Source of the DNA: Acytostelium subglobosum LB1
Lineage: Eukaryota > Evosea > Eumycetozoa > Acytosteliales > Acytosteliaceae
Direction: 5' to 3'
Assembly (NCBI RefSeq): GCF_000787575.1
Contig: NW_012236532.1
Coordinates: 932,612-996,611, forward strand
Length of the DNA: 64,000 nt
The notes below the pieces were generated by a model. That model was not told the origin of the DNA. It did no database searches and saw only the letters and a list, made by a program, of their open reading frames with translations. Shown here in pieces: positions 1-64,000 of this stretch (the first letter of the stretch is position 1; each line of letters opens with the position of its first letter). The translations under genes and the position numbers were made by a program.

Positions 1-633
1 TGGCTGTGGACATGGTCATGGACATCGTGGTGGACATTGACATAGTCTTGACAACTGATGGTGCCAAGATGACGTTGACGATGACTATGTCGATGTCCAT
101 ATGACGATGTCCAGTGTCTATTGTTGTGGCTCGCTGTCAGCACTTCATCAATACGTAGTTGACATAATCACTGACTTGATTGATGACGCCAACAAACAGT
201 GGTTGCCGTCGTCAAGGTCATGGTCATGGTCATTGTTGGGTTGATGTGACTGTCCATGAACTCGTTGATGTTGACCTTGAGCTGTTTGTTGCATTCATGT
301 CTGAAGCTTGTTACTGCGAGTACTGATGTGTATTTGTTGAAGTTGGTTCATATGATTTGATGAGATAGATAGACGTTGTGACAGACAGGTTGACACATCT
401 CTATTATTTGTAGATGTGGCAACCTTCGCGCAAATGAAATGAGTGAATGATTGAGGTTGGGCTACCCAAGGTGCCTCGGCGACTTCTCCACCAACATTTC
501 ATTGTTGATCTCGGGAGCGAGAATGAATGAATGAATGAGGGAAGGTAAACAAGCATGCTCTCTTTAGTTAATACATGTCTTGGGACAAGCAATCAATCAG
601 TATGTCCAATTGTAATAATCAATATCAAAGAAG
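1..633. other. Intergenic, simple-sequence rich
   Basis: The first 300 bases are imperfect GAT/TTG/GTC periodic sequence. A minus-strand frame is open from about 135 to the left edge, but it is only an alternation of Met, Ser, Thr, Val and Asp codons produced by the repeat, and no splice sites or family support it. The remainder holds AATGAATG runs and the 5' flank of the next gene. I see no RNA gene here. Confidence 0.5.
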
Positions 634-1882
634 ATGAAGTTATCACTCATCATTCAACTGTGCATGATATTGTCATGCCTCGCTATCCTCTGTGATCCAG
701 CTATTGCTGTAAGTACCTGTATAATGAGTGATAGATAGATTGATTGATTGATAGATTGATTGACTCTCTATTTATGATGTATAGGATGCGCCAAGTATAT
801 TCAGTTACTTTGCCATTGAATGGGGATCGCCCAACACTTACTACTATGCCAGACACAACCTTACGAGTGGAGAGGACTTGTTGACACAACAGTTCCAGAG
901 TTGGAATGAAATCAACCCATTGCATCCCAGTGTTGCCAACACAGACGTTGTCCAATACTTTAGCTCAACAAATGATGTATCCAACTTCCCCGTCGTCTGC
1001 TCCTATAATATCAAGGTACGTTTATGTAGTTGTCATTCATTCATTCATTGATGGTTGTTGGTTGCTAATTTCCTCCTCGTCATATTAATCAGAGCAACAG
1101 CGTCACGCAGGACCTCATTGGTACTGGCTTCAACTATGGATATGGCTATGAGCCTCTGTCTCAACTTCGCTTGGTTGGCACTGACAATGTGATGTATGGC
1201 ATGGGACAAGACCAGAACACCAACCTGGCCATGCTGAAATATGACTTCAAAGAGCAGACTCTGTAAGTTAGATGGACGGGACGTAGATGATGATGATGGC
1301 TACGTAGTGGATGATCCTGACCACCCGCCTCCATCCCAATGCAGCCAGTTTTATCCATTGCCCACCAAGATGATCAGCTATCTCTTTCAGTGTTACATGG
1401 ATGCACCAAGCAACATCTTTTATGTCCTGTTTGTAAAGGGCCAGACCTTCAACATCTGGCTCATGAATGGCATTGATGGTACAACGATCTCGTCACACGT
1501 CATCACGGTGGCCGAGCCACTCCAGACCTACGACGAGTCAGGTGTGGTATACCTCTCCGTCTACCAGAACAAGGCATACGTCGGCCTTGGCAACCTTGAC
1601 TACGTGGCGGCATCCCAACAGTACCTGTTCGAGGTTGACCTCACGGCCAATACTGCAAAGGTCATCTTTGTCCAGCCCAACTTCTTCGTGCAGTCGAGCG
1701 ATACAGGAGGCTTTCTGCTCGACCCTATCAATGGATACATGTTGGCCGTGCTCACCAACCAGCCCAATGTAAAGGACAGTGCATATTTCTGGATGATCAA
1801 TCTGCAGACAAAGGGCGCCGTGCAATACCCCAATCCATACCCAATGCCAGGCGAGACCCATTGTATATATTATCTTGAATAA
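634..1882 (+). CDS. Secreted hypothetical protein, 337 aa
   Basis: Four exons join in frame: 634-708, 785-1015, 1093-1262 and 1345-1882, with GTAAGT/GTACGT donors and CAG/TAG acceptors. Residues 1-25 (MKLSLIIQLCMILSCL...) are a clear signal peptide, and the first intron falls exactly at its end. The mature part is rich in aromatic beta-strand-like segments (YVGLGNLDYV, YLFEVDL, YFWMINL) and has few cysteines, which would suit an extracellular beta-propeller-type fold, but I recognise no family. The start is the first ATG after AT-rich leader, and AATAAT/AATAAA signals follow the stop. A damaged copy of the exon 3/intron 3/exon 4 region lies at 45.4-45.9 kb on the other strand, so this is the intact parent or a close paralogue of it. 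Function unknown. Confidence 0.85.
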
Positions 1883-2214
1883 TAATAATAAACATCTAAT
1901 CCTATTACACACCTCCAAAGTTGATTGATTGAATGACTAAAGTAAATTTGAACTGGATTGAGTGATGGATGACAAATTAGGTAAACGATACCATATTTGG
2001 TAACATCACCTTATTAAGTATCATTGTCCTTTTAAAGAAAACAACAATCCATCATTTATTGATTGATTAGTAATGTTTACATTGTCGACCTACAAGTATA
2101 AATAGTATGGTCATCCATTCATTCCATTCATCAAACAAACAAAGAACAATAATTATACTTCCAATACTTATCCAATACTTTATCCAATACTTACAATCAA
2201 TCAATCAATCCAAT
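1883..2214. other. Intergenic spacer
   Basis: AT-rich spacer between two co-directional genes. It contains polyadenylation-like AATAATAATAATAAA right after the first stop and a TATA-like ACAAGTATAAATAG near 2093, about 120 bases before the next ATG. Nothing else seen. Confidence 0.5.
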
Positions 2215-2506
2215 ATGACTCTCATTGGTATGTACTATGGATCATTGGAATCCATCCATCCGTCTATTCGTACTTACATGATATCATTCATTGACTTTAG
2301 CCAACTTGAAGAACATGGTCCAACCTTTGGCTGCCTTCCAACATGCTCAGTCCTTTGCTTCGTACCAGGGTGCGTCGTCTCTCCAGTCCAACAACGACGT
2401 AGAGTGTTGCCGTCGCCGAAGAAGAGTGAACATCAACATCTTTGTTGGAGGTGGCAATTCCTGTGTTGGATGTGGTGGTTTCGATGGCTTCGATGGCTTT
2501 GACTGA
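2215..2506 (+). CDS. Small Cys/Gly-rich protein, 72 aa
   Basis: Two exons, 2215-2227 and 2301-2506 (donor GTATGT, acceptor TTTAG), encode a 72-residue protein starting MTLIANLKNM. The N-terminal half is Gln/Ser/Ala-rich. The C-terminal half has a CC pair, five consecutive arginines, a GGGNSCVGCGG segment and a terminal triple GFD repeat. The 'MTL' start, the intron after four codons and the Gly/Cys tail resemble the many small hssA/2C-type dictyostelid proteins, but sequence likeness is weak. No signal peptide or membrane segment is present. A TATA-like element about 120 bases upstream supports expression. Function unknown; the short first exon makes the model less certain than larger genes. 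Confidence 0.6.
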
Positions 2507-3392
2507 GTACCATCCATCACACTCTTGATCTATCAATCATCCAATCATCAACCAATAAACTACAACATATAGATTTATATGTTGTCAACACCAATCATGA
2601 TTATTATGTGTTAGTTGTTATAAAAGAAAGTGAATGAATAAAGATACAATCAAGATCAGGACTCATCTTTATTCATTCATTCATTCATTCATTCATCAAC
2701 AACACACACACACACACATACACACAACACTTTTGAACTTACACCCACACTTGGACACAGATGGTAATGTGGTGATGACAAATGTAGAACACACCACTAC
2801 ATAGACAGACAACACAACCCACACCACAGCCAACACAGAAGTTGAATGGACAACGGAAAACTAGAAGTCTGTAGATCTATAACTTAAGTAGTTTCCTTCC
2901 CACTAAAGAGTGTGGGTTGGTTAACCAACTAACCCCAAGACAATCCTGTGCTCGCTACCCTTCGCTACTCATTGTAGACCGAGCCACTGGACTCAATACC
3001 AGGTTTGGTCCTTAGCACCATGTTGAACAACACACTCACTCTCAGTTGACCTTTCGTTTACCGTTCGCGCTTCCAATAACTTCTTTAAACTGGACCAAGA
3101 GATCCTTCTAACTTGGGTGAGTTCTCTTTCTCTCTCAACAGACTAATTCAATGGTGTCTACACAACAGAACTTTGGTCGGTCTACCTTTACCAAGTCAAG
3201 TACTTCGAAGAAACACTATTGCAATTGACATTGGAAAGAGACAGAGACATAGAGTGACATAGAGAGAATACATATACATAGAAGATATTAATATTTATAC
3301 TATTTCATTCATATTATTTAAACAATTGATAAATATAGTTGTTCTCTGGACTATTAAAAAGAGAGATAGAGGATAGGATTGAATACAACAAG
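2507..3392. other. Intergenic spacer
   Basis: Contains ATTCATTC and ACACAC microsatellites just after the upstream gene, then about 500 bases of unique non-coding sequence with no frame longer than a few dozen codons. I found no tRNA arms or transposon ends. Confidence 0.5.
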
Positions 3393-5185
3393 ATGAATGT
3401 AAAGAGCAGGTATGTTAATTAATAAATGATAGGATTCCAAGAATATAGAGTTCCAACAAGTGTTGTGTCTAACATTGAATGATACTTATTAGGTTCCTTC
3501 GGATTATAAAGAAGTGTAATATATTCAAGAAGTCCTCGTCTAGCAAGATGAATAGCAACAACAAGGGAAAGGAATTGGAGGAGGTTGATGTTTCCAACTC
3601 AATCACATTACCCTATGAGGTTATATTACATATATTCAAGTTCTTGGATTGTAAGTATTACCAATACACAATACTTTGGAATATTCCTATTAACAAACAA
3701 AATAATAATTATTTTTATTATTAGTACATGATATATGTAAACTTAGATTGGTCTCTAAGACTATGTTGAAGATATCATCCGAGTATTCGATATGGAAGAA
3801 GTTCATGATCCATTTGAAGACCTACAACAAACCACCTCCAAGAGTATGTCACACAGCTGTCGTACACAAGAATCACATGTACATCTATGGTGGACATCTT
3901 CCAGACAGTCACAACTTTATCAAAGATGTCAAGAGTGATCTACAAGAGTTCAACTTTGGTAAGTCACAAGAATTAATGAATCAAAGGATATATCATAACT
4001 AATATTAATATTAATATTATATATTTTAGATCGCAGGAAATGGACAAAGAAGTCTACGAAGGGTCTGGCTTTGCCAGAGAGGACTGAACATTGTGCTGTA
4101 GTGTACAGGGACTCAATGTATATATTTGGTGGATATTCGGTGGCTCATACATACTATGATGTGGCATTGTACAGAGTGAACTTGGAGACATTTGAAGTGA
4201 CTTCAATAGCTGGCAAGGGACAACTACCACCTGGAAGGTCTGCACACAGTGCCGTCGTATGGAAGGACTACATGTATATATTTGGTGGATGGAATGGAAG
4301 TGATTCAAACAACTCATTCTATCGATTCAATTTCTGTAAGTATTGACAGGACTGGAGTGGACTGATCAATTACTAACATGTCAGTACTTAGTGAGCGAAG
4401 AATGGTCTGAGGTGCCAGCAACGGGCACACCTCCACCGCGAATAAGGTCACACTCTTGTGTTCAACATGATGACTTTATGTATGTTGTTGGAGGTTATGG
4501 ACCGGACGGTCACACACCTTACCCTTTCAGCTATGACTTGATCAACGATGTGTGGACGCCGTTGATCGATGGCAAGTCTGGTCCGTGTGCCAGGTCTAGG
4601 ATGAGATCGATCGTCTTTGGTAACAGTCTATGGTGCTTGGGTGGATGGGATCGTACGCGATACTACAACGATCTCTGGCGATTCAGTTTCGAGTCGAGGA
4701 CGTGGACCAAGATGGACATTGACTTTGATCTCACAGGCATTGGACAGTACTCAATGGTGCTGCATAACAATCAACTTTACATGTATGGAGGATACAATCC
4801 AGAGTGTTCATCGCCTCAGACCGATATATACACTTACATCGTTGGCAATCCTGGTCTTGCCGATGCCGAGGTCATGGCATTGGAGAAGATATACGACGAG
4901 GAGACTTCGTTGTCATCGTCGTCAGAGGAGTATACACTCACCTCTTCATTATCAAGGAGCAAGATGCGTTGTTCGCTTGAGACTGGCAGCACTTCATCAT
5001 CTTTCAGTTCATCCTCCTCTTCCTCATCTTCTTCTTCATCATCCAAAGGTAGTGAAGCAGACAGTGCTGCCTCTACTACTCCTATAGTATCAATGGACAT
5101 TGATGGGCCTGACAAGGTTGATGTTATTGATCTGCCACGTTCCAGGGGTAGTAGTAGTAGTGGTGTCGGAGTGCCATCCAACTAG
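3393..5185 (+). CDS. F-box and kelch-repeat protein, 502 aa
   Basis: Five exons: 3393-3409, 3493-3650, 3725-3958, 4030-4335, 4392-5185, all GT-AG and all phase-consistent. Residues around 43-95 form an F-box (LPYEVILHIFKFLD...LRLVSKTM), the Skp1-binding motif of SCF ubiquitin ligases. They are followed by at least five kelch blades, seen as repeats of R-x-x-H-x-x-V plus MYI(F/Y)GG and W (MYIYGGH, MYIFGGY, MYIFGGW, MYVVGGY, LWCLGGW, LYMYGGY). The kelch propeller should be the substrate-binding part of an SCF complex. The last 110 residues are a low-complexity Ser-rich tail with two acidic patches. Domain assignment is secure; substrate unknown. The first exon encodes only five full codons and is the least certain part. 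Confidence 0.85.
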
Positions 5186-5676
5186 AGTGTCAATGTAATT
5201 CATTGTCATAATAAACACATCCTATTTATTCATTGCAAGTGTGTGATGAGATTTAAGTGTGTGTATTAATATCTGTTGAGTGGGGTGAGGGCACCTTGAT
5301 TGATCACTGATTTAAACACAACTATTCTAACCGCCAATCACACACATTCCTTGATGTAGAAATTTCAGATAATATAAATATTAATAATTATAAAATAAAA
5401 CTGTTGTTTGAATGATTGAATGAATGAATGAATGAATGATGTTGATCAAAAGTGTCATCTTTATCACATTTCCCTCTCCATCTCATATATATATACATAT
5501 AACATATATTATTATATTACTTACTTAAAGATTATTTATCAGGTAATTATTAGATCGATAGATCCAACAAACAACACATCTTGATCTTGATCAAATCACT
5601 CACACCTTCAATCAATCAAACACACATATTCAATCAATCAATCAATCAAATATAGTTATAACAAAACACACAAAGC
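5186..5676. other. Intergenic spacer
   Basis: Simple AT-rich sequence with AATGAATG and ATATATAC runs, then TCAATCAATCAA repeats immediately before the next ATG. No gene seen. Confidence 0.5.
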
Positions 5677-6717
5677 ATGTCAACACAGGAAGAGATTGAA
5701 GCCCGTGAGGCACAACGTTTGAGCCGTGCTCTGTCTGGAAGAACTGCAGAGAATAGAATGAAGACTGCTGGCAATCAGCCAGGCTCAAGAATGTCATGGG
5801 CACCAGTCCAGACAAAGGTTGCCCCAACCACACCAGTCAACTTCACTGGAGTCAAAGACAACTCACAGGGTGGCGTCGTCACCGACTCACCATACGCCAA
5901 CGTCGCCAACATCTCCTACTCAGAGGAGAAGCTTCGTCAGGAGCAAGCCCGTCTCAAGAAGTGGGGCCTTGAAATCGATCAACAGCAGCAACAGCAACAG
6001 CAGCATGAGACAGTGGATTCGAGCGAGACTACCCCATCGTTGGAGTCGTCGACACCAGTTGAGGAGCAGATCCGCGTCGAGGAGCGTCGTCTGTCAAAGA
6101 TGGGACTGAGCTCAAGCAACTTGATTGAGGACTACGTGTCACCAGCACCAAAGCCCGCTGTTGTCGACTCCCCTGTCGACAACACCTCGATCGTCACCAA
6201 CATTGATGGCGTCACCAACGAGGAGAAAGTGCGTCAGGAGCAGAAGAGATTGGAGCGCTGGGGCCTCAAGATTGGCGGAACTACCACCACTCCAACGACC
6301 ACCACCGCCCCAGTGGTCGCTGCACCAGCACACACTCCAGCACCAGCCACCAGCTCGCCATTCGTTGGCTCGGACGCCAAGTCCGTCGCCACACAATACG
6401 GCCTAGACCTCAAGACCGTCGTTCTGCCATTCTTGGACCGCATCGTTGCCGCTGCCAAGGCAGTCAAGTTGGTGCTCCACAAGAAGTCGACCAACTACGA
6501 CGTTGCCAACGCCGTCCTCCTCGACCTGGTCCAGGAGTCGACCTCCTTCGCGCTCAACCTCACTGGCGACCTGCCAATCTCACATGACATCTCACAGGCC
6601 GTCGGCAAGCTTGCAGGCCTTGTCAACGAGTCCATCAAGGGTGAGCCCAGCATCAAGCTCTACGAGGACATCCAGACCACACTCGGTCTCCTCTATCTTG
6701 GAGTCACTGCCAACTAA
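5677..6717 (+). CDS. Hypothetical protein with EExxRxExxRLxxxGL repeats, 346 aa
   Basis: Single uninterrupted frame with strong coding bias. It carries three clear copies of one charged helical motif: residues 83-100 (EEKLRQEQARLKKWGLEI), 129-144 (EEQIRVEERRLSKMGL) and 182-199 (EEKVRQEQKRLERWGLKI). The N-terminus (EEIEAREAQRLSRAL, residues 5-19) looks like a degenerate fourth. Repeats are separated by low-complexity linkers (a Gln8 run, then Thr/Pro/Ala). Residues 228-346 form a compact, probably all-alpha C-terminal domain without low complexity. There is no signal peptide or membrane helix, so it is likely cytosolic. The periodic short motif suggests multivalent binding of one partner; I do not recognise the family. 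It converges on the gene at 6941 with 223 bases between stops. Confidence 0.8.
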   Translation: MSTQEEIEAREAQRLSRALSGRTAENRMKTAGNQPGSRMSWAPVQTKVAPTTPVNFTGVKDNSQGGVVTDSPYANVANISYSEEKLRQEQARLKKWGLEIDQQQQQQQQHETVDSSETTPSLESSTPVEEQIRVEERRLSKMGLSSSNLIEDYVSPAPKPAVVDSPVDNTSIVTNIDGVTNEEKVRQEQKRLERWGLKIGGTTTTPTTTTAPVVAAPAHTPAPATSSPFVGSDAKSVATQYGLDLKTVVLPFLDRIVAAAKAVKLVLHKKSTNYDVANAVLLDLVQESTSFALNLTGDLPISHDISQAVGKLAGLVNESIKGEPSIKLYEDIQTTLGLLYLGVTAN

Positions 6718-6940
6718 ACAATCCGTGTTCCCACAACAAAAGCAAGCAATCAATGGCCGGCCGATCTACGTGTCCACGTCCCAACTCTGTCCATATCATT
6801 ATCCACTCATTCTATCTCCCATCCTCCATTGCACATCGCCATATTTATTGGGCATCCCCATATCCCATCATCCCATCCAATCCACTCACTGATCACTCAC
6901 ATCCCTCCTGGTAAATAAACATATAGTAACATGATAACCT

Positions 6941-9900
6941 TTATTCTTTGTTCTCGATGGCACCCTCTGGCGATGATGGTCCTTCGGTTGAATGTACACT
7001 TGGTTGTTCCTCTTGTTGGTGTGGCTGTGTTTGAGTTTGTTCCTCGGTCTCTGGCTGTGTCTGGGTCGGCTGAGAAACTGGTGCTTGCTCGACGACCTCA
7101 ACATTGGCCACCACCACTGGCGACTGAGTCTGTTGTTGATGTTGTTTGATACAATCCTTAGATAATAAATAAGGTGAGAACGCTTGGATGAGTTGGTCTT
7201 TGACAGTGCTCGAAGTCTGTTCGGTGAATGTGAGCGACATGATCTTGATGTCGAGCGAGGTGATAGCCTTGCAGCTGGCATCCAAGGCCAGCTCCAGAGA
7301 CCATTCAAACTCAAACATGTCCTTGGGGTCCTCCGAGCGCGACTTTTGCTTCTTGGCATTGCGCACGAGGATCGTGCCCGGCTGCTCGACGCTGCGCTCC
7401 ACGCTGATGCGCCATGAGCCCTGTGAATCCATGAACTGCAGGTTCTTGGCAATGTTGAGCGTCAGCTCGATGACGGCGGGCGCAATGATGGCCTGGTTGC
7501 AACACTTGAGCACCTGAACCACCTTGCTCTCGGCGCCGACGATCTCCTCGAGATATGTGATGAGGTCGCGCTTCAGGTCCGAGTCGACGGGCGTGATGAA
7601 TGGGATGTACTTCTCAAAGCCGCCATCCAGGCGCTCGAGCTGGTCGGCCAGCGCCGTGCCCTCGGGAACGTCAGCGTCGGTCAACAACATGCGTGCCATC
7701 GATTGGACAACGCCGTGGATATCAGTGATCTTGTTGCCAGTGTTGACAGGTTGACCACCCACAGTGAAGAAGCACGCCAGACGCGGCAGGTCGATGCCGA
7801 TCGATGTCTGGCCCAATGGCTTGGCGAAAGTCTTGGTGATGTTCTCGCGCCATGATGTGGCGGCCACGTCCTTGGTGGGAGTGAAGCGCTTGTTCTTGGC
7901 TTGAGGAGGGGGCTCGACCTTGAGCGACCACTCGGCCAGGTCGTCTAGCGAGGGGGAGTTGAGCTCCTGGAACTGGGCCAGCAACTTGGGAGACTGCTTG
8001 ATCGTGTAGGCACGCTGCTGCAGCTTCTGGATGTCCACTACGATGCTGAATGTCTGGCGCAGCTTGTCGGCATTGATGTTTTCGCCGTTCACCTTTGTGG
8101 GTACGGCCGCGTTGAACTGCTGCAGCAAAGTGCGCAGCGTGGCAAAGTGTGGGATGATAGGTGTCGAGGTGGATACGCATATCTGATTGAATGTGTTGCC
8201 ATTGGGCTTGAGCCACATGGCCAGCGAGTTGCCAAGGTTGTTGAGCTTGTTGATGGTCTCGCGTGGCACTGCCTCCCATGTCTCGGCCAAACGCTTGACG
8301 TGATGGTTGTTGAGTGCGTTCCAGATGCCAATGGCCGTGTTGAAGTTGCACAGCTCCTTGCAGTAGAGTGCGATCTCCACCATAAAGTTGATGACTGAGA
8401 CGCGCTGGGTCTTGTCCAGCTCCTGCAGGATCTCGCCCATAGCCCACTGTGCCCATGTCTGCGAGCGTTTGAGAGAGTTAGACAGCTGTGGGCTGAGCAG
8501 TGGGTCGACCGTGCCCTGGATCATGCGCACCCAGTCACTGGCGCGGATGTTGCTGAACAGCTGGTATTCGGCCAGGGTGGCTTGCTCGGCCATCTCCATG
8601 GCCAACAGCGAGCGGTCCTTGGCCGCTGCCTCGTTCGTGAGCATGATCTCCGTCAGTGTGCTGCGCTTGCCGCCCGCGCCATGCTTGGGCTTCTTGAGGA
8701 TGTCAGCAAACGTGAAGCGGTGCGAAAGACGTGAGCTGAGTGAAGCCTCCATATGTGGGAAGCCCTTGAGTATCTTCTGTGACAGCTTCTTATCCTCACG
8801 CAACTCGCGGTAACAGTAGTCGACCCACAACTTGATGGCCTCAGAGATCTTGACCAGCTTCTTGGATACGCGCTTGGGTGGCTGAGGCGAATCAGCGCCA
8901 GCGCCCGTGGCCAGACTGGCAACGTGTTTGTAAAGTGCGGCCAGCTTCTCAACAAGGTCGTTGGGGGTGATGTATAGGTTGTGCGTCATGAGGAAGATGA
9001 GAGTGAAGTGCTCCTCGCAGTGAGCGTAGTAGGGGTCGGTGGCCTTGTCCAGAAGTTGGTCAACGCTGGCCTCGCGGATGATCATGTTGCCCTCGGCACC
9101 CTTGACCAGCACCAGGTCGGTGGCGGTCGACTCTGCAAAGAGGAACTCGTGGTTCTCGATGACCAGCTTCAGGGTCTCCTCGCGCAGTGCCAACTGTGCG
9201 TTGGCAAGCTTGGGATCGGCTGAGCGAAGGAAAGCTGGGCCGAATGTAGTGGCCAGGATTGCGATGGTGGCGGCCGCGTTGGCCGACTTGTCCACATACT
9301 TTTGTCGGAGGAACGCAACGAACAACTGCAAAAGGCTGCGACGCAGGTGTGATAGTGTCCAGATGAGCGCGCGAAGCTCGTTTAACTTGATGTCGATGCG
9401 CGACAATTCGTGTAGCTCGAGCAGATCTGTGTAGAACTTGGTGTTGAACAGTGGCTGGGGCAGCTCTGTAAAGAAGATGCGCAGGAGGCCACCCACAATG
9501 CGCGAGCTGGCCATCTTGGAGAAGTCGATCGGCTCGACGTCGGCCAGTGCGCGCAGGCTCTTGACCTTGGTCTCCTGATGCGAGTCCTGGAAGACAAAGG
9601 CCACATCGATGTTCTCCGAGTTGGAGAGGTAGTCAATGGCTGATGTGATGAAGCTAGGTAGCGCGCCATCGTTGGCAGCGACTTGTTTGGAGAGACCAAT
9701 ACCAAAGACCTCTGTTGTTTGTTGGATCATTGGGGAGGTGATGGTTAGCAAGGTGTTGTGATGTTGAGAGAGTGATCGCGTGAACTTACTTGGGATTGGC
9801 TGGCGCACCTTGGCCACAGGCTTGGACTTGAGGTCAGTGAGACTCATACTGCGCTTGATCTTCTTGCCCTTGCTCGATCCGCCAATGCTGTGCTTCTTCT

Positions 9901-11521
9901 CATGCTTATCGCTCTTCTTGTCGCTCTTCTCCTGCTCGCGTTGCTCCTTCTCCTTCTTCTTGCGCTCTGCTTTCTCTGCCTTCTTGCGCTCCTTCTCTGC
10001 CTTGTCCATCTTGACACGCTCCTTCTTTGGCGTCTTGTCCTTGATGCTCGCATCGTAGCTCTGACCCAGATTGACTGACTCTCTGTGCTTCTCCTTGTCA
10101 GACTTGTTACCAAAGGTCTTGGTCATGGTGCGTGTGAGTGTGGCACCAAAGCCGCGCTTTGGCGAGGCCTTTGGTGGCTCTGGGCGGTTGGGTCTTGGTG
10201 GGGTGATGGGCACGGCTGAAGGATGGTTGACGTTCAGTGGCTCAGACTGGACAATGCGGAAGGACTCTGGTCGTGCTGGTTTGGTTGATGTGGTGGATGT
10301 TGTAGATGTTGTGGCAGCGGCTGGCTGTGCGGCGACGGACACTTGTGTCTCCTCAACAGATGTGACAGGACTGTTGTTGGCGGCAACTGACTCAGAGGTG
10401 TCGGTTGTGGTGATTGTGATCGCGGTGGATCCATCATGTTCGAACTGGAACTGCACCTCTGAGACCTCCTTGGCAGTGTCGTCATCGCTGTAGTCATCGT
10501 CCGAGATGCTCTCGTAGCTGTCGAGCGAAGTCGAAGTGGAGTCCTCCACGGAGCCCAGGCTTGAAGATTGAGTGGCAGCGGATATCTGCAGCTGTTGCTG
10601 TTGCTGTTGCTGATGAAGAAGCTCGAGTCCGACCTTCAGAGTGACAACCTGGTCGGGCTGGGGTTGTTGATCTACATGCACATCAGGTGTCGACTCCTCT
10701 CCTCGGGGTATCTCTGTCTCCACATCGACCTTGCTGACAACAGTAACCTCCTCGTCCACTGCTACAGGTGTGACCTGCGATACAACAACATCCTCATTCT
10801 CCTCATGGATGGTGGGTGTTTGTTGTTCGATGACCAGTGGCTGCATCTGTTGCTCCTGTTGTGGTGTATCCTCAGAGGAGGATGACGTGTCATCGGAGTG
10901 ATCCTCCACCTCCTCGTCTGTTGTTTGAACGGGTGCGAACAATGCTCCAGAGGAGGTAGACAGTGGCTCGCAGCTATAGCTCCTTGACCTGCGCGCGTCG
11001 CTCGGCACAGTCAGTGGCGATATTGGCCTGTTGTTGCCATTTGTGTCCACCAAGCTCGATCCCGACTCATCGGGAGCCGTCGTTTGTTGCTCATTGTTGT
11101 TGTTGAGTGTTTGTGCCTGTGGTTGAACCTTGTCCTCTGGCTTCTTTTCCTGCGGTTGTTGTGGCTGCTGTGGCTGCTGGATTTGTTGCTGTTGATGTAG
11201 CTTGTTGATTTCCAGTTGCTCGCGAGAGTGGAGTACCGCGAGATCGATGGTGCCAGCGCGGGTAGTGCGTCGGGGGAATGAACGCGGGTCGAGGTCCTCC
11301 TTTGAGGAGTTGTTGGCCTTGTTCTTCCAGAAATTGAATGCGCCTGTGACGTCGGCGTCGTCGTATTCGATGCGGATGGAGTTGGTCGTCAACTCCTCCT
11401 CTGGATCGGGGGGTGGCTTTAGCAGTTGGAAGCCCTTCTTTGTGGCTGGTGCCGATGTATTCTTCTTCTCGACATCCTTCCAGAATCGTAACGCTGAGAA
11501 GTTCTCTGTCACCTCTGCCAT
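6941..11521 (-). CDS. RhoGAP-RasGEF fusion protein, about 1,500 aa
   Basis: The frame is open throughout, but 9712-9789 (78 bp, GTAAGT...CAACAG) is best read as an in-frame intron: splicing gives PIPKVFGIGL, the usual entry of a RhoGAP domain, and leaves 1,500 residues. Order: N-terminus with two RFWK/NFWK-type motifs, long Gln/Ser/acidic low-complexity region to about 430, Lys/Glu-rich coiled coil near 480-560, RhoGAP domain about 580-740, RasGEF N-terminal (REM) module about 750-900, catalytic RasGEF about 920-1160, and a conserved-looking C-terminal domain to about 1420. The protein should activate a Ras-family GTPase and bind a Rho/Rac GTPase, probably at the cortex. In the RhoGAP domain the arginine-finger site (normally GIFRVSG) reads FVFQDSH, with Gln at spliced residue 619 (codon 9587-9589), so GAP activity may be lost. 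Combined RasGEF/RhoGAP proteins exist in dictyostelids; I do not assign a symbol. Confidence 0.9.
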   Translation of the reverse strand: MAEVTENFSALRFWKDVEKKNTSAPATKKGFQLLKPPPDPEEELTTNSIRIEYDDADVTGAFNFWKNKANNSSKEDLDPRSFPRRTTRAGTIDLAVLHSREQLEINKLHQQQQIQQPQQPQQPQEKKPEDKVQPQAQTLNNNNEQQTTAPDESGSSLVDTNGNNRPISPLTVPSDARRSRSYSCEPLSTSSGALFAPVQTTDEEVEDHSDDTSSSSEDTPQQEQQMQPLVIEQQTPTIHEENEDVVVSQVTPVAVDEEVTVVSKVDVETEIPRGEESTPDVHVDQQPQPDQVVTLKVGLELLHQQQQQQQLQISAATQSSSLGSVEDSTSTSLDSYESISDDDYSDDDTAKEVSEVQFQFEHDGSTAITITTTDTSESVAANNSPVTSVEETQVSVAAQPAAATTSTTSTTSTKPARPESFRIVQSEPLNVNHPSAVPITPPRPNRPEPPKASPKRGFGATLTRTMTKTFGNKSDKEKHRESVNLGQSYDASIKDKTPKKERVKMDKAEKERKKAEKAERKKKEKEQREQEKSDKKSDKHEKKHSIGGSSKGKKIKRSMSLTDLKSKPVAKVRQPIPSKFTRSLSQHHNTLLTITSPMIQQTTEVFGIGLSKQVAANDGALPSFITSAIDYLSNSENIDVAFVFQDSHQETKVKSLRALADVEPIDFSKMASSRIVGGLLRIFFTELPQPLFNTKFYTDLLELHELSRIDIKLNELRALIWTLSHLRRSLLQLFVAFLRQKYVDKSANAAATIAILATTFGPAFLRSADPKLANAQLALREETLKLVIENHEFLFAESTATDLVLVKGAEGNMIIREASVDQLLDKATDPYYAHCEEHFTLIFLMTHNLYITPNDLVEKLAALYKHVASLATGAGADSPQPPKRVSKKLVKISEAIKLWVDYCYRELREDKKLSQKILKGFPHMEASLSSRLSHRFTFADILKKPKHGAGGKRSTLTEIMLTNEAAAKDRSLLAMEMAEQATLAEYQLFSNIRASDWVRMIQGTVDPLLSPQLSNSLKRSQTWAQWAMGEILQELDKTQRVSVINFMVEIALYCKELCNFNTAIGIWNALNNHHVKRLAETWEAVPRETINKLNNLGNSLAMWLKPNGNTFNQICVSTSTPIIPHFATLRTLLQQFNAAVPTKVNGENINADKLRQTFSIVVDIQKLQQRAYTIKQSPKLLAQFQELNSPSLDDLAEWSLKVEPPPQAKNKRFTPTKDVAATSWRENITKTFAKPLGQTSIGIDLPRLACFFTVGGQPVNTGNKITDIHGVVQSMARMLLTDADVPEGTALADQLERLDGGFEKYIPFITPVDSDLKRDLITYLEEIVGAESKVVQVLKCCNQAIIAPAVIELTLNIAKNLQFMDSQGSWRISVERSVEQPGTILVRNAKKQKSRSEDPKDMFEFEWSLELALDASCKAITSLDIKIMSLTFTEQTSSTVKDQLIQAFSPYLLSKDCIKQHQQQTQSPVVVANVEVVEQAPVSQPTQTQPETEEQTQTQPHQQEEQPSVHSTEGPSSPEGAIENKE
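9712..9789 (-). other. In-frame intron within RhoGAP-RasGEF gene
   Basis: 78 bases with donor GTAAGTTC and acceptor CAACAG and no stop in the reading frame. A naive translation would therefore insert 26 residues just before the RhoGAP domain. Removing it restores a typical KVFGIGL domain start. Inferred from splice consensus and family alignment only. Confidence 0.75.
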
Positions 11522-13703
11522 GACTATTTGATTGGAAGTTTGGAAGTTGGAAGTTGGAAGTTTGGAAATTGGAAGTTGGAAGTTTGATCAGAGAGTGTTC
11601 GTTTGTTTTTTTTGTTTCCAAAGATGGATGTCGTGTAGCGTGGACCAAGTTGGGCCTCAAGAATGAGGGACACAAGGACAAAGGTTAATACCTACCTGTA
11701 TGAGTATTGTTATGTATGTGGTCTTGTCTGTTCGATGTACTAATTTACAAAGTTGATGTATGATATATGTATTTGTATTTGTATTTGTATTTGTATAAAT
11801 ATAAATATTATATGTGTATAATGTATCAAATAATAATAAATAAAAGTGATCGATTGGAAACTGTATTTGTTTACCTGGAGAGATGGCTGAGAGTGAATTT
11901 CCCAAAGATGAAGGGTAGGGTATTAGTATTAAGTTAAGAGATAATGCCCACGACGGTGATTATAAGAAGGTAGTCGATGATGGATTGTTTGATTGTTTGT
12001 TTGTTTGATTGATTGATTGATTGATGGTAGACAAACGCTAAGTTTGGAAAGAGTGTTGATAGATGTGATTGATTGATCAGTGAGCGTGTGTGGTGGGTGA
12101 TTGAATGATCAAATTAATTATGTGTTGTATGTGTTAAGTGTGATGGATGTGTGATGTGTGATGGGTGATGGGATAATATATTATAAATGATAGATGGATG
12201 ATGTACTAGTAGTATCTATCAACTTATCTCATGGTATAGAGGTCGAGACCCGCTATGAAGAGGTGTGGGTTGTGTGTGATTGATTGATTGATTGATTGAT
12301 TGAGAGAGATGTGTTGAGTTGATTCAATGAACTGTTAACAAACAGTAAACAGTGATAGTCCTTCCTTACTCTATACTACTTTCGTTGTTGGACCTTTTTC
12401 TCTCTTCCAATCTGTGTCTGTATGTCTTGTGTGTTTGAATGAATGAATGAATGACGTGAATGGTATGTACGTTGTGTTTATCTGTATTGTTATAATGTTG
12501 TTTGGATCAAAGAGTGTGAGCCGGTTTTCAAGGATACCCCAATGGACAGGTCCTCAGGTACTACCTTGCACCTGAGGTGCAGGAATGCAAGCCCCTCCAT
12601 TCCAATCAAACCAAACAAAATCCAAAGTTATTGAGTGTTTTTCCATCGAAAGAACCCATTTTCAAATAACTGGTCTTGATACGTTTGTTTGTTTGTTGCT
12701 GATGGACCGCACAAGGTCACCCCAAACAAGTCAGCTGAAGTTTCGTTAGCATAAAAAAGCAAAAGAGCAAAAATGCCCCAATAGGTCCAATCCATTTGTT
12801 GACCATGTTTGCCTCCCAATGGTCAGTCATACATTAGTGACATTGTACAATAGATGTCATTACTCAATCAATGATCATGTTAGTCGAGTCTACTCTACCC
12901 ATTGGAAGTGATGACTCCACCAACAAAGTTATATAAATACTCTCTTTCTCTCCATGTACCTTCAGTCATCAATAAGGTAGACCAAAACAATTATGACTTG
13001 GGCTGTATGGTGAGGTCTCACCAAGAGATGTATGCATTCACTTTGTCAATGAATGTATAGGTATATTATATTATGTATGTGTGCTTCAATGAGTTATTAT
13101 TACTGCTGTTGTTGATCCAAACCATGGTTGTACTGCATTGCATTCAACTGAATGAACACACAATGACCGATTCGGCTTGTCAAGGACCAGGGACCTCTTT
13201 GACAGTGATAGCCAGCAAAAACATTTAAAAAAGATAGAGATTCCGGACCGGATTGGAACAAAAAAACAATGTTCCAGCCATTCCCGATTGCGCGAGTCTT
13301 GGGCATGTGTGGGCATGTATTCAACTTCCTTTGGACGAGTCGTCCGTCTCACGAATACTCTCCCTCTGCTCTGTTGTCAACCTCTGTTTGGGTGCTTGGT
13401 GTTCGGCCACCAACAATCACACTTCATTCACAGATAGATAGTCATAGGAGATACTACTACTACTACTACTACCTCTAATCTTATGTGTGTGTACGTGTCA
13501 CTTGTCAACAAGTTCACATCAATCGATACCTTTTGATTGACTCCTACCCTCCCTCCCCTTCCTATCACTTCCCCTCCCCATACATACAAACTCAACAGAG
13601 CTGTCAACTCGTCAATTCCAACACGTCAACATCTATATCTCCCCTCTCCCACACACTCTATCTACACATCACATATATACATACAGCAACAGCATAATAC
13701 ATA
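11522..13703. other. Long intergenic region
   Basis: About 2.2 kb between divergently transcribed genes, the longest clean gap in the window. It holds TTTGTATTTGTA, GATTGATTGATT and AATGAATG microsatellites. It also contains a perfect palindrome TGCACCTGAGGTGCA at 12567-12581 that overlaps an 8-bp inverted repeat (CCTCAGGT...ACCTGAGG, 12552-12577), and a TGGTGAG-GT-CTCACCA palindrome near 13008. Small frames at 12.6 and 13.1-13.4 kb have no coding bias or family features. CT-rich leader precedes the next ATG. No tRNA recognised. Confidence 0.5.
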
Positions 13704-14761
13704 ATGACACTGGAATCAATCAAGATACTTTCAGGTAATGCTCATCGCGAGTTTGCCTGCCAGATTGCCAAGACGCTCAATATTGAGCTGGGCAAGTGCG
13801 AGTGCGTCAAGTTCTCCAACGGAGAGACGTCCGTGCTGATCCAGGAGTCGATCCGCTCAAAGGACGTCTACATCGTGCAGCCAATGTGCTCGCCCAACAT
13901 CAACGACTACATCATGGAGTTGATGGTGCTCGTGGACGCCGTGCGCCGCTCGTCCGCCAACACCATCACCGCCGTCGTGCCCTACTACGGCTACGGCAAG
14001 CAGAACAAGAAAGAGAGATCTCGCGAGCCCATCACTGGCAAGCTGATCGCCAACATGCTGCAGGTGGCCGGTGTCAACCGCATCATCTCTATGGATCTCG
14101 AGGCCAGCCAAATCCAGGGCTTCTTCGACATCCCCGTCGACAACCTATACGCCGAGCCACTCATCGTCAAGTACATCGAGAAGCACATCAAGGGCGAGCG
14201 CGTTGTAATCTCGCCCTCAGTGGACGGCGTGAAGCGCGCCAAGCTCGTGGCTGACAGACTCAACTGCGATTTGGCCATCATGGACCGCCAATCTCGCAAT
14301 GACGAGCGCGAGGAGGACGTTCTACTGGTTGGTGACGTCTCCAACAAGATAGCTGTAATTATAGGAAAGCGTACTGATACATGTGGTATGTTATTGATTG
14401 ATTGATTGATTGTGGCGAGTGTGTATGGCGCGCGGCAACACAGCGAAACTAACAAGTGACACCTTTGACGACAACAGAGACTTTGGCACTTTCAGCATCT
14501 GTGCTGAAGAAGAGAGGTGGCGCACTCAAGGTGTATGCGCTCGTGTCGCATGGAATACTGAGTGGCAACGCTATACAGACCGTGAACGACTCGGACCTGG
14601 AGGAGATCGTCATCACCAACTCGATACCGGTCGGCAACAAGCTGGACAGTTGTAAAAAGATAAAGATGATCAACGTGGCGCCAATGTTCGCCGAGGCCAT
14701 CCGAAGAGTGGTCCATGGCGAGTCTGTTACCGCGTCCTCGTCCAAGTTTGTCATCCTATAG
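13704..14761 (+). CDS. PRPP synthetase homologue lacking catalytic residues, 321 aa
   Basis: Exons 13704-14385 and 14478-14761 give 321 residues, the usual length of ribose-phosphate pyrophosphokinase, and the fold is conserved end to end (KFSNGETSV, SREPITGKLIANML, SQIQGFFDIPVDNLYAEP, SHGILSG, VITNSIP). The reaction residues are altered. The catalytic His of MDLHAS is Glu133, SPDAGG is SPSVDG with Ser172, the PRPP-loop VDDMxDTCGT reads IGKRTDTCET (Asp-Asp replaced by Gly221-Lys222, Gly by Glu228), and ARQD is GKQN. The flexible-loop KKERSR is kept. By analogy with mammalian PRPP-synthetase-associated proteins, it is probably a non-catalytic regulatory subunit that assembles with an active paralogue elsewhere. 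The intron sits inside the PRPP-loop region, but the altered residues lie in exon 1, so alternative splicing would not easily restore them. Confidence 0.88.
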
Positions 14762-14902
14762 TATGACGACAATAATACAATACATATAGGTTTACATTCA
14801 TTCATTCAAACATTGTTGGACATTGGATACAGTACCATCGATGCGGCATCAGTGATCCAATGCATTTATTAACGCTATGTACAAGGAGGGCGTACCTATG
14901 GT

Positions 14903-16071
14903 CTAGACCTCAATCGACTCCTCCTCGAGTTCAGTGTCAACCACCTCCACAATCTCGTCAGCGATTGGCTCTTCGCCTGCGGCTTCATCTTCAACTAATG
15001 ATCGGATTGGGCTGCCGGTGGTTGAAGCAGTGGTAGATGCTGTGGACGTAGCGGTGGTGGTCGCCGTAATGGTGGAAGCTGGTCCAGACGTGGTAGCAGT
15101 CGTGGTGGCAGTCGTTGTGGCAGTGGTCGACGCAGTGGTGGTAAGTGGACGGCTGGTAGTTGTGGCTGTTGTTGATACAGTTGTTGTTGCCGTCGTGGTC
15201 TGTGTGATGGTCGACGCTGCACCTGAGGTAGATGCCGTGGTTGTTGCTGTAGTAGATGCTGTTGTTGAAGCGGTAGTTGAAGATGCAGAGGTGGCCGCAG
15301 TAGTAGTGACAGTTGTTGAGGCTGTGGTAGTCTGAGTAATGGTTGATGCCTGGTTGGTTGTCGATGCAGTAGTTGTCACAGTTGTGGTGGCAGTAGTAGA
15401 AGTGGCGATTGATGCAGTCGTAGTAGCAGTGGTCGAAGCGACTGTGGACTGTGTTGACACAGTGGTGGTGGCCGTTGTCGATGTTGCGATAGTTGCAGTG
15501 GTAGTGGCAGTAGTCGAGGCTACAGTAGACTGTGTTGAGACAGTGGTAGTGACAGTTGTCGAGGCAACTGTTGGCTGTGAAGTTGTGGTCACAGTAGTGG
15601 TGGCTACTGTAGACTGAGTAGACACTGTTGTAGTGGCAGTAGTAGATGTGGACAATGATGCATCAGTTGTCGACACAGTGGTTGTGGCAACAGTTGATTG
15701 GGTGGAAGCAGTTGTAGAGGCTGTGGTGGAGGACTGGCCAGCTGAGGTTAAACAGGCAGCATTGCCTTGTCTATCAATTGAACAGATTGTACCAGTTTGG
15801 CACTTCTTGAAAGCACATCTACTAACACAAGCAGGTTGACTTAATGAAGATGGCTTGTAACAAACACTTCCAAAGGGGCAAGAACCTCCTGCTTGGGCAC
15901 AATTCGGTGTAGTCTGGCCATTAACTATTCATTTGATCAATCATTCAATCCAAGAATACAAAGATAATTAGTAATATTCCCAAGACCATTATTAATATCA
16001 CATGATACTTTACCAAGTCCAATAATGAATATCACTGCCAATAAGGCAAAAAGGTTCCTAGCTTTGATCAT
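14903..16071 (-). CDS. Secreted Cys-module protein with Thr/Ser/Ala-rich stalk, 359 aa
   Basis: Exon 1 (about 16014-16071) encodes a signal peptide (MIKARNLFALLAVIFIIGL) and exon 2 is about 14903-15924; the acceptor is AATAG. After the signal come about 55 residues with eight cysteines in the pattern C-x5-CPFGSVC...C-x3-CxFKKC-x-TGTIC...C. Roughly 250 residues of near-perfect ATTTVSTQSTVAST-type repeats follow, then an acidic C-terminus (VEDEAAGEEPIADE...). The long Thr/Ser tract is expected to be heavily O-glycosylated, so this is a mucin-like extracellular or coat protein. No membrane helix or GPI signal is obvious at the acidic end. It shares signal, intron position, Cys spacing and repeat type with the next gene at 16470-17546, so the two are tandem duplicates in the same orientation. 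Confidence 0.8.
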
Positions 16072-16469
16072 GGTATTAAAACTGGTGTTGTGATTGTTGA
16101 TGTTAAATATAATGATTGATTGATTGAGAGTAACCTTGATATAAACAATCAATCAATCAATCAATCTATGTTCCATCCTACATGTACATCCATGTTGCTA
16201 TTGAGGGTGGAGCAACAGTAACATCAAACAGGCTAGCTACATGTTGGGTGTGGCAGCATTAACCACACACTCGTTTGATGAACACGTGATGGCGTGGTGT
16301 GGAACTCACACAACATTATAAAGTAGTAGATGATGGCAATGACAAGGGCTATGATTATTATATTTGATTGAGATCTCCACATATATACGCATATCCAACA
16401 ATCAATCAATAACTTCAAAGTTTAGGATAACATCATGATTTACTTCTAGAAGAGCTTGTGTGTGGTTAT
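16072..16469. other. Spacer between tandem mucin-like genes
   Basis: About 400 bases, AT-rich, with a TCAATCAATCAA run at 16145-16165 and the 3' end of the downstream paralogue. Nothing else recognised. Confidence 0.5.
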
Positions 16470-17546
16470 TTATGGAGCAATATTGGTTGGGGCTGGCGTT
16501 GATGTCGTTACTGGCTGGGATGTTGTGGCTGGCGTTGAGGTCGTCGCTGGCTGGGATGTGGTGGCTGGCGAGGATGTAGTGGCTGTGGTTGTTGGCGATG
16601 ATGTAGTAGCCTGGGAAGTTGTAACTGGCGTGGATGAAGTGGCCGTGGTCGTCGCGGTTGTAGTAGCAGTGGTGGTCTGTGTGATAGTAGACGCTTGGTT
16701 GGTGGTGGTTGCGGTGGTAGTCTGGGTTGTTGACGCAGTTGTGGTCGTTGGCGCAGGAGTGGCAGTTGTAGTCACAGTCGTTGTGGCGGTGGTGGTCTGG
16801 GTTATGGTCGACGCGGGACTGGTAGTAGTGGCGGTGGTGGTAACAGTAGTCGACGCCACAGTAGAGGTTGGACCGGTGGATGTGCTCGCCACTGTACTGG
16901 CAACAGTTGATTGAGTGGAGACAGTGGTCGAGGCAACGGTGGAGGTCACTGGCGCAGTCGTGGACGCGGTGGTAACAGTGGTACTGGCAACTGTTGATTG
17001 AGTGGACACGGTGGTCGAGGCAACAGTTGTTGTTGGTGCTGCAGTCGTGGCAATGGTCGAGGTGACGCCAGTGGTGGCTGATGTCTGCGAGGTAGTGGTG
17101 GCAATAGTACTGGCAACTGTAGATTGAGTGGACACTGTTGTTGTGGCGACGGTAGAGGTAACTTCTCCACCAGTTGACGCGATGGTAGAGGCGACAGTGG
17201 ACTGAGTGGAGACACCAGTTGTGGCGGNGGTAGTTGGGGTTGGTCCGGCATTCACACAACGAGGAGCACCTAATTTATCCAAGGCACACAACTGACCGAC
17301 TGGGCAACTTCTAAAGGTACAAGCTCCAATACATTTTGGCTGGACAGATGCGAATGGTTGGCAGCATACCGTACCAAATGGGCACTTTGTCCAAGCACAT
17401 GCGCCCTCAGTTTGGGAGTTGGCTAAAGTTTGATGGAAATAAATTAATATTATTAATAATTATAAATATTATTGAAGTAACTTACCAAGTCCAAATAAAA
17501 GGACCAACATTGTTAGAGCCAAAAGGCGTCCATTTGAATTATTCAT
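16470..17546 (-). CDS. Secreted Cys-module protein with Thr-rich stalk, 337 aa (paralogue)
   Basis: Exon 1 17486-17546 encodes a signal peptide (MNNSNGRLLALTMLVLLFGL). After a phase-1 intron, exon 2 16470-17422 starts ANSQTEGACAWTKCPFGTVC. The Cys module has the same spacing as the upstream paralogue (CPFGTVC, C-x3-CTFRSCPVGQLC, PRCV). It is followed by about 200 residues of STVASTTVSTQSTVAS repeats and then a shorter-period tail of TTSQPATTSTPA units ending TNIAP. There is no acidic C-terminus, so the two copies diverged in the stalk and tail. An ambiguous base near 17227 gives one undetermined residue. Probable heavily O-glycosylated secreted protein; role unknown. Stalk length may vary between strains because of the repeats. 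Confidence 0.8.
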
Positions 17547-18677
17547 TATTGTGATGATGGATGGTGTTGTAGTTGTTGTTATTGTTAAATTATTTGTTTG
17601 TTTGTTTGTATGATTGATTGATAGATTGATTGTGATTGATTGATTGATTTAAAGTCTTGGCAAGACCTCAATCAACAGTCCATCCAACCATTCATCCATC
17701 CATTGATGATACAGTGCTCATACATAGATGTGAACAACAAACCTACCAACCAATCACCACCCACATCTCTAGTACTCTCCATAGTAACCATTGGTAGCCT
17801 AGTTGAGTGATTATTTGATTGATTGATTGAGTTGGGCCATACTTGTATGTTGGATAACCAAGTAGTAGTTAGATAGGCAAGTGATGGGGTGAGTAATATA
17901 GGAGTGGTGGTAGTTCACCTATCTCTACCTCTCTATCTCGTCAATATCGCACTTTACACACATACAACATCATACTCTTACCCTACCTACCCTCTAATCA
18001 AAGTAGTTAAAGGGTGCTATAAATAATAATAACAAGGTATCAACAGGTAGGAGGGGTTGTTGTTGTTGCTATTGTGTTGAGAAGACTCATGGTGACTCGT
18101 ACGCATGGCCTCCACCATCACTCGGCCACGTGTTGTCAACACAACACACCTTGATCATCAATCAATCATGTGTTGTGTGTGTGTTTGATTGCACAATAGT
18201 GAGTGTATTTGTTTGATCATGTGCGAGTGTTGAGGGATAGTGATATGTACCTTCAAAGCAAGTAAGGTTAATAGAATAAGTTGTTGGATAAACTACAAAG
18301 ATCGGAAAGTATCACCTTCCATTTTTGTAATATTGTCTTAGATTTGAACTTCCATAATGGCAATTGATTCCAGAACTCCAGAGTTATCATAGTAAAGGAC
18401 AAAGATGAAGCCAATGAAGACAGTGTCATATTTCTTTCCCCTTGTTACTAGGGATCAATCAATCAATCTAACTGCAACCACGGTCCAAGATATCACACAA
18501 TGATCTGAACTTCAACTATTTAAATTCAGGCGCTCAAATTTAAAAAACTTTACCGTTAACGGATAATCGCAAATCAATTTACAACACCAAGTTTGATCAA
18601 TCAAGCCACATAACTGTATACCGACAATAATACATATATATATATAAGAAAGTAAATATATATTTATACATAATATT
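17547..18677. other. Intergenic region
   Basis: About 1.1 kb between divergent genes. GATTGATTGATT runs at 17610-17650 and 17815-17832, ACACACAAC tracts near 18140, and AT-rich sequence before the KNL1 start. No frame with coding bias, no RNA gene recognised. Confidence 0.5.
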
Positions 18678-21600
18678 ATGAGTAGTAGCACAGGCACAGA
18701 TTCAATGTCTACAACACCAGTCAAAGTATTGGGTGTGTCCAATAGGACACCGACTAAAGCGTCAGGCACCAAGAAGAAGTTAAACACGTCATCTGCAGAC
18801 TCGACACCAGTGGCACTGTCCAAGTCAACTCTTGGCAAAGAGAACAAAACAGAGAATCTAGATCATCTCGTCAGAGCAGTGCGCGAGAATGAAAAGTATG
18901 GACATACATTCATTCGTTGATTGATCAATCGATCACATGACAAATGACCACATATATACTAACACTACTGGAACTATTCCAATCACACTCAATCACTCAA
19001 TCACTCTCAATCATTAATGAACAGGAAACGAAAGAATAGAGCATCAATGGGCCGTGTGAGCTTTGCTAATACAGTGGAAGTAAGGTTCTTTGAGAAACAC
19101 TTGCAGAGAAAGAACTCTTTGGCAGACGCTGGCACACCACAAAAGTCGCCATCAAAGTCACCACAGAAGAAGTCAACGACGGCATCATCATCACCATTTG
19201 GCAAGGGTCCAAAGGCCCCCCTGCAGCTCCAGCAACTGCCACAACCACAGCAACAACAACAACATAATCAGAGCATGGACGATGATGATGGACAACAGAC
19301 GATGGAGTTAACGGCAACATTCCCCGGCCGCATATTTGTACCATTCATCCGCGATGAGGTGCAGCCACTATGCATCTGTGATGCCTCTGTCAACAACAAT
19401 AGCAACACCAGCATGGATATATCGGCAATGTCCATGTCAATGGACGACACTTCCATGTCTATGACGCTGCCACGCATCCCCACACTAGGCTCCATCCTGG
19501 ACCTGGAGGAGCAGGAGGAGAAGGAGAGGAACCACACATCAGCCAGACACGAGGCCAACGACGAAGAAGACCTATACACATCCAACATCAAATCCCCAGT
19601 TCACAAGAGGACCAAGGGTCCGGCCGGACCGATGCCCCCACGCCAGATGCTCGCCGCCGAGGACGAGGACTTTAACGAGATATTCAAACACCCAGTGACG
19701 CCCATCAAGTCGTCGACCACCACCACAACCACGACGACCAGCAGCTCGCCCATCCCGACTCTGACCGACCTGTACGAGGAGGACATGACTGGCAACTTCA
19801 AGGACATCATTGCCAAGTTGGATAACGCGTCATCACATCATTCATCGGTTGCCAATCATCAACTCGAGGACTCTCGCGAGTATCCCGAGCAAGACCTCAC
19901 CACCGAGTTCCATCTGGCCAATGGCACGCAGGGTGCGGGCGGTCGTCTGACCAACCTGCTGGACACAACCAGCGAGATTGTCGTTGAGGTCTTGCCACCA
20001 GTCGATCACGTGATGGACGATGGCGATGACAATGCCGGAGATATGTCAATGACACAGGCATTGGGTCACATTGTCCAGATGGGTACTGCTCTCATTCCAG
20101 CTCCAACTCCATCAGAGTCCAACTCAATCAACATGTCCACAGTATCCAACAACAATCTGTCAACTGTATATAACGAACAACAAGAGAGCACTGATGTGAA
20201 TGTGTCACAGCAGCAACAACAAGAGCATGTCGAGAAGGACATGACCATCACAAGATCATTCGGCGAGATATTGATGATCAACAAGAGACAGTCCATTGCC
20301 AATGGACGCATCAAGTCCGAGACGCCAACAACCACAACAGTCCCCCAGTCTAATCACGTGTGGGACATCTCTGGCGACGTGACCAACAACCTGCGCAGTC
20401 TGATCACACCCACAAAGACCATCGACATCAAGCCACAGGCCTTCTCCAACACCATCGTCGACGTGCCTCCAGCATCATCTGCTGATGTTGCCAAGCCACA
20501 GCCACTGACTGTGAGTGGTCGACCAGGAACCATTCCAGCCACCCAACCCCAACCCCAAGCCCAGCCATCACACCAGCTGGGCAGCTTCTTCCAGTCCAAC
20601 TCGGGCGCGGCAAGTGTACTGGCCGACTCAACCATTACCAAGACACACACAAACACTGAGATCCAGCATTTGAAGCAGTACACCAGCACACCATCATTCA
20701 CACAGTATGATGGCGAGGACTCTTTCATCTATGGCAAGCTCAACTTCAACCGCAGCAACCTCAACAGCAACAACACAACAATCACAGGCCGACAGACCAG
20801 CAACAGTAGCATCCTGAGCTCAGTCATGCCACCCCCCGCCACCATGATCGATCACAAGTCCACCGCAGGTTCCAACCTGTTGCCACCCACCACCACTACC
20901 ACAACCACCACAGCAACTACTGCGCCACAACCAACTACCAAGCCCGCACAAGACACTTACGCACCGCGCCCCATGGCCAACGAGTTTGACGCGTCGTTGT
21001 TTGGCACGACTTACAACAACAACCGCGCGCCCAACCCAACGATGGAGAGCGCCTTGTTCACACAACAGCGCCAATCGATGATGCTGGAGGACTTGATGAG
21101 CATGCACGATCGATCCATGTCGGTCGTGTCGGCCGTCGCCAAGACTATCACATTCAACGAGTTCCTCTACCTGTCAAACTGCCGCTTCATGGACGACTTC
21201 TCGTCCAAGTCGAAGCGCGCCTCACTGGTCGGCATGCAGATGACCGACGGCACCGAGGAGTGCGAGTTGCGCACGCGCCTCATCAACTCATACTGTCACT
21301 ATCGCCAGATGATGTCATATCGCGCCGGCTACGAGCAGCTTCAACAGATGATCACTTCGACGACCGAGGCCAACCGCGTGGCGGAGGAGCGCATGAACGC
21401 CAACAACCCGCCAATCTTCCAGGTGGTCCAGCGCTCGACCAAGGACGACCTCATCTCCAAGCAGCACATGCTCAAGAAGATCAAGAACACAGCAAAGATG
21501 GGCGCGCAGGCCGGCTACTCACAGTGGCGCTGCGACCTCGAGCGCAAGGTGTGCGAGGAACTCACAGCGTCCAAGCAGCAGCTGTCTGGCGACCTGGTCG

Positions 21601-22457
21601 CGCTCGGCCACAACACCGAGCAGCTCAAGGAGACAGAGATGGCGCTTCTGGTCGATATCCAGCATCTCAAGACTGCCGAGAAGAGGCTGCACGAGCGCCG
21701 CGCACTGCTCGTCCAAAAGATCGAGAGGAAGAGCAACGAGACCGATCAACAGCTTCTGAACCAGTGCGTTGGAGAGCAGGACAAGCTCGCCAAGCTGGCC
21801 ACGCTCACACACTGGTCCATGGCACAGTGGTCCGGCGCCAACATCACATTCAGCCACCGCCAAGACGACACCACCACAGACAAGACCTCGCGTCCAGTAT
21901 CCAACATTGAGTACAAGGTCACCTTCAAGCTGGCCAACAACAACACGAACCAGATCCTCTCAGCCAAGCTGACGCGCACTTCCCGATCGTTCCGCGTCGC
22001 CAATGGCAGTCTGGCCACACTCGAGTCACGACTGATCGATCAGATGGACCTGCAAAAGACCGTGTTGGCCAAAGTGTCCTCGATCAAACACGTCAAGGAA
22101 GCATTGATGACAGTGTCCGTGTGCATTGGTCGCGTGAGGAGACTGTGTGATGAGCTCAGACAGTTGGAGACCTTGTACAACCTACGCGCCAACATGTCGT
22201 CCAGCTCGTCCAGCACGAGCATGCTGGAACTGGACGTCAACATGTTCAACTCCAAGGCCATGAAGAAGATGACTGTGAAGCTGTTGGTGTCGCCATCCTA
22301 TCCCAATGGACCGGTTCAATACTCATTCGATACACTGCTTGGAACCATCAGTGATGATCAAGTGCGCAGTGTACTGGACACACATGTAGTCAACAGTAAT
22401 CGACGTGGAAAGATCACCAAGGTATTGGAATTGTTAGACAATGTCCTTTCCAATTAA
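18678..22457 (+). CDS. knl1: Kinetochore scaffold KNL1/Spc7/Spc105 homologue, 1,216 aa
   Basis: Exons 18678-18895 and 19025-22457. Near residues 80-90 is GRVSFANTV, the RVSF-type PP1-docking motif, in a basic context (KKRKNRAS), as in KNL1 N-termini. MELT-like phospho-motifs follow: TMELTATFPGRIF (about residue 165), DDTSMSMTLPRI, EEDMTGNFKDI, GDMSMTQALGHI and EKDMTITRSFGEI; these would recruit Bub3-Bub1 when phosphorylated by Mps1. Long Gln/Thr/Asn low-complexity stretches separate them. From about 760 to 1010 lies the Spc7 domain (ITFNEFLYLSNCRFMDDF...) with a long coiled coil, then a C-terminal domain of the RWD kind that would bind the Mis12 complex. It should act at the outer kinetochore in mitosis. 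Identification rests on motif order plus the Spc7 domain. Confidence 0.9.
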
Positions 22458-22604
22458 TATTGTATATTAATACATTCATTCAATTATTCAATCAATCAAT
22501 TAAAAATATATTATATTCCTTTTTAACAATTATTATTATTAAATCTTTCATTCATTCTTGGCAACAACCAACTTTGGTAACACTTTAGAAACATTGATCA
22601 ATGT

Positions 22605-23616
22605 CTATTGTGGTGCATAATATTGTTGAGACTGTGGTTGGAATGCTGGATATTGGTTGACAACATAGGGTGGATAGTATAATTGATTTGGATAATATAC
22701 TTGTGGATGTGGTGGGATATTTTGATGTTGATGTTGTTGGTGGAGTTGTTGGAATATATGTTGTGCCTGTTGATGTTGTTGTTGTTGTAATTGTTGAGTT
22801 AGATAATATTGTTGAGCTGGATAATAATTGGTATCTGCAAGTGATGGTGATGTCTCAATAATTACAACCTCCTCAACCTTTTCCTCTTGATCATCCTCAT
22901 GCTCAACTATCTTATCCTGGTCCATCTTCAAGAAATTCAAATATTTCTTATATGTCCTCAATATTGAAATCTAGATTGATTGGTGTTTGTAAAGGAATAG
23001 TTCCAGGTTAGTAAATTGTTTATCAAAGAATCATTCAATCAAACTTACAAATGCAAGATAGAACAAGACGGCAACAACAGTTTGTGGTACTCTGTAGTCA
23101 GCATGGAACTCAAATGCGAGACAAATGTTCTGAACTGATCCCCAAAGCATGAATACAAAGTAGAGATACGAAGAGATAAAGTGCTAGATTGAGTACAAGT
23201 ATTTGATTAATAACTAATATTCCAGACATACCCAAAAAAGTATATATACATACCATTGTTGGTATCACTCTACTGGTGGTAAACATGCTGAGAAATCCTA
23301 TGATTGGTGCAAAGGCCAGACCAAGGGATAGTTTACCAGTGACCGAGTAGAATCCAATTAATTGAGATAATTGGATAATAATAACAAGGAAGATGTTGAA
23401 CTTGTACAAGAATAACTTCCTCTTCCTATTCTTCTTTTGATGAATTGTACATTCTTCACAATGAGTAGTTGTTGGAATTGGTTCCATTACAACTGTCTCT
23501 GGAACTGCTGATGGATGGTATGGTTCATGCTCAATACCCTCTGGCTCTCCATTCTGTAAAGGTGATTGTGGAACCTGAGCATATGATTGAGTATTCTGAT
23601 AGTCTGGAATACCCAT
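22605..23616 (-). CDS. Four-helix membrane protein with Gln/Tyr-rich tail, 287 aa
   Basis: Three exons, 23254-23616, 23049-23183 and 22605-22970, all phase 0. The N-terminus is hydrophilic (PQSPLQNGEPEG) with a C-x2-C pair near HCEECTIHQKKNRKRK. Four hydrophobic helices follow (FLVIIIQLSQLIGFY; LGLAFAPIIGFLSMF; HFISSYLYFVFMLWGSVQ; TVVAVLFYLAFISIL). The C-terminal tail is acidic (EHEDDQEEKVEEVV) and then a Gln/His/Tyr-rich low-complexity segment ending YYAPQ. The small four-helix core with cytosolic tails resembles tetraspan/MARVEL-like proteins in layout only. Function unknown. It converges on KNL1 with 147 bases between stops. Confidence 0.75.
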
Positions 23617-25047
23617 ATTTCTTTTAAGTATTAATATTATATTATATAGTTATAATTGATTGATTGACTCAGGTTGATTGATTAATTGATTGATTGATTG
23701 ACAGGTGTCAAACCACTTTTGAACAACCTATATATCTTTGGTTATAAATAGGATAATTATGAATGTATGGATATAATGCTCTCCACTTGATATGAGTTCA
23801 TTTGAGTGAGTGTTCAACCTTGATGTCATTAATGTGTGACAGACATATGTATGTATGAGATAGATTGACAACATGTTTGTAGATTTACACTGATCCACCA
23901 CTCACTCATACATACATACATCCATCGAACTCACACATGCACACACACATAAACACGTGTGCACTACTCACTCACTCACTCACACTCGTTCAATTGACAA
24001 AGAGCTCAAGAATCATTTAATCGTTAAATGACACCCTATTGAGCAGTGCATACCATAGAAGTATGATTATCACGATTAACTAGCTAATGAATTGATGCCA
24101 TTCGTCCCCTTACTTTACTTACTTACTTCAACTTAAAGTAACCCTTTGCAGGTAACACACTTGAATTGACCATTCCCATTCTAAGTATTTTGACATCGAA
24201 CTACAAAGAACTGTTCTCATCTCAGAGGACTTCAAATTGATTGAGTATACATTGACACTGGAATTGAAAGACAAACAGATGTAGGGGAACGAAATGACAC
24301 TAGTGAAATGAATAGTAGATCGAGGGAAATGTATTCAATTTCATTGTGTAAATCTCCAACAGTTCATTATAGATTGACAAGATAAATAGATTCATAGGGG
24401 GATAGACTGACGATCAACGACTTGGTCAAACTACACATTCTTGTACAAGCACTACTTGCCTTTAAAGGAAATCTAAAGTTATGTTGTTGGTGCGTGTACC
24501 TGGGGCGATAACACCCCCATGCGCCTCAGGCTCACGAGTGAATATTGGGACTTGAAGAGGTTCGGTTCAAGACAAACAACAACAACAATGTGTGTATGTG
24601 TATGAGTATGAGACAGAGTGAGGGAGACAACAACAACAATATCACACCTTTTATTTATAATTTTATTTGTGGTTTGAAGTAAAGTTGGAGTTGGTGTATG
24701 AATATTGGTGTTGGTCACACATTGGATGGATGAATGAATTATCAATATCCACATTTCCAATGTCAGCTTGAAATTGAAGTGTGTATGGTTGCCATTGGTT
24801 GAGCCTCATCCTTATCCATATCTGTATTCAGTATCCACTTTGAGGGTCCACCTTACTTCCCTACCTCATACACCTAAATGAACAGTTGGTCTCTGGGAGT
24901 GAGGACTGAGGTGAGCAAACAGTACCTCCCATCTTTCTTATTTAAATTTACTACTATCAATACTATACTAAATATTTATAACTAGTTAACTATATATATA
25001 TATACTTATACTAATAATATTAATATAATAACAACAACAACTACAAA
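23617..25047. other. Intergenic region
   Basis: About 1.4 kb between divergent genes with GATTGATTGATT (23680-23700), ACACACAC and CTCACTCACTCA runs. A minus-strand frame at 24479-24760 is repeat-derived and unsupported. ATATATATATA precedes the next gene. No RNA gene recognised. Confidence 0.5.
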
Positions 25048-25491
25048 ATGGAAACATATATGTGCAGTTGTGATTGTGGAGATGTTAAATTAACATTCCA
25101 AATGGATGATATTAATCATTCAAAGCAGGTCACTGATCATTGTAATTGTGCTATATGTTTAAAGCAACGTGACTGGTGTATTAGAATTGATAATCCCGAT
25201 CATATCAAGCTGGTTTCACATCAGAACACTCAGTCGCTGTACCATCTAGGAACCAATGAGATAGATCACTATCTATGCAAAATATGTGGAGTCAAGGTGT
25301 ACAGTCATTGCAAGGTGCCCAATGTTGGAGAGTTCTATACCGTCAGTGTACCATGCATTGTACACAGCCTATCAAGAGAGCAACAGACCAGATGTACCAG
25401 TCTCTCGCCAACATCCTGCCCAGCCAACGTTGGAATGTCATTCCATCACAACATGGGTAGTTTCCCATCAGAGATTTCAAACTACCTCTAG
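25048..25491 (+). CDS. GFA/CENP-V-type zinc-binding protein, 147 aa
   Basis: Starts METYMCSCDCGDVKLTF and carries the glutathione-dependent formaldehyde-activating (GFA/CENP-V) zinc pattern: CSC near residue 6, CNCAIC near 32 and CKIC near 79, with the typical SLYHLG...HYLCKICGVKVYSHC core. Members bind zinc in a beta-tent fold; activity on formaldehyde-glutathione is not general, so no reaction is claimed. After about residue 108 the annotated frame becomes Ser/Cys-rich, while another frame continues as DQMYQSLANILPSQRWNV, which has better codon bias. The C-terminus may therefore be misread because of a one-base error or a missed short intron. Single exon as shown; length is in the normal range. 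Confidence 0.7.
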   Translation: METYMCSCDCGDVKLTFQMDDINHSKQVTDHCNCAICLKQRDWCIRIDNPDHIKLVSHQNTQSLYHLGTNEIDHYLCKICGVKVYSHCKVPNVGEFYTVSVPCIVHSLSREQQTRCTSLSPTSCPANVGMSFHHNMGSFPSEISNYL

Positions 25492-26466
25492 AGTATAGAG
25501 GTGTAGTTATCATCAAATCTTTGTATACTTCTCCTCATCTTTCCCGCAAGCATTCTCTATCTCTCCTTTAATTTAATATTCATAGTCATAATTATTAATA
25601 ATAAATCCCCATGTGTACATAATAATTACCATCCAACTTTATCCACGGTATGTTTAGTTGTTCCAGGGTGAGGAAATGTTGTTGCAAATGATGGATGGAG
25701 ACACGGGCAGGTTCAATCTCAAGATGGGCTGGCTGCCCACTCTATTTGGGTAGATGTCGATAAAGGGGGCACATCACTCACTGGTATTCAATCAATCAAT
25801 CAATGGTATAATTATTATGTGTTATGTCTTTATTTGGACAGCCACTGTGAATGTATTAGTTGGATCACATCATTTGCAATTCAGAAAGACAAACATCATG
25901 TGTTTGTCACGATCAAGACACATCTTGTATGTGTATTTACATTACATGTGTGTGTGAGTGTGTATGTGTGATGAAGGCGCCAGGTGTGACTTTGTCATTC
26001 GAAAGACCAACACGACATCACTAGGTGTTCTTCATGAAAAATCGATTTTAATTTTTGCAATGTGAGTGACACTAATAATTATGTGTTGTCAAACACACAC
26101 ACAAACACAGACAGACACGCCAATTAATGTTCCAGGTTCTTCACTCATTCACACCGTTCTTTCTCTCTCATTCTCTCACGCTCATTCATACCCTCCCATC
26201 TTTCTTTCTTTCTTTTCTTTCTTGTTTGTTTGCGTCTTCATCATTATTATCTCATCACCATTCGTCCATCATCAAGACTACACTACACTACACTACATTC
26301 AAACATACAAACAAGTAAACATACATACAGAGACATAGAAAGAGACAGATACAGCAGATACAGATACAACACAAATTACTTGTTGAAGATATCAACAAAG
26401 TCATGACTTTATAACATTACTTATCACAATAATAATTATAACAAATAGATAATTAATATATATATC
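25492..26466. other. Intergenic region
   Basis: About 1 kb. It holds AT-rich 3' flank, then CT-rich (TTTCTTTCTTTTCTTTC) and ACATACATACAGAGACATAG sequence forming the leader of the next gene. Frames here are simple-sequence artefacts. Confidence 0.5.
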
Positions 26467-29108
26467 ATGGGAGATTCAAAGACCTTTACTGGCTTTAGGT
26501 CTTTCTTTCCAAATTGTACAGGAAACACCTCAAATAATAATAATAATAACAATATATCAGCGACAACAACAACAACAATAACACATGAGAGGAATAGTGA
26601 TACGACAGAGTTGAGTGTTAATATTGGCAATGAGAATAGGTTGTTAACAATTCCAAAGAATGCATCACTGAAGGACATTTCAAACACAATCAAAGAGTCA
26701 TTTGGCATGAACAACAAGGCCAATCTAAACATCAAGATCGAGAGCCGAGAAGGCGAGCTATACACTGCCAACGATTGTCACCTGAGGAGAGCATTCAAAT
26801 CAGATGATAAACAGCATCGTCTTGTGGTCAAAGGTATGTTCCGTTGGCTGATCCCCTGACATTATTACAAAGTACATTACTAACCAACAATCAAACAAAT
26901 GTAGAGGAACAACATCCATGTCATATACAAAGCGCAATAATGTCATTCTTTGGTCGTGGCAATGTTGATACTACAACAACATCATCAATGACTTCGACAA
27001 TGTCCCAGACACCATCTTCATCACCTCAACAGCAACAACAAGGATCAAACTTCAATCTTCAATTTCCACAACAAGCACCTGCAACAAACTCACTGCAGAA
27101 CATGATTGAGGTCAATTCATTCAGGACGGGCTCGAGCAGTGCCGCTGCACCTGTGATGGCGGCACCATCACCATCATTCCTAAACAACCGCAGGGATGTT
27201 ATGATTGACTCGAACCTCAACGAGAAGGAGCAGGTTTACACGAGCCCCTACAAGCCGGTGTCGTCGCAGCCATCCCTGTCGACACCGCCCGCTTCGCTGT
27301 TCCGCTCACAGCACCCAACCTCCTTCACCAACCTCCTATCCACACCGACCTACAAGCACAACTCGTTACACGGACTGTCGTCCAACTTCTCGTCAATGTC
27401 CATCAACCACCTATATAATAGAAACCCATCGTCCCCTCCTCAACCAATCACCAACAACGACATTATACACACATCAGCCACTCCCATCAACATTCCCTCG
27501 TCAAACAACAGCGGCAGCGGCAGCAGTAGTAGTACGGTACATTTCAAGAGGTCACCGCCTCAGTCCATCTCACCATCAAGATCAAACGCTACATCACCAT
27601 CAAACACTGTCAATGGCAATGGCAATGGCATTGGTATTGGCAATGTTACTGGCAATGGCAATGGCAACAACAACATGAATGGCTTCAAGATACTTCCACC
27701 AATGTATCCTCCAAACTCAATGAAATACTATCTACAACAAAAGTTACAACAACAGCAACAACTACAACAACAACAACAACAGCAACAAAACACATCCACA
27801 TCCAACTCCACTTCTACACCAACATCAAACATGGCACGTAATGAGTCATTCGAATTCCTTCAAACTGACAATGATTTGGAATCACAGGTCAGCAGTAGCA
27901 GTAACGACAACGACAATGATGACGACATGAACGATGACGATGCCGACGCAATCGGCACAGCCAAATCACACAACAACAAACAACAGCAGTCATCTACATC
28001 CGCACCTTCCGTGCCCCCACAGTGCGGCATGCAGGTGCAAGAGTTCATTGGTGAGGTAACCAAGAAGTTCATGATGCTGCGACAGGAGCCCAACCCTGAG
28101 GTGCAGCGCAGTCTGAAGCTGTCGATCTGCCAGGCAATCCAAAAGAACGCCTCCATCATGCCAATCATCACCAAGGTCTTCCCGCTGCTCAACCACTTCA
28201 TGGGCAGCGACGCAATGCAATGCTTCAATGTCCCACCCAACACCCCGCCCCCATCTCCCTCACAACAGTCTCCGCTGTTGGACCTCGCCACCAAGGGCGC
28301 ATCGATCATTGGCGTGCCCAGCGACCTGCCCCTTGCCACACTGCAATCACATCTTCAACTTCAATCAAGGATCCAGGCCATGTTCATCAGCGAGAACGAG
28401 GAGAAGCAGCTGTCTTCGCACACGCCCCCCACCACGTCTCTGCCATCATCGTCGGGCAAGCTGCAGTTTGCTCATAGACGTGTGGAGGGACCGACCATCC
28501 ACCGCGGCTCGACCTGCGTGCTCTGTGCACAGGCCCCCATCGTCGGCAACCTCTACCACTGTCTGCACTGCCCCTTGTTCACCTTTTGTGACACCTGTAA
28601 ATTAAGCAAGAACTCCACATGCCCCAACGACACCACGCACAAGATCCTCACCGTCACCAAGTCCATGAAGTCCTGCCAGCTGTTTGGCGCACCCACCATC
28701 GACAGCGCCGTCCACAACTCCAACAAGCGCGTCTGTCCGTACAACCGTCGTCGCCAACGCTGTCGCTTCAGCGTCAAGCTCGTCAAGGACCTGACGCTGC
28801 CGCTGGGCAGCGAGGTGCACCCCGGCACGCTGACCAAGGTGTGGCGCGTCCAGAACACCGGCTCGTCATCACTGCCCAAGGACTGTCTGCTCGTGCGCTG
28901 CTACGGCAACGTGCACCTGTCGACCGTTATGTCCGTGACGCTGCCTGCCATTGGCGTGGACGAGATGCTCAACATCTCTGCACCACTGGTCGTGCCCAAC
29001 ATTCCCTACCCCGAGTTCCTGGCTGGTGAGTGCTGGAGGATATGCACCAGTGATGGCTACTACTTTGGAGATGAACTATGGATCAATGTTATGATCAAGA
29101 GACAATAG
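26467..29108 (+). CDS. nbr1: NBR1-type selective autophagy receptor, 856 aa
   Basis: Exons 26467-26833 and 26905-29108. Residues about 47-122 form a PB1-like domain (ELSVNIGNENRLLTIP...SREGELYTANDCHLRRAF) that would mediate oligomerisation. A long Ser/Asn/Gln low-complexity region follows. A ZZ zinc finger lies near 654-700 (STCVLCAQAPIVGNLYHC...FCDTCKLSKNSTCPNDTTHK). Residues about 740-856 are the four-tryptophan (FW/NBR1) domain: LTLPLGSEVHPGTLTKVWRV, GECWRICTSDGYYFGDELWI. The order PB1-ZZ-FW is diagnostic of NBR1, the ancestral p62/NBR1 cargo receptor. A possible Atg8-interacting motif is FEFL in ESFEFLQTDND near residue 436, with acidic residues after it. No UBA domain is visible after FW, so ubiquitin binding is not supported here. 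Confidence 0.88.
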
Positions 29109-30133
29109 CCTGCCTGCCCATTCATTATATTTATATATTCCCAACTTCCAACACCGACAATCAATCAATCATGACCATGACCAATACCCATCGCCATTCA
29201 TTACTATTTATTCACACTTTAGGTGGAGCCGACGCACCTCTTTCTTCTTTCCCTCAACCCAATCACTTTTCCAACTTCACTATCCATCTTCCAAACCTAA
29301 TCAATCATTCATTAAACATACTTCTCCTCCTCTTTTCCCTTTCACTCATTATTCCCAAGTGTCATTAGTGTAGTGTAGTTCAAATGTTATTTGTGATCAA
29401 CATTTATCTCGACATTGGATACGTTATGTCAACCACAATGTACACATAAAACGGGCTGATAGTATCTGTCTAAGCCCTCTTGCCAAAATCATTGGCGCCA
29501 CAAGGGTGATGGATGGCGTTCGTGCCTGGTTTGGATACCAGCAAAAAAACAAGAATGGGTAAAGCCACCATTGATGGCGGATATTTATAATTGTTATTGT
29601 GAGGTGAACTGAACTTTAATTTTTATTTTATTTTGTCGATGTGATTGAGTGATGAATCATTGAAGCGAAACGCATGTATCTTGAGTTCAGCACAAGTCAA
29701 ATGAATGAGTGAAGGTGTTGTGTGTCAAAGAAGAAGGTGTGGGTAACCCCACCATGCTCGATAACAACGACCCCCAAGAGACATGGCATCTTGTCTGTGT
29801 TCCCACCTCAGGTCATCGACCCCCCACACCATTCATTCATTCCTTCTTCTTTAAAGACTGTCGACACATCCGTTTACCAATTCATTACACATTAACCTCT
29901 CTTCTCTTTCATACAAATACACACAGACATAAACACTAACATCTTATCTGTTGTTGGGAGAATATATTGAGATTACATTACCTTTACCATTAAATTAAAT
30001 TATTATTAATTAGTTAACTTTATAACTTGGACCAACACACATTGAGACCAGTCCAGAGCCGAGAACATTCATAAGAAGAAAGTTGTAGTAATATACCCAT
30101 CCATCCAGAGACCAGAGAGAGAGAGACATCATC
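29109..30133. other. Intergenic region
   Basis: About 1 kb: pyrimidine-rich 3' flank, a unique segment at 29.4-29.6 kb without coding features, then A/T-rich leader with GAGAGAGAGAGA just before the next ATG. Nothing recognised. Confidence 0.5.
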
Positions 30134-32053
30134 ATGAAGATCATAGATAAGATCAACGATTATAAGGAGAGGAAGCAATTGTTCTACTCGTTCGAGTATT
30201 TCCCACCAAAGACGATGGAGGGTGTACAGAACTTGTACGACCGTCTTGGACGTATGCTCTTGCTCGAGCCACTCTTTGTCGATATTACGTGGGGTGCCGG
30301 CGGTTCCACTAGCCAGCTGACGCTGGAGATTGCAGAGACTTCACAAAACATATGCGGCCTCGAGACGATGATGCATCTGACCTGCACCAACATGAAGGTG
30401 GAGGAGATCGACTTTGCCCTCGAGAAGGCCAAGGCGTCGGGCGTGCGCAACATCCTGGCGCTGCGCGGCGACCCGCCCCGCGGCGAGGAGTGGAAGAAGA
30501 TCGAGGGCGGCTTTGGCCATGCGTCAGACCTCGTGCGCTACATCCGCGCCAAGTACGGCGACTACTTTGGCATTGCCGTCGCCGGCTATCCCGAGATGCA
30601 TCAGGATGCCACCAACGCCGAGGAGGACCTGCAGCACCTCAAGCAGAAGGTGGACATGGGCGCCGACGTCATCATCACACAACTCTTCTACGACGTCGAC
30701 ATCTTCATCGAGTTCGTCTCCAAGTGTCGAGCGATTGGCATCAACTGTCCAATCATCCCTGGCATCATGCCCATTCACACTTACGCTGGATTCAAGCGTA
30801 TGACTACACTCTCCAAGACCATAGTACCTCCATTCATCCTAGAGAACCTTGAGCCAATCAAGGTATGTTCACTCACCCAATCAATCAATCAACCGATCAA
30901 TCACTAACACATAATCAATCAATCAATCAAAACAGGATAACGATGAGGAGGTAAAGAAGTATGGTGTTAGACTGTGTATTCAGATGTGTCAGAGAATGTT
31001 GGAGGCTGGCGTCGATGGCCTACACTTCTATACATTGAACCTCGAGAGGAGTGTGAGGAAGGTGTTGAAGGGACTGCAGCTGGTGCGTCCTGACCAGTTG
31101 AACAGATATCTGCCGTGGGCTCAGAACGCCAGCAGCAATCGTCTCAAGGAGGAGGTGCGTCCCATCTTCTGGCAGCATCGTCCACGCAGCTACATCTCGA
31201 GAACAGGCAGCTGGGACGAGTTCCCCACGGCCGTTGGGGCGACTACCGTTCGCCCGCCTTTGGCGACCTCAGCGACTACCATCTCAGCTCGCTGCACTTC
31301 AACGCCGTCAACCCAGTTCACGAGGAGCTGGAGTTTGGCGAGCCACCCCACACCGAACAAGATGTGTACGACCGCTTCGCCGACTACTGTGCCGGCAAGA
31401 CCAAGAAGCTGCCGTGGAACGACCTGCCGCTGTCCACCGAGTCCGACGAGATCAAGGAGCAATTGATCTTCCTCAACAAGAACGGATTTCTTACAATCAA
31501 CAGTCAGCCGGCAGTCAATGGCGCGCCCTCCACCGACAAGTTGCACGGTTGGGGTGGCAAGCACGGCTTCGTCTACCAGAAGGCCTACGTGGAGTTCTTC
31601 ACCTCGCCCGAGAACACCGAGCGCCTCATCGAGTACTTCAAGCTGTGTCCATCGATCACGTACCACGCCGTCAACCGCAGCGGCACGTCGCTCACCAACA
31701 CCAAGGGCACCAACGCCGTCACCTGGGGTATCTTCCCAGGCAAGGAGATCATCCAGCCAACCGTCGTCGACAATGCCAGTTTTGTCGTGTGGAAGGACGA
31801 GGCCTTTGCCCTGTGGCAGTCGCGTTGGGCCGCCGCCTATCCCGAGGGATCGTCGTCGCGCAAGCAATTGGAGACCATGATCAACTCATACTACCTCATC
31901 AACGTTGTCGATAACAACTTTGTCTCGGGCAACATGTGGAAGCCATTCCAAGACCTCGTCTTCAAGTGTTCTCCACCAGCACCCTCCTCGCCAACCATCC
32001 AATCCGCTGCCGCTGGTGCTGGAGCAGCTCCATCCCCATCCCAACAGCAGTAG
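30134..32053 (+). CDS. mthfr: Methylenetetrahydrofolate reductase, about 615 aa, one frameshift
   Basis: Exon 1 is 30134-30862 and exon 2 begins at 30936. The N-terminal catalytic TIM barrel (SFEYFPPKTMEG, DITWGAGGSTS, MHLTCTNM, NILALRGDPPRG, QLFYD, PIIPGIMPI) reduces 5,10-methylene-THF to 5-methyl-THF with FAD and NAD(P)H. The C-terminal half (SPAFGDLSDYHL, WGGKHGFVYQKAYVEFF, TWGIFPGKEIIQPTVVD) is the S-adenosylmethionine-responsive regulatory domain of eukaryotic enzymes. The two halves are in different frames: the change lies at about 31223-31230 in TTCCCCACGGCC, where family alignment expects EFPNGRWGD and one base appears missing next to a C run. Both sides are fully conserved, so an assembly error is likelier than a pseudogene. 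Supplies methyl groups for methionine synthesis; cytosolic. Confidence 0.9.
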
Positions 32054-32902
32054 TAGTTCTTTATCCTCCCCTTTCTTCCTTCCTTCTTCTTCCTTTCCCG
32101 TTGCCCTTGCCTTTGCCTTTGACTTGCAACAACGTTGTTGCGGTAGTTCAATTCCATCACTTCATTTATAAATCCATTCGAGTATGGATGGTGTACAACC
32201 AACCAACAGCATCGCATATTGCATAATCATACAAAGTTATAACTTGTACTTCATTTGGTCAGTCAATCAGTCAGTCTATGACCCTTCATCATGCTCGCTC
32301 ACTCCATTCAACATCATCCAAGTTTGACACCTTCTATTTATGTCCAAGTATGACGCCAGGGCATTGTCATGGTCTTGTCTCATCTTCGTTCGTCCTACCC
32401 TATCCATCAAAAACAGATTCAGACCCATCGTCAAAGTCTTGGACATGATGACAATTATGTGATGCAAGCTAGCACGATTGGATTGTCAAAAAAACTATTG
32501 TCCAGCCTGGGGTGATGGTTTCGCCCGACATCAGTGAATCAATAAGAAGTTCATGTGATCACTACCACACACAGTGACATATTTTTTTGTTTGTTGAGCC
32601 CAACAGACCGACACACAACTCAACCCAACCCCATCCTCTCTGTTCACTACCCCTCTTGCTTGCTCACTCTCGCGCATTCACTCTCTCCTGTCACTCATTC
32701 CATTCTCCTCCTCTCTCTCTTGCTTGCAAGCATCAATCAATCAATTATTCACTCTCTTCTTGTTATATCATTCTCTATAAATACAACAACTCCTCGAGCT
32801 CTATTGTCTCAGACACAGACGACAAAAGCTCAAACTCAGCATTCATAGATCTTATAATACTTAAGTATCCATTGTTTGTTATATTATTAGAGAGAATCCA
32901 GA
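32054..32902. other. Intergenic region
   Basis: About 850 bases, strongly pyrimidine-rich just after MTHFR (CTTTCTTCCTTCCTTC) and again around 32600-32740, the latter probably the aconitase promoter/leader. No additional gene supported. Confidence 0.5.
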
Positions 32903-35461
32903 ATGTCTTCAATCATGATGTCAGCAAGTGGAAGGGGTTTGACCCAATCCATGGTATGTATATTCATTCAATCATTCAATCATTCATTCATTCAATCATT
33001 CAAGTATACAGTATAACTTACATGAATGGACCGAATGAATATTAGAAACAATTCACTAGATCTTATACTACTGCCGCTCCAATGAGCAGGTTCGAGACAA
33101 AGAAGAAGATCAACTATGAGGGTATTGACCAGAAGTTGAAGCAGTTCAGATTGCATCACAACAAGCCACTCACCCTTGCTGAGAAGGTCTTGTACGGTCA
33201 TTTGGAGGACCCATCGACCAAGGTCGAGAGAGGTGTTACCTACCTCAAGTTGCACCCAGATCGTGTTGCCATGCAGGTATGTCGAATCATTCAATCAAGA
33301 GAGACACAGATAGAGGGATATACTAACATGAACACATAACACAACACATTGGTATGATCACATGATTGATTGATTGATTGAAATGATTGCAATGATTGAA
33401 ACAATATAATAGGATGCTACAGCTCAGATGGCAGTGTTACAGTTTATGTCTGCTGGTTTGCCAGAGACTGCAGTGCCAACTACTATTCACTGTGACCATT
33501 TGATCGAGGCCTTTAAGGGTGGCCCCACTGACTTGGCCCACGCCAAGGACATTAACAAGGAGGTGTACGACTTCTTGGCCTCGTCAGCCGAGAAGTTTGG
33601 CATGGGCTTCTGGAAGCCCGGTTCAGGCATTATCCATCAGATCGTTCTGGAGAACTACGCCTTCCCAGGTGGTCTGATGATCGGCACTGACTCTCACACC
33701 CCCAACGCTGGAGGTCTGGGCATGGTCGCCGTCGGAGTCGGAGGTGCCGACGCCGTCGATGTGATGGCCGGTATCCCATGGGAGCTCAAGGCCCCCAAGG
33801 TCATCGGAGTCAAGCTCACTGGCTCGCTCAAGGGCTGGTCTTCACCAAAGGACGTCATCCTTCGTGTGGCTGACATCCTCACCGTCAAGGGAGGCACGGG
33901 TGCCATCGTCGAGTACTTTGGACCAGGTGTCGACTCACTGTCCGCCACCGGTATGGCCACCATCTGTAACATGGGTGCTGAGATTGGTGCCACCACCTCG
34001 ATCTTCCCCTTCAACAACAGAATGGCCGACTACTTGAACGCCACTGGCAGAAACGGCATCACCAAGGCCGCCACCCACTACCGCCACAACCTCGTTGCCG
34101 ACCCCAACGCCCAGTACGACCAGCTGATCGAGATCAACCTCGACACTTTGGAGCCATACGTCAACGGCCCATTCACACCAGACCGTGGCCACCCACTGTC
34201 CAAGTTCGCCGACTCTGTTCGCCAGAACAAGTGGCCAGAGGAGCTTCTCGTTGGTCTTATTGGCTCGTGCACCAACTCCTCCTACGAGGATATGTCGCGT
34301 GCCGCCTCTGTCGCCCAGCAGGCATTGAACCACGGCATCAAGTCCAAGGCCAAGTTCACCATCACCCCAGGTTCAGAGCAGATTCGCGCTACCATCCAGC
34401 GTGACGGACAGATCGAAGTGTTTGAGAAGGTCGGTGGTGTTGTGCTCGCCAACGCCTGTGGCCCATGCATTGGCCAGTGGAAGAGAGAGGACATTGCCAA
34501 GGGACAGAAGAACTCGATCATCACCTCATACAACAGAAACTTCACCGGCAGAAACGACTCCAACCCCAACACTCACGCTTTTGTCGCCTCGCCAGAGATC
34601 GTCACAGCCATGGCCATTGCTGGTGACCTCACATTCAACCCAGTGACTGACTACCTGACAGACGCCAACGGACAAAAGTTCAAGCTGGACGCCCCACGCG
34701 GCGACGAGCTGCCATCGCGCGGATTCGACGCTGGTGAGGACACCTACCAGGCACCATCGGCCAACGCCGAGAACATCAAGGTCAAGGTCGACGTTGCAAG
34801 CCAGCGTCTGCAGCTCCTCGAGCCATTCCAGCCATGGGACGGCCAGGATCTGACCGACATGCAGGTGCTCATCAAGGTGCAAGGCAAGTGCACCACCGAT
34901 CACATTTCGATGGCCGGCCCATGGTTGAAGTACCGTGGCCATTTGGACAACATTTCGAACAACATGTTGATCGGCGCCATCAACTCTGAGAACGGCAAGG
35001 CCAACGCCGTGCTCAACCAGTTCACTGGTGAGACCGCCCCAGTGCCCACCGTCGCCCGTGACTACAAGAAGCGTGGAGTGTCGTGGGTCGTCATTGGAGA
35101 CGAGAACTACGGTGAGGGATCATCGCGTGAGCACGCCGCCCTCGAGCCACGTCACTTGGGTGGCAAGGCCATCATTGTCAAGTCGTTCGCCAGAATCCAC
35201 GAGACCAACTTGAAGAAGCAAGGAATCTTGCCACTGACCTTTGCCAACCCGGCCGACTATGACCGCATCACCGGTGACGACGTCGTCTCGATCGTCGGAC
35301 TCAAGACCCTTGCCCCAGGCAAGCCACTCAAGATGATCGTCAAGAACGCCAAGTCTGGCAACGAGTTTGAGGTAGTCCTCAACCAGACCATGAACGAGGG
35401 CCAGATCGAATGGTTCAAGCATGGAAGTGCTCTCAACTTTATCAAGAAGTCAAAGAAATAA
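32903..35461 (+). CDS. aco2: Mitochondrial aconitate hydratase, 776 aa
   Basis: Exons 32903-32953, 33046-33276 and 33413-35461, all phase 0. The first 38 residues ([13 protein letters not shown]...[13 protein letters not shown]) are basic, hydroxylated and nearly free of acidic residues, a matrix-targeting presequence split by intron 1. The rest matches mitochondrial aconitase throughout: [88 protein letters not shown]. The 4Fe-4S ligands are Cys380, Cys443 and Cys446, with the spacing of the mammalian enzyme. It isomerises citrate to isocitrate in the TCA cycle. Codon use is strongly biased to C-ending codons, consistent with high expression. Confidence 0.95.
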
Positions 35462-35666
35462 ACTCTTAATCAACATTGTCTCATTCATTCACATCCACTC
35501 CTCCTCCATGACTCATGCATCCTCCTACATCCTCGCCTCACCTTGTTCACAAACTGGCGTCAACTTGATAAATGGAAACAACTCACCTCAACTGGCCAAG
35601 TCAAATCATGATTCATCAACAGTCACCAACACTCATTCTCAATTGTTCATCAACTACTATTATTAG

Positions 35667-35684
35667 TTGGTTGCTGCTAAGGTT
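35667..35684 (+). repeat. Left terminal inverted repeat of the transposon
   Basis: TTGGTTGCTGCTAAGGTT. It matches the reverse complement of 38193-38210 at 17 of 18 positions. Confidence 0.85.
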
Positions 35685-35886
35685 CTGCAGGGGATAGTCA
35701 AGGTTACGCAGAGAATTCATTTTTCAGCGGTCTCAATCCTTGGGTTCGAGCTGGTTCGACCCTGGACAACCCTTGGAACAGCAAGGGGAACCCTTTCAAA
35801 CCTTATCTGATGTTAATTAAATATTTATATTTTTATTGTTGTTGTTGTAGTTGTTGTTGTGGTTGTTGTTGTTGTTGTATGATAAA

Positions 35887-37014
35887 TTAGACCTTAAAGA
35901 AATCGTCGTCTCGTCCAAAGGAGTGGAACATATTGGTCAAATATGCGATAATTGTCCAGAGTGCGTTGTGTCGTTGAATGTTGTCAGAAAGGTCGCCAAG
36001 TGATCTGATTGTGTCTGACAATATGTTCCATTTCTTCATCTCTCCAAAGACATTCTCAATGATGATCCTCACCTTCTTGATTCGATTGCTCTCATCTTTC
36101 TCTCTCAGGATACGCTCGGCATCGAATCCTTCTTTGGTGACCTTGGCTTCCAATGCCTTCAACTTCTTAGATACCTTGGTCGCCTCCTTTCCTTGACGCA
36201 GGCGATGCTCATCGAGCGTGCGTTTTCTGATCATCTTGTCTGTGTACTCCATATGATCGATCAATGAAGCCGACTTGATCTTGGGGGTGATGGTGTTGGT
36301 GTAGTACTTCTGACCTCCTTTGAATCCTTTGTCACCGAGAATGACAATATCTTCATCGAACAGAGCCTGTAGTCTANGTGCAGCATCCTTGTAGAGCGAG
36401 ACGTCAGGCTGGGCGCCTCCCTCTGTCTTACCTACATACACGATCTTGCCACGTATATCGCAAATGACCAACACTGCCAAAGAATACATTGATTTCTTGC
36501 CAGAATAAACAAGATCCTTGATCGTCTTGTGTGGCGGCACTTGAATCCTCTGCTCTGACCCGTCCACAATGAGATGAACATTGTGCTTAATACCATCTTT
36601 CCATATTTCTGCATGATTGTCTCGAAGCTCTCCATTGTGAACCACATCCTGGAAGTACCCATGGCAGTACGACTTCAATCTATCGAACACCTTGGTGAAT
36701 GAGTACCTGAGCTGAGCGATTGTCAATTGATATAGGAACACACGCTCCATCATGTACCAGGGAAGGTTGTGGCGGCACCTCATGAGGAAGACGAGCATGT
36801 CCTTGTGTTCAAAAGAGTGCTTCTCACAGAGCTGAGACACTTGACTATGGGAGAGCTTGAAGTAACTTGTGTACTCTTCATCTTGGTTGAACCATTGATC
36901 TGTAAGTGCAGAGTTGAGGGTATGGCATTTGTCAGTTAATGGACTTAGCTTGCTGGCAGCATATTTATTCTTCACCTTCTTCAAGGGTATTGTTCTTCCT
37001 CTTATTGTTCCTCC

Positions 37015-37046
<32 letters not shown>

Positions 37047-38044
37047 GGTGTTGGTGTTGCAGCTGCTTTCTTGGCCTTTGATTTAGACACTGGTTTGGTT
37101 ATTGCTGGGCTTGGTGCTGCTGGGCTGGGTGCTGGGATGGGTGGTGATGTAGTTGTTGACATCGCATTATCGTCGATATCTATCGTTGCCCTGCTGGAGA
37201 TACCGGTGTTCGCTTCGCACCATTGAGTCCATTTCTCTCGTTTGTTGGTTAGATACTCGACAAGGCAGTTCCATCGACAGAAGTATACAAAGACGCCAAA
37301 CGTGCTGTCTGGATGGCAACACTTCAAGATGCGAGAACAACCCTTTGAACAGTTCTGGCAATGTTGGACAGAATCTCCAATGATAGGCTTCTCTGGATCG
37401 TGTTCTCCAATCGCAGGTACAGCAAGCTTCAAATAGGGCATTGACCTGGTATGGTTTGTAATATGTCCAACACTGCACATCATCATTTTTTGGTCGCCAT
37501 AGTAGACAATGATCTTCTTCTCGATCTTGTTCTCTGGTGAATTGCAAGTCGCCTCTACTATAATCCGGTTGGGATTGGTTGGGTCTCGAACGTTGGAATG
37601 CAGGAAGCACTTGGTTTGTTTGCTAGTCTCTCCATCCATCAACTTCTTGGTATGTGTGATATTCATCAGCTCTCTATTGTTCTCTGCCGCACCTTGTTTG
37701 GTTGGCGTCTTCATTTGCTGAAGCGTGAGTGTTGATGACAACGATGTTGGTTGTGGCTGTTGTTGTTGTGGCTGTTGTTGTTGTGGCTGTGGTTGTTGTT
37801 GTTGTTGTTGCGATAATGACTTGATGATTCCCTCTAACTCCTCTATACGCAGCCTCAACGTGTGAGTCTCCTCCTGTGATTCTTTAGTCTGGAACATATC
37901 AATGATGATATTGTAACACAGTTTGGCGCACACGGGCAGGTGTTTGCCCAAGACCCAGATATCCAACTCAGTACCGCAGAAGAAGCATTTGACACCTGCT
38001 TGCTTAACTCTGGTGACTATTAACTGGGTTAGCTCCTCAGACAT
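35887..38044 (-). CDS. Zinc-finger DDE transposase (DDE_Tnp_4 type), two exons
   Basis: Two overlapping frames, 36965-38044 and 35887-36984. The second has no ATG at its 5' end. A 76-bp GT-AG intron (36900-36975, donor GTGAAG, acceptor TTACAG) joins them in phase as LEE-DQWFNQDEEY, giving one protein of about 690 residues. N-terminus: a C-x2-C-x10-H-x4-C finger (CFFCGTELDIWVLGKHLPVC), short coiled coil, Gln/Pro run, then a second Cys/His-rich region (CQNCSKGCSRILKCC). The C-terminal part has a helix-turn-helix-like segment and the RNase-H-fold triad: Asp in VDGSEQRI, Asp in LGDKGFKGG, Glu in IENVFGEMKKW. YSGKK places it near IS5/ISL2EU-like members. An ambiguous base near 36376 leaves one residue undefined. 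The frame overlap could alternatively mean two proteins. Confidence 0.85.
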
Positions 38045-38192
38045 CAGATGTTGTATTATATATATGTATTAATTGGTCGCTATTACTATGTTGGAGGTTG
38101 CAAAGGGTCATCACGGGTCGGACCTTGGATTCCAAAACAAATATTTGAAGAATCCACCCACAACACCCGTTGAACCCTGCAGAACCCAAGCT

Positions 38193-38210
38193 AACCTTAG
38201 CAGCAATCAA
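38193..38210 (-). repeat. Right terminal inverted repeat of the transposon
   Basis: Read on the minus strand it is TTGATTGCTGCTAAGGTT, one mismatch to the left end. It is followed inward by TGGGTTCTGCAGGG, shared with the left subterminal region. Confidence 0.85.
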
Positions 38211-38304
38211 GTAATATAAATAATGAATAACATACATTGCAACATGTAAACATAATACATATAATAACAACAAATAAACATACAAACAAACATACATATA
38301 TACT

Positions 38305-41300
38305 ATGGGAAACAATACCAATCGACAATCAACAACAACTACAACTACAACTACTAATACAACTAATGTTGTTGAGATGAATGATCAAACATATGTTGTT
38401 GGTCAAGACAATGATGATGTGGATATGCATTATTATGATAGACAACTATATACTATATCATTGGAAGCAATGAGATTGATTGTTGCCACTGATGTATTGG
38501 TTGTTGGTCTAAAAGGTGGACTTGGAATCGAGATTGTCAAGAATATTGTGTTGGCTGGTGTAAGATCAGTAACACTCTACGACGATGATCCTGTCACTAT
38601 GAGTGACTTATCATCCAATGTATGTATAATCATTAGCATCAACATCAACATCCACATCATCGACTGACTGACCTTTCAATCATAGTTCACTTTGGATCAA
38701 TCACATGTTGGTGTTGCGAGGTCTACTGCTTGCCAAGAGGTAGTGTCTTCGCTCAAGCATAACGTGACATGTTATACGGGCGAACTCACAGAGGATGTTA
38801 TAAAGAGACATCATGTTGTTGTGTTGGCAAACCAGTTACCATCGATCAATGTCAAGGTTAACCAATGGTGTAGAGATCACTCGATCAAGTTCATCGCTGT
38901 AGAGTGTCATGGTGTATTTGGATCATTGTTCAATGACTTTGGCGACCAGTTCCACATCACCGACATACGTGATGAGGTGTTGTCTCCAGCTCTCATCACT
39001 TCATTCAAGCGCTCAGACTCTGCTGGCTCTGACTCCTCCTCCAACAACAACAACAACAACAACAATTCTACCAATGGTTTGTTTGAAGAGGTCGAGATAC
39101 ATTTGGAGGAGTGCACATCATATATGCATGGTCTGTCTGTTGGCGATCAGATTCACCTTTGTATCAAGGGCATTACACAACTTGTTGACCATGGACCATA
39201 TACAATCAAGGAGATCCATCAGCGATATAAACTCAAGATTGATATGCCCTCTGAATTGACACAGATACTTGGAAGCTTCACAGGCGGTCGTGTCATCCCC
39301 CTGCCTCAATCATTGACAGTGGACTTCAAACCATTGTCCATCACATCGCAAGACCTCTATTGTCCTTCGGACGACCCTGCCAAGAGCTACAATGACATTC
39401 AACTGAACCTGGCATTCCAAGCCGTTCACAGGTTCAGTGAGGTACATGGTCACTTCCCCCGAGCCTTCAATATTGTCGATGCAGAAGAGGTGTTGGAGTT
39501 AGCCAAGGTGCTGGCCACCGATATCAACTCGCAACCGAGTGTGGATGAGACATTGGTGCTACAAATATCGTTTACATGGAGTGGAGAGCTTGCTCCAGTC
39601 TCATCAATCATTGGTGGTGTGGCAGCACAAGAGGTCCTGAAGGCCGCCTCACACTTATTCCAACCTATTTATCAATTGACTTACTTTGACTATTCATCCG
39701 TGTTGCCAACAGACCTCTTGAATATGTCCTCGCCACTCGATACCTCAACCAACTCACGATATGATGGTCTTTTGGCTGTGCTTGGTAGAGATATCCAACG
39801 ACTCATCGAGTCACAGCGCCTGTTCTTGGTTGGCGCAGGAGCATCTGGATGCGAGCTGTTGAAGAACCTGGCATTGATGGGCTTTGGCTGTGGCACCAAT
39901 GGACACATTCAATTCGCTGATCACGATGTCGTCGAGCTTCACAACCTCCACACTCAAATACTCTACTCTCGTGAGGACATTGGCAACCTCAAAGCAACAT
40001 GCGCAGCGAGGACGACCAAGGCGATCAATCCCGCGATGAACATCACTGCTCACACAGATCAGGTTGGCGAGATACCTTATAAGTGTGCACCGTGGAACGC
40101 AGAGGCCAACTCCAATTTCAACCAACAGTTCTACACTGACTTGGACGCGGTGCTCATGGCGCCCGACAACCTATCGGCCAGGATGCACATTGATGAGAGG
40201 TGCGTGAAGTTTGGCATCCCCTACATCGACACTGGGTTGCGTGGAAACAAGGGCAGCGTCCAGGTGGTGGTGCCACATCAGACGCAGCCATACTCGGCTA
40301 CGAAAGACCCATTCGAACACAGCTTCCCCAAGGACATGCACCACTTCCCTCGTGGAGTTGAGCACACTACAAACTGGGCACAAGATATTCTTCAGAATCA
40401 ATATGTAGAGTCTCCCAATGATGCCAACGAGTACCTCAATGACCCGTCAAAGATTGATGATAAGTCATTGTCAGCGTTTTCAATGTCATCCCTCTTGGAC
40501 AGGATTAGCGAGATTCTGCTGCTGGAAGTTATCCCAACAAACATCGAGCAATGTATACAGCTTGCCCGAAATATGTTTGAACAAGAGTTTACAATCAAGA
40601 CTCAACGTCTACTACACAGCTTCCCCAAGGACTTGGTGACGGCGACGGGTGCACCATTCTGGGGGCATCCCAACAGAATAGACGCGCCAACACCTCTGTC
40701 ATTCAGCTCGCAAGACCATCAACATCGCCAATTTGTCATTGTGGCGGCCAAGCTGTTTGCCCTCACCTTTAGCATCGAGTGGACATTGGATGCACAGTGC
40801 ACTGAGGAACAGCTCACTCAATGGATGGACTCAGTCACACTCAGGAGACCCAAATCTCTGGGCACCAAGCCCTATACCGATGAGAGAAGATTGAAGCGGG
40901 AGGCCAAGATCAGGGCCAAGCTTAGCGCAAGGTCTGATCAACTCAAGGGACTCAAACTACACATTGTTAAGCCTCAACTTGGAGAGCCTGGCCATCTCAC
41001 ATCAGAGTTTGTTGTACTGGCTTCCCAACTCAAATCAAGAGTGTACAACATCGAACAAGAGAATGCACACAAGATCCGAGGCATTGCCAAAAAGATCATC
41101 CCGACACTAATCACAAGTGCATCCGTAGTAGCCGGTCTAGCATGCCTCGAGTTGTTGAAGCTTATGCAAAAGAAGAAGCTCCAACAATGTCCACATGATT
41201 TCAGGAACAGGTAATCATTCGCGCCACACTCGCGCCACCTTTGCCATGGTCAATCTAACTCACTAACTCATCCATTAATCACAACCAACATGTAGCTTCA

Positions 41301-41698
41301 TCAATCTAGCAACAGCAACATTTATCCATGCTCAACCATTGCCTCCCAAGAAATATAATATGATTGGAAGTGTTGAGGGAGAGTGGACGGAATGGGACCA
41401 TGTGGAGGTATATGGCGATATCACTTTGCGAGAGTTGGTACATCATATAGAGCACCACTACTTATGTACATTAACGATGTTGTGTACTGGTACATGGTTG
41501 TTATACGCCAGGTTCATGAGGAAGGAGTTACATGAAAAACTCTTTGATCAACCAATCAAACAGATCATTGAGGATAAGTCCAAGCAAAAGATTGGTGACA
41601 AAGTCCGCTTCCTAGATCTAGATGTTTGTCTTGACTACCTTGGCACTGACTATGACTGTGAAGACTTCCCCAAGATCAGATACGTCATCAAACAATAA
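38305..41698 (+). CDS. Ubiquitin-activating E1-like protein without catalytic Cys, 1,080 aa
   Basis: Exons 38305-38619, 38686-41210 and 41296-41698. The whole E1 architecture is present: inactive adenylation half (YDRQLYTISLEAM, GLKGGLGIEIVKN), first catalytic half-domain with an Asn-rich insertion, active-type adenylation half (FLVGAGASGCELLKNLALMGFG), second catalytic half-domain (GAPFWGHPNRIDAPTPL) and C-terminal ubiquitin-fold domain (EWTEWDHVEVYGDITL). The usual P-x-CTLKNFP cysteine segment reads SFPKDMHHFP (residues 651-660) with no Cys. The arginine of NLNRQF is Thr528, and the LDNVDAR motif reads APDNLSAR. This makes normal thioester formation and adenylation doubtful. It is probably a pseudo-E1 that binds ubiquitin or E2 without transferring, with a true UBA1 elsewhere. 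The frame is undamaged over 3 kb, so it is under selection rather than decaying. Confidence 0.85.
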
Positions 41699-42012
41699 AT
41701 AATTGATTGTACATTTAATTGCCAAGTGTGATGAGGGTCAAGGGTTGAGGCCTTAACCGAAGGAAGAAGGTTGATGGTAGAGGGTAGAGAGTAAGGTCAA
41801 GGGTAAAGTATCAAGGTAAGGACGAGTGTAATAGTATGTATTGGGGATTGTTCCATTATTTATTGTGTTTTAGGAACAAATAATAAATAAATAAATAAAT
41901 AATAAATAAATATGTAGGTTGGTTGTTGAGGATGGATGGATGGATGATGAGTAAGAATACAGCTTGGACTGAAAGAGACAACCTCATTAGGATAACTCAA
42001 TCAATCATTATC
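41699..42012. other. Convergent 3' spacer
   Basis: About 310 bases with AAGGTC/AGGGTAGAGG purine-rich imperfect repeats and AATAAATAAATAAATAAT polyadenylation-type sequence near 41878-41905. Nothing else. Confidence 0.5.
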
Positions 42013-42740
42013 TTATCCATTGATTGGTTGGCCACGTGCTGTGATCGATTGATGAGCCTTGTTGCTTCTGAACTTGAAGATATCGATTCCTCTTGACTTG
42101 CGCTTCATGTTGACCTCGTTGTTGCCAGAGGTCTCTGGCTCGGTGGACTGACGTCTCTTGACGACGGCAACAGTGACACCAGCGGCCAAAGCAAGGGCAG
42201 CAGCACCACCAACAGCAATACCAACGATGGCACCAGTTGAGAGGGCAGCAGCAGCGGCAGCAGTTGGTGCGAAAGCACTGTCAGCACCAGTGAACATCGA
42301 AGCAAACTCCTCATAAGTAAGGTCACTGAATGAGTTGAGGGAGGCTAAGGACATGAATGTGAGTTAGATACATTGAACACACTGAACTATCGAGGCTACG
42401 ACATTGACTACTTACCAGTCTGGACATCAGCGCTTGGGTATGTGACGGTGACGGCTTCGTTGACGGATGAGAGGACTCTGCTGGTGGCGGCTTGGGAGCT
42501 GCCGACGGTCATGAGGACATTGACTTGGTTGATGGCACCGTTGATGGCGGCGACCTTCTCGACGTTTGCCTGCCAGTTGGCGAAAGCAGCTTGGAATTCA
42601 CCATCAGTGTAATACTTTCCGAAAGCATCGGCCCAGCTGTGGAAAGCCTGAATCTCATCATCAGTTGGGGTTGAGTCAGCATTTGCGAAAGCGACCAACA
42701 ACACAAAGAAACAAACAACAACACTTGTTGATATTCTCAT
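42013..42740 (-). CDS. Stand-alone I29 protease-propeptide protein with membrane anchor, 218 aa
   Basis: Exons 42416-42740 and 42013-42344 (GTAAGT...CCTTAG). Residues 1-21 are a signal peptide. Residues 30-69 match the ERFNIN half of the cathepsin propeptide inhibitor domain I29 (IQAFHSWADAFGKYYTDGEF, then NWQANVEKVAAING). After a 40-residue insertion, residues 112-126 give the second signature NSFSDLTYEEFASMF (N-x-F-x-D-x-T-x-E-E-F). No protease domain follows. Instead an Ala-rich linker leads to a transmembrane helix (about 146-170, IVGIAVGGAAALALAAGVTV) and a basic 48-residue tail (KRRQS...KRKSR). Normally I29 is the N-terminal propeptide of papain-type enzymes, acting as intramolecular chaperone and inhibitor. 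Its divergent neighbour at 43683 is a papain-type enzyme lacking I29, so a trans-acting partnership is an attractive inference. Confidence 0.82.
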
Positions 42741-43682
42741 TCTTTATATATTATGTATTTGTAATTATATGTATATATATATATGTGATATTATATGTTT
42801 GATTAATTGATTGAATGAATGAATTAAGTAAACTTAATAATGTACCAGTGAATTGGCGTTGATGTTGACGTTGTTGTTGATGATGATATGAATGTTGAAT
42901 AAGAATGATTCAATGATTCCATTCCCAATCAATTGGTGGAGGACGAACTTAACCGTTTAGATTGCCCATCTTGTTGGAGCCATTTAATGAGGTGCACCTA
43001 CACGTGTGCAAACAACTCAAACAAGTCAACCTTAACCAACCTATTAAATCTACGTCTTCCTACCAATGGAATACAGTGTCGAGTGGCACGATTACCCATC
43101 AATCTAACGCCAAGCCATAAATTTGCATCAAGGGGCAGCCATTTTTTGATAAATTCGATCAATTTTTAGACTTTATGTGAAGGTCCGCCTTGTTTGTGGG
43201 GACGTCCAATCCCAAACGTCACAGTTGATCAGTGCAAATATTTGTAGGCGTGGGTCGATTGATTGATTGTTGGATCACAATCGCATACCTGAGTCCTCAC
43301 AGGACCCCTTTTGGTCTATGTGTCCAACGACTAAATGTGATGTTTGCTACATTTAACATTGGTGGCTTGATCCAACAAATCACAACCCACTGAGGCCACG
43401 ATACTTTATATTGAATAACCCAAAAAATAAGCCCAACTTGAATGATTCTTCAATTCAAGCTCTCTCCCAATCACATACTTCTTTTGTTGACCCCTCCCCT
43501 TCGTCGTCACTTCCAGAGTCCTTGGTCTACAATCAATCAAAATTTTAAACAAGGTCCACCTTACTTAAATCAGACCTCATCTTTTCAATCATTACTAAAC
43601 TACTAACTTATAAAGTATACTTTATATATATATAATTATTTGTAATATTATTATTTATTATTTATTATTTATTTAAAAAACA
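42741..43682. other. Bidirectional promoter region of propeptide/protease pair
   Basis: About 940 bases separate the two divergent starts. It has AATGAATGAATT and TTGATGTTGATG repeats near the left gene and ATATATATAAT with TTATTTATTATTTATTT near the right gene. The middle holds unique sequence without a convincing frame. A shared control region is plausible but no operator is identifiable. Confidence 0.45.
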
Positions 43683-45180
43683 ATGAAGATTATAATTTTA
43701 TTGTTCACACTCACATGTTTGATGAGTCTGGCTGCTGCTCAGTTGGACCAAGCTTCAATCACCACTATTCTTAACATTCATAATCAGTGGAGAGCTGACC
43801 CAACTAGTGTTGGCGCATTGGCACCCGCCACAACCATCCCAGCTTTGAAATGGAACGCCACCATGGCCAGAGATATCCAGACTCACGTTTCCAAGTGCTC
43901 CAACACATGGAGTCCAGCCGCCCTCAAGTCCCAGGTGTCCGAGTGGAGCTTCGGAATTGCCCCCAACTTTGACGCCGCCCAGATCCTCAACTGGATCGCC
44001 GAGGGAGCTCCCGCCTTTGACTTCACCTTGAAGGCTTGTCCATCTGGAAACTACAGCTGCAGCATGTGGGCTCAGGCCGTGTGGGCCACCTCCACCCAGA
44101 TTGGCTGTGGCATGGCTCAATGCAGTGGCTACTACTACTTGTACTGTGACTACAAGACACCAGGTGGATACAGAAACAAGAACCCATACACTCCAAAGAA
44201 CCTCCCAACCCCAACCCCAACCTCCACCCCAGCTACAACTGGAAGCACTGTGTCCACGACCTCCTCCACTACCTCGACCACCAAGCCCGCCACCACCTCC
44301 TCGACTACCTCCACAACTTCGACCACCAAGCCAGCCACCACCTCCTCGACAACTACCTCCACTACCTCGACCACCAGACCAGCCACCACCTCTTCGACCA
44401 CCACTACCACCACCCCAGCTACTACCACTTCCGCTGGCGCCACCTCTGGCACTCCAACTCCAACACCAAACGCTGGTGGCTCGATCGATTGGAGATCATT
44501 CTCCACCCCAGTAAGAAACCAGGGTCAATGCGGTGACTGCTATTTGTTCGCCGCCGTCGCTAACATTGAGGCAAGAGCTGTCATCTACAAGGGTGCCAAC
44601 AAGGACACCTTCAACTTGGCCGAGCAGGACGCCCTTAACTGCATCAGCAACGGATGCAACGGAGGCTGGCCAACATCAGTCTACACTACCTTTGCCAAGA
44701 ATGGTATCGCCTACGAGTCCACCTACCCATACACCGAGACCCAGAGCACCTGCACCAATGACCTCTCTGTCGCCCGTTGGAAGTGGGCTGGCTACAGCGA
44801 GAACACTGGCACCACCAAGGCTGCTTTCATCAACGCCCTCAAGACTGGTCCATTCGCCGCTGCCCTCTACGTCGACGATGCCTTCCAGAACTACAAGTCT
44901 GGTGTCTTCTCATGTCCACAGGCTTACACCAGCATCAACCACGCCATCACCGTCACTGGTTACGACGCCGCTGGTGACTACTGGATCATTAAGAGTATGT
45001 TTAATTTTATATCTATTTCAATCATATTGATCACTCAATCACTAACATCGATCAATTAATCAATCAATTAATATAGACTCGTGGGACACATGGTGGGGAG
45101 AGAGTGGATACATTCGTTTGACTGCTTCCAACGACAACTGCAACATGTTGAAGTACGCCGGAAGCTACGTTAACTACTAA
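43683..45180 (+). CDS. CAP/SCP domain fused to papain-like (C1A) cysteine protease, 471 aa
   Basis: Exons 43683-44994 and 45077-45180. Signal peptide 1-19 (MKIIILLFTLTCLMSLAAA). Residues about 22-165 are a CAP/SCP domain (HNQWRADPTSVGALAP, LKWNATMARDIQTHVSKC, WAQAVWATSTQIGCG, YLYCDYKTPGGYRNKNPY). A Thr/Ser linker of repeated TTKPATTSSTTS units spans about 172-260. Residues 265-471 are a complete C1A peptidase: oxyanion Gln280 and nucleophile Cys286 in NQGQCGDCYLF, His420 in INHAITVTGY, Asn438 in NSWDTWWGESGYIRL. The residue after the nucleophile is Tyr where Trp is usual. No I29 propeptide is present, although C1A enzymes normally need one to fold and stay latent; the CAP domain occupies its place. 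Probably secreted or lysosomal. The divergent neighbour encodes a free I29 domain. Confidence 0.9.
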
Positions 45181-45414
45181 ATCTAGAACCCTTCCTTGAT
45201 GAACTACCTACCTACATAACTTACGTCCATCAATGACCAACAACCCAAACATACATAGATATATGCCATATATTGCATTAACCTGTTGTACCAACCAACT
45301 CTATTTATTTATTTATTTATTTATAAGTAATAAATCTTAATTTATTATTACAATCAAACTCAAACTCAAGTCACAAACTCAACCCAACCCTAATCCTACC
45401 TTAGTTTAATAAGT

Positions 45415-45870
45415 TGTTTATTGTTCAAGATAATATACACAAAGGCATTGGGTATGGATTGGGGTATTGCACGGCGTCATTTGTCTGCAGATTGATCATC
45501 CAGAAATATGGAATGTCCATTACATTGGGCTGGTTCGTAAGCACGGCCAATATGTATCTATTGATTGGGTCGAGCAGAAAGCCCTTAAAGTTCGACTGGA
45601 CGAAGAAGTTGGGTTGGACAAAGATGATCTTGGCCGGGTTGGCAGTGAGGTCCACCTCGAACAGGTATTGTTGGGATGCCGCCACATAGTCAAGGTTGCC
45701 AAGCCCTACGTATGGCCTGTTCTGATAGACCGTGACCAGCAACTGGGAACATCTTCAACGACCACTCCGCCACCTGTAGTGTCTCAATCATCATCATGAT
45801 CATCCTTCTGTCTATCATACATAGTCTGCTCTTTGAGTCATATATTAGCATCACCATGGGGGGGTTAATG
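45415..45870 (-). pseudogene. Truncated copy of the secreted gene at 634-1882
   Basis: On the minus strand 45425-45742 translates as YVGLGNLDYVAASQQYLFEV and onward, nearly identical to exon 4 of the gene at 634-1882. Upstream (45785-45862) it matches the end of exon 3 (TATGACTCAAAGAGCAGACT) and the start of intron 3, including the GATGATGATG run. The first part of exon 4 (roughly 170 bases) is missing between these blocks, and exons 1-2 are absent. The C-terminus is shortened by a small deletion, although the TGTATATTATCTTGAA 3' context is kept. Because intron sequence is retained, it arose by DNA duplication, not from mRNA. High identity suggests a recent event or gene conversion. Confidence 0.85.
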
Positions 45871-46190
45871 AATGGATGGTATCGATCAATCCCAACCATT
45901 CATGCAAATGAAAGTTATATAATTGTTGACCAATCTACACGTTCACACCTTCCATCTTTATCTGGACACTTCTGGAGATTAGATTACACTAGCTGCTCCA
46001 TATCGAATTCGTTCTTTGAACCAACAATACCCGTTTTACAAGCATTTTTGCGAGTCGCAAATATGTCAAAAAAGGCAAGATGGGGCGGGGAAAGGCTTAT
46101 TGATGGAAGGTCCTGGGACCTTCTTAAGGACCATGGTAATCAATCTTCATTCATTCATTTAACTTATCACTAATCAATCATATAATAACA
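45871..46190. other. Spacer
   Basis: About 320 bases of unique sequence; a frame running over the pseudogene edge (45796-46173) has no family features. TTCATTCATTTAAC precedes the next ATG. Confidence 0.5.
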
Positions 46191-46875
46191 ATGAAGCTTT
46201 ATACAATTGTTACAATCTTGGTTTCATTGTCACTTCTGGCAACACATGTTGTGCATGCGGAGAACTTATACGATGTCTTCGTTGGTGGATGGGGACTCAA
46301 TGTTAAGAACGAGTCTGATGCCTCTGTAATAGAGTTGACAAGCTGTGGCAACGTCTCCACAGCATGTCTACAAGCCACCATAAACAATGAGAATGGTATG
46401 TTCAACATCGACTTGGATTGATTGAATGATTGAATGAATGAGTGACTAATACGGAAGTTTATCATTAGATTTCCTTGGATTCAGATTGGCAACGGATAAT
46501 GCTGGTGGAGGATGGGATGCCAGCAAATTCCAGATATTGCACTTTGATATCGCTGTTACGGCATTCAATCAATCAAATATCCCGGTTGTAAAGGTGTCCG
46601 TGTTGACTTCGCCAACGCCAACATTCATCTACCTCAACTCTACAAAGTACTTGGATAGCACAGACATCTATGGACGTTACCAAAGTGGACGAATCAGATT
46701 GTCCGACATGGGAGTCAAGGATGTCAAGATCTTCAACGGTATCTACTTCCGCGCCAACGTCAGAAACAGCAGCTTCACCGTTGCCAACGTCTACCTCACA
46801 TCTCCAGCCACAACCCTGTGCGCATCACTCAGTGCCATTGTCCTCGGATTGATCGTCACTGTCCTCATGTTGTAG
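46191..46875 (+). CDS. Secreted, probably GPI-anchored protein, 203 aa
   Basis: Exons 46191-46395 and 46469-46875 (donor GTATGT, acceptor CATTAG). The signal peptide is MKLYTIVTILVSLSLLATHVVHA. The mature chain has several N-glycosylation sequons (NES, NVS, NQS, NST, NSS) and alternating beta-strand-like segments (FQILHFDIAVTAF, VVKVSVLTSPTPTFIYLN, GIYFRANVRNSSFTVANVYL). The C-terminus ends in a hydrophobic stretch (LSAIVLGLIVTVLML) after a small-residue region (TSPATTLCAS), as expected for a GPI-attachment signal or a membrane anchor without tail. A single compact beta-sandwich-type extracellular domain is likely. No family recognised. It converges on the karyopherin gene with only 42 bases between stops. 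Confidence 0.8.
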
Positions 46876-46917
46876 TTGTCGTTGTAGTGCCGAATAAATA
46901 TTTATGTGTCCATCACT

Positions 46918-49900
46918 TTACTTCTTCTTGGCTGGAGCGTCCAACTCATAAGACAGGAACACGTCCCATGTCTGTTGGTTGTTGCACACCTCGCAAATGT
47001 CCACGATCAATGATTTGAACTTGGCAATGTTGGTCGTGTTGCTGAGTATTAGACCAGACAGTCTCTCGCGCTCGTTGGCCGGCGTGTCCTTGGGCAGCCA
47101 CCTTGCATTGGCGATCGTCTCCAAAACCGTCTTGTTGGTTGCGTCGCTCAAGTACTTGGTGATCCAGTCAAACAGCAGTTTGGAGAAATAGAACGTCAGT
47201 TGCTTGGTCGAGTCGTTGACAATCGCTGCAAAGAGATTGGCAATGATGTGTGGGCTGTAGTTCCTGACCAGGGACTCGTGTGGCACCGACTTGATATAGA
47301 GCTGCTCGAGGAATTCCAGGATACTCGTCACAGACTCCTTCTCAATGTTCAGGATCGATATGATTGACCTCTCGATGATGCTCACTACATTGGGAGAGTT
47401 GTAGAATACACTTGGACACTTCTCCAATGTCTTGGTCATCACACGATAGAACTTTGATATCACTGCAATGCTCTCGTTGTTGTCTACACGTGGTTGGTTG
47501 TTAGTCAGACATTATTGATTGAATGAGTGATCACTGGAACTTACTCTTCGATATGATTGGGAGTGACTTGTTGGCCAAGACATTGATTAGGTTGGATAGT
47601 CGTGGCAGGTAGTTGGTGTTGTCGCCAAAGTTGTTGAGGAGCAGGTCGATTGTACCATAGGCTGAGCTGGTCAGTGTGTGCATAGCCTCAAGGTCTGCCA
47701 ACAAATAGTTGATAAACTCATCAACATTGAACACTGTCTCCTTGCTCATCTCCATGAGTATCTTCCACAGCACCTTCCAAACAGCTTCCAACGACTCCTT
47801 ATCACTATGTTTGATTGAGAAGTCATGTGCAGTCTTACACAATGGTAAAGTATTGTTTGCAAAGTCCTTGAATATGTGGAAGTATTCATCCGGTATCCTT
47901 TGATTGTTTGATTGATTGATTGAGTTAGTGAGTGATTTAGTGATTGAGTAATGGGAGTGGAGTGTACATACTTTAGACCTGATTCCAGGACTGACAATCG
48001 CTCGACAAGTAGTGCACTCTTCTCCAATGGTTGTATATCTGATCGGTTCAACGTTGCGTTTAAATTTACAATGATCGGAAGTAGTAGACGCTGGAATACA
48101 ACCTTGGCCTGTGCATCCTCTGTAATATAAGATGATAACAATAATATTGACTCGACAAAGTTCTTCTGGTCTTCGCTCTAAATTGATTGATTTGATTGAA
48201 TATTAGATCATGTGGTCCATTGCATTGACTCAATCAATCATTGATGCATACCTTGAGTAGATTGAATGTTCCTTCCAATAATATTAAACTACTCTCTGTG
48301 TTCTCGTATAGTCTATCGCCATACTTCTGACAGAAGTAGTATAGTGTACGCACTGATGGAAGGAAGAATGATGGATGTGAGTGAGTGACTGCGCCAGACA
48401 GCATGCCAATGAATGATGATGACTTACATGCAACTGATCTGACTACTTCTTGTTGTACCATTGTGATAATGTATTGAAAGACAGGCCCCAGTAACTCACT
48501 GCGTTCGTAGATGTAGTCGCCATAGTCTTCCAACATCAACAGTATCGTGTTGGACAGTATTGGATGTGTTGGCAATGTGAGTGACATTGCAATCAAGCTT
48601 GAAGCATTAACATTATCATCCATGATATCCTGATGAATGCATCTAAACACATAGAATATCTGTTTGTTTGATTGATTGATTGAGTGAGTGGAATAGTTCC
48701 TGAATGTGGCCATGTAACCGACTTACCACTTCATATGACTGCCATGTCTTGCAATCACTCTTGGCAAGGTTGTGGATGTATTGGACAAACTCCTCCTCTT
48801 GGATGGTCTCGAAGCAGGCGGTGATGATGTCGCACACGTTGTTGCGATAGTTGGATATGTCGTCCATGAGGTCGGTGCTGTACGCCTCGTCGCTAGTCGG
48901 GTACGACGACCTCTGTATCAATATCTGCAGCAGCTTGGCGTAGATCTGTTGATAGCTCTCGCGAGTCTGATCGTCGCCAACATCATTGACGTGGTCGGCC
49001 AGATATGACCATGCATCAAACGTCAACTCTGACATCTCCCTGTCTGCATGTGAGCACACCTCCACCAAGAATGTCAACACCTGTTGGCTCTCCTTCCTAC
49101 TAATGTCCATAATGATCGGTGTATAACACTCTACAATCTGTGAGAGTATCTCTGCAAAGCCACGGCACACTCCAGATGATTGATCTGTTTGATGGACATG
49201 TTAGCCACGCTCAATCAATCAATCAAGACAATGACATTCCAAGTGAACAACATACCTTTGATTGATTGATCGTATATTGGTTTGAGTGAGACTAGCTTGT
49301 GAATGATGGGTGTGATCAGTTGTTCAAAGTTGATGTGATCGTCGCTGTGCATCTCTTTGGAGCCGGCAATCGGTTGCCTTTCGGATAGTGGTGCCAAGTA
49401 TGTGTGGAAGTTGACCAGATCACCAATCAAACTCATTCCTTGTACAAGCATAGTCTGATTGTCCAACACTTGGAACAAGTTCTTTACAATGTTTGACTTG
49501 GCCATTGATCTAAGATATTGAAATGAGTGTTAGATCGTGATCACATGCTCCATCGATCAATCAATCAATCATACTTTGCATTACTGTGAAAGATCCATTG
49601 TCTGAAACATGTCAAGAGTTGAGCGTTGTTTGGATGTGATGGGTCTTTCTCGATGAGGGACGAGAGGACATGGGTCACGGACTCTGATTGTTGGACGTAG
49701 TACTCGCGGATGGATGTGCGACGCCCATTGGACAGCACAACGTTGTTGAACTCTTGTGGCATGAGTGTGAGGATGTCGATGGCGCCACGGCGCAGCAGCT
49801 CGTTGTTTGTAGCAATCAGCTGCAAGAGGTCGCTGACGGGATGGTCCCAGAGTCGGGGCACGCTGTGTGTGATGACGGCGGCGACGACCGAGGCCAGCTT

Positions 49901-50308
49901 GGACAGGATGACGGGCGTTGGCGCGGGCGTCTCGTTGACGACGCCCAGGAAGCGTGAGAAGACGGCGGACTTCATCGCCAGACGAAGCTCGTCGGTCCAG
50001 CGCGACTCCCAGTCCTGGTGGATCTTGGTGTACAGTGTCTGCAGGCCGTAGAACTGCGAGAAGAACGGTCGGCCCGTCTTTATCAACTCCAAACAGACGC
50101 CCACTATCTGTTGATGATTCTGCAGATCCAGCAGCCATCTATTAGCCTCGTTCTGTATATGTGACACGTCTACACCAGCTACACTATTCGTCGGGTTGAA
50201 CAATGTCTGTAACACATGTTCAATTTGATCAAGTGATGGCAATGTCACTGATGGTCTATTATTATTATTATTATTGTTATTCTGTTGTTGTTGTTGTTGT
50301 TGGTCCAT
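46918..50308 (-). CDS. Importin-13/transportin-3 family karyopherin, 967 aa
   Basis: Eight exons: 49575-50308, 49256-49509, 48727-49184, 48428-48659, 48252-48352, 47972-48177, 47545-47897, 46918-47483; all GT-AG and phase-consistent. The N-terminus after a Gln/Asn run has the importin-beta N-terminal signature (QNEANRWLLDLQNH...FGLQTLY-like, HQDWESRW). HEAT repeats follow over the whole length (SYPTSDEAYSTDLMDDISNYRNNVCDIITACF aligns with the D-x-YRVDISDTLMYVY block of IPO13). Length equals IPO13 (about 960). It should carry cargo through nuclear pores under Ran-GTP control; the family imports SR proteins (TNPO3) or moves assorted cargo both ways (IPO13). The split between these two is not resolvable by eye. 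The ATG at 50308 is chosen because the His/Gln-rich frame upstream opens only with GTG. Confidence 0.88.
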
Positions 50309-52145
50309 TGTTTGTTGTTTATGTCGATGTTGATGGTGTTGATGATGTTGATGATGTAGATGATGTTGTCGATGTTGATGTTGATGATGTTGATGTTTGG
50401 TTTGTTTGTTCACTCGATTGTGATATCAATGTCTCTTTCGCCACACTCCACCAAGTAATGTTGACTGACAGACTGAGTCGTCAATGGTATCCAATACAAC
50501 AATATATGTATATTTGTATATTGGATTGACACTGAAGTGAGAGTGTTTGGCTTAAGATGCCCTCTTTGACTTTAAGTGAACTTGGAAAGAATGGGGTAAT
50601 GTGCAAGGTCCACAAAGTAAATGAAAGAATGAATGATTTAAGGTTGTGAGATGTGTTTGGATCGATCCAACTTTGAGACAAGGATTTCGTGGAAGTTGTT
50701 GTCAACGGTAGAGTCTACGTCGAGTTGAATGAATGAATGTAGATTGAAGTGAACAACAACAATAACCAACAACTCTACACAATTCAATTGAATTGGATTA
50801 CAATGATGAAAAAACTGATTGATATGAATGAACAAAGGTAAAGTTATAAAAATAGATATGTATAGAGTTTGTGACTTATGTAACTGATGTGACTCTCTTT
50901 GGACTCTGGGAATGATTCTCTACCATCTGACCCTTTTATTTATGGAGGACGTCGACGACCAGATATAGGGCGGATGGACTTGGACAAGTCAAGGTCACAC
51001 ACAGAGTACCAAACAAACAATCAAACAAAAGATGGCGACGACTTGACGTCGTAGTGGATGGACCTGACTGTTCAACTCTACTCTTTCATTCATTCATACA
51101 TTGGATTGGGTTCATTCATTCATTCATTCAATCAATCCCTTGTGGACAGACGTACAATAGAAATGGGTTACATGATTTGATGTTGCTTTGTTACGCGAGT
51201 GACGCTGGAATCTATTGACAGGCTAGCCAGTGTTGGAAGTGATGGCGGTGGTGATGGCAAAGACATGATGACCGGATGCAGTAAATGACGCCAAAGACAC
51301 TTGTGGAATGTAACCCAAAAGCCCAAGATCTTTGGCCCGGGTTACACCCACACACGGTTTTTTTCTCGGGCAATCCACAACATCTGTCTGTGACCCAGGG
51401 GTTGTATGCCAAGGCACCTTGGGCCATGGCCCCCAAACATATTTACCCGAACGGTTGTCTATTTTTAAGTCGCTTCCCCATTCTCACTAACTCATACATA
51501 CATACATTTTCTACGACTTGATCACTTTTAGAAGTGCCCGCGTGGCTTTGACATCGTTGGCGTCTGTTGAAACAAGCAGGTGTGTTACAATAACAAAGAG
51601 TGACTCGGGAGGCTTGAGGGGTATATGCCACCTTGATCCCATGTCCTTTCATGTCCGACGGGAGCTGCGCCATCCTGATTGCATGTATGACTACAACTAC
51701 TAGCCGGCTCTGGTAAGGTGTACTCGCAATCACAACAATCGAACTACAGATTGCTATGATGTAGTTGTTGCGATCATATCTATCTCTAAGACATCCGCAT
51801 CCGCATCCGCATTACCATACTTGACAACTTACGATCGTACATTTGGACAAGCCGTGTTGTGTCGGGTCATGTTAAGACATGACATGAGTTATTGTCCAGG
51901 TTTGTTGTTGACATTTACGCGTACTGTCATCAAAGTTAGGTTAAGTGTCAATGTTATTGTTGGTACATACGCATCATTCAAGGACATCACAAGGCGTGTC
52001 ATGTAATGTTATGTTATGTACAAATAGGTAGGTCGGCAGGGTATATGTATTATTATATATGTACACACATGTAAGCTTGTCGCGATCGAGATGCATCAAT
52101 CACGTATGTTTCATCTCGATGAATGAGGCAGTCATGTCAATCATG
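50309..52145. other. Long intergenic region
   Basis: About 1.8 kb. Adjacent to the karyopherin start is a (TGATGT/TGTTGA)n tract at 50318-50400 that would encode only His/Gln. The middle, 51190-51720, is unusually GC-rich for a spacer and carries a near-palindrome GTAACCC...GGGTTAC at 51310-51345 plus frames without recognisable homology, so it may be decayed coding or repeat DNA. TAATGTTATGTTATG repeats near 52000. No RNA gene recognised. Confidence 0.5.
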
Positions 52146-52647
52146 TCAGTTCTTAGAAGCACCACTGTTGTTGTTGTTGTTGTTGATGATGGTGTTGCCA
52201 TCGAATGGAACTATATCGAATTGATCATTGACGAGCTGGAACTCCCGACTATAGGCTTTCTTCAATGTCCTATACTTGTGGAACTTGTGCATGGCCTCAA
52301 CCTCACCAATAACATACTTTGTTCTCTCTATACACTTATTGATCTCATTGATATCCTGTTCATCGATGGTTAGTTAGCCAGGGCATTGCAGCTTACCCAG
52401 GACTCTATCAGATGCCCCTGGTCGATCTACACATACAGTCAAATGAGCATTGGCCATGAACTGTGGCTTGGCTCTCGTTCTAACATAGTCTGCACCCAGG
52501 AATGATATACGGCCCAAGTAGAGTAACTGTTGAATGGTGTATGAGTAATGAGCAATCACAAGTCCTGTGTCCAATAATGAATGACTGACTTACCTGTTTG
52601 TATAAGTTCTTCACAATGTATCTTGATTCTTGTAGTGTTGTTGCCAT
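52146..52647 (-). CDS. etfrf1: LYR-motif protein, ETFRF1/LYRM5-like, 117 aa
   Basis: Three exons, 52594-52647, 52437-52526 and 52146-52355, phase 0, too fragmented to appear as one frame. The spliced product starts MATTLQESRYIVKNLYKQ and continues LLYLGRISFLGADYVRTR. This is the LYR-type opening N-LYK-x-LLYLGR-x5-GAD-Y of ETFRF1/LYRM5, followed by INKCIERTKYVIGEVEAM and FHKYRTLKKAYS, matching the conserved KEL-x-GEFV-x-ELEALYFLRKYR region. ETFRF1 is a small mitochondrial protein that strips FAD from electron-transfer flavoprotein; LYR proteins work with acyl carrier protein. The C-terminal 35 residues, with an Asn6 run, are lineage-specific. An ATG one codon upstream (52650) is equally possible. 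Confidence 0.82.
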
Positions 52648-52650
52648 CAT

Positions 52651-53039
52651 TGCAGTTGGATATACACGTACATGTACGATGTGATGTGATATGATATGAT
52701 GTGATGTTCAAATGAAAACAAGGTGTGTCTATCTCTAACTAAAGGTCTCGAGAGCGAGGTCGAAGGAGGAAGGGTGGGGACTTCCACAGCGCGCTGATGA
52801 TGAGTTTATTGTGTATCCTGCAAAGTCCAATGCTTCTCTGGCTGCACGCTACATGTTGTCGACATTGCAGTTGTGAATGATGCAGATGATGATCCTAGTT
52901 GTGCACACAATGTGTTGAAGATGTACATTCGTTGTATGTTTGATTGAATGGTACATTGTGTAACAGCAGACAATCAAGTAGTACGCTGTCTATTTACAAG
53001 TATATATATATATATGTTGATGTAGATGTACTACTACGA
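52651..53039. other. Spacer
   Basis: About 390 bases with TGTGATGTGATATGATATGATG near 52680-52700 and ATATATATATATG at 53000. Nothing recognised. Confidence 0.5.
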
Positions 53040-53486
53040 CTACTCTATTCCAAACTTCTGTTTCATCAACTCTAGTTCTTGCCTCTTCTTGTTCTGATCC
53101 ATCTTGCGTGCTTGCTTGGCAGGTTGATGATATAGTACTACCAAGTATCTTCCACCAAAGTTATAACCGGATAGATGATCACATGCATTCCTCGCATCAT
53201 ATATATCCTCGTACACTACGAATGCTGTACCCATCGTATCACTCTGATTGCCAAGTCTAATCTGTTTGATTCCACCATATGCACCAAACAACTCGTACAA
53301 TTCAGCTGATGTTATCTTGAATGGTAAGTTCCTAAACAGTATCTATGTTAGTATGTCATTCATTCAATTCAATCAATTTAATCATTCATTCATTTGAATG
53401 ATATATCATTGATTCGATACATACTTTACGAACAGTATTCTATTTACTTCTGGTGGGAGTCTACCTGGATTCTTTAATGTTGCCAT
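53040..53486 (-). CDS. sf3b6: Splicing factor SF3B6 (p14), 117 aa
   Basis: Exons 53425-53486 and 53040-53331. The product [41 protein letters not shown] matches SF3B6/p14 almost position by position. It includes the PPEVNRIL start, the RNP2 ILFVKNLP, the RNP1-like [20 protein letters not shown], the [18 protein letters not shown] segment and a basic C-terminal helix ending KQKFGIE. p14 is the RRM subunit of SF3b in the U2 snRNP that contacts the branch-point region. Here it would serve the intron-rich genome in the nucleus. Length is close to the human protein (125). Confidence 0.93.
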
Positions 53487-53785
53487 TATATGTATATAAG
53501 TATAAGTATGAATGATGTAACAATGAATGAACTCACTAGGACACCAAATCTCATGTCAGACCCCAAGATGTTGTCATTCTTGAATTTCAAACAGAGTGGA
53601 TTCGACACGACAACATCAACTCTGTGTTCGACAACCCCATTCATTGTCGTGGATTACAATTGTCGACAAGGAGATAGATACTTACAACATCGAATAACGT
53701 ATAACGAATAACGAATAACGAATACAAATACAAATACTTATATATATTATATATTATATTATATAAATGACATAGCAACTCAAGT

Positions 53786-54277
53786 ATGCTTAGAAGGCAT
53801 CTATTCGCTACATCTTCCAGGGTGTTTCAATTGTCATTTCCAAGGAAGAACATTGGCCAATCATCCATCGATCAAACTATACGTCGAACATATGGTACTG
53901 GCACTGGCATTGGCACTGGCTCTGACAATGTCATTGGACAATCACAAAGACAAACACAAGGACAAGTACAAGTTAAAGAACAAGATCCTGAGAAGCCAGA
54001 GGTTCCAACAAGTTGTTGTGGAAGAGGTTGTCCTAATTGTGTATGGGATTATTACTTTAAGGCATTGGAACAATATAATATCAAGATGAAACAATTACAT
54101 CCTGATATGCCAGAGGAGCCTCTATTGACAACTGATGACAATGAAGACCCTATGCAATACTTTATGAAGATGGAGCGTTACTTTGCACTTCAAAAGTTAA
54201 AGTTGGACGAACAGCGGCAACAACAACTTGAACAACAACAGCAACAACAGCAACAACAACAACAACAACAAACTTGA
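53786..54277 (+). CDS. OXLD1-like mitochondrial protein, 163 aa
   Basis: Single exon. The N-terminus (MLRRHLFATSSRVFQLSFPRK) is a basic amphipathic mitochondrial presequence. A central block PTSCCGRGCPNCVWDYYFKA is the oxidoreductase-like domain (Pfam Oxidored-like), with CC-x3-C-x2-C-VW as in OXLD1. The following residues (LEQYNIKMK) match the family's E-x-Y helix. The C-terminus ends in a long poly-Gln run encoded by mixed CAA/CAG. Biochemical function of the family is not established; the Cys cluster could bind a metal. Stop at 54275-54277. Confidence 0.85.
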   Translation: MLRRHLFATSSRVFQLSFPRKNIGQSSIDQTIRRTYGTGTGIGTGSDNVIGQSQRQTQGQVQVKEQDPEKPEVPTSCCGRGCPNCVWDYYFKALEQYNIKMKQLHPDMPEEPLLTTDDNEDPMQYFMKMERYFALQKLKLDEQRQQQLEQQQQQQQQQQQQQT

Positions 54278-54555
54278 ACACACTCAATCTGTGGCACGAG
54301 CTACCGATGTCTGTCTCTTAGACAGATGCTGCACGAGCAGCACTGCGGAAGTAAGACGAGAATATAAAGAATGAGCATGCCTGTATGGCGAGGCTACGCG
54401 CGATGTATAATTACACAATAGGTCTGCAATGAACCGTTTAATGTTGTCCCTGGACTTGAGGGGAAAGAGGATATAGAATGTATGAATGAAGAGGAAGGGA
54501 GGAAGGATTAAAGGAAGGAAGGTTTGAATGAAAGGAAAAGGGAGATGGCTCGGAC

Positions 54556-57156
54556 TTATGCGCTACTGGTAGTCGATGTTGTCGACTGCTCAGAGTGCGA
54601 GACAAAGTTGTTGAAACTACGACGGAGCTTGGTGTGCGCCGACATGTTGGGGTCGGAGCGATGGACGAACCAGCGACGAAGGGAGACGTTTCTCAACTTG
54701 AAGTTGATCAACAGGGCGATCGTGATGGTAAGCAACACGATTCCTCCAATGACCGTGCTGACAATGATGGCCATGCGCTTCTTGCTGGCGGCTGAGTCGT
54801 CCTCGTCGCTAGACTTGAGAAGAACGGCGAACGATGTGAAGTGGCTGGTCTGGGCGGACAGCGCGCCATTGGCCAGACGCACGAGTGGGTAGGGCGTGCA
54901 CTCCCACTCATGGGCCGCATTGATAAAGGCCAGACACATGTTGCTGGGGTCGATCGGGGTGCCGTCCGGGGATGTAATGTTGGAGAAGATAAAGGAGGCA
55001 GTGCGGCCGTTGTCAAACTCGGACTTGTCGCGGCCGTCCACATTGATGTTGAAGGGCGCGGTCAGCACATGCTGGAAGTAGTCAAAGTTGCTGTTGATTC
55101 CGGCGCCGTTGACTTTGATGGCCAGCGAGTCGGCGATGGGACGCGCGGTCGCGGTGGTCTGGTTGGGGTCGATCGAGTCGTTGGCGATGATGATGTGTGT
55201 CGACATTGAAATGGTGTTGGTGTTATCACTGCGCGACCACAGTGGCACGTAGTTGTTCAGCGTAGAGTACAAATCGGACGAGGCCATGATCGGCTTCACG
55301 GACAGGGGCAACGAGTGGTTGCCGTACTTGGCGCAGTCCTCAATCTTGTCGACGCAGGCAGTGCTTTGGGGGCACTGGATCTGGTAGAGGCGGCAGCCGT
55401 TGTATGGGTTGCAAGTGGTGACGTTGGAGCAGCCGGCCTCGCAGGTGATGGGGTGGGTGGCGTTGCACTGTGGGCACTCCTGGTCGAGGCGCACACATGT
55501 GCCGGCGCAGCGGCGCGGCAGGTCGAGTGGACATGCGGGGTAGGGCATGCAGTCGGAGCTGTTCTGGATGCACTGGCCGTCCCAACATGTGAAGTTGGTG
55601 GTGGCGCTGACAGAGGCCAGGAGGAGTGAGTCGGAGTTGGCGCGCAGTGGGCTGGTCACACGTGCGGCGTTGGCACGGATGGGTGAGGCCGAGTTCTTGG
55701 CGCAGGTTGTGTAGCAGCTGGATGTGTTGATGTCAATACAGACGTCGGAGCCGTAGCAACGGATCTGGCCGGTCACATTGCAGGGTGGAACGACAAGATT
55801 GTCCGAGTTGAACACACTGTAGATTCTAATGGACATGCCCTGTGGCGAGCAAACCCATGTAGCGCCCAGAACTGCCGATGGGAAGTCTGGCGTCTGCAGG
55901 TTGATCCTGGCCGTGGTGTTTCTCTCGTCGGCTGTGTACGAGTTGATCGCGCCGCCACAGTTGACGCCGTTGTCCTGCGAGAAGATCATCGTCGACTGGA
56001 TGCTCACGGCCTTTTGGTAGTTGGGGCCATTGATCAAAAAGTCCAGCAAGAGCGTGGTGGCGCTGGCCAGCTGCAGAGTTGAGCCGGTCTTGAAGTTGAT
56101 GATGCCCAGGGGTATGGTGGTCGTCATCTTTGTGTTGCCGATTGTCATGTTGGCCTTGAGCACTACGGTCGTGTTCCAAACCTTGACCATCTCGCCCTTG
56201 TAGTTGATGGCGGCACCAATGGGCGAGTATGTCAGCCACGCAGCGTTGTCCATGTAGAGGTTTCCATTGCGCAGGTTGATCTCCTTGGCAAAGAGCTGTG
56301 TGCGCGACAGGCTCAGTGTATCAAAGTCCTTTGTGGCGTGCAGCTCGGAGAAGATGAAGATGGAGGCGCCGGAGGCGGCGGCCGACTGCACCAAGCTGGG
56401 CACAATTCGCATCGCTGGTTGTGAGTTGAACTTGTTGCCGTTGCTGATGGCCGATGTGATGGCCAGCACGCCAGTGCCAACTGCTGGGCCGCCAGTGATC
56501 GTAAGCTCAGCTGTCGAGCCAATGTTCACCTTGCCACCTGAGAGAATAATGGTCTCTGAGGCGACTGATCCACTGTAGGTCAACTCAAATTTATCATTAA
56601 TCTGCAAGCCTCCACCATTCATATTGATCAACAAGTCATTGCTTGTTGAATGGTTATTGAATTGGAGATTGACACTTGATTGATTGAGTGGGGGCGAGGG
56701 CGAGGGTTAGGTTTAGGGTTAGGGTCAAAGGTTTGGGGCTGAGGGCAAGGGCGAGGGCAGGGGCCAATCGAGGCCCCTTTTAGAACAAACATACTTGTTG
56801 AGTGTGAGGATGCCAGTCTGACCAATGAGCGAGTCGAATGTCATACGGAGTTGAGTGGCGGAGGAGATGAAACAGTTGCCAGAGACGGTGAGGATTGAAC
56901 CGGCAGAGATGTTGGGAGTGATACCAACAAGTGTGATGTTGGCATTCTGCAACACCAAGGACTCGCCATTAAGTAGAGTGAAATCAACAAGTGTTGTCGT
57001 ATTGCTGATTATCCTTGCCTGTACTCCATCATGCGTTCCAAACGAGAGGACCAGTAGCAGAAGTACAAACACCAGTGATATTGATCGTTGTAGTTGTAGT
57101 TGTAATGTTACATGCTGTGTTGTAGCAGCAGCAGTAGTAGTGGACCTGGCTGTCAT
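54556..57156 (-). CDS. Type I membrane protein: ectodomain, Cys-rich repeats, GPS-like motif, 826 aa
   Basis: Exon 1 56795-57156, exon 2 54556-56674. Signal-anchor type N-terminus with hydrophobic SISLVFVLLLLVLSF. Residues about 55-390 consist of short strand-turn units (ILTVSGNCFISSATQLRM, GGKVNIGSTAELTITGG), suggestive of a right-handed beta-helix. Next come four short Cys-rich repeats of the form C-x-x-x-x-RC-x-x-x-x-C-x...C (IRCYGSDVCIDINTSSC; RRCAGTCVRLDQECP; ITCEAGCSNVTTC). A beta-rich domain follows, ending SHFTSFAVLL (54817-54843), which resembles the GPS core H-L-(T/S)-x-FAVL of GAIN domains. One transmembrane helix (IIVSTVIGGIVLLTITIALLI) and a basic, Ser/Thr-rich cytosolic tail complete it. 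Paralogue of the next gene. Probable cell-surface adhesion or sensing role. Confidence 0.82.
56704..56724 (+). repeat. Telomere-like GGGTTA run inside an intron
   Basis: Within the intron 56675-56794 the plus strand reads GGGTTAGG-TTTAGGG-TTAGGG, followed by degenerate GGGCAAGGGCGAGGGC. It is a short T2AG3-like array in a host intron, not a chromosome end. It could be a scar of telomerase-mediated break repair or simply a G-rich microsatellite. Confidence 0.6.
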
Positions 57157-58511
57157 TGTATCGATTGCTCAGCTTAAGTTTCCTACTTGGTAATAGTATA
57201 TGTTTTGATGTTTGTTTGTTTGGATGTAATAATATAATTGAATGATTATTGTTGATGGTAACTGTTGGTTGGTTGATGGATGCAGGTAATGTGGTGTGTG
57301 TGGTGGTTGTGTTTATTGTTTGTTTGGCTGGCTTTACCAAGTCTGTGTAAGTGTAAGTGTGTGAGTATGAATGAACGAATGTGATGATGTAGTGTGTGTG
57401 TGTGTGTATGACTGATCGACCAAGTGTGTGTTGTGTGTTTGATTGATGTTATTGATTGATTGTGAAGATGATCGATCGTTGAGCTTTGAATGTTATGTAG
57501 TAAAAGGTTGTTTTATGAACTACTACAACTCATTAATCATTTGTTTTGTTTGTTGTTGTATTATAATAGTATAAATATTATATTATTATATTTGTGTTTA
57601 AAGAAGAGAGAAAGTGATTGGTGATTGTGATGTCCTGTTGGACAGGACTTACTTAGTGAGTCCATCCATGGCTCAACAGTAGCCAACCACATTATTCCAA
57701 ACCGATATGGCGAGTGAATGGAAGTGGGAGGTGCAGTGGCCGTGTGAGTGATCATCCCCCATGTGAGGTGACTGCCACATCAGCCGCAAAAACCCTGCGT
57801 CGTTTATGTTGACAACCAGAAGTTGCAAAAATCTTTGAAAAATCCGCAGAATACCACAAATCTGAGCGATTGAGATACTGATCACTGCCTATTTTGAACA
57901 CAAACTTATGCCAGTTAGGGGCTAGGGCGAGCAACACCACATGGTACCTTCCAACTCATCAAAGAACTTGTGCATTTATGACTTGCCATCTTACAATAAT
58001 CCATTGGCTATGTCATTATTTACTTTTGTATTATGAGTGATTGATCATCAATGGGCGTGGTCGATCCTTTGGGTCTCTGCGCACCAAGTATGTATCCCTC
58101 TTCAACGAACATTTGCCCGCCCAGACCTTGTTGATTGGGGATATAACGTTTGATCAGGGAGAGGACGGGACGTTGATGATGTCACTCAATCCGTCTCTAC
58201 CTCTTCTGGCATGTATTGGTATGTGACTCTTCGAATAAAGACGTGTGATTGTCTGATTGATTGAATCTCTAAAGATCTGACTTTAGTTGTCATCATTTCA
58301 TTCAAATGGAAAGTATTGATTGATTGATGTTGTAGAGTGAAAAACATGTTTTGATTGAATGATTGGGCGTGTGATTGTACAATAAATAGTGATCGAGGAA
58401 TGACGAATGTGATGGCCCAGGCCAAGCTTTGTGATGCCTAGTGAATTTCTGTGGAATTCGGTGACCTAATGGTCTGATCAGCTGAAAAGACTATCTGTTA
58501 TCGATTGTGGA
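57157..58511. other. Spacer between tandem membrane-protein genes
   Basis: About 1.35 kb. TGTGTGTG and GATTGATTG runs at 57300-57460. Unique sequence at 57.6-58.0 kb. At 58041-58200 a plus-strand frame (YVSLFNEHLPAQTLLIGDIT...) vaguely recalls dictyostelid FNIP-type repeat proteins but is short and isolated. No supported gene. Confidence 0.45.
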
Positions 58512-61500
58512 TTAATCCTTGTCCTTGAGTTCAATGTCCACTAGTGAGAGAGAACGTTTGCGACTCGCCCACCAATAGCGTAGATTACCATGATTGGTTA
58601 CTTTGGCAATGACGAAGCCAAAGGCCAGTCCACAGACTACCACCGCACCAACCACTGAGAATACAATGGTGTAGAGCTTAGTCTTGTCCATTCCACCGTT
58701 GCTTGAACCATCCTTTGAGTTGCCATCCTTGCCGCTATAGTCCGTCAACACGGCAAACGATGTGAAATGGGTGGTCTTGCCGCAGACTGAGCGGCCATCT
58801 TTACAAATGTACAACTTGTCCATCATTTGCCACGCTTGCTCCGTGACATTGATGAAGGCCATCCTAACGTTGCCCAGAGTCATGTTTCTCATTTCTTCAT
58901 CATTGTGATTGCCTGATTTGAGCTGGAATTCGATTGGATAATCAAACACAGGGCTGGCAACTATTTGGCGAGTGAGTGGAGGAATGTTAGTGGCTTGATC
59001 GATCGCGATATCAAGTTGGCACGTCATTAACATACAGTTACCAAGTGTGGCGTTGAAGACCATGGTCTTGACAGAGTCACGGAATGTTAGGTCACCCCAT
59101 ATTCCGCTTCCATTGACATTGTTCAGGACAGAGTCTGCAACAGGGTACACTGAGATGTATTGTTGGATGGATCCGCTCATAAAGTTGGCGGGCACATTGA
59201 TGTAGCCATATATCTCATTGAGCTGTGGCAATCCCAATTGAGCCGATATAATTGGCAAAATCAAGTCCTTGGATGAGTCGACTGGTGATCGACTGTGCAC
59301 AGGGATGTCCATTGTGGCTACCCTAGTCTGAGTATGTTTGAGAATGTGGATTGANTTTAGAGTTAGTGATCAATCATTCAATCATGGATCTATAATACCA
59401 TCACGGCATTGGCCACACTTACAGTGAAGTTTCTACAATCAAGTACATCACGCTGGCAATGACCTGTGTCACATTGGTAGTATCCAATTGGACATCCGTA
59501 GAAGCTGAAGGGTTCGGTGACGGTGTTGTTGGGACAGAGATCGATGGATGCTCCACAGGAAGAGTCGGAGCAGCGAAGGGTGTTGGTTGGACATGGTGGC
59601 ATTGCGGCACATTGGCTGATGGATGCAGTGCACGCGCCACTCCAACACTTGAATGGATAGCCGATGTTGGTACAGTTGCCAAGGGTGTCAGGACATTGGT
59701 CGGCAGAGGCAGTGCACACGCCGCTGCCCGGACACTCAAAGTCTGAGCAATTGGAGAACTTGAGCACAATGATCTTATCGTCGCAGAGGTATTGGAATGT
59801 GGATTGGCCGATTGGGCCGGGCGCTGATCACTTTGCCATTGCAAAAGGATGGGCGTGTGGGGCGAGTAGACCACTGTGTACGCGACGTTCTGCTGCGACT
59901 TGGCATCGCCGCTCATCTGCACACTAAGGTTTGTAGCGTTGACCACAGACGAGATGTTGTCTAAAACGAGACGCTGAGGGAGGAACACAGAGTCATCGAG
60001 CAACACTTTCACGTTATTCAAGGTGACACTGGCTGAGCCGATAACAATGTCGTTGGTGACGCCCGACACTGTGTTGGTGGTGAGAGAAACGACTGAGTTG
60101 GTGACACTGAGCAGGCCAAGGGTGGTCAGGGCTAGCTGGCTTCCAAGCTTGAGAACAGTGTTGTTGAGTAGCGCGTTGGTGGTACCAAGCAGGAGTGAGT
60201 TGGTCACGACTGAGAGCAAGTTGAGTGTGGGGATCTTGTCTGTGAGCTGCAGTGTTCCGACGCACTGGAGAGTGGAGGCAATATCGAGTGACTGCAAGGA
60301 CGTGTCCAGGGTGTAGACCACGTCAGTCAGGCTGCCGACTGTGACCACTGCATCTCGAGCGAGTGAGAGCAGGCCGTCCGCAACACCATCCACTAGTGTT
60401 ACAGCTTTGGACACTGTTGACGTCACGTCTAGCAGCAGATGGCCAGAAACATCCAGCACACCCTTGCTCAGGATACGAACTGGTGAAGTCGCGGCGACCA
60501 TCGCCACGTTGGTCATTGTGTTGACTGTTCCTGAGATGGCGAGGGCGGCATTAGTCAACAGCGAGTTCTTAAGCAGCAGGTTGGCGCCCTTGTTGATGTT
60601 AACAGGCGTCTGAGTGATATTGGTCAGGACGCAAGAGGCCTCACTGCTTTCCAGGAGGGTCATAGTGGAGCCAATGATTGAGGCGCCGTCCATGGTCAGT
60701 GATCCAATCAACTCAAGCGTGCTCTTGCGTATGGCGCTGTTGCTTGTGACATTGAGCGCGCCAGAGAGAGCAAGTAATGTGCAGTTGGAGAGGACTGAAG
60801 CGCCTGTGAGTGAGACCCGTCCGGTGATCGCCAGAGCGCCACTCTGAATGACTGACTCAGCGTCCAAGGACATGAGTCCGCCGAGGAGTATGTTGACTGG
60901 TGAGTTGTTAAGCGAACCTTTCACGATGTTGGCTGTGCCGCTCAGGGAGAGGACTGAATCTGAGACTGTACCATGCAGGATGTTGAGCAATGCGCCAGTG
61001 GCCACAGACACACTGGACGCGCCGACCAATGAGCCACCGCCCAACAATGTCAGCACGCCACTGGAGACCGACACGTTGGACGAGCCAATAGATCCGCCCG
61101 TCGCAAGAGTCAATGCGCCACCATAGAGGAAGAGTGCACTGTTTGTAATACTTCCGCTGGCATTGGCAACTGCGTCTGGCCTAATGGCTAGGTTGGCAAC
61201 GTCTGACACAAGTGCGCCCGCGTTGATAATGAGTGTGCCCGAGACATCGATGGGTGTGTTGGCAATGGATCCAGTGGCTGTGATTATCGATCCAACTTTG
61301 GAAATAATGTTGGAGCCGGCAATGGATGCGCCTGTCAGCAAGTTCAAAGCTCCAGAGAGGTTGATTGTGGAAGTACTGATCAGTCCGCCAAGTGGCATTG
61401 ATAGTGTGCCAAGGTTGCTAAGTGTGAGGTTTGAACCAGAGATGCTGCCCACTACACTCACGAGTCCTGCCTCAACCGTCAACACGCTCGCCAACATCTG

Positions 61501-62769
61501 TGCGCCGGTCTTGATGTCCAGGGTCGAATTGAGTTTGAGAGTGGTCGCGACATTTGTGAGTGTAGCGCTGGAATTGGCGCTGACCATGCCACCATTGATT
61601 GCTAGTGCGATGTTCTTGAGTGATGCAGTGTCGGTGAGCAAAAGACCACCTCCTACAACTTGCATTAGCTGGTTGCCAGTGATCCTTGAGTTGCCACTCA
61701 GTCCCAGGATGCCCTTCACATTGATCGCGCAGTCAGTGAGTGATGCAGCGTCGATCTGTGCGCTGGAGGTCGAGTCGATGTTCAGTGCACCACTGGTCAC
61801 CACACCCTTGAGTGACTTGATGACGCCGGTATTCAAAAGAATTGTCGTGTTTGTGATGGTGGACGCCAGGTTTCCGACGGCCAGCGAGCCGCCCACACTA
61901 ATATTAAGTTGAGTGCCAACGGCCTGTAACGTGTCCACAAGTATCGTGCTGCTAACAACCAGTTTAGAGTCTCTGGAAATGAGATTGGTGATTGTTGGTC
62001 CAGTGTTGAGTTTGCATAATGAAGACTGGCGCAGGGTCAGCGAGGCAAGCGTGCCCGTCAGGGCTGAGACGGTCGACGCCGTCACTGTGAGGTTGTTGAT
62101 GGCCAGCGCCAGGGGGATCTCGGCCGTCATTTGGTTGAGCACCATCTGGTCGACCTGCAGCGCGCTGGACAGGGCCAGGCGGCTGCCCTGGTTGTGTTCC
62201 AGGTACGCGATCGACTTGCCCGCGTTGGCATTGGCGATTGTGATCTTGTCCGAGTTAAAGATCAGCTTGGGTGGCGTGCTGGAGCCGATTGACGTCAGAT
62301 TGAGGTTGGTGGCATTGACATCGCCGTACCATGTGAGGATGGACGGCGAGCCGTCCGCCGTCGGGTTGAATATCAGCGTCAGCTTGTTGAAGGCCACGCC
62401 ACTCGCGAAGTTGACCGTGGCCGCGCCGGTCACATTGATGATGCACAGGTCGGTGATGGTGACGGCTTTGTCCACCTTGAGCACGCCGTTCAGCAGGTTG
62501 ATCTGGCCGTCGCACAGCAGGTTGCCACTGATTGACAGCACGTTGCTCAGCGTGAGGATGCTGGTGAGCGTGACGTCCTTGAGTGCTGTGGGGTCGAGCA
62601 GTGTGATGGGCTTGTTGAGCAAACACACTCCAAGTGCGTCACAGAGAGTACAAAGCAAAGGTATGCATGCTGAGCTCACAATATAAGGTGCTCCCGTCAG
62701 CAATAATATCATAAACATTGTCTTCCATATTAGTCGTCCATTATTATTTGTTGTCGTCATCGTTGTCAT
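58512..62769 (-). CDS. Large type I membrane protein with beta-solenoid ectodomain, about 1,387 aa
   Basis: Starts MTTMTTTNNNGRLIW with signal peptide (MFMILLLTGAPYIVSS). Long exon 59423-62769 and last exon 58512-59327 (intron 59328-59422, GTAAGT...CTCAG; one ambiguous base near 59355). About 900 residues are 20-25-residue repeats of the kind LSGALNLLTGASIAGSNI / VSSGVLTLLGGGSLVGAS, a beta-solenoid. After a frame change at about 59813-59826, beside a short C/G run, comes a Cys-rich region (FECPGSGVCTASADQCP, FKCWSGACTASISQC, LRCSDSSCGASIDLCP, YQCDTGHCQRDVLDC). Then a beta-rich domain ending CGKTTHFTSFAVLT (GPS-like core 58743-58769), a transmembrane helix (IVFSVVGAVVVCGLAFGFVIA) and a short tail. 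Both sides of the frame change fit the paralogue's layout, so a one-base consensus error is likely. The alternative GTG start at 62880 is rejected. Confidence 0.82.
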
Positions 62770-63805
62770 TGTTATCCTGTATTTTGTATTTGATTGATTG
62801 ATGGATGGAAGAATGATGATGTGTGAGTTGATGGCATTGGTTGATCGATGGACTATGTACAAGTAGTTAGGCAGGGCCACAACAACAAAGAGTATTGATC
62901 AATCTATGACGGCATGTCCAGGGTCACGCCCTCCTGTCTGCACCCCACATATTTGATCGACTTGGCGAGGACACGGAATCGCAAAAATCGATGAAGTAAA
63001 AGGGGTTGCAGTTGTGCGTGCTTTGTAGAAGGGTAGGTCCAAGCTGTGTTTGGGTCCAAGGCATGGACCCTTGTTGTGTAATGTGTAGGTTTGATTGTGT
63101 AGTGTGTATGTTTTATGTTGTGATTGTGAATGACTTACTTAATTTGTGTGTTGAGATAGAGATAAAGATAGAGATAGAGAGACACACTATGTATTGTTTA
63201 CTTTATTCTAACGATGGAGGAAGAAGTGGAAGTAATGGTGAGGTGATTGATTAATTGAGTTGATGGATGATATCATCAATCCACCTGTACCAAACTACAC
63301 CACTTGTTGAAGTTGGTCCTCGGACTAGAGACAGAGTGGACCTACAACAAAACTAACATGGTCATCACCCTCCCCAACATTATTCCACAAAGAACGCAAA
63401 TCCATGGATGGGAGACTTTATCAAAAGGTTAGTGATACCACCAATTACCCCATCAAACAGTAAAATATCTGTCTATGGTGTGATTGATAGATGTCACACG
63501 TCAATCAAATGGACCTGTTTGTACAAGGCACTTCTACACAGCGACACGAATCACCAAGATACGTGTTCATAATATATTATTACCATTATTATTCTTTGTT
63601 GTCATGGTATAGTCATGGTCATGAGTATGTTGATGGGATACCATCTAAGAATTGTTATTAACTTTGTGTGTGTTTGGAATTGGCGCGTAATCATGACATT
63701 GTGAGTTTGTGATTGAAGTGAGACATGTGATTATGAATGAGATTGAATGATTGGTTTGATTGAATGATTGAAGTGAATGAATGAATGAGATAGAGAGATA
63801 GTAGT
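62770..63805. other. Intergenic region
   Basis: About 1 kb between divergent genes. AGATAGAGATAAAGATAGAG and AATGAATG runs; otherwise unique, no convincing frame, no RNA gene recognised. Confidence 0.5.
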
Positions 63806-64000
63806 ATGTCATTCCAACAAAGTAACAACAATAATAATAGTAATAATAGTAGTAATAATAACAATAGTGATGGCTCGACCATGACGAAGACTACAATGTT
63901 AACTCTTGGAAAGAGGAGTAGTAGAGATGCTGCATTGTTGGATATGGATGTTATCACTTCAACATCATCGGACAAACTCAATGATGATGATGACCATGAT
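63806..64000 (+). CDS. 5' end of an Asn/Ser-rich protein, cut by window edge
   Basis: ATG at 63806 opens a frame that stays open for 65 codons to the last base: MSFQQSNNNNNSNNSSNN, a low-complexity start, followed by SDGSTMTKTTMLTLGKRSSR, then DAALLDMDVITSTSSDK and an acidic NDDDDHD. Such Asn/Ser-rich N-termini are common in dictyostelid proteins, and the sequence after the run is not simple repeat, which supports coding. The preceding AGATAGAGAGATAGTAGT leader is AG-rich. The domain content lies outside the window, so no function can be given. Confidence 0.55.
   Translation, partial: MSFQQSNNNNNSNNSSNNNNSDGSTMTKTTMLTLGKRSSRDAALLDMDVITSTSSDKLNDDDDHD

Follow-up and report, generated by a model that had tools for sequence, protein, structure and literature searches.

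In textbooks, zymogens of the papain family exemplify an inhibitor and chaperone that is part of the enzyme's own chain, and the I29 domain is marked by the ERFNIN motif. CTLA-2, crammer and BCPI are soluble proteins that are not known to contain a transmembrane (TM) helix. Classified as MEROPS I29, they carry this domain apart from a protease and inhibit cathepsin L-like enzymes, as outlined in a section of PMC4089206, according to which CTLA-2alpha has a signal sequence and keeps cathepsin L stable at neutral pH, an example of an I29 from a separate gene stabilising its enzyme. The same section reports reduced potency of crammer upon a G73A exchange and no loss upon the equivalent change in CTLA-2alpha (PMC4089206). 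The locus described here shares with these inhibitors a free I29 without protease, but differs from them in the TM helix and conserved tail of its I29 protein and in the divergently oriented gene for a protease lacking a propeptide. We refer to the two products as I29-TM and CAP-C1A.

Anchoring of a propeptide to a membrane also has a precedent in cryptopain-1 of Cryptosporidium, which combines a TM helix with a cathepsin propeptide inhibitor domain (excerpt of PMC10454693); there, a single chain includes the protease and places the TM helix ahead of the propeptide, whereas here separate genes are used. The invariant chain, in turn, has been linked to cathepsin L (section of PMC4089206). I29-TM may work in a comparable manner, as a membrane-borne partner that binds a cathepsin and regulates it. 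The inhibitory domain is nevertheless a different one, since that of the membrane-anchored p41 form of the invariant chain is of the thyroglobulin type, and the invariant chain gene is not known to be a paired one.

On the protease side, CAP:C1A proteins of Planoprotostelium fungivorum, Dictyostelium purpureum and Polysphondylium pallidum (PMC10084794) have the identical domain order, with CAP before C1A; the section presenting them names no partner gene, and that paper never uses the term I29 in its main text. Both free I29 inhibitors and CAP:C1A proteins of slime moulds are hence known already, and no pairing of a protease lacking its propeptide with a free I29 anchored in the membrane turned up in our searches of an open full-text library, which mostly excludes subscription papers.

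The divergent gene pair in the window

In the window, i.e. the entire analysed stretch of 64,000 nucleotides on contig C56, the minus-strand I29-TM gene (42740-42013; 218 residues) and the plus-strand CAP-C1A gene (43683-45180; 471 residues), each with two exons, diverge from a shared intergenic region of 942 bp (42741..43682). Exon 1 of the I29-TM gene (42416..42740, minus strand) encodes the signal peptide and the ERFNIN-like half of I29, a phase-1 GT-AG intron of 71 bp (42345..42415) interrupts the domain, and exon 2 (42013..42344) supplies the FSDLTYEEF half, the TM helix, the cytoplasmic tail and the stop codon. No protease is encoded. Pfam I29 (PF08246) covers residues 33-122 at positions 1-59 of 59 (E 7e-9; 36.3 bits, cut-off 24.4), with about 30 residues extra between the halves (90 residues versus a 59-position profile), and the ERFNIN region reads E-A-W-N-V-N. 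The second half, NSFSDLTYEEFASMFTG (42286..42336, minus strand), ends with Gly128, invariant in the profile of seven I29-TM proteins and present also in C45 and C52; in our own alignment this residue is matched to Gly77 of the cathepsin L propeptide, a point of active-site crossing (PMC4089206). Hydropathy identifies a signal segment (residues 3-21) and a single TM segment (residues 147-165; 42175..42231), followed by K/R and a basic tail, which suggests a type I topology. The tail contains the conserved motif IDIFKFR...HQSITAR (42034..42087), aligned by eye in six of nine I29-TM proteins.

Exon 1 of the CAP-C1A gene (43683..44994, plus strand) encodes a signal peptide, a CAP domain where the propeptide usually stands (residues 30-157; 43770..44153; PF00188, E 8e-14), a linker rich in Thr, Pro and Ser as read from the translation (44199..44477), and C1A up to residue 437. 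The C1A domain (residues 267-464; 44481..45156; PF00112, E 4e-49), identified by Pfam and PDB homologues and containing the catalytic Cys286, His420 and Asn438, is interrupted within the Asn438 codon by a phase-1 intron of 82 bp (44995..45076), downstream of which exon 2 (45077..45180) contributes the NSW motif, the C terminus and the stop codon. Its nearest PDB relatives are ananain and related papain-type enzymes, FBSB being a further homologue, and Pfam I29 is absent from the protein at E<=1. The splice models, Pfam and hydropathy thereby agree with the preliminary description, which had listed a signal peptide, both I29 halves, a TM helix and a basic tail for one gene, and a signal peptide, CAP, a Thr linker and an intact catalytic triad without I29 for the other. 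That description mentions neither the intron within I29 nor the extra residues that separate its halves. An additional exon that gives either gene back a cis propeptide is unlikely, because the genes diverge from the 942-bp gap and both models span from signal peptide to stop.

Recurrence of the pair and conservation of its parts

The genome that contains the window (30.7 Mb) has at least 150 matches to the Pfam Dictyostelium repeat Dicty_CTDC (150 of 298 candidates scored), against 0 of 14 control genomes, and is therefore taken to be that of a dictyostelid. The search covered this genome, where gene models are predictions obtained by a hand-guided search over GT-AG introns; the shakiest are those of I29-TM in C43a (second acceptor AAG) and C45 (56 alternatives, GTAAGT donor chosen) and of CAP-C1A in C43b (152 alternatives) and C54 (spliced by eye). 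Pfam I29 yielded 17 matches. All 12 strong ones adjoin a C1A match on the same strand, i.e. are in cis, while the five weaker ones without a cis C1A are, as judged by window-protein and CAP-family queries, I29-TM genes, the window's included, and four of these five lie head-to-head with a CAP-C1A gene. The window-protein query (17 matches, with C43:396855 being a cis I29 and not I29-TM) added the genes of C26 and C54, and those of C45 and C52 came to light only when the sequence upstream of the CAP-C1A genes still unpaired was read. The I29-TM genes found add up to nine (window, C33, C43a, C43b, C54, C26, C45, C52 and C55). Manual grouping of 37 matches gave 28 C1A loci, comprising 12 cis-I29 enzymes, nine CAP-C1A and seven others.

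Eight divergent head-to-head pairs result, with start codons, as chosen, 291-1186 bp apart. Upstream of eight of the nine CAP-C1A genes lies a divergent I29-TM gene, and eight of the nine I29-TM genes have a CAP-C1A partner, which bears out the earlier suggestion that the two genes belong together. CAP exceeds the Pfam cut-off in all nine CAP-C1A proteins and I29 does so in seven of the nine I29-TM proteins, C45 and C52 falling below. A hidden cis propeptide was rejected as Pfam I29 matches none of the nine CAP-C1A proteins (E<=1). At the other 19 C1A loci, no I29-TM neighbour is present among matches to Pfam I29, the window protein or the C45 I29-TM protein, a count of search matches that at most loci may let degenerate neighbours of the C45/C52 type escape; the C45 query disclosed no new relative near these 19 loci. 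The I29-TM count leaves aside C54:809120, two C35 loci and C23 (all TM-only resemblances in other proteins), C35:367203 (E 0.05 with the C45 query) and C26:220086, next to which a frame of equal length (699 aa) has a Dicty_CTDC repeat. Viral contigs gave six pattern matches and no relatives.

Residues invariant in the seven-protein I29-TM alignment include F33, W36, Y44, N67, F114, S115, D116, F122 and G128. The glycine at the active-site crossing is found in 9/9 I29-TM proteins versus 5/12 cis I29 domains of the genome, and is therefore not universal in the I29 family. The ERFNIN arginine is restricted to three of nine (C54, C26 and C43a), and an insert of about 30 residues or more separates the I29 halves in all but C45 and C52 (7/9). 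At E<=0.01, the profile built from seven I29-TM proteins hits 12 PDB sequences, all of them propeptide-bearing proteases or propeptide chains, including the FBSB zymogen 6u7d, pro-papain and procaricain. Both halves match in order in 6u7d (E<0.01 each), the second half by itself is weak in pro-papain (0.09), and in 3f75_P, where the propeptide is on a separate chain, the first half only is matched.

At least one TM segment follows I29 in all nine I29-TM proteins according to hydropathy, and an N-terminal signal segment exceeds the threshold in eight of them (not in C43a) and in all nine CAP-C1A proteins. The tail motif IDxF...SITAR, clear by eye in six of nine, is degenerate in C43a and replaced in C45 and C52 by another block common to these two; a strict tail pattern caught four I29-TM proteins only. 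Used as a query in its own genome, the window tail matched solely the window, C33 and C55 and missed other family tails, so absence of the motif elsewhere does not follow from this search.

Co-inheritance and origin of the pair

Identity between copies amounts to 18-54% for I29-TM and 22-58% for CAP-C1A, with pairing persisting at about 20-25% between some copies, and no inter-locus match was detected among flanking ORFs (373 ORF segments, 10 loci, flanks of about 0.8-3.3 kb per side). Since the copies are this divergent (18-58%) and the flanking ORFs examined are not shared, the unit is old. Introns vary between copies: one at the same place and phase as in the window was modelled in I29-TM of C33, C55, C43b, C54, C43a and C45, and is absent from the models of C26 and C52. 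A recent segmental duplication or an assembly artefact was discarded: introns, gap lengths and sequence all vary from pair to pair, and the flanking ORFs (about 0.8-3.3 kb per side) are unshared.

The full-length trees of both partners have in common the groupings of the window and C33 near C55/C50, of C43b with C26 and of C45 with C52, while the placement of C43a and C54 differs or is weak. The lumenal I29 part and C1A diverged in parallel, with a Mantel r of 0.91 for the eight linked pairs (2/40320 permutations, identity included), 0.82 for the six pairs with active-type Cys (4/720) and 0.92 when C55/C50 are counted as a ninth pair (0/50000). Comparison of lumenal I29 to CAP gave 0.86-0.87, and that of TM plus tail to C1A 0.86-0.88 (0.86 for eight pairs), falling to 0.63 in the six active-type pairs (2/720). 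The parallel histories show co-inheritance; binding does not follow from them alone, because joint duplication of the two genes yields congruent trees and these are thus no proof of contact. NG86 estimates for three paralogue pairs per partner (dN 0.38-0.60, dS 1.0-1.6, dN/dS 0.30-0.40) suggest purifying selection on both genes, dS being close to saturation. In the eight intergenic regions, counts of 6- to 8-mers against 40 shuffles revealed no clear shared promoter element. Several words occur in 6-8 regions versus about 1-4 in shuffles, GATTGGA being the most marked 7-mer apart from simple repeats (six regions versus 0.93), and with so many words tested none is counted as an element.

In a C1A tree of 24 of the 28 loci (without C55:167k, C52:285k, C52:379k and C37; several frames partial, in-frame stops set to X), CAP-C1A forms one clade (0.987), grouped with the cis-I29 enzyme C55:1798887 (0.741) among cis-I29 L-like enzymes. 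Owing to this placement, the CAP-C1A ancestor probably had a cis propeptide, and the topology is as would be expected if CAP now occupies the position of a propeptide that has been lost or has moved elsewhere. The I29 tree (21 domains, insert excised) has low support, separates cis from trans domains at 0.777 and contains groupings partly unlike those of the full-length tree; on this short alignment, which cannot distinguish the two, I29-TM may be either the split-off propeptide or another recruited I29.

The C50 CAP-C1A and the C55 I29-TM genes have no partner within about 3 kb upstream, by reading or by Pfam and window-protein matches. As both are closest to the window and C33 copies, they may represent one pair broken by rearrangement. 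The catalytic Cys is kept in seven of nine CAP-C1A proteins, and C45 and C52 have Ser at the aligned position. In C45 this Ser is directly preceded by a Cys, making C52 the clearer pseudoprotease case. Both pairs keep the pairing, an FSD-like segment, the Gly and the TM segment, with I29 under Pfam detection. Either these pairs serve another job, and the function, here at least, would be something other than control of proteolysis, or the interaction outlives catalysis.

Proposed mechanism and competing explanations

Alongside the observed architecture, catalytic and inhibitory motifs, recurrent pairing and co-inheritance, we consider it rather probable that the locus encodes a split zymogen, in which the membrane-anchored I29 acts in trans to fold, silence and sort the CAP-C1A enzyme of the same divergent locus. 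The plus-strand gene would give rise to a CAP-papain protease that is secreted and has no propeptide of its own, and the minus-strand gene would supply this propeptide as a distinct type I membrane protein, both produced together from the single divergent gene pair. In the secretory pathway, the lumenal I29 would fold onto the protease domain, with the FSDLTYEEF...TG stretch crossing the active site in the fashion of a normal zymogen. I29-TM would thereby aid folding, maintain latency and hold the protease at the membrane, the conserved tail would target the complex, either to a compartment or to the cell surface, and acid or cleavage would release the active enzyme. Co-expression, binding, inhibition and latency, tethering, sorting and release are the steps that we infer in this model.

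We count in favour of the split zymogen the recurrent pairing, the I29 complementarity, the Mantel correlations, the PDB matches, the Gly in 9/9 proteins, the CAP-C1A clade and dN/dS, and against it the ERFNIN Arg in only 3/9, the inserts in 7/9, the unpaired C50 and C55, the Ser in C45 and C52, the lack of a signal segment above threshold in C43a, the lack of a clear shared promoter element and the TM plus tail r of 0.63. Trans inhibition as such has support from other systems: isolated propeptides are tight trans inhibitors that are not strictly cognate (part of PMC3355106), and separately encoded I29 proteins inhibit in trans as well (section of PMC4089206). Since propeptide specificity is loose in the data presented there (PMC3355106), I29-TM could also act on other cathepsins.

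It is unlikely, though deserving of weight, that I29-TM is in the first place a sorting or sensing receptor, whose I29 serves as a recognition module that delivers mature CAP-C1A, or detects it and passes a signal on via the tail, with inhibition being secondary. The tail is indeed among the best-conserved parts (a 33-residue stretch is 79% identical between the window and C33; motif in 6/9), TM plus tail distances track those of C1A over eight pairs (r 0.86), and C45 and C52 retain the pairing together with their own tail block. However, this tail correlation is only 0.63 in the six active-type pairs, and a mere docking module needs no active-site-crossing segment with a Gly kept in 9/9 proteins.

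We regard as distinctly improbable that the pairing is a relic of an ancestral arrangement, with partners now independent, I29-TM being a general surface inhibitor of other cathepsins and CAP or the linker chaperoning C1A. A single ancestral pairing followed by duplications accounts for all pairs without contact, in line with the unpaired C50 and C55 and with the inhibition of non-cognate enzymes by isolated propeptides (part of PMC3355106); against this, the pairing outlived divergence to about 20-25% identity at eight loci whose flanking ORFs, where examined, are unshared.

A further reading is reminiscent of the head-to-head recognition genes tgrB1 and tgrC1 of D. discoideum and formally like toxin-immunity or head-to-head recognition pairs. 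Here, the pairs would form a repertoire of proteases and anchored antidotes, in which the CAP-papains released by a cell target neighbours, prey or matrix and the matching anchored I29 shields the cell's own surface, a scenario to which we attach low probability. Part of it is that duplicated pairs would have diverged into separate specificities and that the tail would report occupancy.

Finally, that an I29 orphan and a C1A gene lie side by side by accident, as the preliminary description allowed, has negligible probability and is rejected on account of the recurrence of the pair: nothing speaks for it beyond a single locus, eight head-to-head pairs exist, and random placement of 9+9 genes in 30.7 Mb would yield about 0.006 neighbours whose starts lie within 1.2 kb of each other (hand arithmetic, the pairs not being independent events).

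If the split zymogen is true, the propeptide has moved to a separate membrane protein and the pair has been kept through many duplications, turning an off-switch into a regulator or receptor. The eight natural pairs represent material for testing cognate propeptide specificity, and the slime-mould CAP:C1A proteins, noted in the relevant section of PMC10084794 only as an unusual domain order, gain a candidate mode of control.

A tree neighbour of the CAP-C1A genes and further CAP matches

In the C1A tree, which covers 24 of the 28 C1A loci of the A. subglobosum genome, the CAP-C1A clade groups with a C1A gene that carries I29 in cis, with a long N-terminal extension ahead, in a 507-residue frame (contig C55, positions 1798884-1800404). 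CAP matches that do not adjoin a C1A match were also detected on contigs C51 (318k, 335k and 424k), C53, C41 and C34, as well as at C42:683889-686353, where two lie near each other.

Altered active sites

Alignment places Ser at the catalytic Cys position of the CAP-C1A genes at C45:379157-380443 and C52:274344-275690, the former having a Cys one place before the aligned Ser. In both cases the head-to-head partner is still present as a degenerate I29-TM gene, and judging from sequence these loci are apparent pseudoprotease pairs. A further pseudoprotease, outside the CAP group, is likely encoded at C52:665027-665990 by a C1A gene with cis I29, because its active site reads CAASYAYA.

Surroundings of the window pair and unpaired members

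At window positions 38305-41698, the gene adjacent to the pair, its ORFs judged by eye, looks like a ubiquitin-activating (E1-like) enzyme and ends approximately 0.3 kb from the I29-TM stop.

The sole CAP-C1A gene found without a partner in this genome is located at C50:1012k and the sole such I29-TM gene at C55:1557k, and for each the closest copies are those of the window and contig C33. These two genes likely represent a single pair separated by rearrangement.
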